Origin: Bradyrhizobium sp. sBnM-33
GTDB lineage: Bacteria > Pseudomonadota > Alphaproteobacteria > Rhizobiales > Xanthobacteraceae
NCBI RefSeq assembly: GCF_032917945.1
Contig: NZ_CP136624.1
Span: forward strand, 5,022,001 to 5,086,000
Length of the DNA: 64,000 nt
Reading direction: 5' to 3'
The position numbers and the translations under genes were made by a program. The notes under the pieces are model-generated. The model did not search any database. It saw nothing but the letters and a program-made list of their open reading frames with translations, and had not been told where the DNA came from. Position 1 is the first letter of the stretch; each line of letters starts with the position of its first letter. Below, one piece after another: positions 1 through 64,000 of this stretch.

Positions 1-29
1 CCCCCAGATCAGCTTCCGGGTCGGCTTCC

Positions 30-515
30 ATGTCTGACGTTTCGGCGCGCGATCAGGGCCGGGACAAGGCGAGGGACAATGCCAGGGACGGTGCGATGTC
101 CATGGCGGCGATGTCGTCGGAGCGGATCGAGCCCGACGACAATGTGTGGACGCGTCGGCTGGTGCTGTTCCTGCGCATCATGGCGGTCGTGTCGATCATG
201 AAGGGCCTGTACCACTGGGCGCAGGTCACGGGTTTCATCGGCGGCGAGGAAGAGGCGTTCGAAAACCAGTCGATGGCCTGGCAGACCGCGACCGTCTATT
301 TCGCCGTCATCGAACTCGTCGGCGCCGTCGGCTTGTGGCTCGCGACGCCTTGGGGCGCGGTGGTGTGGCTCACCACGGTGGTGTCGATGGCGGTGATCGA
401 GCTGATGTTTCCAGGCATCTACGGCGGCAGCCTGACGGTCGTGGGGTTTGAGGCGGTGATGCTGGCCGCCTATCTCGCGCTCGCCTGGATGGCCGCGCGT
501 GAGCGTCCGCCGTAG
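30..515 (+). CDS. small integral membrane protein, DUF6163-like
   Basis: A 161-residue protein with a polar, Arg/Asp-rich N-terminus (about residues 1-40) followed by roughly four hydrophobic segments (about 45-62, 88-105, 108-127 and 132-153). It ends in a short basic tail. No catalytic motif is visible. It sits upstream of, and co-oriented with, the LdtR-type regulator, an arrangement I associate with DUF6163 proteins in Bradyrhizobium. Start ATG at 30 was taken because it opens the reading frame; a second ATG at 96 would remove most of the polar tail and cannot be excluded. Function is unknown; an envelope role is only inferred from the neighbour. Confidence 0.7.
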   Translation: MSDVSARDQGRDKARDNARDGAMSMAAMSSERIEPDDNVWTRRLVLFLRIMAVVSIMKGLYHWAQVTGFIGGEEEAFENQSMAWQTATVYFAVIELVGAVGLWLATPWGAVVWLTTVVSMAVIELMFPGIYGGSLTVVGFEAVMLAAYLALAWMAARERPP

Positions 516-530
516 GACGTCTGTCTCAAC

Positions 531-680
531 CTCGCCCCGCTCTTCGCGGGGAGAGGTCGGATTGCCTCGGCGATGCGAAGCATCGTCCGGTGCAATCCGG
601 GTGAGGGGCTGCATCCACGAGTTCAGTTCGTGGATGCAGCCCCTCACCCCAACCCTCTCCCCGCGAAGAGCGGGGCGAGG
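531..680. repeat. large intergenic palindrome (RPE-like)
   Basis: The outer arms (531-550 and 661-680, the CCCCGCTCTTCGCGGGG type) are inverted copies. In the middle lies a perfect 20-bp stem, 601-620 with 628-647, closed by a 7-nt loop. It occupies the start of the gap between the membrane protein and ldtR and could form a long hairpin on either strand. It resembles the dispersed palindromic elements of Bradyrhizobium and is probably not specific to these genes. Confidence 0.8.
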
Positions 681-1062
681 GAGCAGCGCAGCAGCATCCT
701 TCAACTCTGTCAGTTTTCCGCCATAGTCCATCCGCGTGCAGAATCCGCGACGGGATCCCGTACAATTTTCAAAAAAGTTTTTTCGTAACGATTTGGTCAC
801 CGTTAAAGGCCGTAAAGGGTTCCACCACACATCTTACGCGAGCGTTTCGATTTCAGACGCACCTGTTTCCGAATGCGACAGGGCTTGCAGACGAAGCGTG
901 AACAGGGCGCTCGCAGCGTCAATGAAATGTTGCAAAAAGCCTTGATCCATGGGGCTTAATCCACAATTCACTCTGTTAAATTCATGATCTCTTTATTGTC
1001 TTATTTAAGCGGATCTTCAAACCGCCCCCTTAAGTTGAAGCTATCAGGCGGGACAGAAGTTT
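681..1062. other. intergenic leader of ldtR, no gene seen
   Basis: No credible reading frame lies here. Base composition falls markedly toward AT between about 760 and 1020, with several A/T runs, as expected of a promoter region for the downstream regulator. I could not assign one promoter with confidence. Confidence 0.4.
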
Positions 1063-1087
1063 CGTCGAAATAAGTCGAAAAACGACG
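1063..1087. promoter_or_regulatory. candidate autoregulatory operator of ldtR
   Basis: Inverted CGTCG (1063-1067) and CGACG (1083-1087) enclose an inner TCGA-6-TCGA repeat, 15 bp upstream of the ldtR start. MarR-family proteins commonly bind such palindromes next to their own genes. The assignment rests on symmetry and position only. Confidence 0.3.
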
Positions 1088-1101
1088 ACAGGGGAAGTGT
1101 C

Positions 1102-1617
1102 ATGATCAAAGCCGTTGCAACGGCGGTGGAAACCGCTGAACGCTCTGCCGGTCAAACTCCGGTGCAGCCGCTCTATCTGGAAGCGTTGACTTTGGTGGAG
1201 CGGCTGCACCGTCGGCTGCTCGACGTCATCAAGGACGAATTCGATCGCCGCGGCCGCGCCGACATCAATTCGGTGCAGGCTCTGCTGCTCTATAACATCG
1301 GCGACAAGGAACTGACCGCGGGCGAGCTGCGCACGCGCGGTTACTATCTCGGCTCCAACGTCTCCTATAACCTGAAGAAGCTCGTCGAGCTCGGCTTCCT
1401 CGATCATCAGCGCTCGCGCGTCGATCGTCGCTCGGTCCGCATTCGCCTCACCGCGCAGGGCCAGGAGATCCGCAAGATCGTCGATGCGCTTTACCAGAAG
1501 CACGTCAAGACCGTGGAGCAGGTCGGTGGCATCTCGAACGAGGAGTTCGCGACGCTGAACAAGTCGCTGCACCGGCTCGAGCGGTTCTGGACCGACCAGA
1601 TCCTGTATCGGCTCTGA
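1102..1617 (+). CDS. ldtR: MarR-family winged-helix regulator, LdtR-like
   Basis: A 171-residue MarR-type transcription factor. The dimerising N-terminal helices precede a winged helix at about residues 65-130. The recognition helix region reads YYLGSNVSYNLKKLVELGF and is followed by the wing with the RSRVDRRSVRIRLT stretch, the usual MarR D-x-R signature. Such proteins in Rhizobiales (LdtR) control cell-wall L,D-transpeptidase and stress genes. The ATG at 1102 follows GGGGAAG. A palindrome 15 bp upstream may be its own operator. The family assignment is firm; the ldtR orthology is from sequence memory and the neighbouring DUF6163-like gene. Confidence 0.8.
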   Translation: MIKAVATAVETAERSAGQTPVQPLYLEALTLVERLHRRLLDVIKDEFDRRGRADINSVQALLLYNIGDKELTAGELRTRGYYLGSNVSYNLKKLVELGFLDHQRSRVDRRSVRIRLTAQGQEIRKIVDALYQKHVKTVEQVGGISNEEFATLNKSLHRLERFWTDQILYRL

Positions 1618-1627
1618 GAATTCGTAA

Positions 1628-1695
1628 GCGTTTTCGCGCGAAGCATGTCTTCGGACTTCGGTCCCGGGGTGGAGACGTTCTCGCCGCGAAAACGC
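1628..1695. repeat. short inverted repeat downstream of ldtR
   Basis: GCGTTTTCGCG at 1628-1638 is matched by its inverted copy at 1685-1695, enclosing a ~46-bp loop. This is the common Bradyrhizobium intergenic motif type. It starts 11 bp after the ldtR stop and could also help end transcription. Confidence 0.55.
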
Positions 1696-1804
1696 GTCAG
1701 AACACATGAGTCTCATCTGCCTTACGGCCAAGCCGGCCACCTAGAAGACCGGCAGCCAACAAGCGGACAAATGAACTGGCAAGGCAGTAAGGCCCTGCTC
1801 AAAG

Positions 1805-1844
1805 CGCATCGGCGCCGGTCTTCCGGTTCCGGTGCGTTTTGTTT
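1805..1844 (+). terminator. Rho-independent terminator
   Basis: An imperfect 12-bp stem, CGCATCGGCGCC paired with GGTTCCGGTGCG (one mismatch and G-U pairs), is followed by TTTTGTTT. It lies 188 bp after ldtR and 123 bp before the next small gene. Confidence 0.6.
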
Positions 1845-1966
1845 CTGAAGGGAAATCCTCCGTTTTCCGCCAACCGACGCTATTTCCGACAGAAATTGCG
1901 ATTTCTGGCGTTGGAACCATCTTCGCACCTGCGAATTATCGCCCCGGCCACGAAACAGGTGAGGGC

Positions 1967-2191
1967 ATGCTGGTCGAGCGCGGAATTCAGGTCCTGAATT
2001 TTGAGGTGGTGGGCGATGCCTACGCAATCGCCTCAAACTACCTTCGCAAGAGCGGCGCCATTGCCGACACCCTCGTCACCGATGAGCGGTTGTTTGAAAT
2101 CATCCTGAAGCTGTTCCAGCAGGGCGAATTCAACAGGCTCAGGCTCGCCAATAAGGCGATCGCCAGATTCGAAGCAGGCGTATTGGCCTGA
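1967..2191 (+). CDS. conserved-looking small hypothetical protein
   Basis: A 74-residue soluble protein, mainly helical in appearance (an IASNYLRKSGAIADTLV segment and a basic C-terminal helix). The frame is open further upstream, to 1832, but that part looks non-coding, so the ATG at 1967 was chosen. It is followed after 34 bp by another small co-oriented gene, and the two may form one transcript. No domain recognised. Confidence 0.55.
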   Translation: MLVERGIQVLNFEVVGDAYAIASNYLRKSGAIADTLVTDERLFEIILKLFQQGEFNRLRLANKAIARFEAGVLA

Positions 2192-2225
2192 CGATCACCC
2201 GCATCACGCAACTCAGGAGAAATCC

Positions 2226-2447
2226 ATGGAAGCCGCGATCGAACGGATCATGCAGACCTATGACCTGCTTCTGAACTGCAGCGCGGCTGCCAGCGACGAG
2301 GCGCGGGCCAAGGTAACGGCCTATCTCACCACGCTCGTTGAGGCGGGTGAGAAGGATCCGCATCGGCTAACGGTGTGCGGGCTCACCTACCTACGCCAGC
2401 TCGATGGCAGCAACGATCCGGTGAAGGCGGGGTATACGGGATTGTAA
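2226..2447 (+). CDS. small hypothetical protein
   Basis: A 73-residue acidic, helical protein preceded by a good ribosome site (AGGAGAA at 2215-2221, ATG at 2226). It starts MEAAIERIMQTYDLLL and has no membrane segment. It may be co-transcribed with the 74-residue gene just upstream. Function unknown. Confidence 0.6.
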   Translation: MEAAIERIMQTYDLLLNCSAAASDEARAKVTAYLTTLVEAGEKDPHRLTVCGLTYLRQLDGSNDPVKAGYTGL

Positions 2448-2565
2448 CGAAAGGACGCCTTGCTGCCGCGGCTTGACACGAGCGCAGACCAGCGCCGCCG
2501 AAGGAAGTCTTGCTGCCTCGCGCGCGCCGTCATAGATTTGCTGCTCCAATCGACGGAGGCTCGCC

Positions 2566-2922
2566 ATGACCTCACTCACGCGTCGTTTGTTTCTGTCGCT
2601 GGCAGCCAGCCTTGTGCCGGCTTCCGCCATCGCTCATCACGGCTGGGGCGGCTACGACACCTCAAAATCGTTCACCGTCACCGGCAAGATCCTGAAATCG
2701 ACCTTCGAGAATCCGCATTGCGAGATCGAGATGGTGGTCGACGGCAAGCATTGGCACTTCATCCTGGCGCCGCCGTCGCGCATGCTGGCGCGCGGCGCGA
2801 CGCGTGAGCTGATCGCAGCCGGCAAGACCTGCACCGTGTTCGGCTATCCGCACACCAGCAAGCCGGACGAGGCGCGGATCGAATACATCGTGCTCGACGG
2901 CAAGCGCATCGAATTGCGGTAA
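2566..2922 (+). CDS. secreted DUF6152-family protein
   Basis: A 118-residue protein with a signal peptide (basic TRR, then a hydrophobic stretch to about residue 22 ending ASAIA before HHGWGGYD). The mature part has the small beta-sheet look of DUF6152 proteins, with the N-terminal HHGWGGYD motif, FENPHCEI and a C-terminal EYIVLDGKRIELR. Periplasmic location is expected; biochemical role unknown. It is followed after 7 bp by a membrane protein on the same strand, so the pair is probably co-expressed. Confidence 0.75.
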   Translation: MTSLTRRLFLSLAASLVPASAIAHHGWGGYDTSKSFTVTGKILKSTFENPHCEIEMVVDGKHWHFILAPPSRMLARGATRELIAAGKTCTVFGYPHTSKPDEARIEYIVLDGKRIELR

Positions 2923-2929
2923 GCCGCAA

Positions 2930-3418
2930 GTGGAACACCAGCCGGCCGCATCGATATTCCTGGGCTTACAGGAAAGCGCGCTGGGCCATGCGATGCGCTC
3001 TTCGCCTGCGCTCTATCCCGCGGTCGAGATTCTGCACATTATCGGCTTCGTCATCCTGGTCGGATCGATCCTGGCGCTCGATTTGAGGCTGCTGGGGCTC
3101 GGGCGCACGATTGCCATTCAACCGATGGCGCAATTGCTGTTGCCGGTGTCGTGTGCAGGCTTTGTGCTCGCGATCAGCATGGGCTTTCTGCTGTTCAGCG
3201 CCGATGCTTCGCATGTCGTGAAAAATCCCGCGTTCCAGGCCAAGCTGCTTTTGATCGGTGCGGCGCTGATCAACGTCGTGATCGCGCATGCCATCCCATG
3301 GCGCCACGTTGGGCAGTGGGGGGACAAGGCGTCCGGCGCAGCCAAGGTGACTGCACTGCTATCGATCCTGCTGTGGCTCGGCGTCATCTGCGCGGGGCGC
3401 CTGATTGCGTATTTCTAG
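2930..3418 (+). CDS. integral membrane protein, DUF6644-like
   Basis: A 162-residue protein with four predicted membrane helices (about 28-50, 62-88, 100-120 and 138-160). Conserved-looking features are a His in the first helix (EILHIIGFV) and another after the third (IAHAIPWRH), a spacing reminiscent of small heme- or quinone-associated membrane proteins. GTG start at 2930, 7 bp after the DUF6152 gene, suggests translational coupling. The DUF6644 name is from memory; heme binding is speculation. Confidence 0.7.
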   Translation: MEHQPAASIFLGLQESALGHAMRSSPALYPAVEILHIIGFVILVGSILALDLRLLGLGRTIAIQPMAQLLLPVSCAGFVLAISMGFLLFSADASHVVKNPAFQAKLLLIGAALINVVIAHAIPWRHVGQWGDKASGAAKVTALLSILLWLGVICAGRLIAYF

Positions 3419-3433
3419 CAAGGCTGCTTTGCC

Positions 3434-4009
3434 ATGTCCTGCATTCGTTTCGCCATCTTCGCGTTCTTCCTCGGTTTGTTCGGTTCGGCGGAGATCGCCA
3501 CCGCCGACGAAGCCGCCAACGCCTGGAAGGCGCTGCGCGCGGGCGGGCATGTCGCGCTGATGCGGCATGCCGATGCGCCGGGCGGCTTCGGCGATCCGCC
3601 CGGTTTCCGCGTTGAAGATTGTGCCACCCAGCGCAACCTGAGCGCCAAGGGGAGGGCGGACGCCGACAAGATCGGCGCGCGGCTGAAGCGGGAAGGGGTT
3701 GCGTTTGAAACGATCCTGAGTTCGCCGTGGTGCCGATGCGTTGACACCGCCAAATTGCTGGACCTCGGGACTGTCGAGACCGAGGCGACATTCGGCAATG
3801 TCGTGGTGCTGCGCGATCAACGAGAGGCGCTAACGGCAGGCGCCCGCGCGCGCATCGCCAAATGGACGTCGCGCGGAAATCTCCTCATCGTGACGCACGG
3901 CGCGAACATTTCGGCGCTCACCGGCGTCTCGCCGGCCAGCGGCGAGATCGTCGTCGTCAAAGGCGGCAGCGATCGCATTGAGCCTGCCGGCCGCCTGCTC
4001 CTCGATTGA
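3434..4009 (+). CDS. exported histidine phosphatase family protein
   Basis: A 191-residue member of the histidine phosphatase (phosphoglycerate-mutase-like) superfamily. A signal peptide (about 1-24, ending EIATADEA) precedes the catalytic motif LMRHADAP, where the second residue of the usual RHG is Ala-type (RHA). The SPWCRCVDTA motif supplies the second Arg, and THGAN the second catalytic His. Substrate cannot be predicted. It starts 15 bp after the membrane protein gene and so may belong to the same transcription unit. Confidence 0.85.
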   Translation: MSCIRFAIFAFFLGLFGSAEIATADEAANAWKALRAGGHVALMRHADAPGGFGDPPGFRVEDCATQRNLSAKGRADADKIGARLKREGVAFETILSSPWCRCVDTAKLLDLGTVETEATFGNVVVLRDQREALTAGARARIAKWTSRGNLLIVTHGANISALTGVSPASGEIVVVKGGSDRIEPAGRLLLD

Positions 4010-4074
4010 GACCGGTTCGAATTAGCGCGCCTCCGCCCGCGCGTCTTTTGCGCGATAGCGGTTCCAGTTGGCGA

Positions 4075-4269
4075 TCACGCCTTCGTATCGCACCGGTTTG
4101 GTCGCCGTTGTCGTGCGTGCATTTTCGCCGATGTCTCATTGGCGGCATTTGGGAAAGTCACGATGAATTCCAGAAGACCCGCGAGCATCGTACCGTAGAT
4201 CAGGAAGGCCGTTATCAGCCAGCGTCGCGAATTGGCCTGACGCTTTTTCGGTGGGAGTGAACTTTCCAT
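4075..4269 (-). CDS. possible small single-pass membrane protein
   Basis: A 64-residue reading frame with a basic N-terminus (PPKKRQANSRR), one clear hydrophobic helix (about residues 18-40) and a basic tail. The design is that of a real single-span protein, but no convincing ribosome site is seen before the ATG at 4269, and it lies beside a dispersed repeat. Treat it as a candidate only. Confidence 0.35.
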   Translation of the reverse strand: MESSLPPKKRQANSRRWLITAFLIYGTMLAGLLEFIVTFPNAANETSAKMHARQRRPNRCDTKA

Positions 4270-4372
4270 GTCGGGAAATCCATCTGTCAGCCCCGCATGG
4301 GTTATAAGCTCGGTTGCAACCTTGGCATGTGATCTGGTTCATGCCGCGGCCGGCAAAGGTCTCGCGCTGCTC

Positions 4373-4860
4373 GGCAGGCAAATCAGCTAGATGTTGTGTC
4401 CAGCCACTCGCGCAAAAATTCTCCGCTTTCACCGGGAAGCAAATCAGTCACATATACCGTGCGTCTCACCCAATTGAGGGGCGGCTCGCGATCGTCACGA
4501 ACGTGCGGTGAGATGCGATGGACGCGGAATGCGCAAGACGTAGGCGCAGGAAGCATACGGCGAAGTCGTGTGGTTCTGGCGCCGCGGTGCTGGCGTTAAG
4601 TCCAGGAGAAGCGAAGCTTCTCGGGGGCGACGGTGGCAAGAAAGCCGTTCACCGGGAAGAGCACGAAGTAAGCCGTAAAGCCATTGCGCAGGGAAGGCCG
4701 GGATGCTCCCGCTGTACCTGTATGCTCGTGTGCACTTTTGTTTGCGCAAATCGCACACGAGACCGCGGGTGCAGCAAGCACCCGGTCTTCCCTGCGCCCT
4801 CTGATTGGAGAGGGTGGGAAGTTGAGAGCAAACCTCGGGCGAGATGCGTCGCGAGAATGC
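4373..4860. repeat. dispersed ~490-bp repeat, copy A
   Basis: This stretch is closely similar to the reverse complement of 62897-63400; the best-conserved part is 4462-4860. It contains internal palindromes: around 4723-4762 (GTGTGC...GCACAC type) and the GGTGC/GCACC arms near 4766-4782. Frames through it are open but encode low-complexity Arg/Ser/Cys-rich peptides that differ between the copies by indels, so I do not call genes in it. Confidence 0.85.
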
Positions 4861-4875
4861 CACCTCATATTCAGT

Positions 4876-4973
4876 CGTCATCCCCGCGAAGGCGGGGATC
4901 CAGTATTCCAGAGACAGCAGTGATTGAACCGATAAGCCGCGGCGTACTGGATCCCGCCTTCGCGGGGATGACG
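4876..4973. repeat. REP-like palindrome, family 1
   Basis: CGTCATCCCCGCGAAGGCGG at 4876 pairs with its inverted copy ending at 4973, and inner GGATCCAGTA/TACTGGATCC arms extend the symmetry. Related copies lie at 50557-50659 and 62786-62881. Confidence 0.85.
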
Positions 4974-5007
4974 ATCTTGTGCTGCTTCGCTATCTCCACG
5001 TCATGTA

Positions 5008-5027
5008 TGGACGGCCCCCTCTCGGCA
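5008..5027 (+). repeat. IS subterminal inverted repeat (transposase 3' side)
   Basis: TGGACGGCCCCC followed, after three unmatched bases, by CGGCA. It is the inverted counterpart of 6328-6347 and lies 3 bp inside the proposed element end. Confidence 0.75.
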
Positions 5028-5205
5028 AGGGCTTTTTGGTGCTTCGGCAATGGATCGGGGAGCGGTCATGTATACGGCCTCGAGAAGCGGCCATTGACCG
5101 CGGGCCCTGATGGAGATCGCGGATCGAATTCCAATCATTGCGGCGCGCTGTGACGCGCGATGACGTGTCGGAGTGTTTCGATCCTGGTTTCCTGACCATT
5201 TGCCA
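5028..5205 (-). ncRNA. candidate bridge/seek RNA of the IS element
   Basis: Noncoding DNA between the transposase stop and the 3' inverted repeat, the place where IS1111-subgroup elements encode their guide RNA. It carries GTCATGTAT at 5065-5073, identical to the left insertion junction at 5000-5008. It also carries ATCATTGCG at 5134-5142, identical to the right junction at 6352-6360. Several GC-rich inverted segments could fold. Transcription and ends are not shown by sequence alone. Confidence 0.5.
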
Positions 5206-6276
5206 TCACACCTTAATTGCCCTTCCGATAGGGATGAGCGCGAGCGCGGCAGCAGCCGGCGCGCTCGCGCGGTCTCGGTAAACTTCTCCTTTGCTCAGCA
5301 TGGCCCAGAGGATGCGCGCGGCTTTAGCGGCGAACGCCACCATGGCGACCTTGTAAGGCCGCCGCGCCAAAAGATCGCGCAGCCACGGGTCGCTGACGCC
5401 GCGCCTCTTTTGCTGCCGCAGATGGGCGCTGGCTCCGCTGATCAGCAGCGCGCGCAACATACGATCTCCCTGTTTGGAGATACGCCCTGAGCGATGCTTG
5501 CCGCCAGTACCGTGGTCCTTGCCGGTGAGCCCGATCCAGGCGGCGAAGTCCCGACCGGATCGAAACACCTTCGCATCGGGCACTTTGGCCAACACCGTAC
5601 TGGCGATGATCGGGCCGACGCCTGGGACTTCCATCAGCCGGCGCGCGTCCCGATCGCATCTGGCAGCCTTCGCGATCTGCCGTTCAAGCACGCGTTCATC
5701 GGCATTGAGCGCCTGCCAGTGCTGCGCCAGCATCAACAGAGCACATCGCATCATCTCCGGAATCTCTTCGCTCGGCTCCTCAAGCTTGGCCATCAGCTCA
5801 CACAGCCCCTGATGTCCTTGCGCGGCCACGATCCCGAGCTCGCTCAGCGCTGCCCGCAAGGCGTTTGCCACCATCGTCCGCTGGCGAACCAGCAAGGCAC
5901 GTGTGCCATGAACCGCCAGCGTGGCCTGTTGCTCGACGCTCTTCACCGGAACAAAGCGCATCGTCGGCCGGCCCACTGCCTCGCAGACACCTTCCGCATC
6001 CCGGCCGTCGTTCTTGTTGCGCTTGACGTAGGGCTTCACATAGGCCGGCGGCATCAGTCGCACCTCATGGCCATAGCGCCTGATCACCCGGGCCCAATGA
6101 TGTGCGCTCCCGCAAGCCTCCATGCCAACCAGGCACGGTGGCAACCCCGCAAAGAACTTCTCTACGGCAGCCCGCCTGAGCTGCCGCCTCAGCACAACCC
6201 TTCCCGATGCATCAATCCCGTGAACCTGAAACACGTTCTTAGCCAGATCCAACCCAATCGTGCTAATCTTCGTCAT
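5206..6276 (-). CDS. IS110-family DEDD transposase
   Basis: A 356-residue recombinase. The N-terminal RuvC-like DEDD domain starts IGLDLAKNVFQVHGID (first Asp) and continues with GMEACGSAHHWAR (Glu) and KNKNDGRDAE (Asp pair). The C-terminal Transposase_20 domain carries the helix-hairpin-helix-like MEVPGVGPIIASTVLA and the conserved Ser region LRALLISGASAH. The ATG at 6276 begins at the family's usual N-terminus; upstream codons run through the inverted repeat and are not coding. The gene looks intact, so the element may be active. In this family the enzyme works with a structured guide RNA from the element's noncoding end. Confidence 0.92.
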   Translation of the reverse strand: MTKISTIGLDLAKNVFQVHGIDASGRVVLRRQLRRAAVEKFFAGLPPCLVGMEACGSAHHWARVIRRYGHEVRLMPPAYVKPYVKRNKNDGRDAEGVCEAVGRPTMRFVPVKSVEQQATLAVHGTRALLVRQRTMVANALRAALSELGIVAAQGHQGLCELMAKLEEPSEEIPEMMRCALLMLAQHWQALNADERVLERQIAKAARCDRDARRLMEVPGVGPIIASTVLAKVPDAKVFRSGRDFAAWIGLTGKDHGTGGKHRSGRISKQGDRMLRALLISGASAHLRQQKRRGVSDPWLRDLLARRPYKVAMVAFAAKAARILWAMLSKGEVYRDRASAPAAAALALIPIGRAIKV

Positions 6277-6327
6277 GGACGGTCCCCTTGTCTGGTTCGA
6301 CTCAGCATCGCCAGTCTGGCACATCGA

Positions 6328-6347
6328 TGCCGTTCGGGGGCCGTCCA
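6328..6347 (-). repeat. IS subterminal inverted repeat (transposase 5' side)
   Basis: Read on the minus strand it starts TGGACGGCCCCC and, after three bases, CGGCA, matching 5008-5027. It lies 5 bp inside the proposed end and 52 bp upstream of the transposase ATG. Confidence 0.75.
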
Positions 6348-6352
6348 CCCCA

Positions 6353-6458
6353 TCATTGCGAGCGCAGCGAAGCAATCCATCTATCCCCACGCGGCGCTAT
6401 GGATTGCTTCCGCCCTTCGCTAAAGCTGCGGCGGATAAGTCGCTTCGATCGCCATGAC
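6353..6458. repeat. REP-like palindrome, family 2, interrupted by the IS
   Basis: It continues the CATTGCGAGCGCAGCGAAGC arm and the later TGGATTGCTTCC arm of family 2. The first bases of the palindrome (CACGTCAT) are found on the far side of the IS at 4997-5004. Intact relatives lie at 32067, 34873, 40333 and 62683. Confidence 0.75.
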
Positions 6459-6506
6459 ACTCTCAAGCAAACCTCTCGCCACGCAATAACAACCAGAGGA
6501 AAACCC

Positions 6507-7142
6507 ATGCTCACCGTCCATCATCTCAACGACTCCCGCTCGCAGCGAATTTTGTGGCTGCTGGAGGAGGTCGGCACGCCCTATGAGCTGAAGCGTTATC
6601 AGCGCAACGCCGAGACGCGGTTGGCGCCGCCGGAGTTGAAACAGGTTCATCCGCTCGGCAAATCACCCGTCATCACGGACGGCGACATGACCATCGCCGA
6701 ATCCGGCGCCATCGTCGATTACATCATCCGCCGCTACGGCCAGGGAAAAGACAAACCCGCGATGATGCCGGCGCCGGGCAGTGCGGACTACGAAGCCTAC
6801 AACGAGTGGCTGCACTATTCCGAAGGCTCCGCGATGTTACCGCTGATGCTCAACCTCTATGTCGGCCGGCTGAAAGAGGCGGGCGCGCCGCTGCATCCGC
6901 GCATCGACAGCGAACTGGCGAACCACCTTGGCTATATCGACCGCGCGCTGAACGGGCGGGAGTTCTTCGTCGGGGCGTCGCTGACCGGTGCCGACATCCA
7001 GATGAGCTTTGTCGGCGAAATGGCAAAAGTGTTCGACAGGCTCGGGCCATATCGGAATCTGGCGGCCTGGCTGGAACGCATGCATGCCCGGCCGGCGTTC
7101 CAGCGCTCGGTCGCCAAGGGCGGGCCGTACCGGTTTGCGTGA
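6507..7142 (+). CDS. glutathione S-transferase family protein
   Basis: A 211-residue GST. The N-terminal thioredoxin-like domain (about 1-80) has HHLNDSRSQRILWLLEE, where a Ser near residue 10-12 is the likely thiolate-activating residue. It also has the cis-Pro loop GKSPVITDG and the glutathione-binding E-S motif in IAESGAIVDYI. The C-terminal all-helical domain holds LTGADIQMSF (N-capping region). ATG at 6507 follows AGAGGA. The gene is separated from the upstream IS by the family-2 palindrome and stands alone. Substrate unknown. Confidence 0.9.
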   Translation: MLTVHHLNDSRSQRILWLLEEVGTPYELKRYQRNAETRLAPPELKQVHPLGKSPVITDGDMTIAESGAIVDYIIRRYGQGKDKPAMMPAPGSADYEAYNEWLHYSEGSAMLPLMLNLYVGRLKEAGAPLHPRIDSELANHLGYIDRALNGREFFVGASLTGADIQMSFVGEMAKVFDRLGPYRNLAAWLERMHARPAFQRSVAKGGPYRFA

Positions 7143-7152
7143 GGGGCTATCC

Positions 7153-7283
7153 GTGTCCCGGGCGCAGCGCAGCATGAGCGGAGCGAATGGTGCGCTGCAG
7201 ACCCGGGATCCAGCTTTCTCGCGGCAAAGTCGGTCCCGGCTCTGCGGCGCACCGCCAGGGGCGCTGCACCGCGTCCGGGACAC
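7153..7283. repeat. intergenic palindrome, GTGTCCCGG family
   Basis: GTGTCCCGG at 7153 is inverted at the right end (CCGGGACAC ending 7283). GCGCAGC and GGTGCGCTGC segments make inner arms. It lies between the GST gene and the glyA promoter region (7284-7460), in which I see no gene and no riboswitch I can name. Confidence 0.7.
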
Positions 7284-7460
7284 GGAGAGGCCTTGGCGCC
7301 CCGTTCATCCCCACCATATCTTGCATAAATATCAGCCCTGTACCGCAAGTGCTTGGCCAATTCCGGCCGATGTGGTATCTCGCAGGCGCTTCTTTCGACC
7401 GCCACACCAGACCCGTCCGCTTCACCCCTAAGGGCCTGCGGCGGTGGAGATATTTCGCCA

Positions 7461-8771
<1,311 letters not shown>

Positions 8772-8798
8772 GGTCTCGCTAATCAAAGGTCCCGTTGG

Positions 8799-9281
8799 AT
8801 GCGTTGTCCCAGCTGCAACAGTCTCGATACGCAGGTGAAGGATTCGCGTCCGACTGAGGATTCGGCTGTGATCCGGCGGCGGCGGGTGTGCATCGCCTGC
8901 AACTTCCGTTTCACCACCTTCGAGCGGGTGCAGTTGCGCGAACTGACCGTGATCAAGCGCAACGGCCGCCGCGTGCCGTTCGACCGCGACAAGCTGGTGC
9001 GCTCGCTGCAAATCAGTCTGCGTAAACGCCCGGTCGATCCTGAAAGGGTCGAGAAGATGGTATCGGCGATCGTGCGTGAGCTCGAAAGCGGCGGCGAGGC
9101 GGAAGTGTCCTCGGAGGCAATCGGCGAGATCGTGATGGAGCATCTGCGCCAGCTCGACGATGTCGCCTATGTGCGCTTCGCCTCCGTCTACCGCAACTTC
9201 CGCGAGGCCAAGGATTTTGAGGCCGTGCTCGGCGAGCTCTCAGGCGAGGACGAAGCGCGGATCGCCACGTTGCGCAAATGA
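8799..9281 (+). CDS. nrdR: transcriptional repressor NrdR
   Basis: A 160-residue nucleotide-sensing repressor of ribonucleotide reductase genes. The N-terminal zinc ribbon has MRCPSCNS and CIACNFRF (two CxxC pairs, residues 3-6 and 31-34), followed by FTTFERV. The ATP-cone domain (about 49-139) begins [16 protein letters not shown]. Length is typical. It overlaps ribD by 4 bp (ATGA), so translation is coupled to riboflavin synthesis, a standard arrangement. Confidence 0.97.
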
Positions 9282-10429
9282 TCTTCCGCATTCTGGAAGA
9301 CCAGTACGGGCAGAAGATTAGGGAGTCCAAAGCGGCGGACCAGCGCTTCATGCAGCTTGCGCTGTCGCTCGGCCGGCGCGGACTGGGGCGGACCTGGCCA
9401 AATCCGGCCGTCGGCGCGGTCGTGGTGAAGGACGGCGTCATCGTCGGCAGAGGCTGGACTCAACCGGGCGGGCGGCCTCATGCCGAGCCGGAGGCGCTAA
9501 AGCGTGCCGGCGAGGCGGCGCGGGGCGCGACGCTCTACGTCACGCTGGAGCCCTGTTCGCATTTCGGCAAATCGCCGCCTTGCGTCGACGCCGTGATCGC
9601 ATCGGGCATTGCGCGCGTGGTGTCAGCGATCGAGGATCCGAATCCGGAGGTGGCCGGGCAGGGGCATGCAAAACTCCGCGCGGCCGGGATCGCGGTCGAT
9701 GTCGGGCTCGGCGCTCAGGAAGCCGCGCGCGATCACGCCGGCCATTTTCGCCGCATCCGCGACAAGCGCCCGCATGTGATCCTGAAACTCGCGGTTTCCG
9801 CAGACGACAAGATCGCTGCTGCCGGCCACAAGCCCGTTGCGATTACGGGCGAGGGCGCGAAGACGCGGGTGCATCTGCTGCGTGCGCAATGCGACGCCAT
9901 CCTGGTCGGGATCGGCACCGTGCTGGCGGACGATCCGCATCTGACCTGCCGCCTGCCGGGCATGGAAGCGCGGTCGCCGGTGCGGGTGGTGCTGGATCGT
10001 GCGCTGCGGCTACCCGGCACCAGCAAGCTCGTTCAGTCCGCGCGGCAGACGCCGCTCTGGGTGATGACCTCGGATTTTGCCGAGGCGCCGGCGGCCGTGA
10101 AACTCGGCGCGGCCGGCGCGCAGGTGATGCGCGTTGCCGCTACCGCGCAGCCGCCGTGGCTGGATCTATCAGCGGTGCTGCACGCGCTGTCCGACAAGGG
10201 CATCACAAGGCTGATGGTGGAGGGCGGATCGCGTGTAGCGTCATCCTTCGTCGCGAGCGGCCTGGTTGATGAAATCTGGCTGCTGCGCGGCCCTGATAAG
10301 GTAGGCGCTGACGGCATTCCTGCGCTGGACGCATTGCCGCTGTCGACTCTCACCGGGTCGTCCGCGTTCAAGACACGTGCTAGCGAACCACTCGGTAAAG
10401 ATATCCTGACTGTTTACGAGCCCGCCTAA
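9278..10429 (+). CDS. ribD: bifunctional riboflavin deaminase/reductase RibD
   Basis: A 383-residue two-domain enzyme for the second and third steps of riboflavin synthesis: deamination of the GTP cyclohydrolase product, then NADPH-dependent reduction of its ribose. The deaminase domain (about 20-165) shows zinc ligands in [10 protein letters not shown] and [11 protein letters not shown]. The reductase domain (about 170-380) shows [21 protein letters not shown] and the MVEGGSRV loop. The start overlaps nrdR; the stop overlaps the ribE ATG by one base. The first ~15 residues are longer than in many homologues. Confidence 0.96.
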
Positions 10430-11037
10430 TGTTCACCGGAATTGTCACCGACATCGGCGAAATTGTCGCCTTGACGCCAACGGCGCAGGGGCAGTTGCAC
10501 CGCATGCGAATCGCCTGCCGCTACGATCAGACGACCATTGCCGACGGCGCCTCGATTGCCTGCAACGGCGTCTGCCTGACGGTGGTGGCTTCCGGCGTCG
10601 AAGGCGGCAAGACCTGGTTCGACGTCGATGCCGCCGCCGAGACGCTCGGCATGACCACGGCAAAGCATTGGACCAAAGGAACCAGACTCAATCTGGAGCG
10701 GGCGCTGAAGATCGGCGACGAACTCGGCGGTCATATCGTTGCCGGCCACGCCGACGGCGTCGCCACCATCGTCAGGCGCGACGATCTGCCCGATATGGCC
10801 CGGTTTGAACTGCGCACCACGCGCGAGCTGGCCCGCTTCATCGCCGCCAAAGGTTCGGTGACGCTGGATGGCGTGTCGCTGACGGTGAATACGGTCGAGG
10901 ATGTCACATTTTCGGTGCTGATTATCCCGCACACGCTCAGCGTCACCACGCTTGGTGGCTGGGCAGCAGGCAGCGAGGTCAACATCGAGGTCGATCTGAT
11001 GGCGCGCTATGCGGCGCGGCTGTCGGAAATGAAGTGA
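10429..11037 (+). CDS. ribE: riboflavin synthase alpha subunit
   Basis: A 202-residue riboflavin synthase that dismutates two 6,7-dimethyl-8-ribityllumazines to riboflavin. Two tandem lumazine-binding barrels are visible: the first from [15 protein letters not shown] with CNGVCLTVV, the second from GHIVAGHADGVATI with LDGVSLTVN. Translation is coupled to ribD by a TAATG overlap. A palindromic repeat follows before ribH. Confidence 0.96.
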   Translation: MFTGIVTDIGEIVALTPTAQGQLHRMRIACRYDQTTIADGASIACNGVCLTVVASGVEGGKTWFDVDAAAETLGMTTAKHWTKGTRLNLERALKIGDELGGHIVAGHADGVATIVRRDDLPDMARFELRTTRELARFIAAKGSVTLDGVSLTVNTVEDVTFSVLIIPHTLSVTTLGGWAAGSEVNIEVDLMARYAARLSEMK

Positions 11038-11074
11038 CAGGGTGGCATACGGCGCTTAAAACGCCGGCCCAACC

Positions 11075-11177
11075 CCTCGTGGTGAGGAGGCGCACTTGCG
11101 CCGTCTCGAACCATGAGGCCCGGCAGTAACCCATCCTTCGAGACGCGGCCAGGAAGCCGCTCCTCAGGATGAGGACC
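11075..11177. repeat. REP-like palindrome, family 3
   Basis: CCTCGTGGTGAGGAGG...GTCTCGAACCATGAGG and ...CCTTCGAGACGCGGCC...CTCCTCAGGATGAGGACC form nested inverted arms. The same organisation recurs at 52725-52821. It sits between ribE and ribH, so it would be transcribed in the rib operon. Confidence 0.8.
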
Positions 11178-11197
11178 AGCAAGACGGAAGATAGTTG

Positions 11198-11689
11198 ATG
11201 GCAGACGCACGGCGCGCACCGCTGAAGGACCAGACCGACATCACAGGCGCGCGCGCACTGATCGTCGAGGCGCGGTTTTATGATGACATCCAGGACGCGC
11301 TGCTGGAAGGTGCCGTCGCCGAGTTGAAAGCCGCCGGCGTGACGCATGACGTCATCACTGTGCCCGGCGCCTTGGAGATTCCGGCCGCGATCGCGATCGC
11401 GCTCGATGCCGCCGACCGCAACGGCAAGCCCTATGACGCGGCGATTGCGCTCGGCTGTGTGGTGCGCGGCGACACCATCCATTTCGAGATCGTCTCGATC
11501 GAATCCTCCCGCGCCCTGATGGACCTTGCGGTCGCGCGAAAGGTTCCGCTCGGCAACGGCATCATTACCGTCAATACCGAGGCGCAGGCCTGGGCGAGGG
11601 CGCGCGCCAGCGAGTTGAACAAGGGCGGCGACGCCGCGCGCGCGGCGCTGGCGATGCTGCGGATCAAACGCCGGCTGGCAAAGGCTTAA
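11198..11689 (+). CDS. ribH: 6,7-dimethyl-8-ribityllumazine synthase
   Basis: A 163-residue lumazine synthase condensing dihydroxybutanone phosphate with the pyrimidine made by RibD. Family signs are [40 protein letters not shown] (catalytic His) and [12 protein letters not shown]. The ATG at 11198 is preferred to the in-frame TTG at 11195. nusB starts 2 bp after the stop, as in many bacteria. No gene for dihydroxybutanone phosphate synthase or GTP cyclohydrolase is in the window, so these must be elsewhere. Confidence 0.95.
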
Positions 11690-11691
11690 CG

Positions 11692-12183
11692 ATGGCAGAG
11701 AAGAAGTCCGCCAAAGTTCCCGACAAGAAAGCCAACCGCCGTGGCGCGGCGCGGCTCGCCGCCGTGCAGGCGCTGTATCAGATGGACATCGCGGGGGCGG
11801 GCATCAACGACATCTTCGCCGAGTTCGAAAGCCACTGGTTCGGCAACGAGGTCGAGGGCGAGAAATACCTGCCGGCGGAAGCTGCGTTCTTCCGCGACGT
11901 GGTGTCGGGCGTAGTCCGCGACCAGGCGAGGCTCGATCCTCTGATCGACAACGCGTTGCAGAAGGGCTGGCCGTTGAAGCGGATCGACGCGATCTTGCGC
12001 GCGGTGCTGCGCGCCGGCTCCTACGAGCTCGAGCATCGCAAGGACGTGCCGGGCCGGGTGGTCGTATCCGAATATGTCGACGTCGCGCACGCCTTCGTTG
12101 AAAAGGACGAGACCGGGATGGTGAACGCCGTGCTCGACCAGATCGCGCGCCAGTTCCGCGCCGACGAGTTCACGCGTGGCTAG
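11692..12183 (+). CDS. nusB: transcription antitermination factor NusB
   Basis: A 163-residue all-helical NusB. After a Lys-rich tail come RRGAARLAAVQALYQMDI (RNA-binding arginine-rich helix 1), LKRIDAILRAVLRAGSYEL and VVVSEYVDVAHAFVE, the strongest family signatures. It acts with NusE/S10 in rRNA antitermination. It sits between ribH and thiL, overlapping thiL by 8 bp. Confidence 0.95.
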   Translation: MAEKKSAKVPDKKANRRGAARLAAVQALYQMDIAGAGINDIFAEFESHWFGNEVEGEKYLPAEAAFFRDVVSGVVRDQARLDPLIDNALQKGWPLKRIDAILRAVLRAGSYELEHRKDVPGRVVVSEYVDVAHAFVEKDETGMVNAVLDQIARQFRADEFTRG

Positions 12184-13168
12184 CGGCAAACCAGTGTCCG
12201 GCGAGGACTGGCTGATCGCGCGCTATTTCCGGCCGCTTGCAACCGACCCCGGCGCCTTCCGTCTCGACGACGACGCTGCGGCGCTGAAGCCGTCCGGCGA
12301 TGACATCGTGGTGACGACGGATACCATTGTCGAGGGCGTGCATTTCCTGCCCGATGATCCTCCCGATGCGGTCGCACGTAAGGCACTGCGGGTGAACCTC
12401 AGCGATCTCGCCGCGAAGGGCGCGACGCCGGCCGGATTCGTGTTGACGTTGGCGTTGCGTAGTGCGGATGAGGCCTGGCTAAAACCGTTCGCCGCGGCGC
12501 TGAGCGAGGACATCAGGCAGTTCGCATGTCCGCTGCTCGGCGGCGATACCGTATCGACGCCCGGACCGTTGATGGTCTCGGTGACCGCATTCGGCCGCGT
12601 GCCGTCGGGCAAAATGGTCCATCGCAGTGGCGCCAAACCCGGCGAGCGCGTGATGGTGACGGGCACGATCGGCGATGCCGCGCTGGGGCTGGCCATCCTC
12701 CGCGGCGGGAAATTGCATGCGGCCGCCGATACAGCCGCGCGGGAGATGCTGGTCGGGCGTTATCGCGTGCCGCAGCCGCGGGTGGCGATGGCCGAGATCG
12801 TCCGCGAATACGCCAGTGCTTCAATGGATATATCGGATGGCTTGGCGGGCGATCTGGCAAAGCTCTGCGGCGTGTCGGGCGTATCCGCTGTGGTCGATCT
12901 CGAGCAGGTGCCGTTGTCCGGCGCAGCGCGGGGATTGGTGTCGCGTGGCATTGTCGGACTGGAGACATTGATCACCGGTGGCGACGACTACGAAATCCTC
13001 TGCACGATTCCGGAAGAGCATGTTGAAGCCTTCGAAGCTTCCGCGCAGCGCGCAAAAGTTGCGCTTAGTTCCATCGGAACGATCATCGCAGGGAGTTCAG
13101 TTCCGAAGTTCGTCGACAGAGACGGCAAGGAAATCGTGCTGGAACGGCTATCCTACAGCCATTTTTGA
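12176..13168 (+). CDS. thiL: thiamine-monophosphate kinase
   Basis: A 330-residue PurM-like kinase making thiamine diphosphate from thiamine monophosphate. Visible are DDDAAAL, VVTTDTIVEGVHF, the Mg/ATP-binding NLSDLAAKGATPAGF, LLGGDTVSTPGP, SMDISDGLAGDL and ITGGDDYEILCTI. GTG start at 12176, overlapping the nusB end, was chosen because it gives the family N-terminus (GEDWLIARYF). Last gene of the nrdR-rib-nusB-thiL run. Confidence 0.95.
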   Translation: MASGKPVSGEDWLIARYFRPLATDPGAFRLDDDAAALKPSGDDIVVTTDTIVEGVHFLPDDPPDAVARKALRVNLSDLAAKGATPAGFVLTLALRSADEAWLKPFAAALSEDIRQFACPLLGGDTVSTPGPLMVSVTAFGRVPSGKMVHRSGAKPGERVMVTGTIGDAALGLAILRGGKLHAAADTAAREMLVGRYRVPQPRVAMAEIVREYASASMDISDGLAGDLAKLCGVSGVSAVVDLEQVPLSGAARGLVSRGIVGLETLITGGDDYEILCTIPEEHVEAFEASAQRAKVALSSIGTIIAGSSVPKFVDRDGKEIVLERLSYSHF

Positions 13169-13377
13169 AGCCCTCGCATCATGCCGTCGGCTTTATTTCC
13201 TGCCGGCCATTGCAATTTCGCTGAAAACCTATAGGTTGTAGCGCATTCGATTAGCGCCGTGCCTGTTTGAACGCGCTCCTTAAGGGGCTTCTTCCAGAGA
13301 CATCGTCGAGATTGGATTTTTGAATCTGCGCGATCGCCGCGTGGAATGAAAAGCCTATGTGCTTTGGAGAAGAGAAA

Positions 13378-13587
13378 ATGGCTACAGGAACAGTGAAGTG
13401 GTTCAACGGTCAAAAAGGTTTCGGTTTCATTGAGCCGAGCGATGGCAGCAAGGATGTGTTCGTGCACATCTCCGCCGTCGAGCGCGCCGGCCTTGGCGGG
13501 CTGGCCGAAGGTCAGAAGGTTCAGTTCGAACTCAAGACCGACAAGATGCGGGGCAAGGTAAGCGCGGAAAACCTGTCGCTGGTCTAA
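13378..13587 (+). CDS. cold-shock domain protein
   Basis: A 69-residue single cold-shock domain with both RNA-binding motifs, KGFGFI (RNP1) and VFVHI (RNP2), and the [15 protein letters not shown] start. These proteins bind single-stranded nucleic acid and loosen RNA structure. The frame is open from 13357, but the ATG at 13378 after GGAGAAGAG is the standard start. The 209-bp gap from thiL holds no gene and probably supplies a long 5' leader, as is usual for csp mRNAs. A strong terminator follows. Confidence 0.95.
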
Positions 13588-13630
13588 GGCCTCGAAACGG
13601 TCGTTTCACGGATGTACTGGAATGGCTAAT

Positions 13631-13674
13631 GAGCCCGCTCGATCCCCCTGGGGTTGAGCGGGCTCTTGTATTTT
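13631..13674 (+). terminator. Rho-independent terminator of the csp gene
   Basis: A perfect 10-bp stem GAGCCCGCTC/GAGCGGGCTC with a 15-nt loop is followed by TTGTATTTT, 43 bp after the csp stop. Confidence 0.9.
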
Positions 13675-13809
13675 GGCCGGGCCTAATGCCCGATGTCCCG
13701 GTGCCAGTCGGCTGGACGTATTCCGGGTGATTCCTTTCAGAAATCGACGGTTTTCGTCTTCCGTGACATTGCGCCGGAGAGGCGATTTTGGCATGGTCCG
13801 GCCCGATTT

Positions 13810-13846
13810 GAGGCCGCCCTTCTGGGCAGGGAAGGCCTCCTTTTTA
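13810..13846 (+). terminator. hairpin with T-run in the hppA leader
   Basis: GAGGCC/GGCCTC outer stem with an inner GCCC-TTCT-GGGC stem, followed by CTTTTTAT, 64 bp upstream of the hppA ATG. It could be a backup terminator or a leader attenuator; sequence alone does not decide. Confidence 0.55.
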
Positions 13847-13910
13847 TGCGTCCGCCGCGACCGCGGCGACGGCGCGGGGGTGGAACGAACAAAAAACTGA
13901 GGCAAATTCA

Positions 13911-16031
13911 ATGACAGCATTGTGGGTGATTGTGCTCTGCGGAGCGCTTTCGATTGTCTACGCCATCTGGGCCACGTCTTCCGTTCTGAAATCGGACGCG
14001 GGCAATCCGCGCATGCAGGAAATCGCGGCGGCGGTTGCCGAAGGCGCGCAGGCCTATCTGCGCCGCCAATACATGACGATCGCCATGGTCGGCGTCGTGA
14101 TCTTCGCGCTGCTGGCCTACTTCCTCGGCATGCTGGTTGCGATCGGCTTCCTGATCGGCGCGGTGCTGTCGGGTGCCGCCGGCTTCATCGGCATGAACGT
14201 CTCGGTTCGCGCCAACGTGCGCACCGCCCAGGCGGCGACCACATCGCTGGCCGGCGGCCTCGAACTGGCCTTCAAGGCGGGTGCGATCACCGGTCTTCTG
14301 GTGGCGGGTCTGGCGTTGCTCGGCGTCACCATCTATTTCGCCTATCTCACGCAGTTCATGGGCCTGAAGGCCAACGACCGTGTCGTGGTTGACGCGCTGG
14401 TCGCGCTCGGCTTCGGCGCCTCGCTGATCTCGATCTTCGCCCGTCTCGGCGGCGGCATCTTCACCAAGGGCGCCGACGTCGGCGGCGATCTCGTGGGCAA
14501 GGTCGAGGCCGGCATCCCCGAGGACGATCCGCGCAACCCGGCCACGATCGCCGACAACGTCGGCGACAACGTCGGCGACTGCGCCGGCATGGCGGCCGAC
14601 CTGTTCGAGACCTATGCGGTGACCGCTGTCGCAACCATGGTGCTCGCCGCGATCTTCTTCGCGACCTCGCCGCTGCTGGTGCCGATGATGACGCTGCCGC
14701 TCGCCATCGGCGGCGTCTGCATCATCACCTCGATCATCGGCACCTTCTTCGTCAAGCTCGGCGCCAGCCAATCCATCATGGGCGCGCTGTACAAGGGCCT
14801 GATCGCGACCGGCGTGCTGTCGCTGCTCGGCGTTGCCGCCGTTATCCACTGGCTGATCGGTTTCGGCGAACTGGCGGGCGTGAAGTACACGGGCCTGGCG
14901 CTGTTCCAATGCGGCATCGTCGGCCTCGCCGTCACCGGCCTGATCATCTGGATCACCGAATACTACACCGGCACCGATTATCGCCCGGTGAAGTCGATCG
15001 CGTCGTCCTCGGTCACGGGTCATGGCACCAACGTGATCCAGGGTCTGGCGATCTCGATGGAATCGACCGCAATGCCCGCGATCGTGATCATCGCCGGCAT
15101 CCTCATCACCTATAGCCTTGCCGGCCTGTTCGGCATCGCGATTGCGACCACGACGATGCTTGCGCTCGCCGGCATGATCGTGGCTCTCGACGCTTTCGGT
15201 CCGGTCACCGACAACGCCGGCGGTATTGCCGAAATGGCGGGCCTTCCGAAGGAAGTCCGCAAATCGACCGACGCGCTGGATGCGGTCGGCAACACCACCA
15301 AGGCGGTCACCAAGGGCTACGCGATCGGCTCCGCCGGTCTCGGCGCGCTGGTGCTGTTTGCGGCCTACAATGAAGATCTCAAGTTCTTCATCGCCAACTC
15401 TGCCAAGCATCCGTACTTCCAGGGTGTGCTGCCCGACTTCTCGCTCAACAACCCATACGTGGTGGTCGGTCTGCTGTTCGGCGGCCTGCTGCCCTATCTG
15501 TTCGGCGCGATGGGCATGACAGCCGTGGGCCGTGCGGCCGGCGCGATCGTCGAGGAAGTGCGGCGCCAGTTCCGCGAGAAGCCCGGCATCATGCAGGGCA
15601 CCGACAAGCCGGATTACGGCAAGGCGGTCGACCTACTGACCAAGGCTGCGATCAAGGAAATGATCATTCCGTCGCTGCTGCCGGTGCTGTCGCCGATCTT
15701 CGTCTACTTCGCGATCTACGCGATCGCGGGCGGCGGCGCGGCCGGGAAGTCGGCGGCGTTCTCCGCGGTCGGCGCCATGCTGCTCGGCGTGATCGTCACC
15801 GGCCTGTTCGTGGCGATCTCGATGACCTCGGGCGGCGGCGCCTGGGACAACGCCAAGAAGTATATCGAGGACGGCCATTTCGGCGGCAAGGGATCGGACG
15901 CCCACAAGGCCGCCGTGACCGGTGACACCGTCGGCGATCCCTACAAGGATACGGCGGGTCCCGCCGTCAACCCGATGATCAAGATCACCAATATCGTGGC
16001 GCTGTTGCTGCTGGCCATCCTGGCGCACTGA
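13911..16031 (+). CDS. hppA: membrane-bound proton-pumping pyrophosphatase
   Basis: A 706-residue polytopic enzyme (about 15-16 helices) that couples PPi hydrolysis to proton export across the membrane. The substrate-binding loop is clear: [20 protein letters not shown], then [19 protein letters not shown] second acidic motif, [16 protein letters not shown], and the C-terminal [18 protein letters not shown] complete the active site. The [16 protein letters not shown] segment carries Lys where K+-dependent enzymes have Ala, so this should be the K+-independent type. It stands alone, with a terminator just after the stop. Confidence 0.97.
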
Positions 16032-16055
16032 GCAGCGACAAGCTTGTCGAAAAAG

Positions 16056-16087
16056 AAAACCCCGCGGTGCGAGCCGCGGGGTTTTTT
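16056..16087. terminator. bidirectional terminator between hppA and the regulator
   Basis: AAAACCCCGCGG/CCGCGGGGTTTT is a perfect 12-bp stem with a 6-nt loop and T-runs on both strands. It ends hppA on the plus strand, and the minus-strand regulator stops at its edge (16087). A near-identical copy is at 18245-18274. Confidence 0.9.
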
Positions 16088-17622
16088 CATGCGCGAGCCC
16101 GGTCGAGCATCTGCGATATCTGCTCGTCCCATTCTGGATGCAGTTGCTTTAGCGGCGCGAGGAAATGACTCTCGGGCCCTGTCAACTCGTTCATGCGGCT
16201 TGCGCAGCGCCGTGCATCGTCCACCTTGCCGAGCGCGACATGGCAGCATGCGAGCGTTTCCAGTGTCGGACGAAACGTCGGGCGAATGGCGAGCACCGTG
16301 TTGGCGGTCGAAAGGGCACGCTCGGCTTCTCCGGCGAGAAGCTGTGCATAGGCGAGCAGATTGTACCAAGTGAGATTTTGCGGATCGTTCGGATTTAGCG
16401 CCAGGCCATGCTCAAGCGGTTCGATTGCCTCTCGTGCCAGGCCCGCGAACAGACGGGCCAGGCCGAGAACCAGATGCCCTAATGCAAAGCTCGAGCTCAA
16501 TGCGATCGCTTTCTCGGCTGCCGATACAGCTACCAGCGGCGCATTGCTGTATGCGTTTGCAATGGCGAAGGCGTAGTGCGCATAGGGATCTCTCGGATCG
16601 AGTGCTATCGCGTGCGCGGCGGCATCCACGCCTTCCTTGCTGTCCGCGCCGGGCGCGTCGCTCCAGCCGTACGCGATTATCCCGGCGCTGACGCGCCCGA
16701 GCCAGATGTGTGATTCCGGCAAGTCCGGGTCGATTGTACAAGCGTGGCGAAAGAGCGCTCGCGCCGCCAGGTGGCCGTCGCGGCTGACCTTGTGGAAATG
16801 CCACATTCCCCGACGCACCAGATCCCACGCCGTCATGTTGCCGGTATGCCGCATGGCCGCAACGTAGGATTCGCTTTTGAGAAGCTGGGGCTCGATCGCA
16901 CCCGCTACCCGCTCAGCGATCTCGTCCTGGATCGCAAAGACGTCCGCCATCTCGAGATCGTAGCGCTCCGCCCATACATTGCTGCCGTCGCTCGCGTCGA
17001 TGAACTGAGCCGTAATGCGCAGCCGAAGGGCGGATTGGCGAACGCTTCCCTGCAACACGTAACGTGCGCCAAGCTCGCGAGCGGCTTCCAGCACATCAAT
17101 CTGCTTACCCTTGAAAATAAAGGCAGAACCGCGCGCGATGACTCGGAACCAGCGAAACCGCGATAGCGCCGTGATGATATCTTCGGTCAGCCCATCGGCG
17201 AGATATTCCTTGTCGGCTTCGCCAATGATGCCGAAAGGCAGAACCGCAATAGAGGGGCGCGACTGGGCATCGCTCTCAGCGCGCTGCGGTGTGGCGCTCT
17301 GCGCCCGAGAAGCGACCGGCCCAGCAAACCGGTAGCCGACACGCGGGACGGTCGTGATCCATTCGGAGCCATCCTTCGCGGTGCCGAGCAGCTTGCGCAG
17401 CGCCGCGATCTGGACTGACAGATTGCTTTCCTCCACGGCGACGCCAGGCCAGGCAGCGTCCATCAGGCTCGCTTTGTCTAGGATTTTGCCGGGCGACTGC
17501 AGGAAAGCCTGCAGCAGCAGGAGGCCCTTTTGGCCGACCGCAACCGGTCGGCCGTCCCGCGACAGCATTCCGCGATCCATATCAAGCATGAACGGGCCAA
17601 ACATGAAGGGCGCGCTGGGCAT
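16087..17622 (-). CDS. winged-helix regulator with TolB-like and TPR domains
   Basis: A 511-residue protein. An OmpR/CadC-type winged helix occupies about 1-105 (FGPFMLDMDRGML, then VEESNLSVQIAALRKLLG and TVPRVGYRF). A TolB-N/FlgO-like segment follows (about 123-250, from SIAVLPFGIIGEADKEYLAD). Helical repeats, probably TPRs, run from about 280 to 495 with the usual A-x3-DP-type turns. No membrane helix is evident. Such proteins are common in Bradyrhizobium and usually of unknown signal. It is divergent from a cupin gene 115 bp away, so it may control that gene. The pair lies between duplicated terminators. Confidence 0.85.
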   Translation of the reverse strand: MPSAPFMFGPFMLDMDRGMLSRDGRPVAVGQKGLLLLQAFLQSPGKILDKASLMDAAWPGVAVEESNLSVQIAALRKLLGTAKDGSEWITTVPRVGYRFAGPVASRAQSATPQRAESDAQSRPSIAVLPFGIIGEADKEYLADGLTEDIITALSRFRWFRVIARGSAFIFKGKQIDVLEAARELGARYVLQGSVRQSALRLRITAQFIDASDGSNVWAERYDLEMADVFAIQDEIAERVAGAIEPQLLKSESYVAAMRHTGNMTAWDLVRRGMWHFHKVSRDGHLAARALFRHACTIDPDLPESHIWLGRVSAGIIAYGWSDAPGADSKEGVDAAAHAIALDPRDPYAHYAFAIANAYSNAPLVAVSAAEKAIALSSSFALGHLVLGLARLFAGLAREAIEPLEHGLALNPNDPQNLTWYNLLAYAQLLAGEAERALSTANTVLAIRPTFRPTLETLACCHVALGKVDDARRCASRMNELTGPESHFLAPLKQLHPEWDEQISQMLDRARA

Positions 17623-17737
17623 GCGGCGAGCTTACCGGGGTTTGGAAGAATTTGGAATTTTTCGGACCAATCTTTGAGACTGCGGCCGTCCAGACAAGTG
17701 ATCTTGCGCATGTTGGGTAAAAACCCGAACCGGAGAG

Positions 17738-18190
17738 ATGAAAATGAGCAACATGATCGTACGGGAACGGCACGGCGTGGACTCGGCAGCTGGCGGGAAG
17801 GGGTTCGTCGTGAAGGGAAGCGCCGGCCACCGCGCCGAGCAGGGTTCTGACTATCAGCCGGGGATCAGCGCGGAGACTGTCGGCTCGAAAATGATCTGGC
17901 TCGGGATCATTACGCTGCCGGCCGGCCGACGCACCACAGCCCATGTCCACGAGCATCATGAGACGGCGCTCTACATGATGAGCGGGGACGAGCTGGAGAT
18001 CTGGACCGGCGACCAGCTACAGCACTGTGAAAAGGTGCACCCTGGTGACTACATCTACATTCCGGCGGGCGTCCTGCACGTTGCGGTCAATCGCGCCGCC
18101 ACGCCGTCGGTTTTCGTGGGATCACGCAACGAGGCGACTGCGCGGGAGAGCGTGGTGATGCGGCCGGAGATGGACGAGCGGGTGCCGTGA
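17738..18190 (+). CDS. cupin-domain protein
   Basis: A 150-residue single cupin. Motif 1 is in HVHEHHETALYMMSGD, giving three His and a Glu as metal ligands; motif 2 is GDYIYIPAGVLHVAVN with the fourth ligand His. Most small cupins of this form bind a divalent metal, but the reaction is unknown. ATG at 17738 follows GGAGAG. It is transcribed away from the winged-helix regulator. The stop lies 4 bp before a copy of the hppA 3' end and terminator. Confidence 0.85.
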   Translation: MKMSNMIVRERHGVDSAAGGKGFVVKGSAGHRAEQGSDYQPGISAETVGSKMIWLGIITLPAGRRTTAHVHEHHETALYMMSGDELEIWTGDQLQHCEKVHPGDYIYIPAGVLHVAVNRAATPSVFVGSRNEATARESVVMRPEMDERVP

Positions 18191-18193
18191 GTG

Positions 18194-18272
18194 GCTGCTG
18201 GCGATCCTGGCGCACTGAGCGCGGCGAGAGGCTGATCGAAAAAGAACCCCGCGGTGCGAGCCGCGGGGTTTT
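18194..18272 (+). repeat. duplicated hppA 3' end plus terminator
   Basis: This 79-bp stretch matches 16007-16085. It repeats the codons for the last residues of hppA (LLAILAH and stop, with synonymous change), then a diverged spacer, then TCGAAAAAGAA and the same CCCCGCGG hairpin. It frames the regulator-cupin pair as a direct repeat. Confidence 0.85.
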
Positions 18273-18274
18273 GA
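18245..18274. terminator. bidirectional terminator, second copy
   Basis: AACCCCGCGG/CCGCGGGGTT stem with a 6-nt loop and flanking A and T runs. It lies between the convergent cupin and tctC-like genes and can serve both. Confidence 0.85.
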
Positions 18275-18295
18275 TTTGGATGAGACGTCTGGCGC

Positions 18296-19300
18296 TCAGC
18301 CCGCGTCCATCTGCAGACCTTCGCGCTTGATGATGTCGCCGAACTTCGTCGTCTCCGCCTGGAGGAAGTCGGAATACTGCTGCGGCGTCCCATAATCGGT
18401 GCGTGCGCCGATCTTGGCCATCTGGTCCTTGATGTCATCGCGCTCCAGGAAGACCTTGATCTCCTTGTTGAGCGCGTCGAGGACAGGGGCGGGCACACTC
18501 TTCGGCAGGAAAATGCCGAACCAGGATGAGACGTCGAATTTTGCAAGCTCCGGTGCGCTCTCACGCATGGTGGGGACGTTGGGCGCCAGCGCGGCACGCT
18601 CCGGCGTAGTCACCGCCAGAGCATTGAGCTTGCCGTCCAGAACCTGCGGCAGCGTCGGATAGAGATTGTCGAACAGGATCTGGATATCGCCGGCAAGCGC
18701 CGCCTGCAGCGCCGGGCCGGCGCCGCGGAACGGCACATGGACCATCTTCAGGCCGGTCAATTGCAGGAACCAAGCACCGGTGAGGTGCGGGCTCTGTCCG
18801 ACGCCGGACGAGGCATAGGTGAGCTTGTCCGGATTGGCCTTGATATAGGCGATCAGTTCTCCGATCGACTTGATGCCGGTCGACGGATGGGCCGACACGA
18901 TATTTGGAATCCGGATCAAGTTGGAAACCGGCTGCAACTGATCCGCCTTGTAGGGCATGTTGCGGAAGATGCTGTAGGCGATCGCGTTGGGGCCGGGATT
19001 GCCAACGAGGATGGTGTGTCCGTCCCCCTTGCTGCGCACGGCTTCGGCGGTGCCGATGGTGCCGCCGCCGCCGGAACGGTTTTCCACGACCGCGGACTGG
19101 CCCCACGCCTTCTGCAGATGTGCGGCCAGCAACCTCCCCATCACGTCGGTGGTGCCGCCTGGTGCCGCCGGCACGATGAGGCGCACGGTCTCGGTCGGCC
19201 GCCAGTCGGAGCCGAAGCTTGAGCGCGGCAAGATCGCTGCCGCTGAAACGGCTGCAGCTCCGGTCAAAACGCGGCGTCGAGAAATAGCTTTAATCTTCAC
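18296..19300 (-). CDS. TctC/Bug-type solute-binding protein
   Basis: A 334-residue periplasmic binding protein of the tripartite tricarboxylate transporter (Bug) family. The N-terminus has a twin-arginine-like signal (SRRRVLTGAAAVSAAAIL) ending near SSFGSD. The mature part shows RLIVPAAPGGTTDVMGRLLA, VVENRSGGGGTIGT, YASSGVGQSPHL and VPFRGAGPALQAALAGDI, all typical ligand-loop motifs. GTG at 19300 was chosen because GGGAG precedes it and it gives a proper signal. No TctA/TctB membrane genes are adjacent, common for these numerous orphan Bug proteins. Ligand unknown, probably a carboxylate. Confidence 0.92.
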   Translation of the reverse strand: MKIKAISRRRVLTGAAAVSAAAILPRSSFGSDWRPTETVRLIVPAAPGGTTDVMGRLLAAHLQKAWGQSAVVENRSGGGGTIGTAEAVRSKGDGHTILVGNPGPNAIAYSIFRNMPYKADQLQPVSNLIRIPNIVSAHPSTGIKSIGELIAYIKANPDKLTYASSGVGQSPHLTGAWFLQLTGLKMVHVPFRGAGPALQAALAGDIQILFDNLYPTLPQVLDGKLNALAVTTPERAALAPNVPTMRESAPELAKFDVSSWFGIFLPKSVPAPVLDALNKEIKVFLERDDIKDQMAKIGARTDYGTPQQYSDFLQAETTKFGDIIKREGLQMDAG

Positions 19301-19426
19301 AAGTTCACTCCCTGCTGAATCATTGTTTGCAGGAAAGCGTAGGCAGCGCGCATGCAGAGAGCAAGCGGGCGACGTGGCGCATGATTTCCGCGCCACGGAA
19401 CAGAGTGAATCAGAACTGACCGGGCT

Positions 19427-19912
19427 CTAATTAAAGCTGAGCAACTTGAACAGCGGCGTCAGGTAGCTGAGCTCCTGGCCGGACGTCGGCGTGGTGCGGC
19501 TGATGAAGTCGAAGATCTTACCGTCCTGTAATCCGTAATTGGCGAGCCGCGTCACCTGGCGATTCTTGTCAAAATAGATCGCGATCACGCGCTGGTCGAC
19601 GACCTGCTGGTTCATGAACGCGACTTTGCGCTCGGAGCGCTGCGAGATGTAATAGAACACCTCGCCGTTTAAGGTCGCGACCGTCGATGGCGTTCCCATC
19701 ACGATCAGCACCTGGTCCTGGCTGGCGCCGATCGGAATCTGCTCCAGCGCGTTGGGCGGCAGGATATAGCCCTTCTGGAACTGCTCGCCGGTGCATCCGG
19801 CGAGCGCGGCGCAGACCAGTGCGACGGCTGCGGCGGCGCGAAAACCGCGCTGGCGTGCGGTCAGGCGGCGCGGCGAGGATACGCGGGCGCTCAGGTGGCT
19901 CATTTCGGTCAT
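19427..19912 (-). CDS. bamE: outer-membrane assembly lipoprotein BamE
   Basis: A 161-residue lipoprotein of the BAM complex that folds outer-membrane proteins. A basic N-terminus and hydrophobic stretch lead to the lipobox ALAGC (Cys near residue 39). The SmpA/OmlA domain follows: IPIGASQDQVLIVMGTPST, then VFYYISQRSERKVAF and VIAIYFDK. Start ATG at 19912 (MTEMSHL) or 19903 are both possible; neither has a strong ribosome site. It is divergent from the cytochrome chaperone gene, the usual alphaproteobacterial layout. Confidence 0.92.
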   Translation of the reverse strand: MTEMSHLSARVSSPRRLTARQRGFRAAAAVALVCAALAGCTGEQFQKGYILPPNALEQIPIGASQDQVLIVMGTPSTVATLNGEVFYYISQRSERKVAFMNQQVVDQRVIAIYFDKNRQVTRLANYGLQDGKIFDFISRTTPTSGQELSYLTPLFKLLSFN

Positions 19913-20019
19913 CTCAGGGATTCGCCGTCCTCTTGCATCGCGCGGTGGGTTGACGTACCGGGCAGCACGCTGGATTGCAACACGCGCGGCCCCGGGAGGG
20001 CTCGCAGACGGAACCCACA

Positions 20020-20571
20020 ATGCTTTGGCCGTTCAATCACTTCAGGAAACCCCGGACGCCGCTGCGCGGCACCATCGAGGCCATCTATGGCATGATCGTG
20101 ACGCAGGCGCGAGAACCGTTGTTTTACCGGGACTTTGGGGTTCCGGACACGGTTAACGGCCGTTTTGACCTGCTTCTAGTGCATTTATGGCTGGTCTTGC
20201 GGCGGCTGAAATCGGTCGAGGGGGGAGCGGCCCTGTCGCAGGGACTGTTCGATCATTTTTGCAACGATATGGACGACAATCTGCGCGAGATGGGGGTCGG
20301 AGACCTCACGGTGCCGAAGCGCATGCAGGCCTTCGGCGAAGCCTTCTATGGCCGAACCGCGGCCTATGACCTTGCGCTGACCGAGGGCCGCGAGGCCCTG
20401 GCGCAAGCGATCTGCAAGAATATCCTGAACGGCGAGAACATCGAAAAGGCCCGACTGCTTGCCGCCTACGCCGAGGCGGCAATGGCAGGCCTCGACAGCC
20501 TCGACGAGGCGACCCTGGTGAGCGGCCAGGGCAAGTTTCCCTCGCCGGAGAAAGCAGGCGCGCAGCAATGA
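20020..20571 (+). CDS. ubiquinol-cytochrome c chaperone family protein (CBP3-like)
   Basis: A 183-residue member of the CBP3/UQCC1 family, which in mitochondria assists cytochrome b assembly into the bc1 complex. Seen are IYGMIVTQAREPLFYRDFGV, NGRFDLLLVHLWLVLRRL, FDHFCNDMDDNLREMGVGD and VPKRMQAFGEAFYGR, all family hallmarks. The ATG at 20020 gives the normal N-terminus MLWPFNHF. It overlaps the YceD-family gene by 4 bp, a conserved pair in Rhizobiales. Confidence 0.9.
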   Translation: MLWPFNHFRKPRTPLRGTIEAIYGMIVTQAREPLFYRDFGVPDTVNGRFDLLLVHLWLVLRRLKSVEGGAALSQGLFDHFCNDMDDNLREMGVGDLTVPKRMQAFGEAFYGRTAAYDLALTEGREALAQAICKNILNGENIEKARLLAAYAEAAMAGLDSLDEATLVSGQGKFPSPEKAGAQQ

Positions 20572-21152
20572 GCAAGGCCGGCACAGAGAAGCCCGACCCG
20601 TGGCCTGTTCCCGTTGCGGTGGCGCAGATCCCCGAGACGGGCCTCCATCGCGACATCGAGGCCGATCAGGCCGCCCGCAAAGCCGTGGCCGACACGGGCG
20701 ACTTGCGCGCGGTACTATCGGTGCAGGCTTCCTTCGACGTGACGCCAAAGAGCGGCGGCCGCTTCCATGTGGCCGGCCATGTGCGGGCGCGGATCGGGCA
20801 GACCTGCGTGGTGACGCTGGAAGAGATCGAGAACGACATCGACGAGCCGATCGATCTGATATTCGCTCCGCCCGAGCAGATCCCGCAGATGGCCGCGCTG
20901 GTCGATGACGCCGAGCAGAGCGACGAGGAAACACCCGATCCGCCTGAGCCGATCGAGAATGGCATGATTGATCTCGGCAGGGTCGCCACCGATGCCTTGT
21001 ATCTCGCGGTCGATCCATATCCGCGCAAACCCGGCGCCGTATTTGAGCCGATGGTTGAAGCCGCCGATCCCGAGGATCACCCATTCGCGGCGCTCAAGGC
21101 GTTGAAGCCAGCACCGAAGAAATCCGGCACCAGGAAGCCCAAAGGCAAGTAG
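20568..21152 (+). CDS. YceD (DUF177) family protein
   Basis: A 194-residue DUF177/YceD protein, a family linked in plants and E. coli to 23S rRNA accumulation and usually encoded next to rpmF or plsX. The core has GHVRARIGQTCVVTLEEIEN and DLGRVATDALYLAVDPYPRKPG; the end is Lys-rich. It is coupled to the upstream chaperone gene. No rpmF follows here; plsX starts 301 bp later. Confidence 0.88.
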   Translation: MSKAGTEKPDPWPVPVAVAQIPETGLHRDIEADQAARKAVADTGDLRAVLSVQASFDVTPKSGGRFHVAGHVRARIGQTCVVTLEEIENDIDEPIDLIFAPPEQIPQMAALVDDAEQSDEETPDPPEPIENGMIDLGRVATDALYLAVDPYPRKPGAVFEPMVEAADPEDHPFAALKALKPAPKKSGTRKPKGK

Positions 21153-21231
21153 CCGGCGGTTAAAGTAGTCTACGAAGCCGCATTCGGTTTGAGGTAGCTG
21201 CGATATCTCGCTAGGACTCCTCAATAAGGCA

Positions 21232-21260
21232 TTGAATTATCTGAATATATTTCTTATTCT
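21232..21260 (+). promoter_or_regulatory. candidate promoter for plsX-fabH-ihfA
   Basis: TTGAAT, a 17-bp AT-rich spacer and TATTCT form a sigma-70-like pair within the only AT-rich part of the 301-bp gap before plsX. The rest of the gap (21261-21453) holds GC-rich inverted segments (CGGGCC/GGCCCG near 21318 and 21343) and no gene. Confidence 0.35.
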
Positions 21261-21453
21261 TGCCTTCGGGCCACACCGCTTCGCTTTCGCCAAAAGACAG
21301 TGGTCAAGAGGTTGTGTCGGGCCGGGGACACGCTATTGTCGCGGCCCGGCGGAGGCGCGGTGTTGCGTTTCGCCGAGCACCTCCTAACGGTGCCATTCCA
21401 GTGTGCGGCCGCGCTCTACGAGGGCCGCAAGAGATCAGGTTTCCGGGACGTTC

Positions 21454-22500
21454 ATGCCGCAAAAGGTTCGAATCGCGCTTGACGCCATGGGCGGCGATGT
21501 CGGCGCATCGGTCGTCATTCCCGGCGCCGCAATCTCGTTGAAGCGGCATCCCGACAGCGAATTCCTGCTCTACGGCGACAGCAAGCAGATTGACGAGCAA
21601 CTCGCGAAATACCCGGCGCTGCGAAAGGCGTCGCGCGTGATCCATACCGACGTCACCGTGAGCATGCACGACAAGCCAAGCCAGGCGCTGCGCCGCGGCC
21701 GCAAGACGTCGTCGATGTGGCTTGCAATCGACGCGGTGAAGAAAAAAGAGGCCGACGTGGCGGTCTCCGCGGGCAATACCGGCGCGCTGATGGCGATGGC
21801 GCGTTTCCATCTGCACACCATGCAAGGGATCGATCGTCCGGCCATTGCCGGCGTGTGGCCGACGGCGCGCGGCGATTCCGTCGTGCTCGACCTCGGCGCC
21901 ACGATCGGCGGCGATGCGCACCATCTCGTGGCGCTGGCGGTGATGGGCAGCGCAATGGCTAGCGTGCTGTTGAACCGGGAACGGCCGACTGTCGGCCTCC
22001 TCAACATCGGGGTCGAGGAGATCAAGGGCCACGAGGAAATCCGCGAGGCCGCCGAGCTGCTGCGCGCGTCGCAGCTCAATTATATCGGCTTCGTCGAGGG
22101 CGACGGGATCGGCCAGGGCGCGGCCGATGTGATCGTGTCGGAAGGTTTTAGCGGCAACATCGCGTTGAAGGCCGCGGAGGGGACTGCGCGCCAGATGGCG
22201 GACTTCCTGCGCCAGGCCATGACCAGCAGTTGGCTGTCCCGGATCGGCTACCTTTTCGCCCGCAGCGCGTTCAAGGCGCTGCGGGACAAGCTCGATCCGA
22301 ACAAATCCAATGGCGGTGTGCTGCTCGGCCTGAAAGGCGTGGTTGTCAAAAGCCATGGCGGAATCTCCGCCGAAGGCTTTGCCTACGCAGTCGATGTTGG
22401 CTATGAGATGGTCCGCTGCGATCTCCTCACCAAGATCAATCAGATGATGAAGAGCGACGGCAGTGCGCTGGCACCGACCGCGCAGGAGGCTGTCTCGTGA
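21454..22500 (+). CDS. plsX: phosphate acyltransferase PlsX
   Basis: A 348-residue enzyme converting acyl-ACP and phosphate to acyl-phosphate, the first acyl donor for phosphatidic acid synthesis. Family motifs: [67 protein letters not shown] and [19 protein letters not shown] at 21454 was taken over upstream in-frame codons that would add a poor N-terminus. fabH overlaps its end by 4 bp. Confidence 0.96.
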
Positions 22501-23474
22501 CTGCGAAACGTTCGGTGGTGCTGGGCTGCGGCTCTTACCTGCCGCAGAAGGTGCTGACCAATGCCGAACTGGCGGCCCGAATCGATACTTCGGATGAGTG
22601 GATCGTGCAGCGTACCGGCATTCGGGAGCGCCACATCGCGGCCGAAGGCGAGTTCACCTCGCATCTGGCGATCAACGCCGCGCGCGCGGCGCTGGAACAC
22701 GCCGGTCTCGACGCCCAGGCGATCGACCTGATCGTGCTCGCGACCTCGACGCCGGACAACACCTTTCCGGCTACCGCGGTTGCAGTCCAGAACGGGCTTG
22801 GTATCCACCATGGCGCCGCCTTCGATCTGCAGGCGGTGTGTTCCGGCTTCGTCTTCGCGCTCGCCACCGCCGACAATTTCCTGCGCTCCGGCGCCTACAA
22901 GTGCGCGCTGGTGATTGGTGCGGAGACGTTTTCGCGCATTCTCGACTGGAACGACCGCGGCACCTGCGTGCTGTTCGGCGACGGCGCCGGCGCGGTCGTA
23001 CTGGAGGCGCAGGACCAACCGGGTTTGCCTTCCGATCGCGGTGTGCTCACGACCCATCTGCGCTCGGACGGCCGGCATCAGTCGAAGCTGTTCGTGGACG
23101 GCGGCCCGTCCACGACGCAGACCGTCGGCCATCTCCGGATGGAGGGCCGCGAAGTGTTCAAGCACGCGGTCGGCATGATCACGGACGTGATCGTGGACGC
23201 CTTCAATGCGACCGGGACGACGGCGGAGGACATCGACTGGTTCATCCCGCACCAGGCGAACAAGCGAATCATTGATGCTTCGGCGCATAAGCTTCATATT
23301 GCGCCGCAGAAGGTGGTGCTGACCGTCGATTTGCACGGCAATACGTCGGCTGGGTCGATCCCGCTGGCGCTTGCGGTCGCCGTCAAGGACGGGCGGGTAA
23401 AGAAGGGCGATCTGGTGCTGTTCGAGGCCATGGGGGGCGGATTCACCTGGGGTTCCGCGCTGGTGCGCTGGTAG
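22497..23474 (+). CDS. fabH: 3-oxoacyl-ACP synthase III
   Basis: A 325-residue KAS III that starts fatty-acid synthesis by condensing acetyl-CoA with malonyl-ACP. The catalytic triad is visible: Cys near residue 115 in LQAVCSGF, His in [11 protein letters not shown] and Asn in [16 protein letters not shown] start within the plsX stop (GTGA) indicates translational coupling. It continues to ihfA after 131 bp in the same direction. Confidence 0.97.
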
Positions 23475-23605
23475 GCGCAGCGCAAAAATACCGTCTAAAA
23501 TTGTAGTGCTGTTCCATGCTTCTGCATGATGGTCGCTGTTGACCATTGCGTGCTAACCTCATAATTTCAGGGAATAAATTGTTCGCCGAGAGTGCGGGGC
23601 AGGCG

Positions 23606-23935
23606 ATGACCGGGACCGGAAAAACAGTCACACGCGTCGATTTGTGCGAGGCGGTCTACCAGAAGGTGGGTCTGTCGCGAACGGAATCCTCCGCGTTTGT
23701 CGAGCTCGTTCTGAAAGAAATCACTGATTGCCTGGAGAAGGGCGAGACGGTGAAGCTGTCGTCGTTCGGCTCCTTCATGGTGCGCAAGAAGGGTCAGCGT
23801 ATCGGACGTAATCCGAAGACCGGTACTGAAGTGCCGATCTCGCCGCGTCGCGTGATGGTGTTCAAGCCGTCGGCGATTCTGAAGCAGCGGATCAACGGCC
23901 ACACGCCCGGCAACGGCGAAAGCAAGACCGATTAA
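23606..23935 (+). CDS. ihfA: integration host factor alpha subunit
   Basis: A 109-residue DNA-bending protein of the HU/IHF family. It opens [19 protein letters not shown], has the alpha-subunit core [19 protein letters not shown], and the DNA-intercalating arm [23 protein letters not shown] with its Pro. The frame is open further upstream, but the ATG at 23606 gives the standard start. plsX-fabH-ihfA-MerR is a conserved run in Rhizobiales. Confidence 0.95.
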
Positions 23936-24031
23936 TCCGATTAATAGAGACTGCGAGATCGAGTAACACGGCTGCGTAGCAAGGCGAGTACCGCGTCTTC
24001 ACCAACGAGTTAAGTTGAGAGGAGCTGGCAC

Positions 24032-24586
24032 TTGGACAAGGCGCCGGATGCGTTCCGCACCATCAGCGAAGTCGCTGAAGAACTCGACATTCCCCAGCAC
24101 GTGCTGCGGTTCTGGGAGACGCGGTTTGCCCAGATCAAGCCGATGAAGCGAAGCGGCGGGCGGCGTTACTACCGCCCGGACGACGTCGACCTGCTGAAGG
24201 GCATTCGCCGTCTGCTGTACGGCGAGGGCTACACGATCCGCGGCGTGCAGCGGATCCTGAAAGAGCACGGCATCAAATCGGTGCAGGGCCTTGCCGACCA
24301 GACCTCAGCCGTCACCTTCGGCGCCGTTGAGGAGGCGATCGGCCTCAGCCTGCAGGAGCCCGATGAGGGCGAGGTCCCGACCGTCGCAGCCGATGACGAG
24401 GATTACGAGACCGAAGAGAAGGAAATCGACTACCGCTTCGTCGACACCGACGACGACGGCATTTTGCTGCCGTTTGCGAGGGCCAAGCCGGGCCCGTCGG
24501 ACGCCGACCGCGAGCGCCTGGAGCGGGTGCTGCAGGACCTGATCGCCTGCAAGCAATTGCTGGACAACGCGCTGAAGGACGGCTGA
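24032..24586 (+). CDS. MerR-family transcriptional regulator
   Basis: A 184-residue MerR protein whose DNA-binding domain (about 8-80) reads [20 protein letters not shown] and then [19 protein letters not shown]. The effector part is acidic (many Asp/Glu, 110-150) with no metal-binding Cys cluster, and the C-terminus is a helix for dimerisation. TTG start at 24032 is supported by GAGAGGAG 8 bp upstream. It is the gene commonly found downstream of ihfA and upstream of tRNA-Pro in this group; target genes unknown. Confidence 0.9.
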
Positions 24587-24674
24587 GCGGGCGGGGAACC
24601 GGCAGCCTGCCGGCCGCAATGGGGCCGCTCTCCTGCCTTGCGCCGGGCGCTGATCGCAGCTAATGGAACGGCAT

Positions 24675-24752
24675 CGGAGCGTGGCGCAGCCCGGTTAGCG
24701 CACTAGTCTGGGAGACTAGGGGTCGAAGGTTCAAATCCTTTCGCTCCGACCA
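24675..24752 (+). tRNA. tRNA-Pro (GGG)
   Basis: A full cloverleaf: acceptor stem CGGAGCG/CGCTCCG, D-loop with GCCCGGTTAGCGC, anticodon stem CTAGT/ACTAG with loop CTGGGAG giving anticodon GGG, T-arm GAAGGTTCAAATCCTTT, then discriminator A and encoded CCA (CCA ends at 24752). No integrated element follows it within the window. Confidence 0.97.
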
Positions 24753-24784
24753 TTCATTTTCACGGATAGCGATTTTAATCGCTG

Positions 24785-24913
24785 CTAGATGCCGAGAACC
24801 CAGACGGCAACAATGGCGCCTAGCACAGCTATTCCGCTGACTGTCCAGCCCGTCAAATAGGTCGCACCATCCGTTTCCGGTCGATCGACCATGGAATCGC
24901 GCCACTGGGTCAC
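24785..24913 (-). CDS. 42-residue single-span membrane protein
   Basis: A short frame with a strong ribosome site (CAGGAGG, 6 bp before the GTG at 24913). The product has a polar head (TQWRDSMVDRPETDGATYLT) and one hydrophobic helix with a GxxxG-like pattern (VSGIAVLGAIVAVWVLGI) running to the very C-terminus. It is convergent with the tRNA-Pro gene. Function unknown; the ribosome site and clean membrane topology argue it is real. Confidence 0.6.
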   Translation of the reverse strand: MTQWRDSMVDRPETDGATYLTGWTVSGIAVLGAIVAVWVLGI

Positions 24914-25204
24914 GGCGGCCTCCTGTCTTGTTTTATTGATACTGCCTCCGGTATGTAGGTCGCTGCCGCGGGCTCAAGGTTCAAGCTACGCGGGCCGCGA
25001 AATATCTGTGGCTTTCATGACCAAGCTCGATACCTGCGCATCTCCAACAGGCCGGAGACGCCCGGCGTCCTTGGCATGCTGGCAACTTCCCGGAAAGTAA
25101 GTCCAGCTTAACCCAACCGGCAGATCTAACCGGCACCAACCTTCTCGGCACATCCGGACGCCGCTATATAGAGCGGATTGCAACCTCTGCAGGTGCGTGG
25201 GGTC

Positions 25205-25784
25205 ATGAATTTCTTGATGCGTGCAGCCTTTGTTTGGGCGGCATGTTTCTGGGCGTTAACCTGATCAACTATTTTGTCCTGGGCCGTTCCGGAGATTACC
25301 TGCCGGGCGGCGACCGCATGGGCGAATGGAAAGCGGCCAAGATACGCGAGCGTGTTACCCGGCGCTTGAACACCCCGAAAGGGACGGGCAGCTCCCGAAG
25401 CTTTCGACCGACAAGCATCGCGTCGATTGGCGCGACCTCACCAGCGCGAAAGAAATGACGGCGGCGCTGAACTGCTATCTCGTCACGCATCCGAACGCGA
25501 TCTGCGAGCGGGACAATCGCGCCTACATCGTCGATTACATCAGTCGCTATTTTGCGAAATTCGATGAGATGATGAATACCGCCAAGCGATATGGCGAATC
25601 CGAAATGTCCACGGTCAGGGATCTCTGGGACAGTCCACGCAACCGTGCGATCAATGCCGCACTGATGATGGACACTGGCAATGGCCGGCTGATCAAGGCC
25701 GATTTCGGCTGGAGCGTGCCCGCAGCGATGAAGCCGATGCTCGATCGCTACAAGGGCGCGACCGACAACTGCCCCAGGGCTTAG
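25205..25784 (+). pseudogene. frameshifted exported protein, C-x2-DNRA family (copy 1)
   Basis: Coding sense moves through three frames. An ATG at 25205 gives a signal-like start (MNFLMRAAFVWAACFWA) that stops at 25262-25264. The next frame carries LINYFVLGRSGDYLPGGDRM. From about 25375 the third frame runs to 25784. That last part holds AICERDNRAYIVDYISRYFA and LIKADFGWSVPAAM. The same motifs occur in the next gene, so they mark a family, which I do not recognise. It could still be a shorter intact gene using only the last frame. Confidence 0.5.
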
Positions 25785-25801
25785 CAGCGGGAGCTTGAAA
25801 A

Positions 25802-26471
25802 TTGATCCGTCAGGTTCTCACCCTCATCCTGGCCTTCGTCGGAGGCATCCTCGTGGTCGGCGGGTGGATCTAGGCCCCGAAAGTATCGAGTGCGATGTCG
25901 GGTTTCGTCTCGGTCGGGCCTAGTGTTTCGTTGTTCGCCGACGCCAATCGCCTCGGCCGGCCGGAAGTCGCGCCGGTCGTGCGGCGCTGCATTTTCCGCG
26001 TAGTGGACGTCGGTCCGGACGCGATGAAGATGGAGCCAAGTGCTGCATATTTCATCCTGAAGGCCGGCACCATGCAGGCGAACATTTCCACCTTGGTTGG
26101 CAAGCCAGAAGATTCGAGATCCGAATACCGGACAGTTTCTGTGGCTATCAAATGGGGAGAGTTGGCGGACTGCATTTATGCGCAGGACGATCGCGAACTC
26201 TGCGACGCCGATAACCGCGCAGCGGCAGTAGAAGCCACCACGAAGTTCTTTGCCCACGCGAAGCAGACCGGCGCTTCCGCGGGGCAAGCCGGCGATATTA
26301 GCCAGCGACGCACGTGACATCGAAAATGTCAGCGATCGCTTGTTGCTCATGCTCAAGAACCACCGTCGCTACGGTACGCTCGTGGGTGCCGATTTCGGCA
26401 GTTCTGCACCGGCCGAAATAATGCAGGTCATGCGCGGCGAGCAAGCAACCCGCGACATCTGCAAGCGCTGA
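25802..26471 (+). pseudogene. disrupted paralogue, C-x2-DNRA family (copy 2)
   Basis: A TTG at 25802 opens a membrane-anchor sequence (IRQVLTLILAFVGGILVVGG) that ends in an in-frame TAG at 25871-25873. The same frame then continues to 26317 with ELCDADNRAAAVEATTKFFA. Near 26285-26300 the homology shifts to another frame ending at 26471 with YGTLVGADFGSSAPAEIMQV. It therefore has one nonsense change and one frameshift. It lies 17 bp after copy 1 and shares the C-x2-DNRA and ADFG-x-S-x-PA motifs. Confidence 0.55.
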
Positions 26472-26511
26472 CCCGAGACGATCAGCCCAAAAGGTGTGAA
26501 GCGTGCCCTGC

Positions 26512-26676
26512 ATGGACTCGCAATGGGTCGTCGTCGATCTGACCGTCGACGCCGGCGCTAGAAACGCTGCTCCGACATTAATTGGCTGTCACAACCGGTC
26601 GAAGGCTGCGGCCGCGATCAGCAAGGCGCTGGAGGGATTGGGCGCGCTGGGCGGCTCGCGCGAGGCCGCGGAGTAA
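26512..26676 (+). CDS. possible 54-residue hypothetical protein
   Basis: A short frame with GC-rich third positions starting MDSQWVVVDLTVDAGARN and ending in an Ala/Gly/Glu-rich tail. No clear ribosome site. It follows the decayed paralogues and may itself be a remnant. Nothing recognisable; the 26677-26828 gap holds no gene. Confidence 0.25.
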   Translation: MDSQWVVVDLTVDAGARNAAPTLIGCHNRSKAAAAISKALEGLGALGGSREAAE

Positions 26677-26828
26677 ATTCCGCGGCGCGAAAACGCCTGC
26701 GAGACAATCGAGCCGCCCGTCTCGCGGGCAGCTTTACCGGCAGCTCCCACCTGTTACTGTCCTTCCGCACGGGCCTCCATGCCATGAGGGCCCCAACTCA
26801 AAAATTGAAAACCGAGGTAAGCGTCTCA

Positions 26829-27797
26829 ATGAAGGATTTTGCCGGAAAGTTCGCCGTGATCACCGGTGGCGGCACGGGCATGGGCCGCGAGCTCGCGCGT
26901 CAGCTCGTCGCCGAAGGTTGCAATGTGGCGATGTGCGACGTCTCGCCGGAAGCGATGGCCGAAACTAGGCGGCTGTGCGAAGCGGAAAGGCTGCCGCAGG
27001 GCCTGCGCGTCACCACCCACGTCGCCGACGTCTCAATCGAGGCGCATCTGCAGCGCTTCCGTGACGAGCTGATCGAGCAGCAGGCGACCGACAAGATCCA
27101 TCTGTTGTTCAACAATGCCGGCATCGGCGGCGGCGGCAGCCTGTTCACCAACACGCGCGAGCAGTGGGAACGCACCTTCAACATCTGTTGGGGCGGCGTC
27201 TATCTCGGCGTGCGCACCTTCCTGCCGCTTATGATGAAGGCCGACGAGGCCCGCATCGTCAACACGTCGAGCGTCAACGGCTTCTGGGCATCGGTCGGCC
27301 CTGGCGTGCCGCATACCGCCTACAGCGCCGCCAAGTTCGCGGTGAAAGGCTTTACCGAAGCGCTGATGACCGATCTGCGACTCAACGCCCCGCACATCAA
27401 ATGCTCCGTCGTGATGCCCGGGCATATCGGCACCTCGATCGTTGCCAATTCGCGCAAGATTCAGAGCGGGTCGGAACCCGATGAACTCAACCCGAACGAA
27501 ATTTTGGCGACGCGGCAGCGCCTGAAGGGCATGGGCATCGACACCGCGCCGATGTCGGATGACGACATCCAGAAGATTGCGCTCGATCGAGCGCGCTCCT
27601 TCCGCGAGGAGGCGCCGACCACGGCGGCGGCTGCAGCAAAAATCATCCTCGACGGCGTCAAGGCCGAACGCTGGCGGATCCTCGTCGGCGACGATGCCCA
27701 CAAGCTTGACGAGCGGGTGCGGCAAGCCCCGGAGAAGGCCTACACGCCGGAGTTCTACAAGAGCTTTACGGAAGAGGTGGGCTGGCGGCTCGGATAG
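26829..27797 (+). CDS. SDR-family NAD(P)-dependent oxidoreductase
   Basis: A 322-residue classical short-chain dehydrogenase. Cofactor motif TGGGTGMG near residue 12, NNAGIGGG, catalytic Ser in IVNTSSVNGF, and YSAAK (Tyr and Lys). The C-terminal third is long for the family, with a variable region (about 205-260) and a helical end. The frame opens at 26784, but the ATG at 26829 after GAGGTAAG gives the standard N-terminus MKDFAGKFAVITG. Substrate unknown. Convergent with the gcrA-like gene. Confidence 0.92.
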   Translation: MKDFAGKFAVITGGGTGMGRELARQLVAEGCNVAMCDVSPEAMAETRRLCEAERLPQGLRVTTHVADVSIEAHLQRFRDELIEQQATDKIHLLFNNAGIGGGGSLFTNTREQWERTFNICWGGVYLGVRTFLPLMMKADEARIVNTSSVNGFWASVGPGVPHTAYSAAKFAVKGFTEALMTDLRLNAPHIKCSVVMPGHIGTSIVANSRKIQSGSEPDELNPNEILATRQRLKGMGIDTAPMSDDDIQKIALDRARSFREEAPTTAAAAAKIILDGVKAERWRILVGDDAHKLDERVRQAPEKAYTPEFYKSFTEEVGWRLG

Positions 27798-27871
27798 CAA
27801 GCGGTCGGTTCTGATGGAATCAGAACCGACACTTTGCATTCTGGACGCGTCATCACGGCAACTGACGCCGC

Positions 27872-28342
27872 TCACGCGCGCGAGACGCGCTGACGCGAAC
27901 CCGGGCGGTAGGCGAGGCGGGTGTGCCCTGAGCAATAGGGCATGCCTTCCACCGGCGTATTGCCGCAAAAGCAGAAGTCCTCTGCGCCTGGCGTGCTGAT
28001 CGGCCAGCGGCATGTTTCGTTGCTGAGTTCGAGCAGCGAGCAACGATTGTCGCTGATAATCGGCTCTTCCTGGAACGGCTGCGCGTTTTCGTAGACGGCT
28101 TGCAGAACCTGATACTGCAACCGGGGAACGGATTTCCGCGAACGCTCCCTGGCAGCCTTGGTCGGACGCGGTTCGGCGGGGGCGGGGCCGCGCGTCAATT
28201 GAAGGCGCGAGAGTTTGCCGATCACGGCGTTACGGCTGACGCCGATGCTGGCCGCGATCTCGCGGCAGGTGAGGCCGGCTTCAAAATGGCTCTTCAGGAG
28301 TTCGACGCGATCGGTGGTCCAGGTCGGTACATTCGTAAGCAT
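27872..28342 (-). CDS. GcrA-family cell-cycle regulator
   Basis: A 156-residue GcrA-type protein. The N-terminal DNA-binding helix-turn-helix reads WTTDRVELLKSHFEAGLTCR then EIAASIGVSRNAVIGKLSRL. A basic linker follows, then a Cys-rich C-terminus with CSLLELSNETCRWPI, FCFCGN and YCSGHTRLAY. GcrA in Caulobacter works with sigma-70 at GANTC-methylated promoters. The N-terminal WTTDRVELLK matches the family, but the sequence differs enough that this may be a paralogue rather than the master regulator. Confidence 0.88.
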   Translation of the reverse strand: MLTNVPTWTTDRVELLKSHFEAGLTCREIAASIGVSRNAVIGKLSRLQLTRGPAPAEPRPTKAARERSRKSVPRLQYQVLQAVYENAQPFQEEPIISDNRCSLLELSNETCRWPISTPGAEDFCFCGNTPVEGMPYCSGHTRLAYRPGSRQRVSRA

Positions 28343-28384
28343 TTTCTCGGTTCCACATTCTGTGAAACCGCCGCGCTGCTCCCG

Positions 28385-28585
28385 TCAGGACGCCTTGCCG
28401 TTGTCGCGGATCGCAAGCAGCCCATCCTTAATGGCGAGCCGAATGCCTTCCTCGATCAGGGTCCGTGCAACGCCGGGAACACTTGTGCCGTGGGTGCCCT
28501 GTCTCACCAGTCTTTCGAGATAAGCGATGGTCGAGAGCGCCAAGGTCACGGGAACGCGGTCGGTTTCGGCTTTTTCTGTAGCCAT
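28385..28585 (-). CDS. small ribbon-helix-helix-like protein
   Basis: A 66-residue protein with the pattern VPVTLALSTIAYLERLVRQG (short strand then helix) and VARTLIEEGIRLAIKDG (second helix), as in ribbon-helix-helix DNA-binding proteins. It is co-oriented with and 42 bp upstream of the GcrA-family gene. The AT-rich region 28586-28740 upstream probably holds the promoter for both. The fold is inferred from pattern; no antitoxin partner is seen. Confidence 0.65.
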   Translation of the reverse strand: MATEKAETDRVPVTLALSTIAYLERLVRQGTHGTSVPGVARTLIEEGIRLAIKDGLLAIRDNGKAS

Positions 28586-28875
28586 GGGGAACGCTAACTT
28601 TTAAATGGTGTACTGAAAAGTTACTATTTCGACTCTATTTAGTTTTGCACACATGAGTCAAACGACTTGTGGATAGCTCTCTATCCATTTGAAAAAACAT
28701 ATTAAAAGTCGAAGCCGGGTTTGTGGATTAGCTGAGCGCCCTATGACGCGCAGCGCGCGGCAGCCTTAATGGCGGTTACAGGCGCGGCGAAACGATCCAG
28801 CCGTGCGGGCCATTTCCCCATTGCTTCGCGCTGCAGGGAATGCCGATGATGTCCTGGGACGGCGGCATGGGCGCA

Positions 28876-29223
28876 ATGACGGTAACGAACGGTCTCTACA
28901 CCATCCAGATCGAGATGACGGACGGCGGCCATGGCCGCGCGCACGGCGTGATCGTGCTGCGCGACGGCAAGATCGCCGGCGGAGACTCCTATTTCTACTA
29001 CACGGGCTCATACACCGCGGATCGCGGCAAGTGGCGCGGTGAGTTGATCACCAACGAGCACACGAAATCAGCAGGCAGCCGGCCACTGTTCGGGGGGCGC
29101 GAAGTCACTTGCGGCTTCAGCGGGTCGTACGCCGCCGATGGCGCGCAGGTGCAGGGGACTGCATTGGTCGGAAAGACCAGCGTATTATTTCACGCGCGGC
29201 TGAAGCTGCTGTCTCCTTTTTGA
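28876..29223 (+). CDS. GrlR-like regulatory protein
   Basis: A 115-residue beta-rich protein like the GrlR family (first known as a negative regulator of enteropathogenic type III secretion). Matching parts are TNGLYTIQIEM, GHGRAHGVIVLRDGKIAGGD, YTGSYTADRGKW and CGFSGSYAADG. The frame extends upstream (28840), but ATG at 28876 gives the family start. No type III secretion or GrlA gene is nearby, so the original function cannot be transferred. Confidence 0.7.
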   Translation: MTVTNGLYTIQIEMTDGGHGRAHGVIVLRDGKIAGGDSYFYYTGSYTADRGKWRGELITNEHTKSAGSRPLFGGREVTCGFSGSYAADGAQVQGTALVGKTSVLFHARLKLLSPF

Positions 29224-29242
29224 GGAGCCGCGGGCCGTCCGA

Positions 29243-30184
29243 TCAGCCGTGCACGACTGCCTTCGCGATCATGCAGTGAATGCCCTTGGAGCCGTTCACC
29301 GTTTGCGTCACGCGCAGATCGGCGGCGAGGCTGCAGAGCGTGTAGGCGTCCTCGCGCGATAGATTGCGCTTCTCGCCGAGCAGCACGATCATGTCGCGCA
29401 GCGCCCGCACCACGCATTGATCGAGATCGGGATCCATCGCCATCGTCATGTAATGCGTCGGTGTTTCTGCGCGCGGATAGGCGAGCCGCAGGTCCTTGCG
29501 TAGTGTCAGGCGGAAGCGGCCCTGCAGCGCGGTTTCGATCGCGGTGACGCAGACCTCGCCATCGCCCTGCACGCCGTGGCCGTCGCCGCAGGAGAACAGC
29601 GCGCCCGGCACGAACACCGGCAGATACAGTTTGGCGCCGGCGCCCAATTCCTTGTTGTCGAGATTGCCGCCCATCGCGCGCGGTATCAGTGAGGTGATGC
29701 GGCCCCAGGCGGGTGGCGGCGCCACGCCCATCACGCCGAAAAACGGCGCCAACGGCAGGTCGAGCCCCCACGGCATCCGTCCTACCATCCGCGCGCGGTC
29801 GAGCGGAATGTTCAGGATCCGGGTCTCATGAAAATCGTCGGGCAAGGTGCCCGCCAGCGGACGGATCAGATTGTATCCCCAATCCTGGCGCAGCCGAACG
29901 TCGAGAATATCGACCTCCAGCACGTCGCCGGGCTCGGCTCCCTCCACGGCGACCGGGCCGGTAAGAATATGTCCCGGCAGCATCCGCTCGCTATGCGCGT
30001 GAATGTCGGCAAGCTCGGGAGGGACGTGAAATTGGCTGCGATCAGGCACCACGTCCGGGCCGCCGGTCACGGTGTCGATCGTGACTTCGTCGCCGCTGGC
30101 AATGGCCAGGACGGGCTTCAATTTGGCTTCGAAGAAGCCCCAGTGGCAGGTTTCGGGGCTGGAATGCAGGTGATGATGGGACAT
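29243..30184 (-). CDS. acetamidase/formamidase family protein
   Basis: A 313-residue FmdA/AmdA-family amidohydrolase, expected to release ammonia from formamide, acetamide or a related amide. Seen are SHHHLHSSPETCHWGFFEA, GPVAVEGAEPGDVLEVDIL, PFFGVMGVAPPP, GGNLDNKELGAGAKLYLPV and GDGHGVQGDGEVCVTAIE, with conserved Asp/His residues for metal. It is convergent with the GrlR-like gene. No amide transporter is adjacent. Confidence 0.92.
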   Translation of the reverse strand: MSHHHLHSSPETCHWGFFEAKLKPVLAIASGDEVTIDTVTGGPDVVPDRSQFHVPPELADIHAHSERMLPGHILTGPVAVEGAEPGDVLEVDILDVRLRQDWGYNLIRPLAGTLPDDFHETRILNIPLDRARMVGRMPWGLDLPLAPFFGVMGVAPPPAWGRITSLIPRAMGGNLDNKELGAGAKLYLPVFVPGALFSCGDGHGVQGDGEVCVTAIETALQGRFRLTLRKDLRLAYPRAETPTHYMTMAMDPDLDQCVVRALRDMIVLLGEKRNLSREDAYTLCSLAADLRVTQTVNGSKGIHCMIAKAVVHG

Positions 30185-30224
30185 GCGGAGGCTTTCTTGC
30201 CGAGAATGTCATGTTCAATTTGTC

Positions 30225-30372
30225 ATTGCCGGACTTGCCGGCTTCGCTCAAGTTTCGCCGGCCTGGTACTGAGCGCCCGGCGAAGCCTAGCGTAGCCGGG
30301 ATCCGGCAATCCATCATTTTTCAATTGGGGCATCTTGCGAAGAAGGATGGATACGCGGGTCAAGCCCGCGTA
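30225..30372. repeat. intergenic palindromes upstream of ydcF-like gene
   Basis: Two neighbouring symmetries: ATTGCCGG at 30225 inverted at 30303-30310 with inner GCCGGCTTCGC-type arms, and TACGCGGG/CCCGCGTA at 30352-30372 with a 5-nt loop. They fill most of the 206-bp gap between divergent genes. Confidence 0.65.
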
Positions 30373-30390
30373 TGACGAGTTTGCTTATCC

Positions 30391-31203
30391 GTGAGGCTTC
30401 CCTTGTTTTTTGTCCTCTCCAAGACGCTCGGCTTTCTGCTGTTGCCGACGAATTTGCTGATCGGCGTAGGCTTCGTTGGCGCCATCCTGATGTTCACGCG
30501 CTTTGCATCGCTCGGCCGCAAGCTGGTGATCGCAGCCGTTCTGCTGCTCGTGATTTGCGGGCTGTCACCGCTCGGGAACCTCTTGCTCTATCCGCTGGAG
30601 CAGCGCTTTCCGCCGTGGGACAGCTCGCGCGGCGCGCCTGACGGCATCATCGTGCTCGGCGCATCGATCGAAGCCGATCTCTCCACTGCGCATGGCATAC
30701 CGGTGGTGCGCAGCTCGCCGGATCGCCTGATCGCGGCTGCCGCGCTGGCGCACCGCTATCCGAAGGCGCGTATTGTGTTCTCCGGCGGCAGCGCGAAACT
30801 GATTTCTAATGACGCCAGGGAAGCCGATTTCGCCGGCGCTATCTTTGAAAGCCTCGGCATCGACAAATCGCGGCTGATCATGGAACGTGGTTCCCGCAAC
30901 ACGCAGGAGAACGCGGAATTCTCCAAAGCCTTGCTTGCGCCCAAGGACGGCGAGCGCTGGCTGTTGGTGACGTCGGCCTTCCATATGCCGCGATCGGTCG
31001 GCTTGTTCCGGAAGGCGGGATTTGCGGTCGAACCCTATCCCGTCGACTGGCGGGTCGGCGGACGTGACGATGTATTTGACTTCACCAACGTCGCGATCGA
31101 TGGACTGGGACGGACCGACCTCGCCGTGCGCGAATGGATGGGCCTGATCGCCTACCGCGCCACCGGCAAGATCGACGAGTTGTTGCCGGGTCCGGCAAAG
31201 TAG
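30391..31203 (+). CDS. YdcF/ElyC-like DUF218 membrane protein
   Basis: A 270-residue protein with two N-terminal membrane helices (about 10-32 and 40-62) and a DUF218 domain (about 85-235) outside. Motifs are GIIVLGASIEAD, VFSGGSAKL, ERGSRNTQENAEF and LVTSAFHMPRSVGLFRKAG. ElyC/SanA relatives act in peptidoglycan precursor or envelope homeostasis. GTG start at 30391 gives a proper first helix. Exact role here unknown. Confidence 0.88.
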   Translation: MRLPLFFVLSKTLGFLLLPTNLLIGVGFVGAILMFTRFASLGRKLVIAAVLLLVICGLSPLGNLLLYPLEQRFPPWDSSRGAPDGIIVLGASIEADLSTAHGIPVVRSSPDRLIAAAALAHRYPKARIVFSGGSAKLISNDAREADFAGAIFESLGIDKSRLIMERGSRNTQENAEFSKALLAPKDGERWLLVTSAFHMPRSVGLFRKAGFAVEPYPVDWRVGGRDDVFDFTNVAIDGLGRTDLAVREWMGLIAYRATGKIDELLPGPAK

Positions 31204-31275
31204 CAGCGGGCAGCCAGCCGGGCTAATATCGAAGGACAAAGCGCCGCTTAAGCGCGCCGATTGGGAGTTGACGCC

Positions 31276-32061
31276 ATGCAACAGCAGACGCCGCCGGAAG
31301 CATTCGATTTGGCCGGCATGGTGGCCGACCTGAACAGCCTGTTGCGGCTCAAGACGACCGTGATCGGCATCAAGATGTTTGCCAGCGCCGAGGAAATGAC
31401 GGCAATTCCAAAAATTCGCCGACCGTCGGCGGTGCATACCACCGACCAGATCGTCAGCATGGCCTCGCGGCTCGGCTGGACTGTCGGCATCACCGGCGAT
31501 GATCTCGTCGGCGCGCAATGCCGTGCCGTGATCGGACTCGCGCCGCAGGACGAGAAGTGGCTCGCGGGGGAAAATTACGTCGGCGTCTGGCACGGCACCG
31601 CCGAAGACGCACGCAAGCGTCAGGAGGCACTCGACGTTGTGCCTTTCGGCCGGTACCAGGCGATGGCGGTGAGCCCGCTGACCGGCGGTCGGCTCAATCC
31701 GCCGGATATTTGTCTGGTCTACGCCACGCCCGGCCAGATGATCATTCTGATCAACGGCTTGCAATATACCGGTTACAAGAAGTTCGAATGGGGCGTGGTC
31801 GGCGAGACCGCCTGCGCGGATTCCTGGGGTAGGGCGCTGAAGACCGGCGAGCCTTCTCTGTCGCTGCCGTGCTTTGCGGAACGGCGTTATGGCGGCGTGC
31901 CCGACGAAGAGATGCTGATGGCGCTCAAGCCGGAGCATCTTGCCAAGGCCATCGCAGGCATGAAGCAGCTCGCGAAGAACGGTCTGCGCTATCCGATCGC
32001 GCCCTATGGCATCCAGGCCGACGTGCGCGCCGGGATGGGTGTGTCCTATCCGAAGAAATAG
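31276..32061 (+). CDS. DUF169-family protein
   Basis: A 261-residue DUF169 protein, a family of unassigned function sometimes near redox or methanogenesis-type genes. Conserved-looking parts are LRLKTTVIGIKMF, AQCRAVIGLAP, GRYQAMAVSPL, PDICLVYATPGQMI and SLPCFAERRYGGVPDEEM; the Cys residues in AQCRAV and LPCFAE could matter. ATG at 31276 was chosen with GGAG at 31264; the frame also has an in-frame TTG at 31261. Confidence 0.85.
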   Translation: MQQQTPPEAFDLAGMVADLNSLLRLKTTVIGIKMFASAEEMTAIPKIRRPSAVHTTDQIVSMASRLGWTVGITGDDLVGAQCRAVIGLAPQDEKWLAGENYVGVWHGTAEDARKRQEALDVVPFGRYQAMAVSPLTGGRLNPPDICLVYATPGQMIILINGLQYTGYKKFEWGVVGETACADSWGRALKTGEPSLSLPCFAERRYGGVPDEEMLMALKPEHLAKAIAGMKQLAKNGLRYPIAPYGIQADVRAGMGVSYPKK

Positions 32062-32066
32062 CCAGC

Positions 32067-32220
32067 CGTCATTGCGAGGAGCCAACGGGTCCGGCTCCGC
32101 CGGCCCGATGATAAACTCCGCGACGACCGCGTCTGCCGTAGCTCAAGGAGCGAAGGCGGAAGCAATCCGGCCTTCCATCGTGACCCGATTTCTGGATTGC
32201 TTCGCTTCGCTCGCAATGAC
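32067..32220. repeat. REP-like palindrome, family 2
   Basis: CGTCATTGCGAGGAGC at 32067 pairs with GCTTCGCTCGCAATGAC ending at 32220. A GC-rich insert (GGTCCGGCTCCGCCGGCCC) in the middle makes this copy longer than others. Confidence 0.8.
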
Positions 32221-32258
32221 AAAAGGGGCCAAATTCGTTTCTGTAGGAAATCCCAGCT

Positions 32259-33440
32259 ATGTCATCGTCGAAATTCGACATCGTCGTCTACGGCGCCACC
32301 GGCTTCACCGGCCAGCTCGTCGCCGAATATCTCGCTGAGCGTTACAAAGGTGACGCCAGCCTCAAGTGGGCGATGGCAGGACGTAGCAAGGACAAGCTCG
32401 CTTCCGTCCGTGACGCGATCGGCGCGCCCAAGGATACGCCCCTGATCGTGGCTGATGCGGGCGACCCCGCGTCGTTGAAAGACATGGTCGCGCAAACCAA
32501 ATCGGTGATTTCGACCGTCGGACCTTATTTGCTTTACGGCTCCGAACTGCTTGCCGCCTGCGTCTCATCGGGCACGGACTATTTCGACCTCTGCGGCGAG
32601 CCGATCTGGATGCGTCGGATGATCGATGCGCACGAGGCGGCTGCCAAATCGACCGGCGCGAGGATCGTGTTTTCCTGCGGATATGATTCGCTGCCGTTCG
32701 AACTCGGCGTGTTCTTTGCGCAGGAGGAAGCCAAAAAGCTGTTCGGCGCACCGGCCAATCGCGTCAAAGGCCGGGTCCGCGAAATGCGCGGCACGTTTTC
32801 CGGCGGCACCGCCGCAAGCATGCGGGCGCTGTTCTCGGCGGCTGCGAATGATCCCGGCCTCGTGGCGCTGTTGAGGAATCCATTCGCGCTGACGCCGGGC
32901 TTCGCGGGACCGAAGCAGCCACCCGGCAATCGGCCCGTGTTCGATCAGGAACTCAATTCCTGGACCGCACCGTTCGTGATGGCAAACATCAACACCCGCA
33001 ATGTTCACCGTTCCAATTTTCTTCTCGGCTTTCCCTACGGCAAGGATTTCGTGTACGACGAGATGATGCTGACAGGCTCAGGCGAGCAGGGTGAAGCTCT
33101 CGCCAAGCGGATCGCGACCGCCAACACGACGGAGAAGATGAATTCCGGCGGGCCGAAGCCGGGCGAGGGGCCGTCCAAGGAAGAGCGCGAGAACGGGCTT
33201 TACGATCTGCTCTTCGTTGCAATTGCACCCGATGGCCGTCAGGCCCGTGCGGTCGTTAAGGGCGATCGCGATCCCGGCTATGGCTCGACCTCGAAGATGA
33301 TTTCGGAATGCGCGATCTGCCTGCTGCGCGACACGCCGGATGTGCCGGCCGGCATTTGGACGCCGGGTGCAGCGATGCAGCACAAGCTGATCAAGCGATT
33401 GGTTGATCACGCGGGGCTGACGTTTGAAGTCGAGAAGTAG
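32259..33440 (+). CDS. saccharopine-dehydrogenase-like enoyl reductase
   Basis: A 393-residue protein of the saccharopine dehydrogenase NADP-binding family, closest in pattern to mycobacterial trans-acting enoyl reductases. Rossmann motif VVYGATGFTGQLVAEYL (residues 9-25), then MAGRSKDKL, VISTVGPYLLYGSELLAACV, DYFDLCGEP, FSCGYDSLPFELGVFF and the C-terminal GIWTPGAAM. It probably reduces an acyl or polyketide-like substrate; the physiological one is not known. Confidence 0.85.
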   Translation: MSSSKFDIVVYGATGFTGQLVAEYLAERYKGDASLKWAMAGRSKDKLASVRDAIGAPKDTPLIVADAGDPASLKDMVAQTKSVISTVGPYLLYGSELLAACVSSGTDYFDLCGEPIWMRRMIDAHEAAAKSTGARIVFSCGYDSLPFELGVFFAQEEAKKLFGAPANRVKGRVREMRGTFSGGTAASMRALFSAAANDPGLVALLRNPFALTPGFAGPKQPPGNRPVFDQELNSWTAPFVMANINTRNVHRSNFLLGFPYGKDFVYDEMMLTGSGEQGEALAKRIATANTTEKMNSGGPKPGEGPSKEERENGLYDLLFVAIAPDGRQARAVVKGDRDPGYGSTSKMISECAICLLRDTPDVPAGIWTPGAAMQHKLIKRLVDHAGLTFEVEK

Positions 33441-33450
33441 CCCGCAGATC

Positions 33451-33543
33451 GTAGCGTGGGCAAAGCGAAGCGTGCCCGCCACCTCAAGAGCGATCGCGGA
33501 TGGATGGTGGGCACAGCGCTTCGCGCCTCTGCCCACCCTACGC
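33451..33543. repeat. intergenic palindrome, GTAGCGTGGGC family
   Basis: GTAGCGTGGGCAAAGCG at 33451 is matched by the inverted GCCCACCCTACGC ending 33543, with inner GTGCCCGCCA/TGGTGGGCAC arms. It lies between convergent genes. Confidence 0.7.
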
Positions 33544-33561
33544 TGCCACAACTCACAATCG

Positions 33562-34821
33562 CTACGCGCGTTCCACGCGCGCCGGACCATTGCCCGCCTT
33601 CCAGCGTTCGGCGGCGACGAACATGCCCCACATTGCTCCCAGCATCATCCAGAAGTGCCGCCAATGGTCGGTGTCGATGATGAAGCTCTCGCCAACCGTG
33701 CCGAGAAAGGCTGCGAAGATTGCCAGATAGGCCGGCTGCCAGGGCACGCGGACGAAGACATAGCGGAAGCCCGTCAGAACCGTGACGAAGACCAGCGCCG
33801 GATAGCAAACGCCGGAGAGCCAGCCGCCCGACATGAACGCGTTCAGGTAGGAATTGTGGGTGTCTTCCGGGAAGTAACGGGTGAACTGTAGCGGGCCAAT
33901 GCCGAATGGCAGGCCCAACGCCATTTCTGCGCCGAGGATGTGCCGGCCGAACCGGCCGAAGCGGCCTTCGTCGTAGCTCTGGTCCAGGCTGGCGCGCTCC
34001 TTGAATAGCTGTGCAATCGAATCGAACGACAGCAGCACCGCGACCAGGGCGGCCGCCAGAACTACGGTAACAAGCGCCATCACGATGATGCGCGAGCGCT
34101 GCGACTGCGAGCGGCTGGTCAGCACCATCAATGCCAGCATGAAGCCCGAGGTGATGATAAGCATGCCCCACGCAGCGCGTGAGAACGCCAGGAGAATCGC
34201 CAAAGATATGATGCCAAACGCGATCGCGCTGCGGAACGCCTTGCCGAATTTGTCCGTGACCACGCTTTGCAGCACGAACAGCGCCGGCAGGACCAGGAAC
34301 GCGCCAAACACGTTCGGATCCTTGAAGGTGCCGCGGGCGCGGTCATACAGCGTCAGCAGGTCACGCCCGCCGGGGACGAGATTGAAGTAACCCGCGATGC
34401 CGGCGAGCGCCGCAATCATCGCACCAACGATGAGGCCGCGCCGGAGCATGTCGAGCCGCGCTGCGGTATCCTCGGAGATCACCATCGCGAAGAAAATGAC
34501 CGTGATTGCCATATACCAGGAGGTCGCAATCCAGCTCGGCACATTGGGCCGATCCATTACGGCGATCGCACTGATGCTGTAGCCGAGATTGAGCAGGAAC
34601 AGGAGCAACAGCAGCGGCATGAACACCAGCCGCATCCGCGCGCCCGTGGCGAAGAAGATCACCGAGGCGGCAAGCGTCGCCAACTCATAGGGGCTCGGCT
34701 CGATGAAGACGATGGCGATGGACGCACCCACCAGCCAAACCAGCGCGCGCTGCAGCGCGAGCACGCCGGGCGCGGCCGTTATCGATGGGAGCGATTCCCC
34801 GGCTGTCGCCGCATACGCCAT
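33562..34821 (-). CDS. O-antigen ligase/polymerase-like membrane protein
   Basis: A 419-residue polytopic protein (about 10-12 helices) of the Wzy/WaaL (O-antigen ligase) superfamily, expected to polymerise or ligate polysaccharide repeat units at the periplasmic face. The large loop near 290-335 holds FGIGPLQFTRYFPEDTHNSY with the H-N pair typical of the family; ARGTFKDPNVFGAFLVLPA is another family signature. ATG at 34821 is chosen; a TTG 15 bp upstream is possible. It is the last gene of the minus-strand polysaccharide run. Confidence 0.88.
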   Translation of the reverse strand: MAYAATAGESLPSITAAPGVLALQRALVWLVGASIAIVFIEPSPYELATLAASVIFFATGARMRLVFMPLLLLLFLLNLGYSISAIAVMDRPNVPSWIATSWYMAITVIFFAMVISEDTAARLDMLRRGLIVGAMIAALAGIAGYFNLVPGGRDLLTLYDRARGTFKDPNVFGAFLVLPALFVLQSVVTDKFGKAFRSAIAFGIISLAILLAFSRAAWGMLIITSGFMLALMVLTSRSQSQRSRIIVMALVTVVLAAALVAVLLSFDSIAQLFKERASLDQSYDEGRFGRFGRHILGAEMALGLPFGIGPLQFTRYFPEDTHNSYLNAFMSGGWLSGVCYPALVFVTVLTGFRYVFVRVPWQPAYLAIFAAFLGTVGESFIIDTDHWRHFWMMLGAMWGMFVAAERWKAGNGPARVERA

Positions 34822-34872
34822 CACATACTCACGCAACTCAACTAACTACGACACTACTATCCGCACCATCCG

Positions 34873-34957
34873 CGTCATTGCGAGCGAAGCGAAGCAATCC
34901 ATGGCGCCACACAGGGATAGATGGATTGCTTCGTCGCTATCGCTCCTCGCAATGACG
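34873..34957. repeat. REP-like palindrome, family 2
   Basis: CGTCATTGCGAGCGAAGCGA (34873) pairs with TCGCTCCTCGCAATGACG (ends 34957), with AATCCAT/ATGGATT inner arms. It separates the ligase and sugar-transferase genes. Confidence 0.85.
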
Positions 34958-34973
34958 TTGGCGCGTCCTCAAC

Positions 34974-36542
34974 TTAATACGCGTTCTCGCTCTTGGTCAT
35001 CAGCGCGATCGGCGTGTTGAGCAGAATGTAGAGATCGAACAGCACTGACCAGTTCTCGATGTAATAGAGATCGAACTCGACACGCTTCTGGATCTTCTCG
35101 TCGGTGTCGACTTCGCCGCGCCAGCCGTTGATTTGCGCCCAGCCGGTGATGCCAGGCTTGACGCGGTGGCGCGCGAAATAGCCGTCGACGGCCTCGTCGA
35201 AAAGCCGGCTTTGCAACTTGCCTTGCACGGCATGCGGTCGGGGTCCTACCAGCGACAAATTGCTCTTGAACACGACGTTGAAGAGCTGCGGCAGTTCGTC
35301 GAGGCTGGTCTTGCGGATGAAGCGCCCGATGCGGGTTACGCGCGGATCATTCTTGGTTACGACCTTGGAGGCGGTCGGATCGGCCTGATGGTGGTACATC
35401 GAGCGGAACTTGAAGACATCGATGCGCTCATTGTTGAAGCCGAAACGCTTCTGGCGGAACAGTATCGGCCCCGGGCTATCGAGCTTCACCGCAAGCGCAA
35501 CCAGGCCCATCACCGGCAATGCCAGCACCAGGATCACGAAGCCGACGACATGGTCGAACAACCACTTCATCACCAGATCCCAGTCGGTGATCGGCGCCTC
35601 GAATACGTCGAGGGTAGGTACCTCGCCGAGATAGGAATAGGAGCGGGGACGGAAGCGCAGCTTGTTGGTATGGGCGGAGAGCCGGATATCGACCGGAAGC
35701 ACCCAAAGCTTCTTCAACATATCGAGAATGCGCGTCTCGGCCGAGATTGGCAGCGCGAACAGCACGAGATCGACGCGGGTGCGGCGCGCGAATTCGACGA
35801 TGTCGTCTACCTTGCCGAGCTTGGGACTGCCGGCGCAGGTGTCCATCGCGCGGTCGTCGTTGCGGTCGTCGAACACGCCGAGCACCTTGATGTCCGAATC
35901 GTCCTGGATCTTGAGCGCCTGGACAAGCTGCTCGCCATTCTCGTCCGCGCCCACGATGATGGTGCGGCGATCGAGCCGGCCCTGACGGGCCCAGCGGCGC
36001 ACCAGCGAGCGCAGAAACACGCGCCCGGTCACCAGCGCCGCGAGGCCGCTCACGAAAAACGCCGTAAGCCACAGCCGCGAAATTTCGTTGCCGAGCTTCA
36101 CGATGAAAGATACGCCGATAAACAGCAGGAACACGAATGCCCAGGATGAAATCATCCGCGTCATCTGGCGAAGATGGCCACGGAACAACTGCACCTGATA
36201 AATATCGGCGGCCTGGAAGCAGATCACCGCCGTTGCCGCCATGCCGAAGATCGCCGCGAGAAACTCCCAGGAAAAACCTCTGAGAGGCACGACATATCCG
36301 AAATTGAGTGCGACGCCGATCGCGCTCAACATCGCGAAATCGATCACGCGGACCACGCCTGCGATCACGATCGGCGAGTAGGCGCGGCCAACTTTCTGAT
36401 TGGTGACGGCGAGCGCCGCCGGAGACAGCCTGCGGCGCCGTTCGATCGGCGGACGATCGGCGCTGGCGGTCGCCGCGGCATCGAGCATCGAGCGTGCGTT
36501 AATCGGTTCCACTGGTCCACGTCCGTTCTTGAGCGGGCACAT
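34974..36542 (-). CDS. undecaprenyl-phosphate sugar phosphotransferase (WcaJ/ExoY-like)
   Basis: A 522-residue polyisoprenyl-phosphate hexose-1-phosphate transferase that would start repeat-unit assembly on the lipid carrier. N-terminal membrane helices (about 60-170) precede a CoA-binding-like cytoplasmic fold ([20 protein letters not shown]). The catalytic domain follows: [17 protein letters not shown], the [16 protein letters not shown] motif, [19 protein letters not shown] and VGPRPHAV, then [16 protein letters not shown]. All catalytic motifs look intact. Confidence 0.93.
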
Positions 36543-36627
36543 AGCAACGTGCCCGCCGGTGCGGAATTCCCCACACCACGGGCTTACGGGACAAATCGGA
36601 AGAAACAGTTACGTCGGTAATTTTCGG

Positions 36628-37761
36628 TTAACGATTGGCAAACGCCTCGCGGTAGCCGGCGACAACGCCCTCGACCATCGCCTTCTGCGAAAAATGCTGG
36701 AAGATTCGTTCGCGCAGCGATTTGGCTCGCTCCTTCGTCGCGGCCGGATCCTTCAGAGCGGCTTCGATGGCCTCGGCCATGGCGGCTGCGTTGCTCGGCG
36801 CGAACAAGGCATCGCCATGCGGGCCGAAAATTTCGGGGATGCCGCCGATATTGGCGGCGACCATCGGAATGCCGGCGGCCGCTGCCTCGATCACGACATA
36901 GGGCATGGAGTCTCCGCGGGAGGGAACCACCAGCAGCGAGCCCTTGGAGAAGCCGTAACGCGCCTTGACGTGGCCGATGAAGCGCACGGCCTCACCGAGG
37001 CCGAGTTGCGCGACCTGGGCTTTGAGGCCTTCGCTTTCCTCGCCGTCGCCGGCGAGCGTCAGCGTCACCGGACGGCCGTCGGCGCGCAGCCGCGCTACCG
37101 CATCGATCAGAAGGTCGGCGCCCTTGATGTGCCGGAACTCGCCGACATAGATCAGGTCGGTGGCGTCCTCGGCCTTGACGACAGGATCGAATTCACTGGC
37201 GGTGACGCCGTTGAACACGCATCGCACCAGTCCCTTCGGCGTGCCGATGGTGCGCTGATAGGTGTTCCGCGCGAAGGCGCTTTCGAACAGGAACAGGTCG
37301 GTATCGTTCATCAGCGCGCGCTCGACACGGGCATAGATGTTGCCCTTGAGCGTCGACAGCGGATAGTGCAGCGAACCGCCATGCGGGGTGTAGACCCTGA
37401 TCCTGTCGCGGGAAGCGGTCCTTAAACGCATGAAGGCGCCCGCTTTGGCGCCGTGACCGTGCAGCACGTCGGGCTTCAGTTGGCGGATCATGCGCTGGAA
37501 GCGGGCCCATACCAGAAGATCGGACGGCAGCGGCTCGCGGCGAATGGCGGTGCGGTGAACGCCGAGCTTGAGGCGCGGGGCGATTTCCGCCAGCGCCTGC
37601 TCGGCGCGTTCGCCGCCGGTGAGGCTATCGGCGATGATGCCGACGTGATGGCCGCGGTCGACCTGCCCGTTGGCGAGATCGAGAATATGGCGGAAAATGC
37701 CGCCGACCGGCGCGCGCGTCGCGTGCAGAATCCGAAGCGGCTGGCCGTCAACGACAGGCAT
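36628..37761 (-). CDS. glycosyltransferase family 4
   Basis: A 377-residue GT-B retaining glycosyltransferase. N-terminal acceptor domain with HATRAPVGGIFRHILDLANG and LHGHGAKAGAFMRL; C-terminal donor domain with YVGEFRHIKGADLLIDAV, LAGDGEESEGLKAQV, VVPSRGDSMPYVVIEAAAAG and the E-x7-E-like region. ATG at 37761 gives the standard start; upstream codons overlap the small lipoprotein gene. It is part of the polysaccharide locus; donor sugar not predictable. Confidence 0.9.
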   Translation of the reverse strand: MPVVDGQPLRILHATRAPVGGIFRHILDLANGQVDRGHHVGIIADSLTGGERAEQALAEIAPRLKLGVHRTAIRREPLPSDLLVWARFQRMIRQLKPDVLHGHGAKAGAFMRLRTASRDRIRVYTPHGGSLHYPLSTLKGNIYARVERALMNDTDLFLFESAFARNTYQRTIGTPKGLVRCVFNGVTASEFDPVVKAEDATDLIYVGEFRHIKGADLLIDAVARLRADGRPVTLTLAGDGEESEGLKAQVAQLGLGEAVRFIGHVKARYGFSKGSLLVVPSRGDSMPYVVIEAAAAGIPMVAANIGGIPEIFGPHGDALFAPSNAAAMAEAIEAALKDPAATKERAKSLRERIFQHFSQKAMVEGVVAGYREAFANR

Positions 37762-37867
37762 TGATACCGCCTTCAGATGCGACCGGGACCTGCGCGGTCT
37801 GGGCCAGGCAGCCCGCAAGCGTCAGCGCAGCAATCAGAGATGGAATAGGGGCGAGCACGCCTCGCAT
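37748..37867 (-). CDS. 39-residue lipoprotein
   Basis: A tiny frame with a textbook lipoprotein signal: MRGVLAPIPSLIAALTLAGC, lipobox LAGC with Cys at residue 20, leaving a mature peptide of only 20 residues. It overlaps the start of the GT4 gene by 14 bp in another frame, so the two are translationally linked. No function can be read from so short a product. It may be a small accessory of polysaccharide export or a translated leader. Confidence 0.55.
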   Translation of the reverse strand: MRGVLAPIPSLIAALTLAGCLAQTAQVPVASEGGINACR

Positions 37868-37926
37868 TACAGGTATCCTGGAAAAGTATTCCGCGATTAA
37901 GGGCTTTGATGGTTAACAAAAAATGA

Positions 37927-37958
37927 CTGCGCGCGCGAGAGTACGCTCGGGCGCGCAG
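37927..37958. promoter_or_regulatory. long palindrome in the divergent polysaccharide promoter
   Basis: CTGCGCGC and GCGCGCAG, with GCGAG/CTCG-type inner pairing around an AGTA loop. It lies between the minus-strand lipoprotein/GT4 genes and the plus-strand ExoP-like gene, amid otherwise AT-rich DNA (TTAACAAAAAATGA). It may be a regulator site or an early hairpin on either transcript. Confidence 0.4.
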
Positions 37959-38045
37959 ACAAGGCAAATTAACCCAGCAGCAACCATAATGAAGTGTAAT
38001 CGCCCCGGGCGAGTGGACCGATAGTTGCGTCCGCGGGAGTGTGCG

Positions 38046-40316
38046 ATGCGTTTGGCGTTCTGGCGTGCAGGCAAGGACAAGCCGGTGGTGCAGCGGGCGA
38101 TGGCAAGGCCTGTGGCTTCGGCGCCGAAGCTCGTCGCCGCATCCGATGCCGGCGATCTCGATCTGCATGCGCTTGGTCAGGCGCTGATGCGCAGGCGGAG
38201 CTGGATCATCGTTCCGACAGTGCTGGCGCTGGTGCTGTCGCTGGCCGCGGTCAACATGATCACGCCGCGCTACAAGTCGGAAGCGCGCATCCTGGTCGAC
38301 GGGCGCGAGAACGTTTTCCTGAGGCCAAACGGCGAGCGCAACGAGGAGCGCAGCGCGCTCGACGCCGAGGCCGTCACCAGCCAGGTGCAGTTGGTGCAAT
38401 CGCGCGATCTGGCGCGCGAGATCATCAAAAAGAACAAGCTTTCCGAGCGTCCCGAATTCGATCCGGTGCTGCAGGGATTCTCGCCGCTGAAGTCGCTGCT
38501 GGCACTGGTCGGCATCGGGCGCGATCCGTTTTCGCTGACGCCGGAAGAGCGCGTGCTGGAAGCCTATTACGAGCGCTTCACGGCCTATGCGGTCGACAAA
38601 TCCCGCGTCATCGTCATCGAATTCCAGTCGCGCGATCCCGAGCTTGCCGCGCGTGTCGCCAACTCGATCGCGGAAGGTTATCTGGTGCTGCAGCAGGACG
38701 CGCGGCAGCAGCAAGCGAAGTCTGCGAGCCAGTGGCTTTCGGGTGAAATAGAACATTTGCGCAAGCGCGTGGCCGAGGCCGAATCGCGGGTCGAGGATTT
38801 TCGCTCCAAGTCGAGCCTGTTCGTGGGCACCAACAACACCACGCTATCCAACCAGCAGATGGGCGAGATCAACACGCAGTTGAACAACGCCCGAGCGCTG
38901 AAGTCGGATGCCGAATCCAAGGCGCGGCTGATCAAGGAGATGCTTCAGAGCGGCAAGCCGATCGAGGCTTCCGAGGTTCTCAATTCCGAACTGGTGCGCC
39001 GGCTGTCCGAGCAGCGCGTGACGCTGCGTGCGCAACTCGCCGAGCAATCCTCGACGCTGCTCGGCGGTCATCCCCGCATCAAGGAATTGAAAGCCCAACT
39101 TGCCGATCTCGATCGGCAGTTGCGCGAGGAGGCGGGCAAGGTGTCCCGCTCGCTGGAGAACGACGCCCGCATCGCCGGCGGCCGGGTCGAAGGCCTGACG
39201 GCGAGCCTCGATCAGTTGAAAAAGCAGGCCTCTTCGACCAACGGCCAGGACGTGCAGCTCCGCGCACTCGAGCGCGAGGCAAAGGCGCAGCGTGACCTGC
39301 TGGAATCCTACCTCGCCAAATATCGCGAGGCGAACACCCGCGAGAATATCGAGGCGGCACCGGCCGATGGTCGCATCATCTCCCGCGCTACTGTCTCCAA
39401 CACGCCGGCCTATCCGAAGAAGCTGCCGATCGTCCTGATCGCGACGCTGGCGACCCTGCTGCTCACTTCGGGCGTGATCGCGACCGGCGAACTCTTGCGC
39501 ATGACCGCGCCGCGGGCACTCGGTGCGGCTCCGCCGGAAGTTGTGCGTGAAATTGCGCCCGAAATCGTCCTGGTATCTGCGCCGGAACCGGTGCGTGCGC
39601 CAGCGATCGCGCCCGAGCTTCCTGTGGCGAACCTCGCTGAAGCGGATCACGTTTCAGCGCCAACGTTGAGTGAGCCGCATGCCGGCACCCCTCGCATGGA
39701 TACTGCGGCAGGGGACAGCGAGATCGAGCAACTGGCTGATGAGCTGGTTGGCGTAGGCGCAGCAGCGCGCAAGGTGAGCGTGCTCGGCACGGCATCAAGC
39801 GAGAGCATCACGCTGACCGCGCTGACGCTGGGACGGCTGATGGCGCGGCAGGCGAAAGTCGTGGTGGTCGATCTCGTGGCATCCTCGCCCACGATGACGG
39901 CGGCGTCGGTCGATCCAGTAGCACCGGGGCTTGCCGAACTGATGCAGGGCGAAGCCTCGTTTGCGCAAATCATCACCAAGGACCGGCTGTCGCGCGTTCA
40001 TCTCGTCAGCGCGGGACGCCCCGGCTTCGACCGTGCGCAGCTTCAATCACCGCGGCTGACGCTTGCGATCGACGCGCTGCTGCGGGTCTACGATCATGTA
40101 TTGCTGGATGCCGGCACCGCCTCCGATCTGCCGGCCGAATTGCTGACGTCGCAGGCGCGCGCAGTCGTGGTGCCCGAAGCGTCGATGGCGCAGGATGCGC
40201 GCGCGCTGATGTGCGAGCAGCTCAAGGCGGTCGGCTTCTTTGAGGCGACGATGCTGAGCGGACCGTGCCAGCCTTCCGATGCGGCCGAGCCGGGACCACG
40301 CGTGGTCGCGGCTTGA
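38046..40316 (+). CDS. ExoP/GumC-like polysaccharide co-polymerase with degenerate kinase domain
   Basis: A 756-residue Wzz-type inner-membrane protein. Membrane helices at about 55-75 and 455-477 enclose a large periplasmic coiled-coil part. The first helix is followed by the Wzz signature MITPRYKSEARILVDGR; a Pro-rich motif (VSNTPAYPKKLP) precedes the second helix. The cytoplasmic end (about 580-756) has the fold pattern of a BY-kinase (VVVVDLVASSPT, YDHVLLDAG). However, it has GTASSESITLTAL where a Walker A P-loop should be, and no C-terminal Tyr cluster. ATG at 38046 follows GGGAG. It should set chain length without kinase activity. Confidence 0.88.
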   Translation: MRLAFWRAGKDKPVVQRAMARPVASAPKLVAASDAGDLDLHALGQALMRRRSWIIVPTVLALVLSLAAVNMITPRYKSEARILVDGRENVFLRPNGERNEERSALDAEAVTSQVQLVQSRDLAREIIKKNKLSERPEFDPVLQGFSPLKSLLALVGIGRDPFSLTPEERVLEAYYERFTAYAVDKSRVIVIEFQSRDPELAARVANSIAEGYLVLQQDARQQQAKSASQWLSGEIEHLRKRVAEAESRVEDFRSKSSLFVGTNNTTLSNQQMGEINTQLNNARALKSDAESKARLIKEMLQSGKPIEASEVLNSELVRRLSEQRVTLRAQLAEQSSTLLGGHPRIKELKAQLADLDRQLREEAGKVSRSLENDARIAGGRVEGLTASLDQLKKQASSTNGQDVQLRALEREAKAQRDLLESYLAKYREANTRENIEAAPADGRIISRATVSNTPAYPKKLPIVLIATLATLLLTSGVIATGELLRMTAPRALGAAPPEVVREIAPEIVLVSAPEPVRAPAIAPELPVANLAEADHVSAPTLSEPHAGTPRMDTAAGDSEIEQLADELVGVGAAARKVSVLGTASSESITLTALTLGRLMARQAKVVVVDLVASSPTMTAASVDPVAPGLAELMQGEASFAQIITKDRLSRVHLVSAGRPGFDRAQLQSPRLTLAIDALLRVYDHVLLDAGTASDLPAELLTSQARAVVVPEASMAQDARALMCEQLKAVGFFEATMLSGPCQPSDAAEPGPRVVAA

Positions 40317-40332
40317 GGGCGAGATGTAGCCA

Positions 40333-40480
40333 CGTCATTGCCTGCGACAAACGCGAAGCGTTTGCGCAAGGGAGCGCAGCGACGAAGCAATCCATTCCTC
40401 CGCAAGCGGCGAAATGGATTGCTTCGCGGAGCCTGTCATCCGACGGCGCTACGCGCCGACCGGGTGGCTCGCAATGACGG
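40333..40480. repeat. REP-like palindrome, family 2, long form
   Basis: CGTCATTG at 40333 is inverted at 40472-40479 (CAATGACG). Inner arms are AAGCAATCCATT/AATGGATTGCTT plus short GC hairpins (AACGCGAAGCGTTT, GGCGCTACGCGCC). It lies between convergent genes. Confidence 0.8.
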
Positions 40481-40500
40481 GGTGAGAGAGTTTGCCTAGA

Positions 40501-41691
40501 CTAGCTGAACGCGTTGCGCAGCTTTTGCGCCATCTCCAGCAGCGCCGGATTGTGCTTCACCAGCCGCTTGGTGCGGTTGAGGCCCGACATGACGCTGGCG
40601 GCAAGCTTGCCGCGCTGGCTGAGCGGGATGAAGCTGTCGAAGATCGGCTCGTCGCTCTTGCAGAACAGCCGCTTGTAATCGTCCGATCCGATCCCGAGGT
40701 CGAGCGCGCGGTAACCCTGTCCGGCATAGTGATCGATGATGTCGCGCATCAGGATCAGGCCGGGGCTGTACTTCGAATTTGCCGACATCGTGTAGGTGTT
40801 GAACATCATCGAGAACCGATGGCCGTCGGCGACGCCGGCGAAGATCGCGATCACTTCCTCATCGCATTCCAGCGCGTGGATATCGATGGCGTGCCTGCCG
40901 CCGGCGAGTGGCGCGGTGCAGGCGCTGCGGACGAATTCCTCGATGCCGGGATCGGCGAACACATTCGGCAGCTTCTGTTCCGCCATCCGCAGCGGCTTGA
41001 CGCGGAAGAACCAGTCGAGCAGCCGGGTGATGTCGGCCTTGGAGGACGCAATAAGACTGCGATAACCGGGCAGGGACTGCAGCTTGCGTTCCTTGCCCTT
41101 GAGACGGCGCCGGAACGAGTTGCTGATCAGCGCAGGGGGCGCGGCGCCAGGCTCGATCACCAAAAGCGGGCAATCATTGGCCGACGGCTGATGCGGCAGC
41201 AAGGCGAGTGGATTGGGCAGGTCGCGCCAGCGAACCGGTTGCTGGTGCAGCGCGAGGACATCGGCTTCGGACCGCAGCGAGATCGCCGATATCAGGCCCT
41301 CGAGATCGGCCCGCGTTGCGCTCGCGGCGAAATCGCGGTCGAACAGCGCCATGTTGAAGGTCGAATGCTTGCCGCCCATGAAGCTGGCGCAGCGGGCGCC
41401 ATAGGCGTACCTGAGCGCGAGCGGAAGCAGCAGCAGCGGACGGCGTTCCGCGTCGTAGGCAATCACGATGAAGGCAACGAGGCCTTCGCGCGCGCCGACC
41501 TGGCGCTGCCAGGGGCTGAGGAAGTCGAACCGCTGATACGGCGTGAAGAAGGTTTGCGCGCCTTCCAGGCTGCGCCAGACGCCTTCCGCCGCGGCGAGGT
41601 CGTGAACGATGTCGATGCCGGCGATACGGCTCGCCTTCGACCACACATCTGCATCCGCCGTTCGGCCTTTGATCGCGGCAGCCATGGTCAT
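40501..41691 (-). CDS. CelD/BcsL-like GNAT-fold acetyltransferase
   Basis: A 396-residue protein of the CelD/BcsL (Acetyltransf_6, FemAB-like) family, often encoded with bacterial cellulose or exopolysaccharide genes and thought to acylate them. Seen are FFTPYQRFDFLSPWQRQVGA, LLLLPLALRYAYGARC, RRRLKGKERKL and the GNAT-like second half with KYSPGLILMRDIIDHYAGQG and ALDLGIGSDDYKRLFCKSDE. ATG at 41691, with another ATG two codons inside. Divergent from the deacetylase-like gene. Confidence 0.85.
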   Translation of the reverse strand: MTMAAAIKGRTADADVWSKASRIAGIDIVHDLAAAEGVWRSLEGAQTFFTPYQRFDFLSPWQRQVGAREGLVAFIVIAYDAERRPLLLLPLALRYAYGARCASFMGGKHSTFNMALFDRDFAASATRADLEGLISAISLRSEADVLALHQQPVRWRDLPNPLALLPHQPSANDCPLLVIEPGAAPPALISNSFRRRLKGKERKLQSLPGYRSLIASSKADITRLLDWFFRVKPLRMAEQKLPNVFADPGIEEFVRSACTAPLAGGRHAIDIHALECDEEVIAIFAGVADGHRFSMMFNTYTMSANSKYSPGLILMRDIIDHYAGQGYRALDLGIGSDDYKRLFCKSDEPIFDSFIPLSQRGKLAASVMSGLNRTKRLVKHNPALLEMAQKLRNAFS

Positions 41692-41821
41692 CGCAGAGCC
41701 CGTGTTATATGAATTTGTTTACAATTTCGGCTTTGGCCGACCTTCGCAGGGAAATGTCAACAAAGGGTAATACGATGCGGGCGCGGCGGGGGCAGCGCGA
41801 CCGCATGTTGAGGGCGGTACG

Positions 41822-42874
41822 TTGGCGTCGGATATCGGAATTTTGCGGCGGGCCTGGATGGAGCTCGCCTATTTCAGCGGCTATTTCAGGCTGAAGCAGC
41901 GGCAGAGCGGTGGCGCCGGCGTCATTTTGCGGTTCGAGCGCGTCCGTCCGCGCGATTCCCGGCCGTTTCAGCCCAATCGGTGGCGTGAAATCACGCCGCA
42001 ATTTCTCGACCGGACCATCCAGGCGCTGAAGCGCTGGAACTTCGACCTGATCACGATGGACGAGGTGTGCCGGCGGGCGGTCACGCTGCCAAGAGCCAAT
42101 CGGTTTGCCTGCCTGACCTTCGACGGCGGCTGTAAGGACGTCATCACGCAGGCCTATCCGGTGTTGTCGAAGCAGGGCGTGCCTTTCACCATCTACCTGC
42201 CCACCGCATTTCCGGATGGGCTCGGCGAACCCTGGTGGCTCGCGCTGGAAGAGATGATCGCGCGCGAGGATCGCATCAGCCTGGTGATCGACGGCAAGGA
42301 GCGGCGTTTCGCAACCGGCAGCATATCGGGCAAGTATGATACTTTCGAATTTCTGGCGAACTGGATGCGGACGCTGCCGCCGCCGGACCTTTTGTTCGCG
42401 ATCCACGACCTCTGTACGCGCTACTCCGTCGATCTCGCGGCGCTGTCGCGCGCTGCCTCGATGGATTGGAACGATCTGACCAAGCTCGCCGCCGATCCGC
42501 TGGTGACGATCGGCAGCGCAACGGTGAACTATTCCGCACTGTCCAAGCTGAAAGCGGCCGATGCGCAACGCGAAATGACGATGGGCAAGGCGGTCGCGGA
42601 GACCGCTTTGCGCCGCACTGTCAGCCATTTCGCCTATCCGTTCGGTGATCGGCAATCCTGGCGCCGGGAGCACGTCGTTATGGCGCAGGAGGCAGGTTTC
42701 GCCAGCGCGGTATCGACGATCCCGGGCGTCGTCGAGGCCAAAGGATACACAAATCTACATGCATTGCCGCGGATCGCCTGGGACGGACGGCAGGCTTCGC
42801 TGCGCACGATGCGGGTGTTGCTGTCAGGAATGATGTTTCCCGCGGTCAGGCCGACCCGGGACAATTGGGTTTAG
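41822..42874 (+). CDS. polysaccharide-deacetylase-like protein lacking metal ligands
   Basis: A 350-residue NodB-fold protein. The expected TFDDG motif reads LTFDGGCKDVI (second Asp replaced by Gly), and the His-x3-His motif, usually like GAHTVNHPxLS, reads IGSATVNYSALSKL (both His lost). The distal FAYPFGDRQSW motif is kept. With the metal-binding residues absent it is probably inactive as a deacetylase and may act as a binding or structural partner. TTG start at 41822 after GAGGGCGG; an in-frame ATG 36 bp later (MELAYF) is an alternative. Confidence 0.82.
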   Translation: MASDIGILRRAWMELAYFSGYFRLKQRQSGGAGVILRFERVRPRDSRPFQPNRWREITPQFLDRTIQALKRWNFDLITMDEVCRRAVTLPRANRFACLTFDGGCKDVITQAYPVLSKQGVPFTIYLPTAFPDGLGEPWWLALEEMIAREDRISLVIDGKERRFATGSISGKYDTFEFLANWMRTLPPPDLLFAIHDLCTRYSVDLAALSRAASMDWNDLTKLAADPLVTIGSATVNYSALSKLKAADAQREMTMGKAVAETALRRTVSHFAYPFGDRQSWRREHVVMAQEAGFASAVSTIPGVVEAKGYTNLHALPRIAWDGRQASLRTMRVLLSGMMFPAVRPTRDNWV

Positions 42875-43165
42875 AGCATGATGAAATTGAGTTTGATTGC
42901 GACCGCGAAGAAGGTGCGCTCCCTCTCCCGCTTGCGGGGGAGGCATAGGCGGCCCATGGCCGCCGTTCTTTAGTAGAACGCCGATGCGGAGCATCGGCTA
43001 TGGGTGGGGGTGGCTCCGCGGGCGACACTGCCCGAGTGGAGAGAGCCCCCACCCGGCGCTTCGCGCCGACCTAAGAGCGAGCTTCGCTCGTCTCGACCCC
43101 CGCAAGCGGGAGAGGTGAAGCGCGTCTGCGGCCAAATCGATCTAACCAAAAATCATCATGCTCTA
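42873..43165. repeat. large nested inverted repeat
   Basis: Outer arms AGAGCATGATGA (42873) and TCATCATGCTCT (ends 43164), then CTCTCCCGCTTGCGGGGG near 42923 and its inverted copy near 43097-43115. Several small GC hairpins fill the centre. It occupies the whole gap between convergent genes; no gene inside. Confidence 0.8.
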
Positions 43166-43167
43166 GT

Positions 43168-43380
43168 CTAAGCGGCGCGATCGGGCCGCGACATCCAGCT
43201 CACGATCGGCATCGCCGGCAGCACCCATCCAAGCCCTGCCACGACATAGAAGATCGCCTGTAGCAGGCCTGAACTGGCCAGCCATGGCGTCTGGGCGATG
43301 GTCATTCCCAACAGCGACCAGACCACGACCAGCACCAGCAAAGCGAGGGTTCCAAAGAATTTGCGGGTGCGTATCGTCAT
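43168..43380 (-). CDS. DUF2842 small membrane protein
   Basis: A 70-residue protein with two membrane helices (about 8-30 and 38-60) and the typical DUF2842 features [16 protein letters not shown] in the loop and [15 protein letters not shown] near the end. The family is restricted to alphaproteobacteria and often sits beside ctaA, as here (divergent). Function unknown. Confidence 0.88.
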
Positions 43381-43500
43381 GGCGGATATGTCAGGCTCGT
43401 GGCGGGTTGCGCGCGGGAAGGGGCGGACTATAAGGGGCGCGCCAATTCAATCAAGCGCGCCTTCGGGGCGAGCCAGGACGGATTTCAAGACGGATTTTTT

Positions 43501-44592
43501 ATGATCGCTGGTTCCACACAGCAGGCCCCGCATGCCACTGCCGTCCGATCGTGGCTGATCGTGGTCGCCGCGCTGATTGCGGTCATGGTGCTGGTCGGCG
43601 GCGCCACGCGCCTGACGGAATCCGGACTGTCGATCGTGGAATGGAAGCCGGTTACCGGCACGCTGCCGCCGCTCAACGAGGCGCAATGGGCACAGGCATT
43701 CGAAGGCTACAAGGCCATTCCGCAATACCGTGAACTCAACGCCGGCATGAGCCTTGCCGAGTTCAAGACCATCTTCTGGTGGGAATGGAGCCATCGGCTG
43801 CTCGGACGCGTGATCGGCGCGGTCTATCTGCTGCCGTTCCTGTACTTCCTGTGGCGTGGTGCGTTCAGCGCCGAATTAAAAAAACGGCTGTGGCTGATCT
43901 TCGCCCTCGGCACGCTGCAGGGCGCGGTCGGCTGGTGGATGGTCGCCTCTGGTCTTTCGCAGCGGACGGAGGTCTCCCAGTATCGTCTGGCCATGCATCT
44001 GGTGCTGGCCCTGATTATCTTTGCGTCGATCGTCTGGACGCTAAGGCGGATGAGCGCACGACCGCAGCCGGTCGTTCCGCCGCGGCTGAAGATCTCCGGG
44101 GTGGCTGTGCTCGCCTTGACGTTCGTCCAGATTTATTTCGGCGCGCTGGTCGCGGGCCTGCGGGCAGGAAGGGTGTACAATACCTGGCCCGAGATCGACG
44201 GCGCCTTCATTCCGTCGGCGGCGCGGCTGTTCTTCGAGGAGCCGTGGTGGCGCAATCTGTTCGACAACACGCTCACCGTGCAGTTCGAGCACCGAATGAC
44301 CGCCTATGCGCTGCTGGCGCTGGCCGTCCTTCATGCCGTCGATAGCGTGAGGTCACGGGCCGGTGTTGCCGTTGTCGGCGGGGCCTGGTCTCTGGTGGCG
44401 GCGATCACGCTGCAGGCCGTACTCGGCATTCTGACGCTGCTGCATCAGGTGCCGATCGATCTCGCGCTGGCGCATCAGGCTGTTGCGATCGTGGTGTTGA
44501 CGCTTGCGGTGTTGCAGACCGAACGTCTGGTTGCGCGGCGCACCGAGCACGATCGGCAGAAGCTGGCGATGCCGCTCGGGCAGCCCGGCTGA
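43501..44592 (+). CDS. ctaA: heme A synthase
   Basis: A 363-residue COX15/CtaA enzyme oxidising heme O to heme A for cytochrome aa3 oxidase. About eight helices; the family opening [20 protein letters not shown] and the heme-ligand histidines in [36 protein letters not shown] and [12 protein letters not shown] are present. Codons upstream of the ATG at 43501 overlap the promoter region and are not expected to be translated. Confidence 0.96.
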
Positions 44593-44745
44593 AATTGAGT
44601 AATTCTAATCTGCTGTCATTGCCGGAAGTGGCCGATTTGCAGGGGTTTCTTGCTGCGCGACGGCCTTGACGCATTTGGGTGGCGTGCGACCGCTTTACTT
44701 GAATCGTTTGGACGATAAAACGAGCCAAAACAAAGGTTCAGTTTC

Positions 44746-45558
44746 ATGTCCTCAGCTTTCATCCAGGCCGCCGTCATCCTGCTCCGCGAAGGGCTCGAAG
44801 CCATGCTGGTGATCGCAGCACTCGCGGGCTACCTGACCAAGGCCGGTGCCGCCCACCGCATTCAGGCGCTGTACGGCGGCGCGCTCGCCGCGGTCGGCGC
44901 CAGCTTCATCGCCGCCTGGCTGTTTGCGGTGCTGAACTCCGGCGACCACAGCGATGTCCTCGAGGGCGTCATCATTCTCGTCGCCGCCGCCCTGATGCTC
45001 TATGTCAGCGGCTGGCTGATGGTGAAGCAGGACCCGCGCGGCTGGCAGGATTACCTCGCGCATAAAGCCGACCGCGCGCTGTCGCAGGACACGGTGTGGG
45101 CGGTCGGCGCGCTGGCTTTCCTCGCGGTGTTCCGGGAGGGCGCCGAGACCGTGCTGTTCATCAATGCGCTGGCGAAGACCGAGGGCGGCTGGAGCGCGGG
45201 GCTGTTCGCAGGTCTTGCCGCCGCGACGGTGGCACTTGCCGTGCTGTTCTATTTCATCAACCTGATTGCACGAAAGCTTCCGCTGCGGCCGCTGTTCATC
45301 GTCACCTCGGCGTTCCTGTTCGTGATGGCGATCAAGTTCATCGGCGAGGCGGTGCAGGAGTTCCAGGAACAGGCGATCATCACGGTCACCGAGGTGAAGG
45401 GCTCGGCATTCCTGACCGCGATCGGCCTCAATCCGACTATGGAAGCGTTGTCGATCCAGGGCCTGGTGATCCTGTTTGCGCTGGCGACCTATTCGGTGGT
45501 CCAGCGCAACAACCGCCTGATGCGCGAGGATAAGGCCGCTATGCGTGCGGCCGAGTGA
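44746..45558 (+). CDS. FTR1-family iron permease
   Basis: A 270-residue FTR1/EfeU-type permease with seven membrane helices. Both iron-binding R-E-G-x-E motifs are present: LLREGLEAMLV (about 12-22) and VFREGAETVLF (about 127-137). Neither the periplasmic EfeO nor the peroxidase EfeB gene is adjacent, so partners, if any, are elsewhere. The 153-bp upstream gap holds no gene. It converges with nadC. Confidence 0.9.
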   Translation: MSSAFIQAAVILLREGLEAMLVIAALAGYLTKAGAAHRIQALYGGALAAVGASFIAAWLFAVLNSGDHSDVLEGVIILVAAALMLYVSGWLMVKQDPRGWQDYLAHKADRALSQDTVWAVGALAFLAVFREGAETVLFINALAKTEGGWSAGLFAGLAAATVALAVLFYFINLIARKLPLRPLFIVTSAFLFVMAIKFIGEAVQEFQEQAIITVTEVKGSAFLTAIGLNPTMEALSIQGLVILFALATYSVVQRNNRLMREDKAAMRAAE

Positions 45559-45568
45559 TCCGCCAAAG

Positions 45569-46438
45569 CTACGCCGCCTGCCGGTTGAGTCCGAGGTAGT
45601 CGAGCCCGATATCGAGAGCGGCGGAGCTGTGGGTCAGCCAGCCGGCGGAAATCAGATCGACGCCGGTTGCCGCGATCGCTTTGGCCGTCTCGGCCGTGAT
45701 GCGGCCGGATGCCTCCGTGATCGCTCGGCCGCCGGCCATCGCGACCGCCTGCCGGAGTTGCTCGACCGTCATGTTGTCGAGCAGGACAGCATCAACACCA
45801 ACCGCAAGGGCCTGTTCGAGCTGCGACAGGGTATCGACCTCGACCTCGATCTTGACGAGGTGACCGGCATGCGCTTTTGCGCGTTCGATCGCGGTCCTGA
45901 TATCGCCGGCCAGGGCGATGTGGTTGTCCTTCATCAGAATGGCGTCGTCGAGGCCGAAGCGGTGATTGCTGCCGCCGCCGGCGCGGACCGCGTATTTTTC
46001 CAGCGCGCGCAGCCCAGGCGTGGTCTTGCGGGTGCAGACGATGCGCGCCTTGGTGCCTTGCGCCGCCGAAACCAGCGAGGCCGTTGCGGTGGCGACGCCA
46101 CTGAGATGGCAAAGGAAGTTCAGCGCCGTGCGTTCGCCGGTCAATAGTCCACGTGCCGGTCCCTCGATGGCGGCAATAATATCTCCCGGCGCCACTACAC
46201 TGCCGTCGGGTCGCTCGGCGGTGAGCCGAATGGCGGGACTTACGAGCTGAAACGCGCAGCGCGCGACGTCGAGCCCGGCCACGACGCCCGGCTGGCGCGC
46301 GCGCAGCACCAGCGAGGCAAGCTTGTCGGCGGGAACGATCGCATCCGCGGTGATGTCGCCGGCGCGTCCGAGATCTTCGAGCAGGGCGGTTCGAACGAGA
46401 GGTTCGTACATGAGCGGTAGAAGCGGCGTAAGGGTCAC
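45569..46438 (-). CDS. nadC: quinolinate phosphoribosyltransferase
   Basis: A 289-residue type II phosphoribosyltransferase making nicotinate mononucleotide from quinolinate and PRPP. Motifs: LLEDLGRAGDITADAI, GERTALNFLCHLSGVAT, CTRKTTPGLRALEKYAVRAG, HRFGLDDAILMKDNHIA, KIEVEVDTLSQLEQAL and AGGRAITEASGRIT. Its start overlaps the nadB stop by 4 bp. Last gene of the nadQ-nadA-nadB-nadC run. Confidence 0.96.
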   Translation of the reverse strand: MTLTPLLPLMYEPLVRTALLEDLGRAGDITADAIVPADKLASLVLRARQPGVVAGLDVARCAFQLVSPAIRLTAERPDGSVVAPGDIIAAIEGPARGLLTGERTALNFLCHLSGVATATASLVSAAQGTKARIVCTRKTTPGLRALEKYAVRAGGGSNHRFGLDDAILMKDNHIALAGDIRTAIERAKAHAGHLVKIEVEVDTLSQLEQALAVGVDAVLLDNMTVEQLRQAVAMAGGRAITEASGRITAETAKAIAATGVDLISAGWLTHSSAALDIGLDYLGLNRQAA

Positions 46439-47988
46439 GGCTGGACACTCCCGACGCAGAGGAATTCGGTCTCAATAAAGTCGCGGGCGGTATCGATTGC
46501 GTCCGCAAGCGAGATGGATGAAGGCACGGCCGAAGGCAGAGCGTCAGGGAAGTCGGTTCGGTAGTGTCCGCCGCGGCTTTCCTCGCGCCGCCAGGCCGCG
46601 ACCGCGATCATCAATCCGACCAGCGCGGGATCGGCTGCCGCATTTCTGCCGTTGGCGAGCGGATAGAGGCTGCGGATCGTCCGATCGATTCCGTGCCGCT
46701 CGCGGAGCACACCGAGGCCTTGCGACAGGATCGGCCGTACGGCCGAAGGATCGGACGCGGGCGCAGGCGCGTCGGCCACGCGCGCTTTCAGCGGGCCGTG
46801 GCTCGCGCCCGTGACGCTCTCTGCAACCCATTGTGCACAGACGATGGCTTCCATCAGCGAATTGCTGGCGAGCCGGTTGGCGCCATGCAGCCCGGTGCGG
46901 CTGACCTCGCCGCAGGCCCAGAGGCCGTCCACACTGCTGCGGCCTTCGCCATCAACGGCTATCCCGCCCATGTGGTAGTGCACCGCCGGCCTCACCGGAA
47001 TCGGATCGGCCGCTGGATCGATCCCGGCCATTTTGCAGAACGCGGAAATGACGGGATATCGTTTGGCAAATTCCGCTCCCGGATGTTTGCGCGCATCGAG
47101 GAAGACGCGATGTCCTTCGGCGCGGCGGCGCCAGACCGCGCGCGCGACGATGTCACGGGGCGCAAGTTCGGCACCGGGCTGATGCGCCATGAAGCGCCGC
47201 CCGGTGTCGTCGATCAGGATCGCGCCGTCGCCACGCACGGCTTCCGTCACCAGCGGCATCGGGCGCGAGGGCCCGTCGAACGCGGTCGGGTGAAACTGGA
47301 TGAATTCGAGATCGGAAAGCAGAGCTCCCGCGCGCGCCGCCAAGGCAAGCCCCTGGCCGTAACAGCCACTGGGGTTGGTGCTGTCGAGAAACAGGCCGCC
47401 GATGCCTCCCGTTGCGAGCACGATGCGGGTGGTTCCGATCACGAACACACCCTGCGCGTTCACGGCAAGCACGCCCCTGATGGAATTGTCTTCGACGACC
47501 AGGCTCCGCGCCTCGACGCCTTCAAGGAGGGTAATCGACGGGCAGCGGCGCACTGCTGCGATCAGCGCACGCATGATCTCGCGGCCCGTGCCGTCGCCGG
47601 TCGCGTGCACGATGCGGTTACGGCTGTGTGCGGCTTCGAGGCCGAGTCGCCAGCCGCCGTCGGGACGTCGGTCGAATGCGACGCCAAGCCTTGCCAGATG
47701 CTCCACCGCCGCGGGCGCCGCGTGAACGATCCCGTGAACGACGGCTTGGTCGCAGAGACCCGCACCTGCGGTTAGCGTGTCGGCGAGGTGCAGGGCAGGG
47801 CTGTCGTCGTCGCCCATCGCCGCCGCAAGCCCGCCTTGCGCCCACAGGCTCGATGCCTCCGCGCCAAGCGGCGCCTTCGACAACAGCACGACCGGCTCGG
47901 GTCCCATCTGAAGCGCCGTCATCAATCCGGCGGCGCCGCCGCCGATGATGACAGGACGGTGGTTAAGCGCTGAGATCTCAGTGCTCAT
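46435..47988 (-). CDS. nadB: L-aspartate oxidase
   Basis: A 517-residue flavoenzyme oxidising L-aspartate to iminoaspartate. The FAD Rossmann motif [14 protein letters not shown] is at about residue 13. Then follow [52 protein letters not shown] and [20 protein letters not shown]. The C-terminus has [20 protein letters not shown]. The ATG at 47988 gives the standard start; longer versions would run into nadA. It overlaps both nadA and nadC by 4 bp. Confidence 0.96.
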
Positions 47989-48971
47989 ATCGCGAGCATC
48001 CTTTCGACCGCGCGCCGGGCAGGCGCGGCGATCGCGGGATCGATCGTCACCTCGTGCCGGCCGGTCTCCAGCGCATGGCGAATGTTCTTCAGCGTGATCC
48101 GCTTCATGTGCGGGCACAGATTGCACGGCCGGATAAACTCCACATCGGGATGGAGCACCGAGACGTTGTCGCTCATCGAACATTCCGTCAGCAGCACGAC
48201 CCGGGGCGGGCGCTGCTTGCCGACGTAATCCGACATCGCAGCCGTGGAGCCGGAGAAATCGGCTTCCGCCACGACTTCGGGCGGGCACTCCGGATGCGCC
48301 AGGATGGTCACGTCTGGATGATTTTCGCGCAGTTGCCGGACGTCAGAGGCCGTAAACAACTCGTGCACCTCGCAGTGGCCCTTCCATGCGATGATCTTCA
48401 CGTTTGTCTGCGCGGCAATGTTTTGCGCCAAATATTCATCCGGCAGCATGATCACGCGTTCGGCGCCCAGCGATTCCACGACCTTGAGCGCGTTGCCGGA
48501 AGTGCAGCAGATATCGGACTCCGCCTTCACCGCGGCCGATGTGTTGACATAGGTGACGACGGGGACGCCGGGATAGCGCTGCCGCATCAGCCGCACATCC
48601 TCTGCGGTGATGGACTCGGCGAGCGAACAGCCCGCCGCCAGGTCAGGGATCAGCACCGTCTTTTCCGGGTTCAACAGCTTGGCCGTCTCGGCCATGAAAT
48701 GTACGCCGGCCAGCACGATGATGTCGGCATCAACCTTGGTGGCTTCACGCGCCAGCAGCAGGCTGTCGCCGACGATGTCAGCGACGCCGTGGAAGATTTC
48801 AGGTGTCTGGTAGTTATGTGCGAGGACCACGGCATTGCGCTCTCGCTTCAGCGCCAGAATGGCGTCGACATCCTCGGCAAACACGGCCCATTCAGGCGGC
48901 GGGATAACCCGTTTGACCCGATCGTAAAGCGGTGAAACGGGGGCGAGTGCGGCGGCGCTGAGGTTGGCCAT
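47985..48971 (-). CDS. nadA: quinolinate synthase A
   Basis: A 328-residue [4Fe-4S] enzyme condensing iminoaspartate with dihydroxyacetone phosphate to quinolinate. Cluster cysteines lie in [20 protein letters not shown] and [11 protein letters not shown]. Also [29 protein letters not shown] and [13 protein letters not shown]. Its ribosome site AAGGAG lies within the spacer of an operator palindrome, so repressor binding covers the initiation region of the gene. Confidence 0.96.
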
Positions 48972-48972
48972 T

Positions 48973-48991
48973 TATACTCTCCTTGAGTATA
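48973..48991. promoter_or_regulatory. NadQ-type operator, proximal site
   Basis: A perfect inverted repeat TATACTC-5-GAGTATA, 2 bp upstream of the nadA ATG and covering its ribosome site. It fits a NAD-synthesis repressor site for the regulator encoded immediately upstream. Confidence 0.7.
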
Positions 48992-48999
48992 TCATGGCT

Positions 49000-49018
49000 T
49001 ATACTTATCCTGAGCATA
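49000..49018. promoter_or_regulatory. NadQ-type operator, distal site
   Basis: TATACTT-5-GAGCATA, the same palindrome with two departures from perfect symmetry, 27 bp centre-to-centre from the proximal site and just after the nadQ stop. Tandem sites suggest cooperative binding. Confidence 0.6.
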
Positions 49019-49025
49019 ATCGAAG

Positions 49026-49982
49026 TCAAGTGCGGGATAAGGGAAGCTTGGTTCCGGCGATCGCCCGTTCGGCCAGCACGCCGTGGCGGAACCTGAACAA
49101 TTTGGCCGGGCGGCCAACGGTATCGGCGGCGATTGCGCCAGTCTCCTCAACGAGTTGCTGCTGCTCGATTAGGCGGCGGAAGTTCTGCTTGTGCACCAAG
49201 CGGCCTGCAAGCGCCTCAACGCTGCGTTGCAGTTGCAGCAGGGTGAATTCCGCCGGCATCAGTTCGAACACCACGGGGCGGTATTTGATCTTGGCGCGCA
49301 GCCGCGCGATCCCGGTGGCGAGAATGCGGCGGTGATCTCCGGTCATTGGTTTGCCCGGAATGACGGCCGTCGCCGGTGCCCCGTCACGCACGGCTTCCGG
49401 GATTAGGCCGGCCTCATAGAGCAATTCGTAGCGCTGCAGCACCAGCTCCTCGTTCCATTCGCGATCGTCGAGGCCAAACGTGATGGCTGCGCGCTGCCAC
49501 CGTTCGCGCTGCACGCTCGTGGTATCAGCGGATTTTGCCCATGCCCGCAGCCGCGACGCCAATGTCTTCGCGAGCGACGGGGGGAGCCCGGCCCGCTGAT
49601 CCTCCCATGGAAAATATTCGTACCAGCCGGACCAGTGCGCCTCAAAACCCTGTCCGACCTTGTCTTCGCGGGTCAGGCCCAGATAGCTGATCGATATCGA
49701 GTGCGGTGACTTGGCGTCTCCGGCGCGCCCACGGTCGGCGAACGTGTAGAGCTGCTCGACATAGCCGAGCGGATGACCGGTTTGCGCCTCGACCCACGCT
49801 CGCAATCCCGTCTGTAGCGAACGGTGCGCGAATTCGAACGGTCCGCTCGGCAGCGCGCTGTCGTTCGCAATGGTCATGATCTTGGGCTCGCCGTCAGTGA
49901 CGGCTACGAGGACGGCGACCAGATCCGCCGTGATCGCCTTGGCAGAACCTGTTGCCCTGTTTTTTGTCGATACCCCTGCCAC
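49026..49982 (-). CDS. nadQ: Nudix-fold NAD biosynthesis regulator, NadQ-like
   Basis: About 318 residues. The N-terminal Nudix-like domain (from ITADLVAVLVAV, with LPSGPFEFAHRSLQTGLRAW and LGYVEQLYTFADRGR) lacks an intact Nudix box, so it should sense rather than hydrolyse. The C-terminal winged helix carries LLQLQRSVEALAGRLVHKQNF and DTVGRPAKLFRF. This is the COG4111/NadQ architecture that represses nadABC in alphaproteobacteria. GTG at 49982 is the best start; upstream TTG codons are possible. It stands just ahead of nadA, with two palindromic sites between. Confidence 0.78.
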   Translation of the reverse strand: MAGVSTKNRATGSAKAITADLVAVLVAVTDGEPKIMTIANDSALPSGPFEFAHRSLQTGLRAWVEAQTGHPLGYVEQLYTFADRGRAGDAKSPHSISISYLGLTREDKVGQGFEAHWSGWYEYFPWEDQRAGLPPSLAKTLASRLRAWAKSADTTSVQRERWQRAAITFGLDDREWNEELVLQRYELLYEAGLIPEAVRDGAPATAVIPGKPMTGDHRRILATGIARLRAKIKYRPVVFELMPAEFTLLQLQRSVEALAGRLVHKQNFRRLIEQQQLVEETGAIAADTVGRPAKLFRFRHGVLAERAIAGTKLPLSRT

Positions 49983-50014
49983 CTCTGTTATCCGTCTCCG
50001 TCGCTGATGCGCCG

Positions 50015-50440
50015 TTAGCAATATCCATACACGCCGCAAGCATACGGCAAGCGAGCCCAGTAGGGTGTATAGGAGCCGCCATAATAGGGGCCGTCATAGC
50101 TGTAGGAATGGCTCGTTCCGTAATAGCCGGGCAACGTCGATGACCCTGGCAGCAATGGCGTACCCCGGACTAGTGGCACGTAGGGCATCACTCCCACCGG
50201 CTTGATCAGCACGTCGGGCTCTTCTTCGACGACCACCAGTTGGCGGCCGCGCCGCACATAGAGCGGTGCGGAGCCAGGTGCAACGGTGGTTCGGTAATTG
50301 TAATGCGCCCGGGGGAAACCCGGCGGCAAGTTGCTGGCGGCACGAACCGCGGCGCGCTTGGTGGCGGCGGGGCCGTCGGCAGCGACAGCGGTTCCGATCG
50401 CGAACGTCGCAATCAGCAATGACATCGTCCAGCGCAGCAT
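50015..50440 (-). CDS. secreted Tyr/Pro-rich hypothetical protein
   Basis: A 141-residue exported protein: signal peptide MLRWTMSLLIATFAIGTAVA cleaved near residue 20-21, then a basic linker, a short beta-like part (APLYVRRGRQLVVVEEEP), and a C-terminal tail rich in Tyr, Gly and Ser (YYGTSHSYSYDGPYYGGSY) ending in YACGVYGYC. Two Cys at the end could form a disulfide. Similar small secreted proteins are frequent in Bradyrhizobium; function unknown. Confidence 0.75.
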   Translation of the reverse strand: MLRWTMSLLIATFAIGTAVAADGPAATKRAAVRAASNLPPGFPRAHYNYRTTVAPGSAPLYVRRGRQLVVVEEEPDVLIKPVGVMPYVPLVRGTPLLPGSSTLPGYYGTSHSYSYDGPYYGGSYTPYWARLPYACGVYGYC

Positions 50441-50556
50441 GGTCGGCTCCGAATCACTCGGGGGCGGGTCACTGTCACTTTATGCCGGAATGACCGTTAA
50501 TGAGAGGCTGTGATTGCGAGCCTACTGACCTTGGAAGTGGTTGGACCTCCCTCGAA

Positions 50557-50659
50557 CGTCATCGCCCGCGAAGGGCGGGCGATCCAGTATTCCAGAGACG
50601 GGCAACTCAGCCGAGAGGCCGCCGCGGCGTACTGGATACCTGCTTTCGCGGGTATGACG
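50557..50659. repeat. REP-like palindrome, family 1
   Basis: CGTCATCGCCCGCGAAGGGC at 50557 pairs with the TTTCGCGGGTATGACG end, with GATCCAGTATTCC and TACTGGATAC inner arms. It lies between the secreted-protein gene and metY. Confidence 0.8.
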
Positions 50660-50694
50660 ATCTTCTGTAAGGAGACGCGATAGCATCCATTGCA

Positions 50695-51975
50695 TCACGC
50701 GCTCAGCGCCTGCTCCAGATCGGCGATCAGGTCTTCCTTGTCCTCGATTCCGATCGACAGGCGCACAACATCGGGTCCAGCGCCGGATCGCACCTTGGCT
50801 TCATCATCGAGCTGGCTGTGCGTGGTCGAGGCCGGGTGAATCACCAGCGAGCGGGTGTCGCCGACATTGGCCAGATGCGAGAACAGTTTCAGGTTCGATA
50901 CCAGGCTGACGCCGGCGTCGTAGCCGCCTCTTAGGCTGAAGGTGAATACCGCACCGGCGCCCTTCGGCGCGTATTTGCGCGCGAGCTTGTTGTACCTGTC
51001 GCTGGCAAGGCCCGCATAGTTCACCGACGCCACCGCGGAATGGCCGGCCAGAAATTCCGCAACCGCCTTGGCATTCTCGCAGTGCTTCTGCATGCGCAGC
51101 GGCAGTGTCTCGATTCCAGTCAGTATCATGAAGGCATTGAACGGCGACAGCGCCGGACCGAGGTCGCGCAAGCCCAGCACGCGGCAGGCGATCGCGAAGG
51201 CGAAATTGCCAAACGTCTCCTGAATCCTGATGCCGTGATATTCCGGCCGCGGCTCGTTGAGCATCGGATATTTGTTGTCCTTCGACCAGTCGAAGGTGCC
51301 GGCATCGACGATGACGCCGCCGAGCGAATTGCCATGGCCGCCCAAGAATTTCGTCAGCGAGTGCACGACGATGTCGGCGCCATGATCGATCGGACGGATC
51401 AAATAGGGCGTTGCCAGCGTGTTGTCGACGATCAGCGGCACGCCGGCCTTGCGGGCGACTTCTGCAATCGCCTCGATGTCGGTGATGCTGCCGGCGGGGT
51501 TGGCGATCGATTCGATGAAGATCGCCTTGGTGCGCGGCGTCACCGCGCGCTCGAAGCTGCCGATGTCGTCGGGGTCGGCCCATGCGACGTTCCAGCCAAA
51601 GCTCTTGAACGCATGCGTGAACTGGTTGATCGAGCCGCCGTAGAGTTTTCGCGCGGCGATGAACTCGTCGCCCGGCATCAGCAATTGCTGCAGCACGACA
51701 ACCTGCGCAGCATGTCCCGAGGCGACCGCCAAAGCTGCGGTGCCGCCTTCCAGCGCCGCCATGCGCTCTTCCAGCACGGCGGTGGTCGGATTGCCGATGC
51801 GGGTATAGATGTTGCCGAACGCTTGCAGCCCGAACAGCGAGGCGGCATGGTCGGCATCGTTGAATACGAAGGACGTGGTCTGATAGATCGGCGTCACCCG
51901 CGCGCCGGTGGTGGGATCGGGCTGCGCGCCGGCGTGCACGGCAAGGGTCGAAAATCCCGGGAGACGGTCGGTCAT
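50695..51975 (-). CDS. metY: O-acetylhomoserine sulfhydrylase
   Basis: A 426-residue PLP enzyme of the Cys/Met metabolism family making homocysteine from O-acetylhomoserine and sulfide. Motifs: PIYQTTSFVF, YTRIGNPTTAVLEERMAALE, VASGHAAQVVVLQQLLMPGD, VDNTLATPYLIRPIDHGADI and VVHSLTKFLGGHGNSLGG with the PLP lysine. Length and insertions fit MetY rather than MetZ. No SAM-II-type leader was recognised upstream. Stands alone. Confidence 0.93.
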   Translation of the reverse strand: MTDRLPGFSTLAVHAGAQPDPTTGARVTPIYQTTSFVFNDADHAASLFGLQAFGNIYTRIGNPTTAVLEERMAALEGGTAALAVASGHAAQVVVLQQLLMPGDEFIAARKLYGGSINQFTHAFKSFGWNVAWADPDDIGSFERAVTPRTKAIFIESIANPAGSITDIEAIAEVARKAGVPLIVDNTLATPYLIRPIDHGADIVVHSLTKFLGGHGNSLGGVIVDAGTFDWSKDNKYPMLNEPRPEYHGIRIQETFGNFAFAIACRVLGLRDLGPALSPFNAFMILTGIETLPLRMQKHCENAKAVAEFLAGHSAVASVNYAGLASDRYNKLARKYAPKGAGAVFTFSLRGGYDAGVSLVSNLKLFSHLANVGDTRSLVIHPASTTHSQLDDEAKVRSGAGPDVVRLSIGIEDKEDLIADLEQALSA

Positions 51976-52126
51976 TCTTCTTCGTCCTGTTCTTTGGCCT
52001 GCTCGAATTGCGCGGCATGCTGATCGCAGCCGTGTCTGCCGTCAAGGCGAAGCCTTCACATGTGGCGGATTGGAAACGGGCCTGCTTCGTCAGGCCGCGT
52101 CTTCGAAATGATTGTTTCTCATTGCT

Positions 52127-52711
52127 TCACGTCGGCTCGCTTTTGTTCTTTGCGGCGCGATCCGATGCTGCCGTTGCCCCGCCGCCGACGCTCATCCGGT
52201 TCAGCGACAGCCGCATGCCCTGTGTCGGAATCGGCGCGCGCTTCGAGCTCAGCGTGCGCGAATTGACGCCCATCCATGAAATCTCCGACGACAGCCGACC
52301 ATATTCGATCTTCGGGCAGCGGTTCATCACCACCTTGATGCCGGCGGCTTCGGCCTTTTCGGCAGCCGCGTCGTCGCGCGCGCCGAGCTGCATCCAGATC
52401 ACCTTTGGCAGCGGCGACAATGTCAGGGCCTCGTTGACGACAGGCATGATGTGGCTGGAGCTGCGGAAGATGTCGATCATGTCGACGGGACGGCCGATAT
52501 CGGACAGCGAGGCGACAAAAGGCTTGCCGAGTAGCTGCTTTCCGACATGACCGGGGTTGACCGGAATCATGTCATAGCCACGCAGCGCCAGATATTTGAA
52601 CGCGAAGTAGCTCGGCCGCACATTGACCGGCGAGGCACCGACCATCGCGATCGACTTCACGGAGTTGAGAATGCCGCGGATGTAATTGTCGTCGTAGGCG
52701 TCGTGGTTCAT
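52127..52711 (-). CDS. CoA-binding domain protein
   Basis: A 194-residue protein with a Rossmann-like CoA-binding domain (about 15-140): VKSIAMVGASPVNVRPSYFA, GYDMIPVNPGHVGKQLLGKP, DMIDIFRSSSHIMPVV and VIWMQLGARDDAAAEKAEAA with the conserved VVMNRCPKIEY end. The C-terminal ~40 residues are polar and of low complexity. Related to YccU-type proteins; ligand and role unproven. Confidence 0.88.
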   Translation of the reverse strand: MNHDAYDDNYIRGILNSVKSIAMVGASPVNVRPSYFAFKYLALRGYDMIPVNPGHVGKQLLGKPFVASLSDIGRPVDMIDIFRSSSHIMPVVNEALTLSPLPKVIWMQLGARDDAAAEKAEAAGIKVVMNRCPKIEYGRLSSEISWMGVNSRTLSSKRAPIPTQGMRLSLNRMSVGGGATAASDRAAKNKSEPT

Positions 52712-52724
52712 TTGATTTCCTCAG

Positions 52725-52821
52725 CCCTCATGGTGAGGAGCGCGAAACGCGCGTCTCGAACCATGAGGCCACAGACCCTGCATCCTTCGAGACGCCGCTT
52801 GCGCGGCTCCTCAGGATGAGG
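52725..52821. repeat. REP-like palindrome, family 3
   Basis: CCCTCATGGTGAGGAGCGCG...GTCTCGAACCATGAGG and CCTTCGAGACGCCGCTTGCG...CTCCTCAGGATGAGGA form the same nested design as 11075-11177. It ends just before the enoyl-CoA hydratase stop codon. Confidence 0.8.
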
Positions 52822-52826
52822 AACGT

Positions 52827-53651
52827 CTATTCATCCTGCCACTTCGGCTCACGCTTCTCGATGAACGCGCCAATGCCTTCCTCGGCGTCGCGCGCCATCA
52901 TGTTCTCGGTCATCACTTCCGCCGCATAGCGGTAGGCATCGGCAAGGCTCATTTCAGCCTGGCGGTAGAACGCCTCCTTGCCGAGCTTGACGGTATAGGC
53001 GGATTTGAGCGCGACCTTCTGCGCCAGCGCGATCGCCGCATCGCGTTCGGTGCCGGCGGCGACCACGCGGTTGACGAGGCCGATATTCTTCGCCACGGCC
53101 GCCGAAATCGGCTCGCCCGTGAGCAGCATCTCCATCGCCTGCTTGCGCGGGATGTTGCGCGACAGTGCCACCATAGGCGTCGAACAGAACAGGCCGATGT
53201 CGACGCCGGGGGTGGCGAAGCCTGCAGCCTCGGAGGCGACCGCGAGATCGCAACTCGCTACCATCTGGCAGCCGGCGGCAGTCGCGATGCCCTGCACGGC
53301 CGCGACCACCGGCTTTGGCAGGTGCACCACAGCCTGCATCATCGCGCTGCAGGCGTTCATGATCTGCCCGAAATAGGCGCGGCCGCGATCGGCGTCGCTG
53401 CGGTGTGCAGTCAATTCCTTCATGTCGTGGCCTGCGGAGAACGCCGGACCGTTGGCCGCGATGACGACGGCGCGCACGCTGTTGTCGTCGTGGATTGCCG
53501 TCAGCGCAGCGTGCAGCTCGGCGATCAGGCTCTCCGACAGGCTGTTGCGCGCGGCCGGCCGGTTGAGGGTGAGCACGCGGATGCTGCCGACATTTTCCTG
53601 CAGCAGGATCGGAGGTTGCGGCGTGGGCACGCGGGCAGTCTGGGCGGGCAT
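52827..53651 (-). CDS. enoyl-CoA hydratase/isomerase family protein
   Basis: A 274-residue crotonase-fold enzyme. Oxyanion-hole segments are VVIAANGPAFSAGHDMKEL and QGIATAAGCQMVASCDLAVA. Also NRPAARNSLSESLIAEL and the GLFCSTPMVALSRNI loop. One of the two Glu expected in a true hydratase is not evident in the second segment (GCQMVASCDLA), resembling ECHDC3-type members, so the reaction is uncertain. Divergent from the thioesterase gene. Confidence 0.88.
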   Translation of the reverse strand: MPAQTARVPTPQPPILLQENVGSIRVLTLNRPAARNSLSESLIAELHAALTAIHDDNSVRAVVIAANGPAFSAGHDMKELTAHRSDADRGRAYFGQIMNACSAMMQAVVHLPKPVVAAVQGIATAAGCQMVASCDLAVASEAAGFATPGVDIGLFCSTPMVALSRNIPRKQAMEMLLTGEPISAAVAKNIGLVNRVVAAGTERDAAIALAQKVALKSAYTVKLGKEAFYRQAEMSLADAYRYAAEVMTENMMARDAEEGIGAFIEKREPKWQDE

Positions 53652-53728
53652 TTCCGGGTTTCCACTCCAGGATTTTCATTTTGGCTTTGATGACAACGTA
53701 ATGTAACAGGCAGCCTTAATCGAGGGGC

Positions 53729-54166
53729 ATGGGTGGCATGGCGGCAGCGAAAATGAGCGTGGCTGAGCTGGAGAAGTTCCTCCGCGAGGAGTTTCCGCAG
53801 GCGTTCAGCGACGGCGATATCACCATCGAGAGCGCCGATGGCGAGACCTGCCTGCTGCGGCGGCGTTATGACGAGCGCATGCTGCGTCCAGGCGGCACGG
53901 TGTCGGGGCCGACGCTAATGGCGATGGCTGATTTTGCAATGTATGTGGTACTGCTCTCGGCGATCGGCCCGGTGGGGCTAGCGGTAACGACCAATCTCAA
54001 CATCAATTTCCTGCGCAAGGGCCAGCCGGGGCAGGACGTGCTGGCCGCGGCGCGCCTGCTGAAGCTCGGTAAGCGGCTGGCGGTCGGGGAGGTGAACCTG
54101 CTGTCGGGCTCGTCGCCCGATCCGATCGCCCACGTGACAGCGACCTATTCCATTCCAAACACGTAG
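53729..54166 (+). CDS. PaaI-like hotdog-fold thioesterase
   Basis: A 145-residue hotdog protein with the PaaI pattern: MLRPGGTVSGPTLMAMADFA (catalytic region on the long helix), AVTTNLNINFLRKGQPGQDV and GEVNLLSGSSPDPIAHVTAT. It should hydrolyse acyl-CoA thioesters. Three in-frame ATGs (53729, 53738, 53753) are possible; GAGGGG at 53720 favours the first two. Its neighbour is a divergent crotonase-family gene, suggesting a shared acyl-CoA context. Confidence 0.85.
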   Translation: MGGMAAAKMSVAELEKFLREEFPQAFSDGDITIESADGETCLLRRRYDERMLRPGGTVSGPTLMAMADFAMYVVLLSAIGPVGLAVTTNLNINFLRKGQPGQDVLAAARLLKLGKRLAVGEVNLLSGSSPDPIAHVTATYSIPNT

Positions 54167-54238
54167 AGTTTTGGAAGGTAATATGGCACCATATTTATAA
54201 GCAACTGTTTTCATTGGGGCAATTTGCAAACATTGGCG

Positions 54239-54267
54239 TTGACTGACCGCGCCCCGTTCTCTAGAAA
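54239..54267 (+). promoter_or_regulatory. candidate promoter of rplM-rpsI
   Basis: TTGACT at 54239-54244, a 17-bp spacer and TAGAAA at 54262-54267, in the 154-bp gap before rplM. Confidence 0.5.
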
Positions 54268-54276
54268 CCCGCCAGT

Positions 54277-54295
54277 TCGGCGCGTCTGGCGCCGA
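54277..54295 (+). promoter_or_regulatory. leader hairpin upstream of rplM
   Basis: TCGGCGC/GCGCCGA perfect 7-bp stem with a GTCTG loop, 26 bp before the rplM ATG and within the expected 5' leader. It has no T-run, so it is not a terminator; it could be a site for ribosomal-protein autoregulation. Confidence 0.4.
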
Positions 54296-54320
54296 TTTCC
54301 ATTTTCACGGATTTCCTCAC

Positions 54321-54785
54321 ATGAAAACCTATTCGGCAAAGCCCGCCGAGGTGACCAAGAAGTGGGTCCTGATCGACGCCAAGGGTCTGGTGGTCGGCCG
54401 GCTCGCCACTCTGGTCGCGATGCGCCTGCGCGGCAAACATCTGCCCACCTATACCCCGCATGTCGATTGCGGCGACAACGTCATCATTATCAACGCGGCG
54501 CATGTGGTGCTGACCGGTCGCAAGCGCGACAATAAGGTCTACTACAAGCACACCGGCTTCATCGGCGGCATCAAGGAGCGCACCGCGAAGTCGATCCTCG
54601 AGGGCCGTTTCCCCGAGCGCGTGGTCGAGAAGGCCATCGAGCGCATGATCCCGCGTGGTCCGCTCGGACGCGTGCAGATGGGCAATCTGCGCGTTTATCC
54701 CGGCGCCGAACATCCGCATGAAGCCCAGCAGCCCGAGAAGGTTGATATCGCTTCGATGAACCGCAAGAACATGAGGGCCGCATAA
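54321..54785 (+). CDS. rplM: 50S ribosomal protein L13
   Basis: A 154-residue L13. Hallmarks: [77 protein letters not shown] and [20 protein letters not shown]. It binds 23S rRNA early in 50S assembly. rpsI follows 1 bp after the stop; this pair is conserved across bacteria. Confidence 0.98.
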
Positions 54786-54786
54786 G

Positions 54787-55263
54787 ATGTCGGATACCAT
54801 GCAGTCGCTCGACCAATTGGCGTCGTTGAAGACGGCCGCTCCGGAAGCGCCGAAATACGTCAAGAAGGTCGACAAATACGGCCGCGCCTACGCCACCGGC
54901 AAGCGCAAGGATGCGGTCGCCCGCGTCTGGATCAAGCCGGGCGCCGGCAAGATCATGGTCAACACCCGCGAAGTCGAGGTTTACTTCGCCCGTCCGGTGC
55001 TGCGCATGCTGATCCAGCAGCCGCTGGTCGCGGCCGCGCGTGCCGGCCAGTACGACGTCATCTGCACGGTCGCCGGCGGCGGTCTGTCGGGCCAGGCGGG
55101 TGCCGTCCGTCACGGCATCTCGAAGGCGCTGACCAACTTCGAGCCAGATCTGCGCGGCGTGCTGAAGAAGGGCGGCTTCCTGACCCGCGACTCCCGTACC
55201 GTGGAGCGCAAGAAGTACGGCCGGGCCAAAGCGCGCAAGTCGTTCCAGTTCTCGAAGCGCTAA
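54787..55263 (+). CDS. rpsI: 30S ribosomal protein S9
   Basis: A 158-residue S9 with a ~30-residue N-terminal extension typical of alphaproteobacteria, then [40 protein letters not shown] and the C-terminal tail [17 protein letters not shown] whose last Arg reaches the P-site tRNA. Follows rplM directly and is ended by a strong terminator. Confidence 0.98.
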
Positions 55264-55308
55264 TTGCTTCGCTAAAATTTGCAGCGGATTGCTGCATTCA
55301 CCAGACGG

Positions 55309-55336
55309 AAAAGGGCGCCGATCGGCGCCCTTTTTG
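55309..55336 (+). terminator. Rho-independent terminator of rplM-rpsI
   Basis: A perfectly self-complementary GGGCGCCGATCGGCGCCC, bordered by A and T runs (AAAA...TTTTT), 46 bp after the rpsI stop. Confidence 0.92.
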
Positions 55337-55497
55337 CTTACCATTTAGTGATGGGTTACCACGGATTTTCGTGAAAACTTGCTTACCCGCACTCACGAAA
55401 TTGGAACTCGGCCCTCCTAGTGTCCGCGATGCGATGGCGCGAAATGCATTTTCAGTGTGCGCCGAACAAGTTGCATCACACGCGTTCGGGTGAGCCC

Positions 55498-56715
55498 ATG
55501 TCGTTCGATACTTCCACGCTGTATTTATTTGCCACGATGGTCGCAGGCATGCTCGGGGCCATGCTGGTGCTGTTCGGCAAGCAGGAAAACATTCCAGCCT
55601 TGAAGTGGTGGGGGACGGCCTATCTGCTTGGCGCGTCGTCGGTGGCGATCTGGACCGTCGGCGGCGCCAAACTCGGCGAGCCGCTATTGCTGGCGCTGCA
55701 TGCGCTTGGTTTCGTGGCCTGCGGCATGGTCTGGAACGCTTCGCGCGTGTTCCACGGCCGCAAGCCCAATCTGCCGGGGCTTTTCCTCGGCGCGATCGCC
55801 TGGGTCGGCACCGCGCTGGCTGTGCCATCCTTGAATCCCGCCATGCGGCTGATTGTCGGCGCGGCGATCGTCGCGATCTATGCGGGGCTGACGGCTTCCG
55901 AATTGTGGAGCGAACGGCGGCGGACGATGCACAACCGCTGGCCCGCGATCGCCGTGCCCGTCATGCATGGTTGCGTGCTGGCGCTGCCGATCCTGCTCGG
56001 CAGCCTGCTGCGCCCGCACGACGAGACCTTCACCAGCAGCATCTGGGTGACGGCATTCTCGATCGAACTGATTTTGTATGCGATCGGCACCGTGTTCGTC
56101 ATCTTCATGCTGGTATCGGACCGCGCCGTCACCGTGCACAAGACCGCGGCGTCCGTCGATCCTTTGAGTGGAATGCTGAACCGCCGCGGTTTTACGGAAG
56201 CCTGCAACCGTGTGATCGAACGCGAAGCCGCCGCCGGGCGGCCGGTGACGGTGATGATTTTCGACATCGACCATTTCAAGAGCATCAATGACCGCTTCGG
56301 CCACCCCGCGGGCGACGAAATTCTCAAATTGTTCTCCACTGTCGTGGTCAGCAATTTGCGCATCAACGATCTCTCGGGGCGCATCGGCGGCGAGGAGTTC
56401 GCCGCGTTGTTGGCGTGTTCGCTGGACGAGGGCGTGATCGTGGCCGAGCGCGTGCGCGAGGCGTTCGAGGCGTCCAACATTGTCTGCGAGGAGGGACCGG
56501 TCGACACCACCGTCAGCATCGGCGTCGCTGGCGGTCCGGCGGGCACGGAGCTCGAAGTGTTGCTGGCGGCAGCCGACACCGCGCTCTATCAGGCCAAGCG
56601 CGGCGGCCGCAATCGGGTCGAGGCGGCGGAAGAACTGCCGCTGTCGCTCGAGAAGTGGCGGCGCAAGACGGCGGGGCGCGCAGCTTCGCAACGCCAGGCG
56701 CCGGCGGCGACTTAA
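55498..56715 (+). CDS. membrane-anchored diguanylate cyclase
   Basis: A 405-residue protein: about six or seven N-terminal membrane helices (1-215), then a GGDEF domain (about 225-375) with DPLSGMLNRRGF, FDIDHFKSINDRFGHPAGDE and the active site RIGGEEFAALL. The inhibitory I-site RxxD is kept as RIND five residues before GGEEF, so product inhibition by cyclic-di-GMP is expected. ATG at 55498 after GGGTGAG. No EAL domain. Stands alone; signal unknown. Confidence 0.93.
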   Translation: MSFDTSTLYLFATMVAGMLGAMLVLFGKQENIPALKWWGTAYLLGASSVAIWTVGGAKLGEPLLLALHALGFVACGMVWNASRVFHGRKPNLPGLFLGAIAWVGTALAVPSLNPAMRLIVGAAIVAIYAGLTASELWSERRRTMHNRWPAIAVPVMHGCVLALPILLGSLLRPHDETFTSSIWVTAFSIELILYAIGTVFVIFMLVSDRAVTVHKTAASVDPLSGMLNRRGFTEACNRVIEREAAAGRPVTVMIFDIDHFKSINDRFGHPAGDEILKLFSTVVVSNLRINDLSGRIGGEEFAALLACSLDEGVIVAERVREAFEASNIVCEEGPVDTTVSIGVAGGPAGTELEVLLAAADTALYQAKRGGRNRVEAAEELPLSLEKWRRKTAGRAASQRQAPAAT

Positions 56716-56832
56716 ACGTGCTGCTCAAACAACGCGATATCTCGGGAGATTGATCCAACACTTTGGATCGCTCTCCATGCGATGGCGCGCGCGGTAACCT
56801 CCCGTTTACCATTCCGTCCATATCATCCGCGC

Positions 56833-57069
56833 ATGGATCCATCCCGCAGACAAAACCCACAGGCTGCCCTGATGTCGCTCGAAGCGGCCGCAGCCTCCGC
56901 CCGCGGCGGGTTTGGCTGCATGTTCTCGACCTCGGAAGAATTCGAGATGGCGCTCATCACCGAACGCCGTGCGCAGGGGCGTTACGTTCAGCGCAGAATG
57001 CGCTGGCCTGCCATCCTGTTCATCGGCTTTGCGCTGATGGTCGCCGGCACGGCGCTGCTGTTCGGCTAG
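56833..57069 (+). CDS. small C-tail-anchored hypothetical protein
   Basis: A 78-residue protein: polar N-terminal half (MDPSRRQNPQAALMSLEAAA), a region RGGFGCMFSTSEEFEMALIT, then a basic stretch (QRRMRW) and a single hydrophobic helix near the C-terminus (PAILFIGFALMVAGTALLFG). Upstream codons are not used in this choice; ATG at 56833. Convergent with the large secreted protein gene. Function unknown. Confidence 0.6.
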   Translation: MDPSRRQNPQAALMSLEAAAASARGGFGCMFSTSEEFEMALITERRAQGRYVQRRMRWPAILFIGFALMVAGTALLFG

Positions 57070-57079
57070 CTGCTACTCC

Positions 57080-59233
57080 TCACTTCGCTAATGGATCGGG
57101 GCGTACCTGAATATGGACGGCCCGCGGCTTTGAGCCCTTGCCGCCTTCCATCAACCAGGGTGTGCGATCGCCGCTCGAGCTCCAGAGACCACGGCCTTTC
57201 CAGCCTGCGTTTGGATCGTCAATGCGTCCGTCGAGGCCCTTGGCAAAAAAGCCGAGCGGATAGGGGATGCGCAGCATCACCATCTGCCCGTCCTTGAAGG
57301 CGACGAAGCCGTCGTTGAGGTTGGCGGTGGAGATCGGGATGTTCTCGCCGAGGCCGCCCGTGTTGTGGTGATCGACCCAGGTGTAGTAGCTCGCCTCGGC
57401 GCTGGAGTTCTCGAATCCTTCGAAGCCGGGGCCCGGATATTTGAAGTAGGAGAAGCCTTCCGGGCAGTGATGGCCGGTCGCGCCCGGCCCGTTCAGCGGC
57501 GCCTTGCACTTGCTGCGATCGAAGCGGATCAGGCTGCCGTTCGAGCCCGAGCCCCAGAGCACGCCGTTCTTGTCGATGTCGCCGCCGCGAACGCCGATAC
57601 CTTCCTTCGGGATCGCATAGAACTCCGAGAGTTTGGTCTTGGGATCGAAGCGCAGGAAGCCGGGCGGCCCGACGAACACGTTGACGGTGTACCAGACCGA
57701 GCCGTCGGTCGGATGTGGCATCACCGCGTAGGGGCCCGAGCCCGCGATCCGCATGTCCTTGCCGGCCTCCGCCGGCTTGCCCGGGTCGGTATATTCGTCG
57801 ACCTTGCCGTTGCCGTTGGTATCGAGCACGAAGGGTACCCATCCCTGCGCTTTGACGGCATCGCCGGTCTCGTCCCAGAGCCGGGTGTTGATCCAGCCGG
57901 CGACCGGTCCGGTTCCCGACGTCCAAAGCGTGTCGTCGGCGTCGTAGCCGAATTGCGGATGATGGGTGCCGAAGCAGGTATCGACGAAGCTGTACTTCTG
58001 GGTCTTGGGATCGAATACCGACACTTGCCGTCCGGAGCGTTCGAGCGGAAAAGCCTTAGCCGACGGGTGATCAGATCCCTTCTTGCAATACGCCGGGTTG
58101 TCGATGCCGCGCACGGCCGCCGCCAACCACAGGCGGCCCTTTTTGTCGAACATGCTGTTGTGATTGTTGCTCCGTTGGCTCCAGATCTTCTCGTCACCCC
58201 AATAGGCCGAGGGACTGACCGGATTGAGGAGAGCCGTGCCATGCAGCGGAGGGCCGAATGATTCCGGCGCGTTGGGATCGGCGACCGGCAATTTGAAGAA
58301 CGTCACCTTGTGCGTTTTGGGATCGAGGATCGGCATGTCGTCGGAGGAATATTCGTTCGCCCCGTACAGCGGGCCGTAGGCGTTGACGGTCGGGTAGCGG
58401 CGATCCGAGGAAATCAGGTCGTGGACGAAGTGTTTTTCGGTCGCCCATTCCCACGACGAGATCACGACATTGCGCTCGATGCCGGTCGGCCGCGGTGGTT
58501 TTTCTTTCGGCAGCTCGCCCTTGGCGACCCGGTCGGTCCAGTCGCCGAAATATTTGAACGGCACGCCGCCCATTTGCCCCGCGAGCCGGTTCACCATCCA
58601 TTCGCCGGTTTGGCCTGCGGCGACACGGCGCATCCAGGCTTCCTCGTGCGATTTGAATTCGCCGAACCCCGCCGGGATCGTGCGGGTGGATTCCTGGCCG
58701 AGCTGATGGCAGCCGATGCAGTCGACATTGTTCATCCGCTGGCGCCAGATGTCCTGCGTGATCTCCTTCGGGATCTCGGTGGAGCCGCCGAAATCCTTTG
58801 CCGGCGGGATCTTCATCATCGTGTACCAGTAGACCGCCGAGTAATAATGAGCGGCGGCGGCATCGTTCGGCGCCGGGACTGCCGTGAGATTGACCTGCTG
58901 ACCGGGCTTGGCGCGCAGCTTGGGCGAATCCACGAGGCCATAGCCGCGTACCCAGATCGCGTAGTTCACGTTCGGCGGCAGGTCCGGGATCACATAACGG
59001 CCCTGGTCGTCGGTGACGACGATCTTGGCGAATTTTGTCGGTAACTCATTTGTCTCCGCGATGACCCAGACGCCGGGCTCCGGGCCGTTCGGTCCGCGCA
59101 CCGCGCCGCCGATATCATCATTGTCGATGGCGACCGCTGCGGGCTGCTGCGCTTGCGATGGCGCCGCCATCAAGCTCAGTCCACTTGCCGCCGCAGCCAG
59201 GGTGAAGGAGAACAGGATCCGACCGAGATTCAT
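57080..59233 (-). CDS. secreted beta-propeller-like protein with one CxxCH heme motif
   Basis: A 717-residue periplasmic protein. Signal peptide (about 1-29, ending APSQAQ); a carboxypeptidase-regulatory-like beta domain (about 40-120: GVWVIAETNELPTKFAKIVV, DDQGRYVIPDLPPN); a segment with CIGCH near 172-176 (a covalent heme c motif); then a long part with repeated SVFDPKTQKYSF-, LRFDPKTKLSEF- and GVLWGSGSNGSLIRFD-type blades like streptogramin-lyase propellers. DTNGNGKVDEYTD resembles a calcium loop. ATG at 59233 with GGAGAGA. Substrate unknown; a redox or lactonase-like role is inference. Confidence 0.8.
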   Translation of the reverse strand: MNLGRILFSFTLAAAASGLSLMAAPSQAQQPAAVAIDNDDIGGAVRGPNGPEPGVWVIAETNELPTKFAKIVVTDDQGRYVIPDLPPNVNYAIWVRGYGLVDSPKLRAKPGQQVNLTAVPAPNDAAAAHYYSAVYWYTMMKIPPAKDFGGSTEIPKEITQDIWRQRMNNVDCIGCHQLGQESTRTIPAGFGEFKSHEEAWMRRVAAGQTGEWMVNRLAGQMGGVPFKYFGDWTDRVAKGELPKEKPPRPTGIERNVVISSWEWATEKHFVHDLISSDRRYPTVNAYGPLYGANEYSSDDMPILDPKTHKVTFFKLPVADPNAPESFGPPLHGTALLNPVSPSAYWGDEKIWSQRSNNHNSMFDKKGRLWLAAAVRGIDNPAYCKKGSDHPSAKAFPLERSGRQVSVFDPKTQKYSFVDTCFGTHHPQFGYDADDTLWTSGTGPVAGWINTRLWDETGDAVKAQGWVPFVLDTNGNGKVDEYTDPGKPAEAGKDMRIAGSGPYAVMPHPTDGSVWYTVNVFVGPPGFLRFDPKTKLSEFYAIPKEGIGVRGGDIDKNGVLWGSGSNGSLIRFDRSKCKAPLNGPGATGHHCPEGFSYFKYPGPGFEGFENSSAEASYYTWVDHHNTGGLGENIPISTANLNDGFVAFKDGQMVMLRIPYPLGFFAKGLDGRIDDPNAGWKGRGLWSSSGDRTPWLMEGGKGSKPRAVHIQVRPDPLAK

Positions 59234-59447
59234 TGTTTCTCTCCCCGCGACCATGAGCTTGTTGTCGCTCGTTGTTGGCGCAAGCCTACACCAGACCAGG
59301 GTTGCGGCGGCAGCATGTCACGCGCGCGGTTTCCTCACGCTTGCGGCATCAAGGACTGGCGTGCGTCGCAACAACGCCTATGCATCCGCCTTTTGCTTTT
59401 GAGGCGGCTGGGTTAGACACGCCAATTCTCACGAGAGGGCATAACCA

Positions 59448-59750
59448 ATGATCACCGAAATCGCGCAAATCGACGTCAAGCCGGGCACCGAGAAGGATTT
59501 TGAAGCGGCCGTTGCCAAGGCCCGCCCGCTGTTCCTGCGCGCCAAGGGCGGCAAGGAGTTTGAATTGCACAAGTCGATCGAGAAGCCGCAGCGTTATCGG
59601 CTGGTGGCGAAGTGGGAGACGCTGGAAAACCACACCGTGGACTTTCGCGGCTCGGAAGATTTCACCGCCTGGCGCGCGCTGGTCGGCCCGTACTTTGCTT
59701 CGCCGCCCGAGGTCGAGCATACCGAGACGGTGCTGACCACGGCGGACTGA
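59448..59750 (+). CDS. ABM-family (antibiotic biosynthesis monooxygenase) protein
   Basis: A 100-residue dimeric alpha-beta barrel protein: MITEIAQIDVKPGTEKDFEA, LHKSIEKPQRYRLVAKWETL and FTAWRALVGPYFASPPEVEH are the family pattern. Members range from quinol monooxygenases to enzymes of unknown activity; no cofactor motif allows a choice. ATG at 59448 after AGAGGG. Convergent with the AI-2E family gene. Confidence 0.85.
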   Translation: MITEIAQIDVKPGTEKDFEAAVAKARPLFLRAKGGKEFELHKSIEKPQRYRLVAKWETLENHTVDFRGSEDFTAWRALVGPYFASPPEVEHTETVLTTAD

Positions 59751-59756
59751 CACCGT

Positions 59757-60887
59757 TCAAGCCGCCGTCGTGAGGGCGGCGGGCGCCACTTCCGCCTTGA
59801 AATGATCGATCATCACCTTGGCGATCGCCATCAGGGGCAGCGCGAGCGCCAGCCCCCAGATGCCGAAGACGACGCCGAGCAGGATCTGGAACGCAAACAG
59901 CGTCGCAGGCGGAATGTCCAGCGCCTGGCGCTGGATGATCGGCGTCAGCACGTAGCTTTCCAGCGCGTGCACGCCGAGGAACAGGATGAAGGCGGAGAGG
60001 CCTGCGATCCATCCCGAAGCAAGGCTTGCCAGCACCACGATCAGCCCGCCGAGGATCGCGCCGACCGTCGGGATGAAGGCGAGCAGGCCGGCCTGGATGC
60101 CCAGGATGAACGAACTCTGGATGCCGATGATCGAGAGCCCGATCCAGGTCACCAGGAACACCGCAACCATGGTGATGATCTGCGCGATCAGCCAGCGCTC
60201 CAGCGTCTCGCTGATGCGGTCGATGATCGTAACCGCGCGCACGCGATGCTTCTTCGGCGCCATGAACAGCAGTCCGTTGCGGTAGACGCTTGGCTGGGTC
60301 GCGAAGGCGATCCCTAAAAACAGCACGATGAAGAAGTTTCCGACTGCGCTGGCGGTACCCAGGATCAGTTTCAGGCTCTGGCTGAAGATGGCGCCGCCGC
60401 TGGCCGCAATCGTGCCGGCGCTGGGAAGGGTATGCGGCGTCGCCGTCGCGGCGGGCGCCGGCGTGCCGTCATCTGGCGTCGAGGACAGCGTGCCGAAATC
60501 GAAGAAGCTGGTGTCGATGCCGTTCCGTTCCAGAAAGCCTTTGACGTTGACGAGTTGCGATTTGAGCGTGTTGCTCAACGTCGTCGTCTGCTGGGCGATC
60601 GTGGTGCCGCCGAGAAAGACGATGCCCGACAGCATGCCCGCGACCACCAGGCAGACTACGGTCAGCCGCAGCGCATGCGGCAGCCGCAACACACGTCCGA
60701 GCAGGTTGCTCATGGCGTTGAGGGTGACGCCGAGCAGGACACCGGAAAAGATCAGAAACAGCGTCGCGGCAAAATGCCAGGTGAACACGAGCAGGGCGGC
60801 GAACAGCACGACGCCGATGCCGCCGACCGATATCGCCCACGCCAAATCATTGCGGGCCTGAAGGCGATTGTCAGCCGGACCTGTCAC
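59757..60887 (-). CDS. AI-2E family transporter (PerM-like)
   Basis: A 376-residue membrane protein with about eight helices and the family arrangement: N-terminal helix pairs, a periplasmic stretch (about 115-165) with a low-complexity TPAPAATATPH part, then ERWLIAQIITMVAVFLVTWI, GLLAFIPTVGAILGGLIVVL and HALESYVLTPIIQRQ. Substrates of this family vary and include peptides, sodium/proton exchange and autoinducer export, so the name should not be read as function. Confidence 0.88.
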   Translation of the reverse strand: MTGPADNRLQARNDLAWAISVGGIGVVLFAALLVFTWHFAATLFLIFSGVLLGVTLNAMSNLLGRVLRLPHALRLTVVCLVVAGMLSGIVFLGGTTIAQQTTTLSNTLKSQLVNVKGFLERNGIDTSFFDFGTLSSTPDDGTPAPAATATPHTLPSAGTIAASGGAIFSQSLKLILGTASAVGNFFIVLFLGIAFATQPSVYRNGLLFMAPKKHRVRAVTIIDRISETLERWLIAQIITMVAVFLVTWIGLSIIGIQSSFILGIQAGLLAFIPTVGAILGGLIVVLASLASGWIAGLSAFILFLGVHALESYVLTPIIQRQALDIPPATLFAFQILLGVVFGIWGLALALPLMAIAKVMIDHFKAEVAPAALTTAA

Positions 60888-61033
60888 ATTGATTCCTTTT
60901 CGCAGAATGTTGTCTGCAGTCTTTCGCCAAAAACGCCGCTGGGATCAAGCGGGAGCGCACGCGCCGGTTTGACGCTGCCACATCCGTTATGCCAAGCGGT
61001 AGATGAATCCGATGTGGCGCCGGCGGGGATGAA

Positions 61034-61729
61034 ATGAATTTCAAATGGTTTGGTCCGATTGCGCTGCTGGCGGCGCTGGTGATCGGCGACCAGATCAGAA
61101 TCAACCGTCCCGCCCACAAATATCGTCTGTCGGTCGAGGTCGAGACGCCGGAGGGGCGCAAATCGGCATCTGGCGTGGTGGCCGTTCATCCTGATCGCAG
61201 CTACACCCGCCGCGGTCAGACCCGCACCGTCGGCGACGCTATTTTCGTCGATCTCGGGCAGGGCAAAAACCTTGTCGCACTGCTCGTGCATGTCGATAAC
61301 AACGTCGTCCTCGACGACATGAACTACGTGGCTCTGCGCGCCTATACGGCGGCGGCCGGCAAGCGGGTCTCGTTTAACGAGATGAGCCGGTTGACCGGCG
61401 TCGTGCCGGTAAAGGACGCGTTGATCCCGGTGCTCGTGACCTTTACCGATCCGGCCAATCCCGGCACCGCGCGGCAGGTGGCGCCCGGCGATGCCGAGGC
61501 GGTGCTCGGCAGCGGCTATCGCCTTCAGGGAATCTCGGCTGAAGTGGTGCCGAACGGATATTGGCCGGTCGATTTCGGCGGCGCGCTGGGCGAACCGGTC
61601 ACGCGTGGAATTCGGGCGAAACTGCCGTGGCTGGGCAATGAAGGCAATTCGGCTGCCGCGGCGCTCCGGGCGGCCGGTTTGCCGGGGGTCGACGGCATCG
61701 ATGCCCGGGAGGCTTTCACGCGAAAATAG
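61034..61729 (+). CDS. exported or membrane-anchored hypothetical protein
   Basis: A 231-residue protein with an N-terminal hydrophobic segment (FKWFGPIALLAALVIGD), then a soluble beta-rich part: HKYRLSVEVETPEGRKSASG, VDLGQGKNLVALLVHVDN and NGYWPVDFGGALGEPVTRGI. No known catalytic motif. ATG at 61034. The N-terminus could be an uncleaved anchor. Followed by the amidotransferase-like gene in the same direction; no link proven. Confidence 0.7.
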   Translation: MNFKWFGPIALLAALVIGDQIRINRPAHKYRLSVEVETPEGRKSASGVVAVHPDRSYTRRGQTRTVGDAIFVDLGQGKNLVALLVHVDNNVVLDDMNYVALRAYTAAAGKRVSFNEMSRLTGVVPVKDALIPVLVTFTDPANPGTARQVAPGDAEAVLGSGYRLQGISAEVVPNGYWPVDFGGALGEPVTRGIRAKLPWLGNEGNSAAAALRAAGLPGVDGIDAREAFTRK

Positions 61730-61852
61730 CAGGGCAGGCCCGCTGGCCACTGCCGGATATTGATCCGCCGCCGGCTCGCGGGCATTATCGTCTGCAATGG
61801 CGGCCCAATCCAGAAGGTTCTTGCACAAGACGATGACAGCGGAAAATTGGCG

Positions 61853-62623
61853 ATGAGACGGCCCGTGGTCGGTGTGATCGGGAACGCCTATCGCGTCGAA
61901 AATCGTTTCCAGACCCAGATGGTCGGAGAGCGCAATTTGCGCGCGGTCACCGACGTAGCGGGGGCACTGCCGCTGATGTTTGCCGGGTCGCCCGAGATTA
62001 CCGACATCGGCGCGCTGCTCGACGTCGTCGATGGCATCGTGCTGACCGGGGCACGGGCCAACGTCCATCCGATGCGCTTCAAGACCGAGCCGCATGAGAA
62101 GCACGAGCCCTACGACATCCATCGCGACGACGTCGCGCTGGCGCTGACGGAGGCCTGCGTTGCCCGCGGCGTGCCGATCTTCGGCATCTGCCGCGGCCTG
62201 CAGGAAATGAACGTCGCCTTCGGCGGCTCGCTGCATCCGGAAATCCGCGAAATCCCAGGCCGCATCAACCACCGCATGCCGCGCCTGGAGAACGGCGAGA
62301 TCCATCCCGACCCGACGGTCGTGTTCGCCGACCGCCACGACGTCCACCTCACGCCCGGCGGCACCTTTGCAAGCCTGCTCGGCTGCGAAACAATCCGGGT
62401 GAACTCGCTGCACGGGCAGGGGATCCTCGAGCCGGGCAAGCGCGTCGTCATCGAAGGCATTGCCGAGGACGGCACCATCGAAGCGATCCGGATCGCGGAC
62501 GCGCCGAGCTTTGCGCTCGGTGTGCAGTGGCACGCCGAGTATGACCCGCAGCGCAACCCGATCAATCGCAAGCTGTTCGAGGCGTTCGGGGCGGCGCTCA
62601 AGGCGCACACGCGGGCGGCATAG
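61853..62623 (+). CDS. class I glutamine amidotransferase-like hydrolase (PuuD type)
   Basis: A 256-residue gamma-glutamyl-hydrolase-like enzyme of the PuuD/peptidase C26 family. Nucleophile Cys in PIFGICRGLQEMNVAFGG; His and Glu of the triad in FALGVQWHAEYDPQ. The N-terminus MRRPVVGVIGNAYRVEN is standard for the ATG at 61853. PuuD relatives cleave gamma-glutamyl-GABA in putrescine breakdown; no other putrescine gene is adjacent, so substrate is open. Confidence 0.9.
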   Translation: MRRPVVGVIGNAYRVENRFQTQMVGERNLRAVTDVAGALPLMFAGSPEITDIGALLDVVDGIVLTGARANVHPMRFKTEPHEKHEPYDIHRDDVALALTEACVARGVPIFGICRGLQEMNVAFGGSLHPEIREIPGRINHRMPRLENGEIHPDPTVVFADRHDVHLTPGGTFASLLGCETIRVNSLHGQGILEPGKRVVIEGIAEDGTIEAIRIADAPSFALGVQWHAEYDPQRNPINRKLFEAFGAALKAHTRAA

Positions 62624-62682
62624 GGAATCGTCATTCGAACATTCCGCACAGGTGCAGTATCCAGTGCGCCTTGGCCTAACCA

Positions 62683-62760
62683 CGTCATTGCGAGCGCAGC
62701 GAAGCAATCCATCGCACGGCAAGTGGAGATGTGGATTGCTCCGCTGCGCTCGCAACGACG
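62683..62760. repeat. REP-like palindrome, family 2, compact copy
   Basis: CGTCATTGCGAGCGCAGCGA at 62683 pairs with TGCGCTCGCAACGACG ending 62760; inner AAGCAATCCA/TGGATTGCT arms. This copy shows the undisturbed form of the site occupied by the IS at 5005. Confidence 0.88.
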
Positions 62761-62785
62761 TTGAGATAGCGACGTAACATTCGAC

Positions 62786-62881
62786 TGTCATCCCAAGGCG
62801 GGGATCCAGTACGCTGCGGCTTCTCGGTTCAATCACTGGCGTCTCTGGAATACTGGATCCCGGTCAAGCCGGGCGATGACA
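62786..62881. repeat. REP-like palindrome, family 1, inverted orientation
   Basis: TGTCATCCCAAGGCGGGGAT at 62786 with the CCCGGTCAAGCCGGGCGATG end. The central TGATTGAACC-type segment seen at 4921 appears here in reverse orientation. Confidence 0.8.
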
Positions 62882-62896
62882 ACTGAGTGTGCGTTC

Positions 62897-63400
62897 GCAT
62901 TCTCGCGACATGAACTGCCCGAGGTTTGCTACTAACCTCCCGCCCTCTTGTTCAGAGGGCGCAGGGAAGACCGGGTGCGCGCCGCACCCGCGGTCTCGTG
63001 TGCAATTGCGCACTAAGAACGCGCACACGAGCATACAGGTACAGCGGGAGCATCCCGGCCTTCCCTGCGCAATGGCTTTACGGCTTACTTCGAGCTCTCC
63101 CCGGTGAACGGCTCTTTTGCCACCGTCGCCACGCGGAAACTTCCACGTAACTTAACGCCAGCACCGCGGCGTCCGGACCACACGACTTCGCCGTACGCTT
63201 CCGGCGCGTACGTCTAGCGCGCCATCAGCGTCCATCGCATCTCACCGCACGTTCGTGACGATCGCGATCCGCCCCTCAATCGGGTGAGACGGGCGGAGTT
63301 ATGCAGATGATTTGCGTGCCAAGTTAAGCGAAATATTTTTGATTCTTTTTGATTCCTGGGCTTGACGCGATTTCTGAAAATCAGAAGTGATTTGCCCGTC
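62897..63400. repeat. dispersed ~490-bp repeat, copy B (inverted to copy A)
   Basis: The reverse complement of this region follows copy A (4373-4860) almost base for base over its central ~390 bp, including the GCGCAGGGAAGGCCGGGATG and CGTGCGGTGAGATGCGATGG parts. Flanking similarity fades toward 63400. Open frames in it are not considered genes. Confidence 0.85.
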
Positions 63401-63495
63401 GTGTTGATTTGTCGCAGCCTTGGCACGACATCGCGCTTGCAAGCGAGGCAAAATCAGTAAGCAGCAAGTAGCAGGTTACCCCACATTGCTCCTCG

Positions 63496-63990
63496 ATGAC
63501 CTTTGGACCAGACTGTAGGAGTGTCACTAACCAGGACGCTTCCTTGCCAAAAAAACCAGCATCGACGTATTCTCTAATCCCGCCGGAGCTCGACGTAACG
63601 ACCCAATTATTACTCAGCGTTGGCAAACTGGTCGCCGTCTGGGCCAACTGCGAATCTTGTTTTTACGCGGCATACTTTTGCCTAGCAGGTACCCCTAACG
63701 GCAACGCTGATATTGCGTGGGCCTCAATCTTAAGCACCCGCCGGCGCATGCAACTGGTCTACAATCTTGCGAGACATGAGAGGCGATTGAGTGATGACAC
63801 AAGATCCAAGTTGCTGCGCTGCCTGGAAGAGTTCGAGCCTGCCACCGAGGCGAGAAACTATTATTGCCATTCCCAATACACCACAGACCATACGGAAGAG
63901 ACGCTCGTAAGCATCGACAATTGGGGACTGGCGCCGATCCGTGGGGACCAAAGATCCAATTTTCAAACAAAAATCCAAGCCAGCCAATAA
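63496..63990 (+). CDS. hypothetical protein, probably frameshifted and running off the window
   Basis: About 164 residues as read, with lower GC and less biased codons than most neighbours. N-terminal start could be ATG 63496 or, better placed, TTG 63544 (MPKKPASTYSL). Helical middle part (LLLSVGKLVAVWANCESCF, STRRRMQLVYNLARHERRL, EFEPATEARNYYCHSQY). Just before 63947 the sense appears to change frame: the +1 frame reads TKDPIFKQKSKPANKATV to the window edge, more natural than the short tail in the first frame. Function unknown; the gene may be broken or contain a sequencing slip. Confidence 0.5.
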   Translation: MTFGPDCRSVTNQDASLPKKPASTYSLIPPELDVTTQLLLSVGKLVAVWANCESCFYAAYFCLAGTPNGNADIAWASILSTRRRMQLVYNLARHERRLSDDTRSKLLRCLEEFEPATEARNYYCHSQYTTDHTEETLVSIDNWGLAPIRGDQRSNFQTKIQASQ

Positions 63991-64000
63991 GGCCACGGTG

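Follow-up and report, generated by a model that had tools for sequence, protein, structure and literature searches.

What selects the insertion site of an IS1111-group insertion sequence, and can the guiding information be found in the noncoding end of the element itself? This question is raised by a locus of Bradyrhizobium sp. sBnM-33 within the window, the stretch of 64,000 nucleotides analyzed here (contig NZ_CP136624.1, positions 5,022,001 to 5,086,000), in which an earlier sequence-only reading had noticed that two 9-mers downstream of a transposase gene repeat the two insertion junctions, and had proposed that they belong to a guide RNA. The host genome consists of a single contig of 9.18 Mb. 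Among named records, with own-genome records possibly omitted, the nearest match comes from Bradyrhizobium ivorense, at 88% identity along the segment that aligned. The locus very probably corresponds to a REP-directed IS1111-group element with a predicted bridge-type guide RNA of the two-loop type, which would pair with both target and donor DNA.

The element, its ends and its copies in the genome

The genome carries seven IS1111-group copies that share 98-100% identity, and their comparison places the element, without core dinucleotides, at 5004..6353 on the minus strand. The window copy measures 1350 bp, and the four copies without other deletions are 22 bp longer. The right subterminal inverted repeat, GGGGGCCGTCC, was located at 5009..5019 and the left one, GGACGGCCCCC, at 6336..6346 (both minus strand); at 11-12 bp, these repeats fall within the 7-17 bp given for the IS1111 group (PMC11208160). 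Outside the 11-bp repeat there are 7 bp (ATGGGGT) on the left and 5 bp (ATACA) on the right, the counting of core bases being a convention. The right extension in the IS1111 group is 3 bp, and insertion causes no target duplication. The left extension of the group is described as 7 bp (PMC11187229). A core dinucleotide TG, read on the minus strand, is present at the right junction (5002..5003) and at the left junction (6354..6355), and is found once in the empty target heads.

The gene at 5206..6276 (minus strand) encodes a DEDD transposase/recombinase with DEDD_Tnp_IS110 (PF01548) and Transposase_20 (PF02371) domains, and matches NCBIfam NF033542, "IS110 family RNA-guided transposase". Residues D10, E53, D90 and D93 are invariant in an alignment of six sequences and, by analogy, may be the counterparts of the catalytic residues named for IS621 (PMC11208158). 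In the S(t)G motif of the window element, the serine/threonine position is a T and the P is replaced by G. A solved relative by sequence is ISCro4 (PDB 9t56; E 3.4e-7, residues 183-344), a comparison made by protein in which only the C-terminal part aligns. The recombinase also matches weakly to NF052498 (TIGR-Tas endonuclease), with 29 bits vs a cut-off of 100; the two proteins may be distantly related.

The window copy lacks 22 bp that are present in the six other copies, at 5250..5251 on the minus strand (the position is ambiguous by a few bases due to repeats), and this deletion is unique to it among the seven. Two other copies, at 7.056 and 7.092 Mb, have in common an 8-bp deletion early in the transposase gene. 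The gene ends in PAAA-stop (TAG) 13 codons earlier in the four copies whose frame is otherwise intact, and encodes there a protein of 343 aa, which together with its DEDD and Transposase_20 domains agrees with the 330-350 aa of IS1111-group transposases. Because of the 22-bp deletion, the C-terminus of the window copy is extended by 13 aa (356 aa in total) and its stop is moved to 5206; the window copy itself may be active. From the transposase stop to the right subterminal repeat there are about 247 bp in the four copies and 186 bp in the window copy, in keeping with the longer noncoding stretch that IS1111-group elements have behind the transposase gene. The sequence-only reading had described a stop at 5206 followed by about 180 bp of noncoding DNA, which holds for the length in this copy, the stop itself being peculiar to it. 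Positions 5000-5205 are identical across the seven copies, except for one base in the window copy (L013) and one in the right repeat of L015.

The insertion point lies in the head of a CGTC-type REP

All seven copies have the left flank CTCGCAA-TG and the right flank TG-ACG, and share one insertion point. In the window, the left half of the broken target (CTCGCAA, a REP head) is found at 6356..6362, with the REP running on beyond 6362, and the right half (ACGTG) at 4997..5001, both on the minus strand. The uninterrupted 12-mer, CTCGCAATGACG, is present 302 times in the genome, vs 0 for the reversed control; many of the first 100 listed occurrences form inverted pairs separated by some 70-110 bp. 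Judging by its CGTC end, the AT that follows and the CCA tail, we take CTCGCAATGACG to be the head of a CGTC-class REP. The survey that describes this class reports CGTC-1 and CGTC-3 in Bradyrhizobium and, in its account of CGTC repeats, no association with transposase genes (PMC3733652). CGTC-type REPs would now be linked to a predicted RNA-guided element that inserts into their heads.

Four loci were examined for an empty site, and one of them, in genome G019 (L167), was informative: the matching intergenic region harbors a REP pair without interruption, in which each head has one core, the orthology of the exact site being approximate and an extra repeat pair being present there in the host genome. 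Insertion of all copies inside REP has also been described for ISPpu9, ISPpu10, ISPa11 and ISRm19, REP-targeting members of the IS110 family from other hosts and with other REPs (PMC1525189).

Taking into account that the target is a palindromic repeat, and that several IS families target REPs (PMC1525189), the site might be chosen through the hairpin that the REP forms or through contacts made by the protein, and the RNA might be purely structural. We consider this highly improbable. The sequence inward of the head varies among the seven copies (two kinds, by eye) while CTCGCAA-TG-ACG is constant, and the copies L010, L014 and L015 (7.06, 7.09 and 9.17 Mb) are in a different repeat that has only the CTCGCAATGACG head in common with the REPs of the other four (by eye). 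Moreover, elements with other targets obey the same guide rule, as described below.

Another CGTC-headed repeat (CGTCATCCCCGCGAAGGCGGGGATCCAG...) forms an inverted pair at 4878-4973 of the window, directly left of the element.

Three of four guide segments follow the targets and ends of related elements

The 9-mer GTCATGTAT at 5065-5073 recurs exactly at 5000-5008, and ATCATTGCG at 5134-5142 recurs exactly at 6352-6360, with no longer match in either case. The earlier judgment, by eye, that chance is an unlikely source of both was borne out by 20,000 dinucleotide-preserving shuffles of 5020-5205, in which the exact 9-mers appeared at rates of 0.0003 and 0.0038 and never together. In a looser test that accepted any 9-mer from the 19-nt neighborhoods of the junctions, on either strand, the rates were 0.0058 and 0.043, and 0.00025 for both (20,000 shuffles).

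Our analysis located four guide segments in the 3' noncoding region, in the order RTG-LTG-RDG-LDG, all on the minus strand. First, RTG (CACGUCA, 5161..5167) is complementary to the top strand TG-ACGTG of the element's own right flank in 7/7 copies. Second, LTG with its core (CGCAA-UG, 5136..5142) is recognized by match and covariation. Third, RDG (CUCCAU-CA, 5108..5115), the weakest guide, is complementary to the left-end TG-ATGGGG with one G:U pair. Finally, LDG with its core (AUACA-UG, 5067..5073) has an LD part that is matched in 35/35 of the elements compared below. The sequence-only reading had thus recovered LTG (5134-5142) and LDG (5065-5073) and had overlooked RTG and the weaker RDG. 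It had also left unnoticed that the target is a REP, that 22 bp are deleted, and that each of its 9-mers spans a guide, the core and about 2 nt of the other partner. On the RNA strand the 9-mers read CGCAA-UG-AU (LT-core-RD) and AUACA-UG-AC (LD-core-RT) and so spell out the two finished junctions; the match arises because LTG and LDG reach beyond the core by about 2 nt, into sequence of the other partner. The two predicted target-binding guides match both strands, as in a bridge RNA, and the top-strand match precedes (5') the bottom-strand match in the RNA, as in the IS1111 group.

To compare guides with targets and ends, relatives were drawn from the genus, from named genomes and from the host genome itself. 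This gave 129 loci (L009-L138 minus the duplicate L029), 115 of them with a transposase match reaching residue 320; 40 of the 115 had no recognizable ends or flanks, and from the 75 with ends L058, L060, L131 and L053 were removed as mis-assigned. The resulting 71 elements, seven of which are the host genome copies, were reduced to 35 non-redundant ones, including this element (L013). A second set started from 85 loci (9 without transposase match, 27 without ends and 18 redundant), of which 31 were kept; eight came from a search with the RNA model R1 described below (L186, L190, L192, L193, L197, L203, L204 and L211), and L246, which looks mis-assigned, was kept and excluded only from the test of nucleotides after LDG. 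Both sets go back to the same transposase query and are phylogenetically non-independent. The end-finder required RD+1 to RD+3 to be ATG, and elements without ATG were left out (e.g., L105, L117, L120, L121 and L132).

When each RNA was scored against its own target and against swapped ones (permutation, 35 elements), RTG matched 4.49/5 vs 3.05 (z 12.1) and LTG 4.54/6 vs 3.61 (z 7.6), the match being perfect over 5 nt in 20/35 for RTG and over 6 nt in 5/35 for LTG. LDG was perfect in 35/35 vs 29.8% of swaps (z 10.9; 7 distinct LD sequences). The best matches lie about 165 (RTG), 143 (LTG), 115 (RDG) and 70 nt (LDG) from the right end, and fall inside the expected interval in 31/35, 29/35, 29/35 and 35/35 elements, respectively. 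An alignment scan over 4,920 column/position combinations, which involved no match search, returned LT-5 to LT-1, LD-2 and LD-4 as its top seven, with LT-5 to LT-1 on the consecutive RNA columns 83-87, LD-2 on column 168 and LD-4 on column 166. RTG was smeared by gaps over columns 43-45 and 58-61, where RT+1 reached z 4.9 and 4.2 with columns 61 and 60; RD+4 and RD+5 gave z 4.7 and 3.5 with columns 118 and 117, on a scale where the out-of-register LT-8 reaches z 4.8 with column 15. No signal was detected for LT-6 (8/35). In the second set of 31 elements, at least 6/7 positions matched in 23 for RTG, 23 for LTG and 30 for LDG, vs 5.5%, 5.5% and 43% of swaps at the same threshold. Covariation with related copies, which had been proposed as a check of the guide RNA, is present for RTG, LTG and LDG in both sets, and natural retargeting is visible among the related elements.

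The assignment of RDG as right donor guide is poorly supported. Judged by perfect matches, its variable part followed RD in 2/35 elements vs 4.4% of swaps (L034 having a shorter, 6-base RD), and its core positions did not follow the core (21/35 and 25/35 vs 0.58 and 0.74 expected). RDG may still pair with the left end in this element, as its sequence suggests.

These comparisons also bear on the origin of the 9-mers. As the guide segments correspond to short stretches of REP and end sequence, they could be seen as duplicated DNA with no guiding function, left by an older end or by REP fragments inside the element. This explanation is already contradicted by the covariation and retains hardly any probability, given that elements with unrelated targets carry pieces of their own targets at the same RNA positions, and that the surrounding stems show compensatory changes.

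A predicted two-loop guide RNA

A search of 4700-6700 against Rfam 15 returned no family at gathering score, and we therefore built a model, R1, from the 35 elements. Five permissive Rfam matches in the same interval fell below gathering and were discarded, the best two corresponding to the neighboring repeat pair and to unrelated miRNA families. Based on R1, minimum free energy and pair covariation, the predicted guide (bridge/seek-type) RNA extends over 5052..5200 on the minus strand (109.1 bits, copy L013 being among the sequences used to build the model).

For the minus-strand RNA 5046-5188, the predicted folding energy is -55.6 kcal/mol (z -3.46), a value that 1/200 shuffles equaled or surpassed. 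Fold, consensus and covariation agree on a stem P1 (5' strand at 5177..5184 and 3' strand at 5121..5128, minus strand), which closes the target-binding loop, and on a hairpin P2 between RTG and LTG (5143..5159, minus strand, extent approximate). The consensus of 35 sequences shows a stem-closed loop with RTG and LTG on its two sides, separated by a hairpin, and after it another closed loop in which RDG and LDG flank a two-part hairpin. This structure has 24 pairs, with 95.8% of cells paired. Double changes were found in 16/24 pairs vs 10.0 in shuffles, which ignore relatedness; double-change cells numbered 89, vs 17.0 when shuffled and at most 19 when the structure was slid, a comparison that excludes one isolated predicted pair and in which the structure has an advantage over its slid versions, being derived from the tested sequences. 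A structured noncoding RNA in the element end, as expected of a bridge RNA, is thus indicated by prediction and covariation, and the folding check suggested with the original proposal came out in its favor. Taken together, the guide-RNA reading was supported in its essentials and incomplete in its parts: RTG, LTG and LDG track the targets and ends of relatives, and the scaffold carries compensatory changes.

The position of LDG is relevant to a further alternative, in which the RNA picks only the target, the protein reads the ends through the subterminal repeats, and LDG either matches incidentally or is left over from the right end. The seekRNA study, in which target matches and reprogramming were demonstrated and an 82-nt ISEc11 RNA was sufficient (PMC11187229), is compatible with this possibility, as is the poor support for RDG in the IS1111 set. 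We regard it as improbable, if less so than the other two alternatives, since in 35/35 elements LDG is identical to the final five bases of the same element, with covariation at LD-4 and LD-2 and 29.8% in swaps, and since some 70 nt separate it from the right end, its place being an internal loop of the conserved scaffold. Donor reading through LDG, in addition to target reading, is therefore supported in mainly alphaproteobacterial IS1111 elements.

We favor a bridge-type RNA that measures about 150 nt, contains two internal loops and is encoded by the 3' noncoding region; it would be transcribed and bound by the recombinase. Its target loop (RTG...LTG) would pair with both strands of the REP head CTCGCAA-TG-ACG, and its donor loop (RDG...LDG) with the joined ends of the element (ATACA-TG-ATGGGG), so that the recombinase would exchange strands at the common TG core. 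Strand exchange at a shared TG core would lead the element to enter the REP head at this point in one orientation. LTG and LDG would run about two nt past the core into the post-recombination sequence (LT-core-RD and LD-core-RT), where their likeliest role would be to stabilize the exchanged strands or to recognize the inserted element for excision.

Transcription could start from the circular form. Once the ends are joined in a circle, a -35-like TTGCCG (5023..5028, minus strand) lies 17 bp before a -10-like CATGAT, and among the 35 elements a TTG precedes the junction-spanning -10-like hexamer by 17 bp in 29, by 16 bp in 2 and by neither distance in 4. These motifs, which are consensus matches, point to a putative circle-junction promoter in line with the one described for ISEc11 (PMC11187229).

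This RNA is of an already known kind. Predicted IS1111 bridge RNAs with target and donor guides have been described (PMC11208160), and the seekRNA elements ISEc11, ISPa11 and ISKpn4, as presented in PMC11187229, have the same downstream noncoding region, subterminal repeats, DEDD transposase and order of top-strand before bottom-strand match, with ISPa11 also targeting a REP. In comparison with these, the target here is a CGTC-type REP head, and we see a guide for the left donor as well as an extension that would read the junction. The IS621 bridge RNA (PMC11208160; PMC11208158) likewise has two internal loops, target and donor guides and a common core dinucleotide, but in the accounts given there it is encoded upstream rather than downstream, its guide order, with the bottom-strand guide 5' of the top-strand one as in the IS110 group, is the reverse of the one observed here, and its core is CT, whereas the core here is usually TG. 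The element, from a soil bacterium, is a compact and well-delimited predicted RNA-guided recombinase whose target is defined and whose guides are located, and many of its relatives have been retargeted naturally.

R1 has 27 matches in the host genome (150 of 5,111 candidates scored), and 25 of these have a transposase match, in some cases a fragment, directly upstream on the same strand. Among 289 genomes of the class, host included, 45 have an R1 match at E <= 0.001 (stricter filters). The two exceptions in the host genome are L156 and L160. L156 (3,931,103-3,931,244) has no transposase, keeps LTG, RDG, LDG and the right end, and is fused to the beginning of an open frame resembling a signal peptide (by eye); it was considered as an orphan guide RNA and rejected, as it is truncated and looks like a remnant. 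L160 (5,450,474-5,450,621, minus strand; 42 bits) has no transposase match upstream and is near another IS1111-type element. For the matches L157-L165 (41 to 56 bits), the end search gave no result in eight cases, and for L165 it returned the neighboring element.

Nucleotides past the core suggest a possible mirrored handshake

The two nucleotides after the LDG core (AC; 5065..5066, minus strand) equal RT+1 and RT+2, and are a candidate handshake guide of the donor loop. Across the 35 elements, the first equals RT+1 in 27 (36% expected; 0/10,000 permutations) and the second equals RT+2 in 26 (60% expected, p 0.0008). In the second set the agreement was 20/30 for RT+1 (39% expected, p 0.0006) and 22/30 for RT+2 (60%, p 0.007); the first 12 further elements had given a weaker result (8/12, p 0.076, and 9/12, p 0.04) before the set was enlarged to 31. 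The third nucleotide showed no signal with RT+3 (7/35 and 9/30). Relatedness could be the source of part of this signal. Among 17 nearest-neighbor pairs, 13 differ at RT+1; the RNA changed in 8 of these, in 7 of them to match, was unchanged in the other 5, and never changed alone.

The two nucleotides after the LTG core (AU; 5134..5135, minus strand) equal RD+1 and RD+2, and are a possible handshake guide of the target loop. A is found in 30/35 and T in 24/35 elements (19/23 and 13/23 in the second set), a resemblance rather than covariation, because the end-finder required RD to begin with ATG. On the RTG side, T, which is the complement of LD-1 in all elements but L018, follows the core in 7/32 rows having a base there (L108 in poor register), giving no sign of a handshake. 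A handshake on the RDG side (14/35 vs 0.27 expected, p 0.05) is not claimed.

In IS621, "handshake guides" pair with the incoming strand after exchange and are located 3' of RTG and RDG (PMC11208158). The candidate nucleotides described here follow LTG and LDG instead, and it is about an even call that IS1111 elements have handshake nucleotides 3' of LTG and LDG, which would read the bottom strand of the recombined junctions in a mirror image of IS621. In both groups the handshake would then follow the 3'-side guide of each loop, and we infer that reversal of the guide order would move it to the other strand. Alternatively, the nucleotides after the core may have been selected for recognition of the inserted element at excision, by analogy with ISEc11, since circle formation in that element needs flanking target bases (PMC11187229).

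Among open-licence PubMed Central papers, we found no earlier report of a mirrored handshake in IS1111, and the covariation after LDG is an addition to what is known of bridge and seek RNAs. If the mirrored handshake is true, IS1111 and IS110 would be opposite in the strand that is exchanged first, or in the parts played by the two ends, and a single RNA would spell out both finished junctions. This is the part that merits the attention of specialists: a direct test of mirror-image strand exchange in IS1111 vs IS110 would bear on the programming of such systems.

Elements with unequal or non-TG cores

In 7 of the 71 elements (L059, L082, L084, L089, L119, L125 and L133), the dinucleotide of the left core is not that of the right core, for example with TG on the left and GG on the right, and the left core also differs from the right one in L203 and L272 of the second set. 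In L082, L084 and L089, LTG has one core and RTG the other, as though target and donor did not share the same core. Both ends of L101, L112, L122, L124, L129, L136, L192 and L243 have a core that is not TG (GA, GG, AG, TA or CG). LDG lacks the corresponding core in the GG-core elements L112, L124 and L136, and carries the same non-TG core in L101, L122, L129, L192 and L243.
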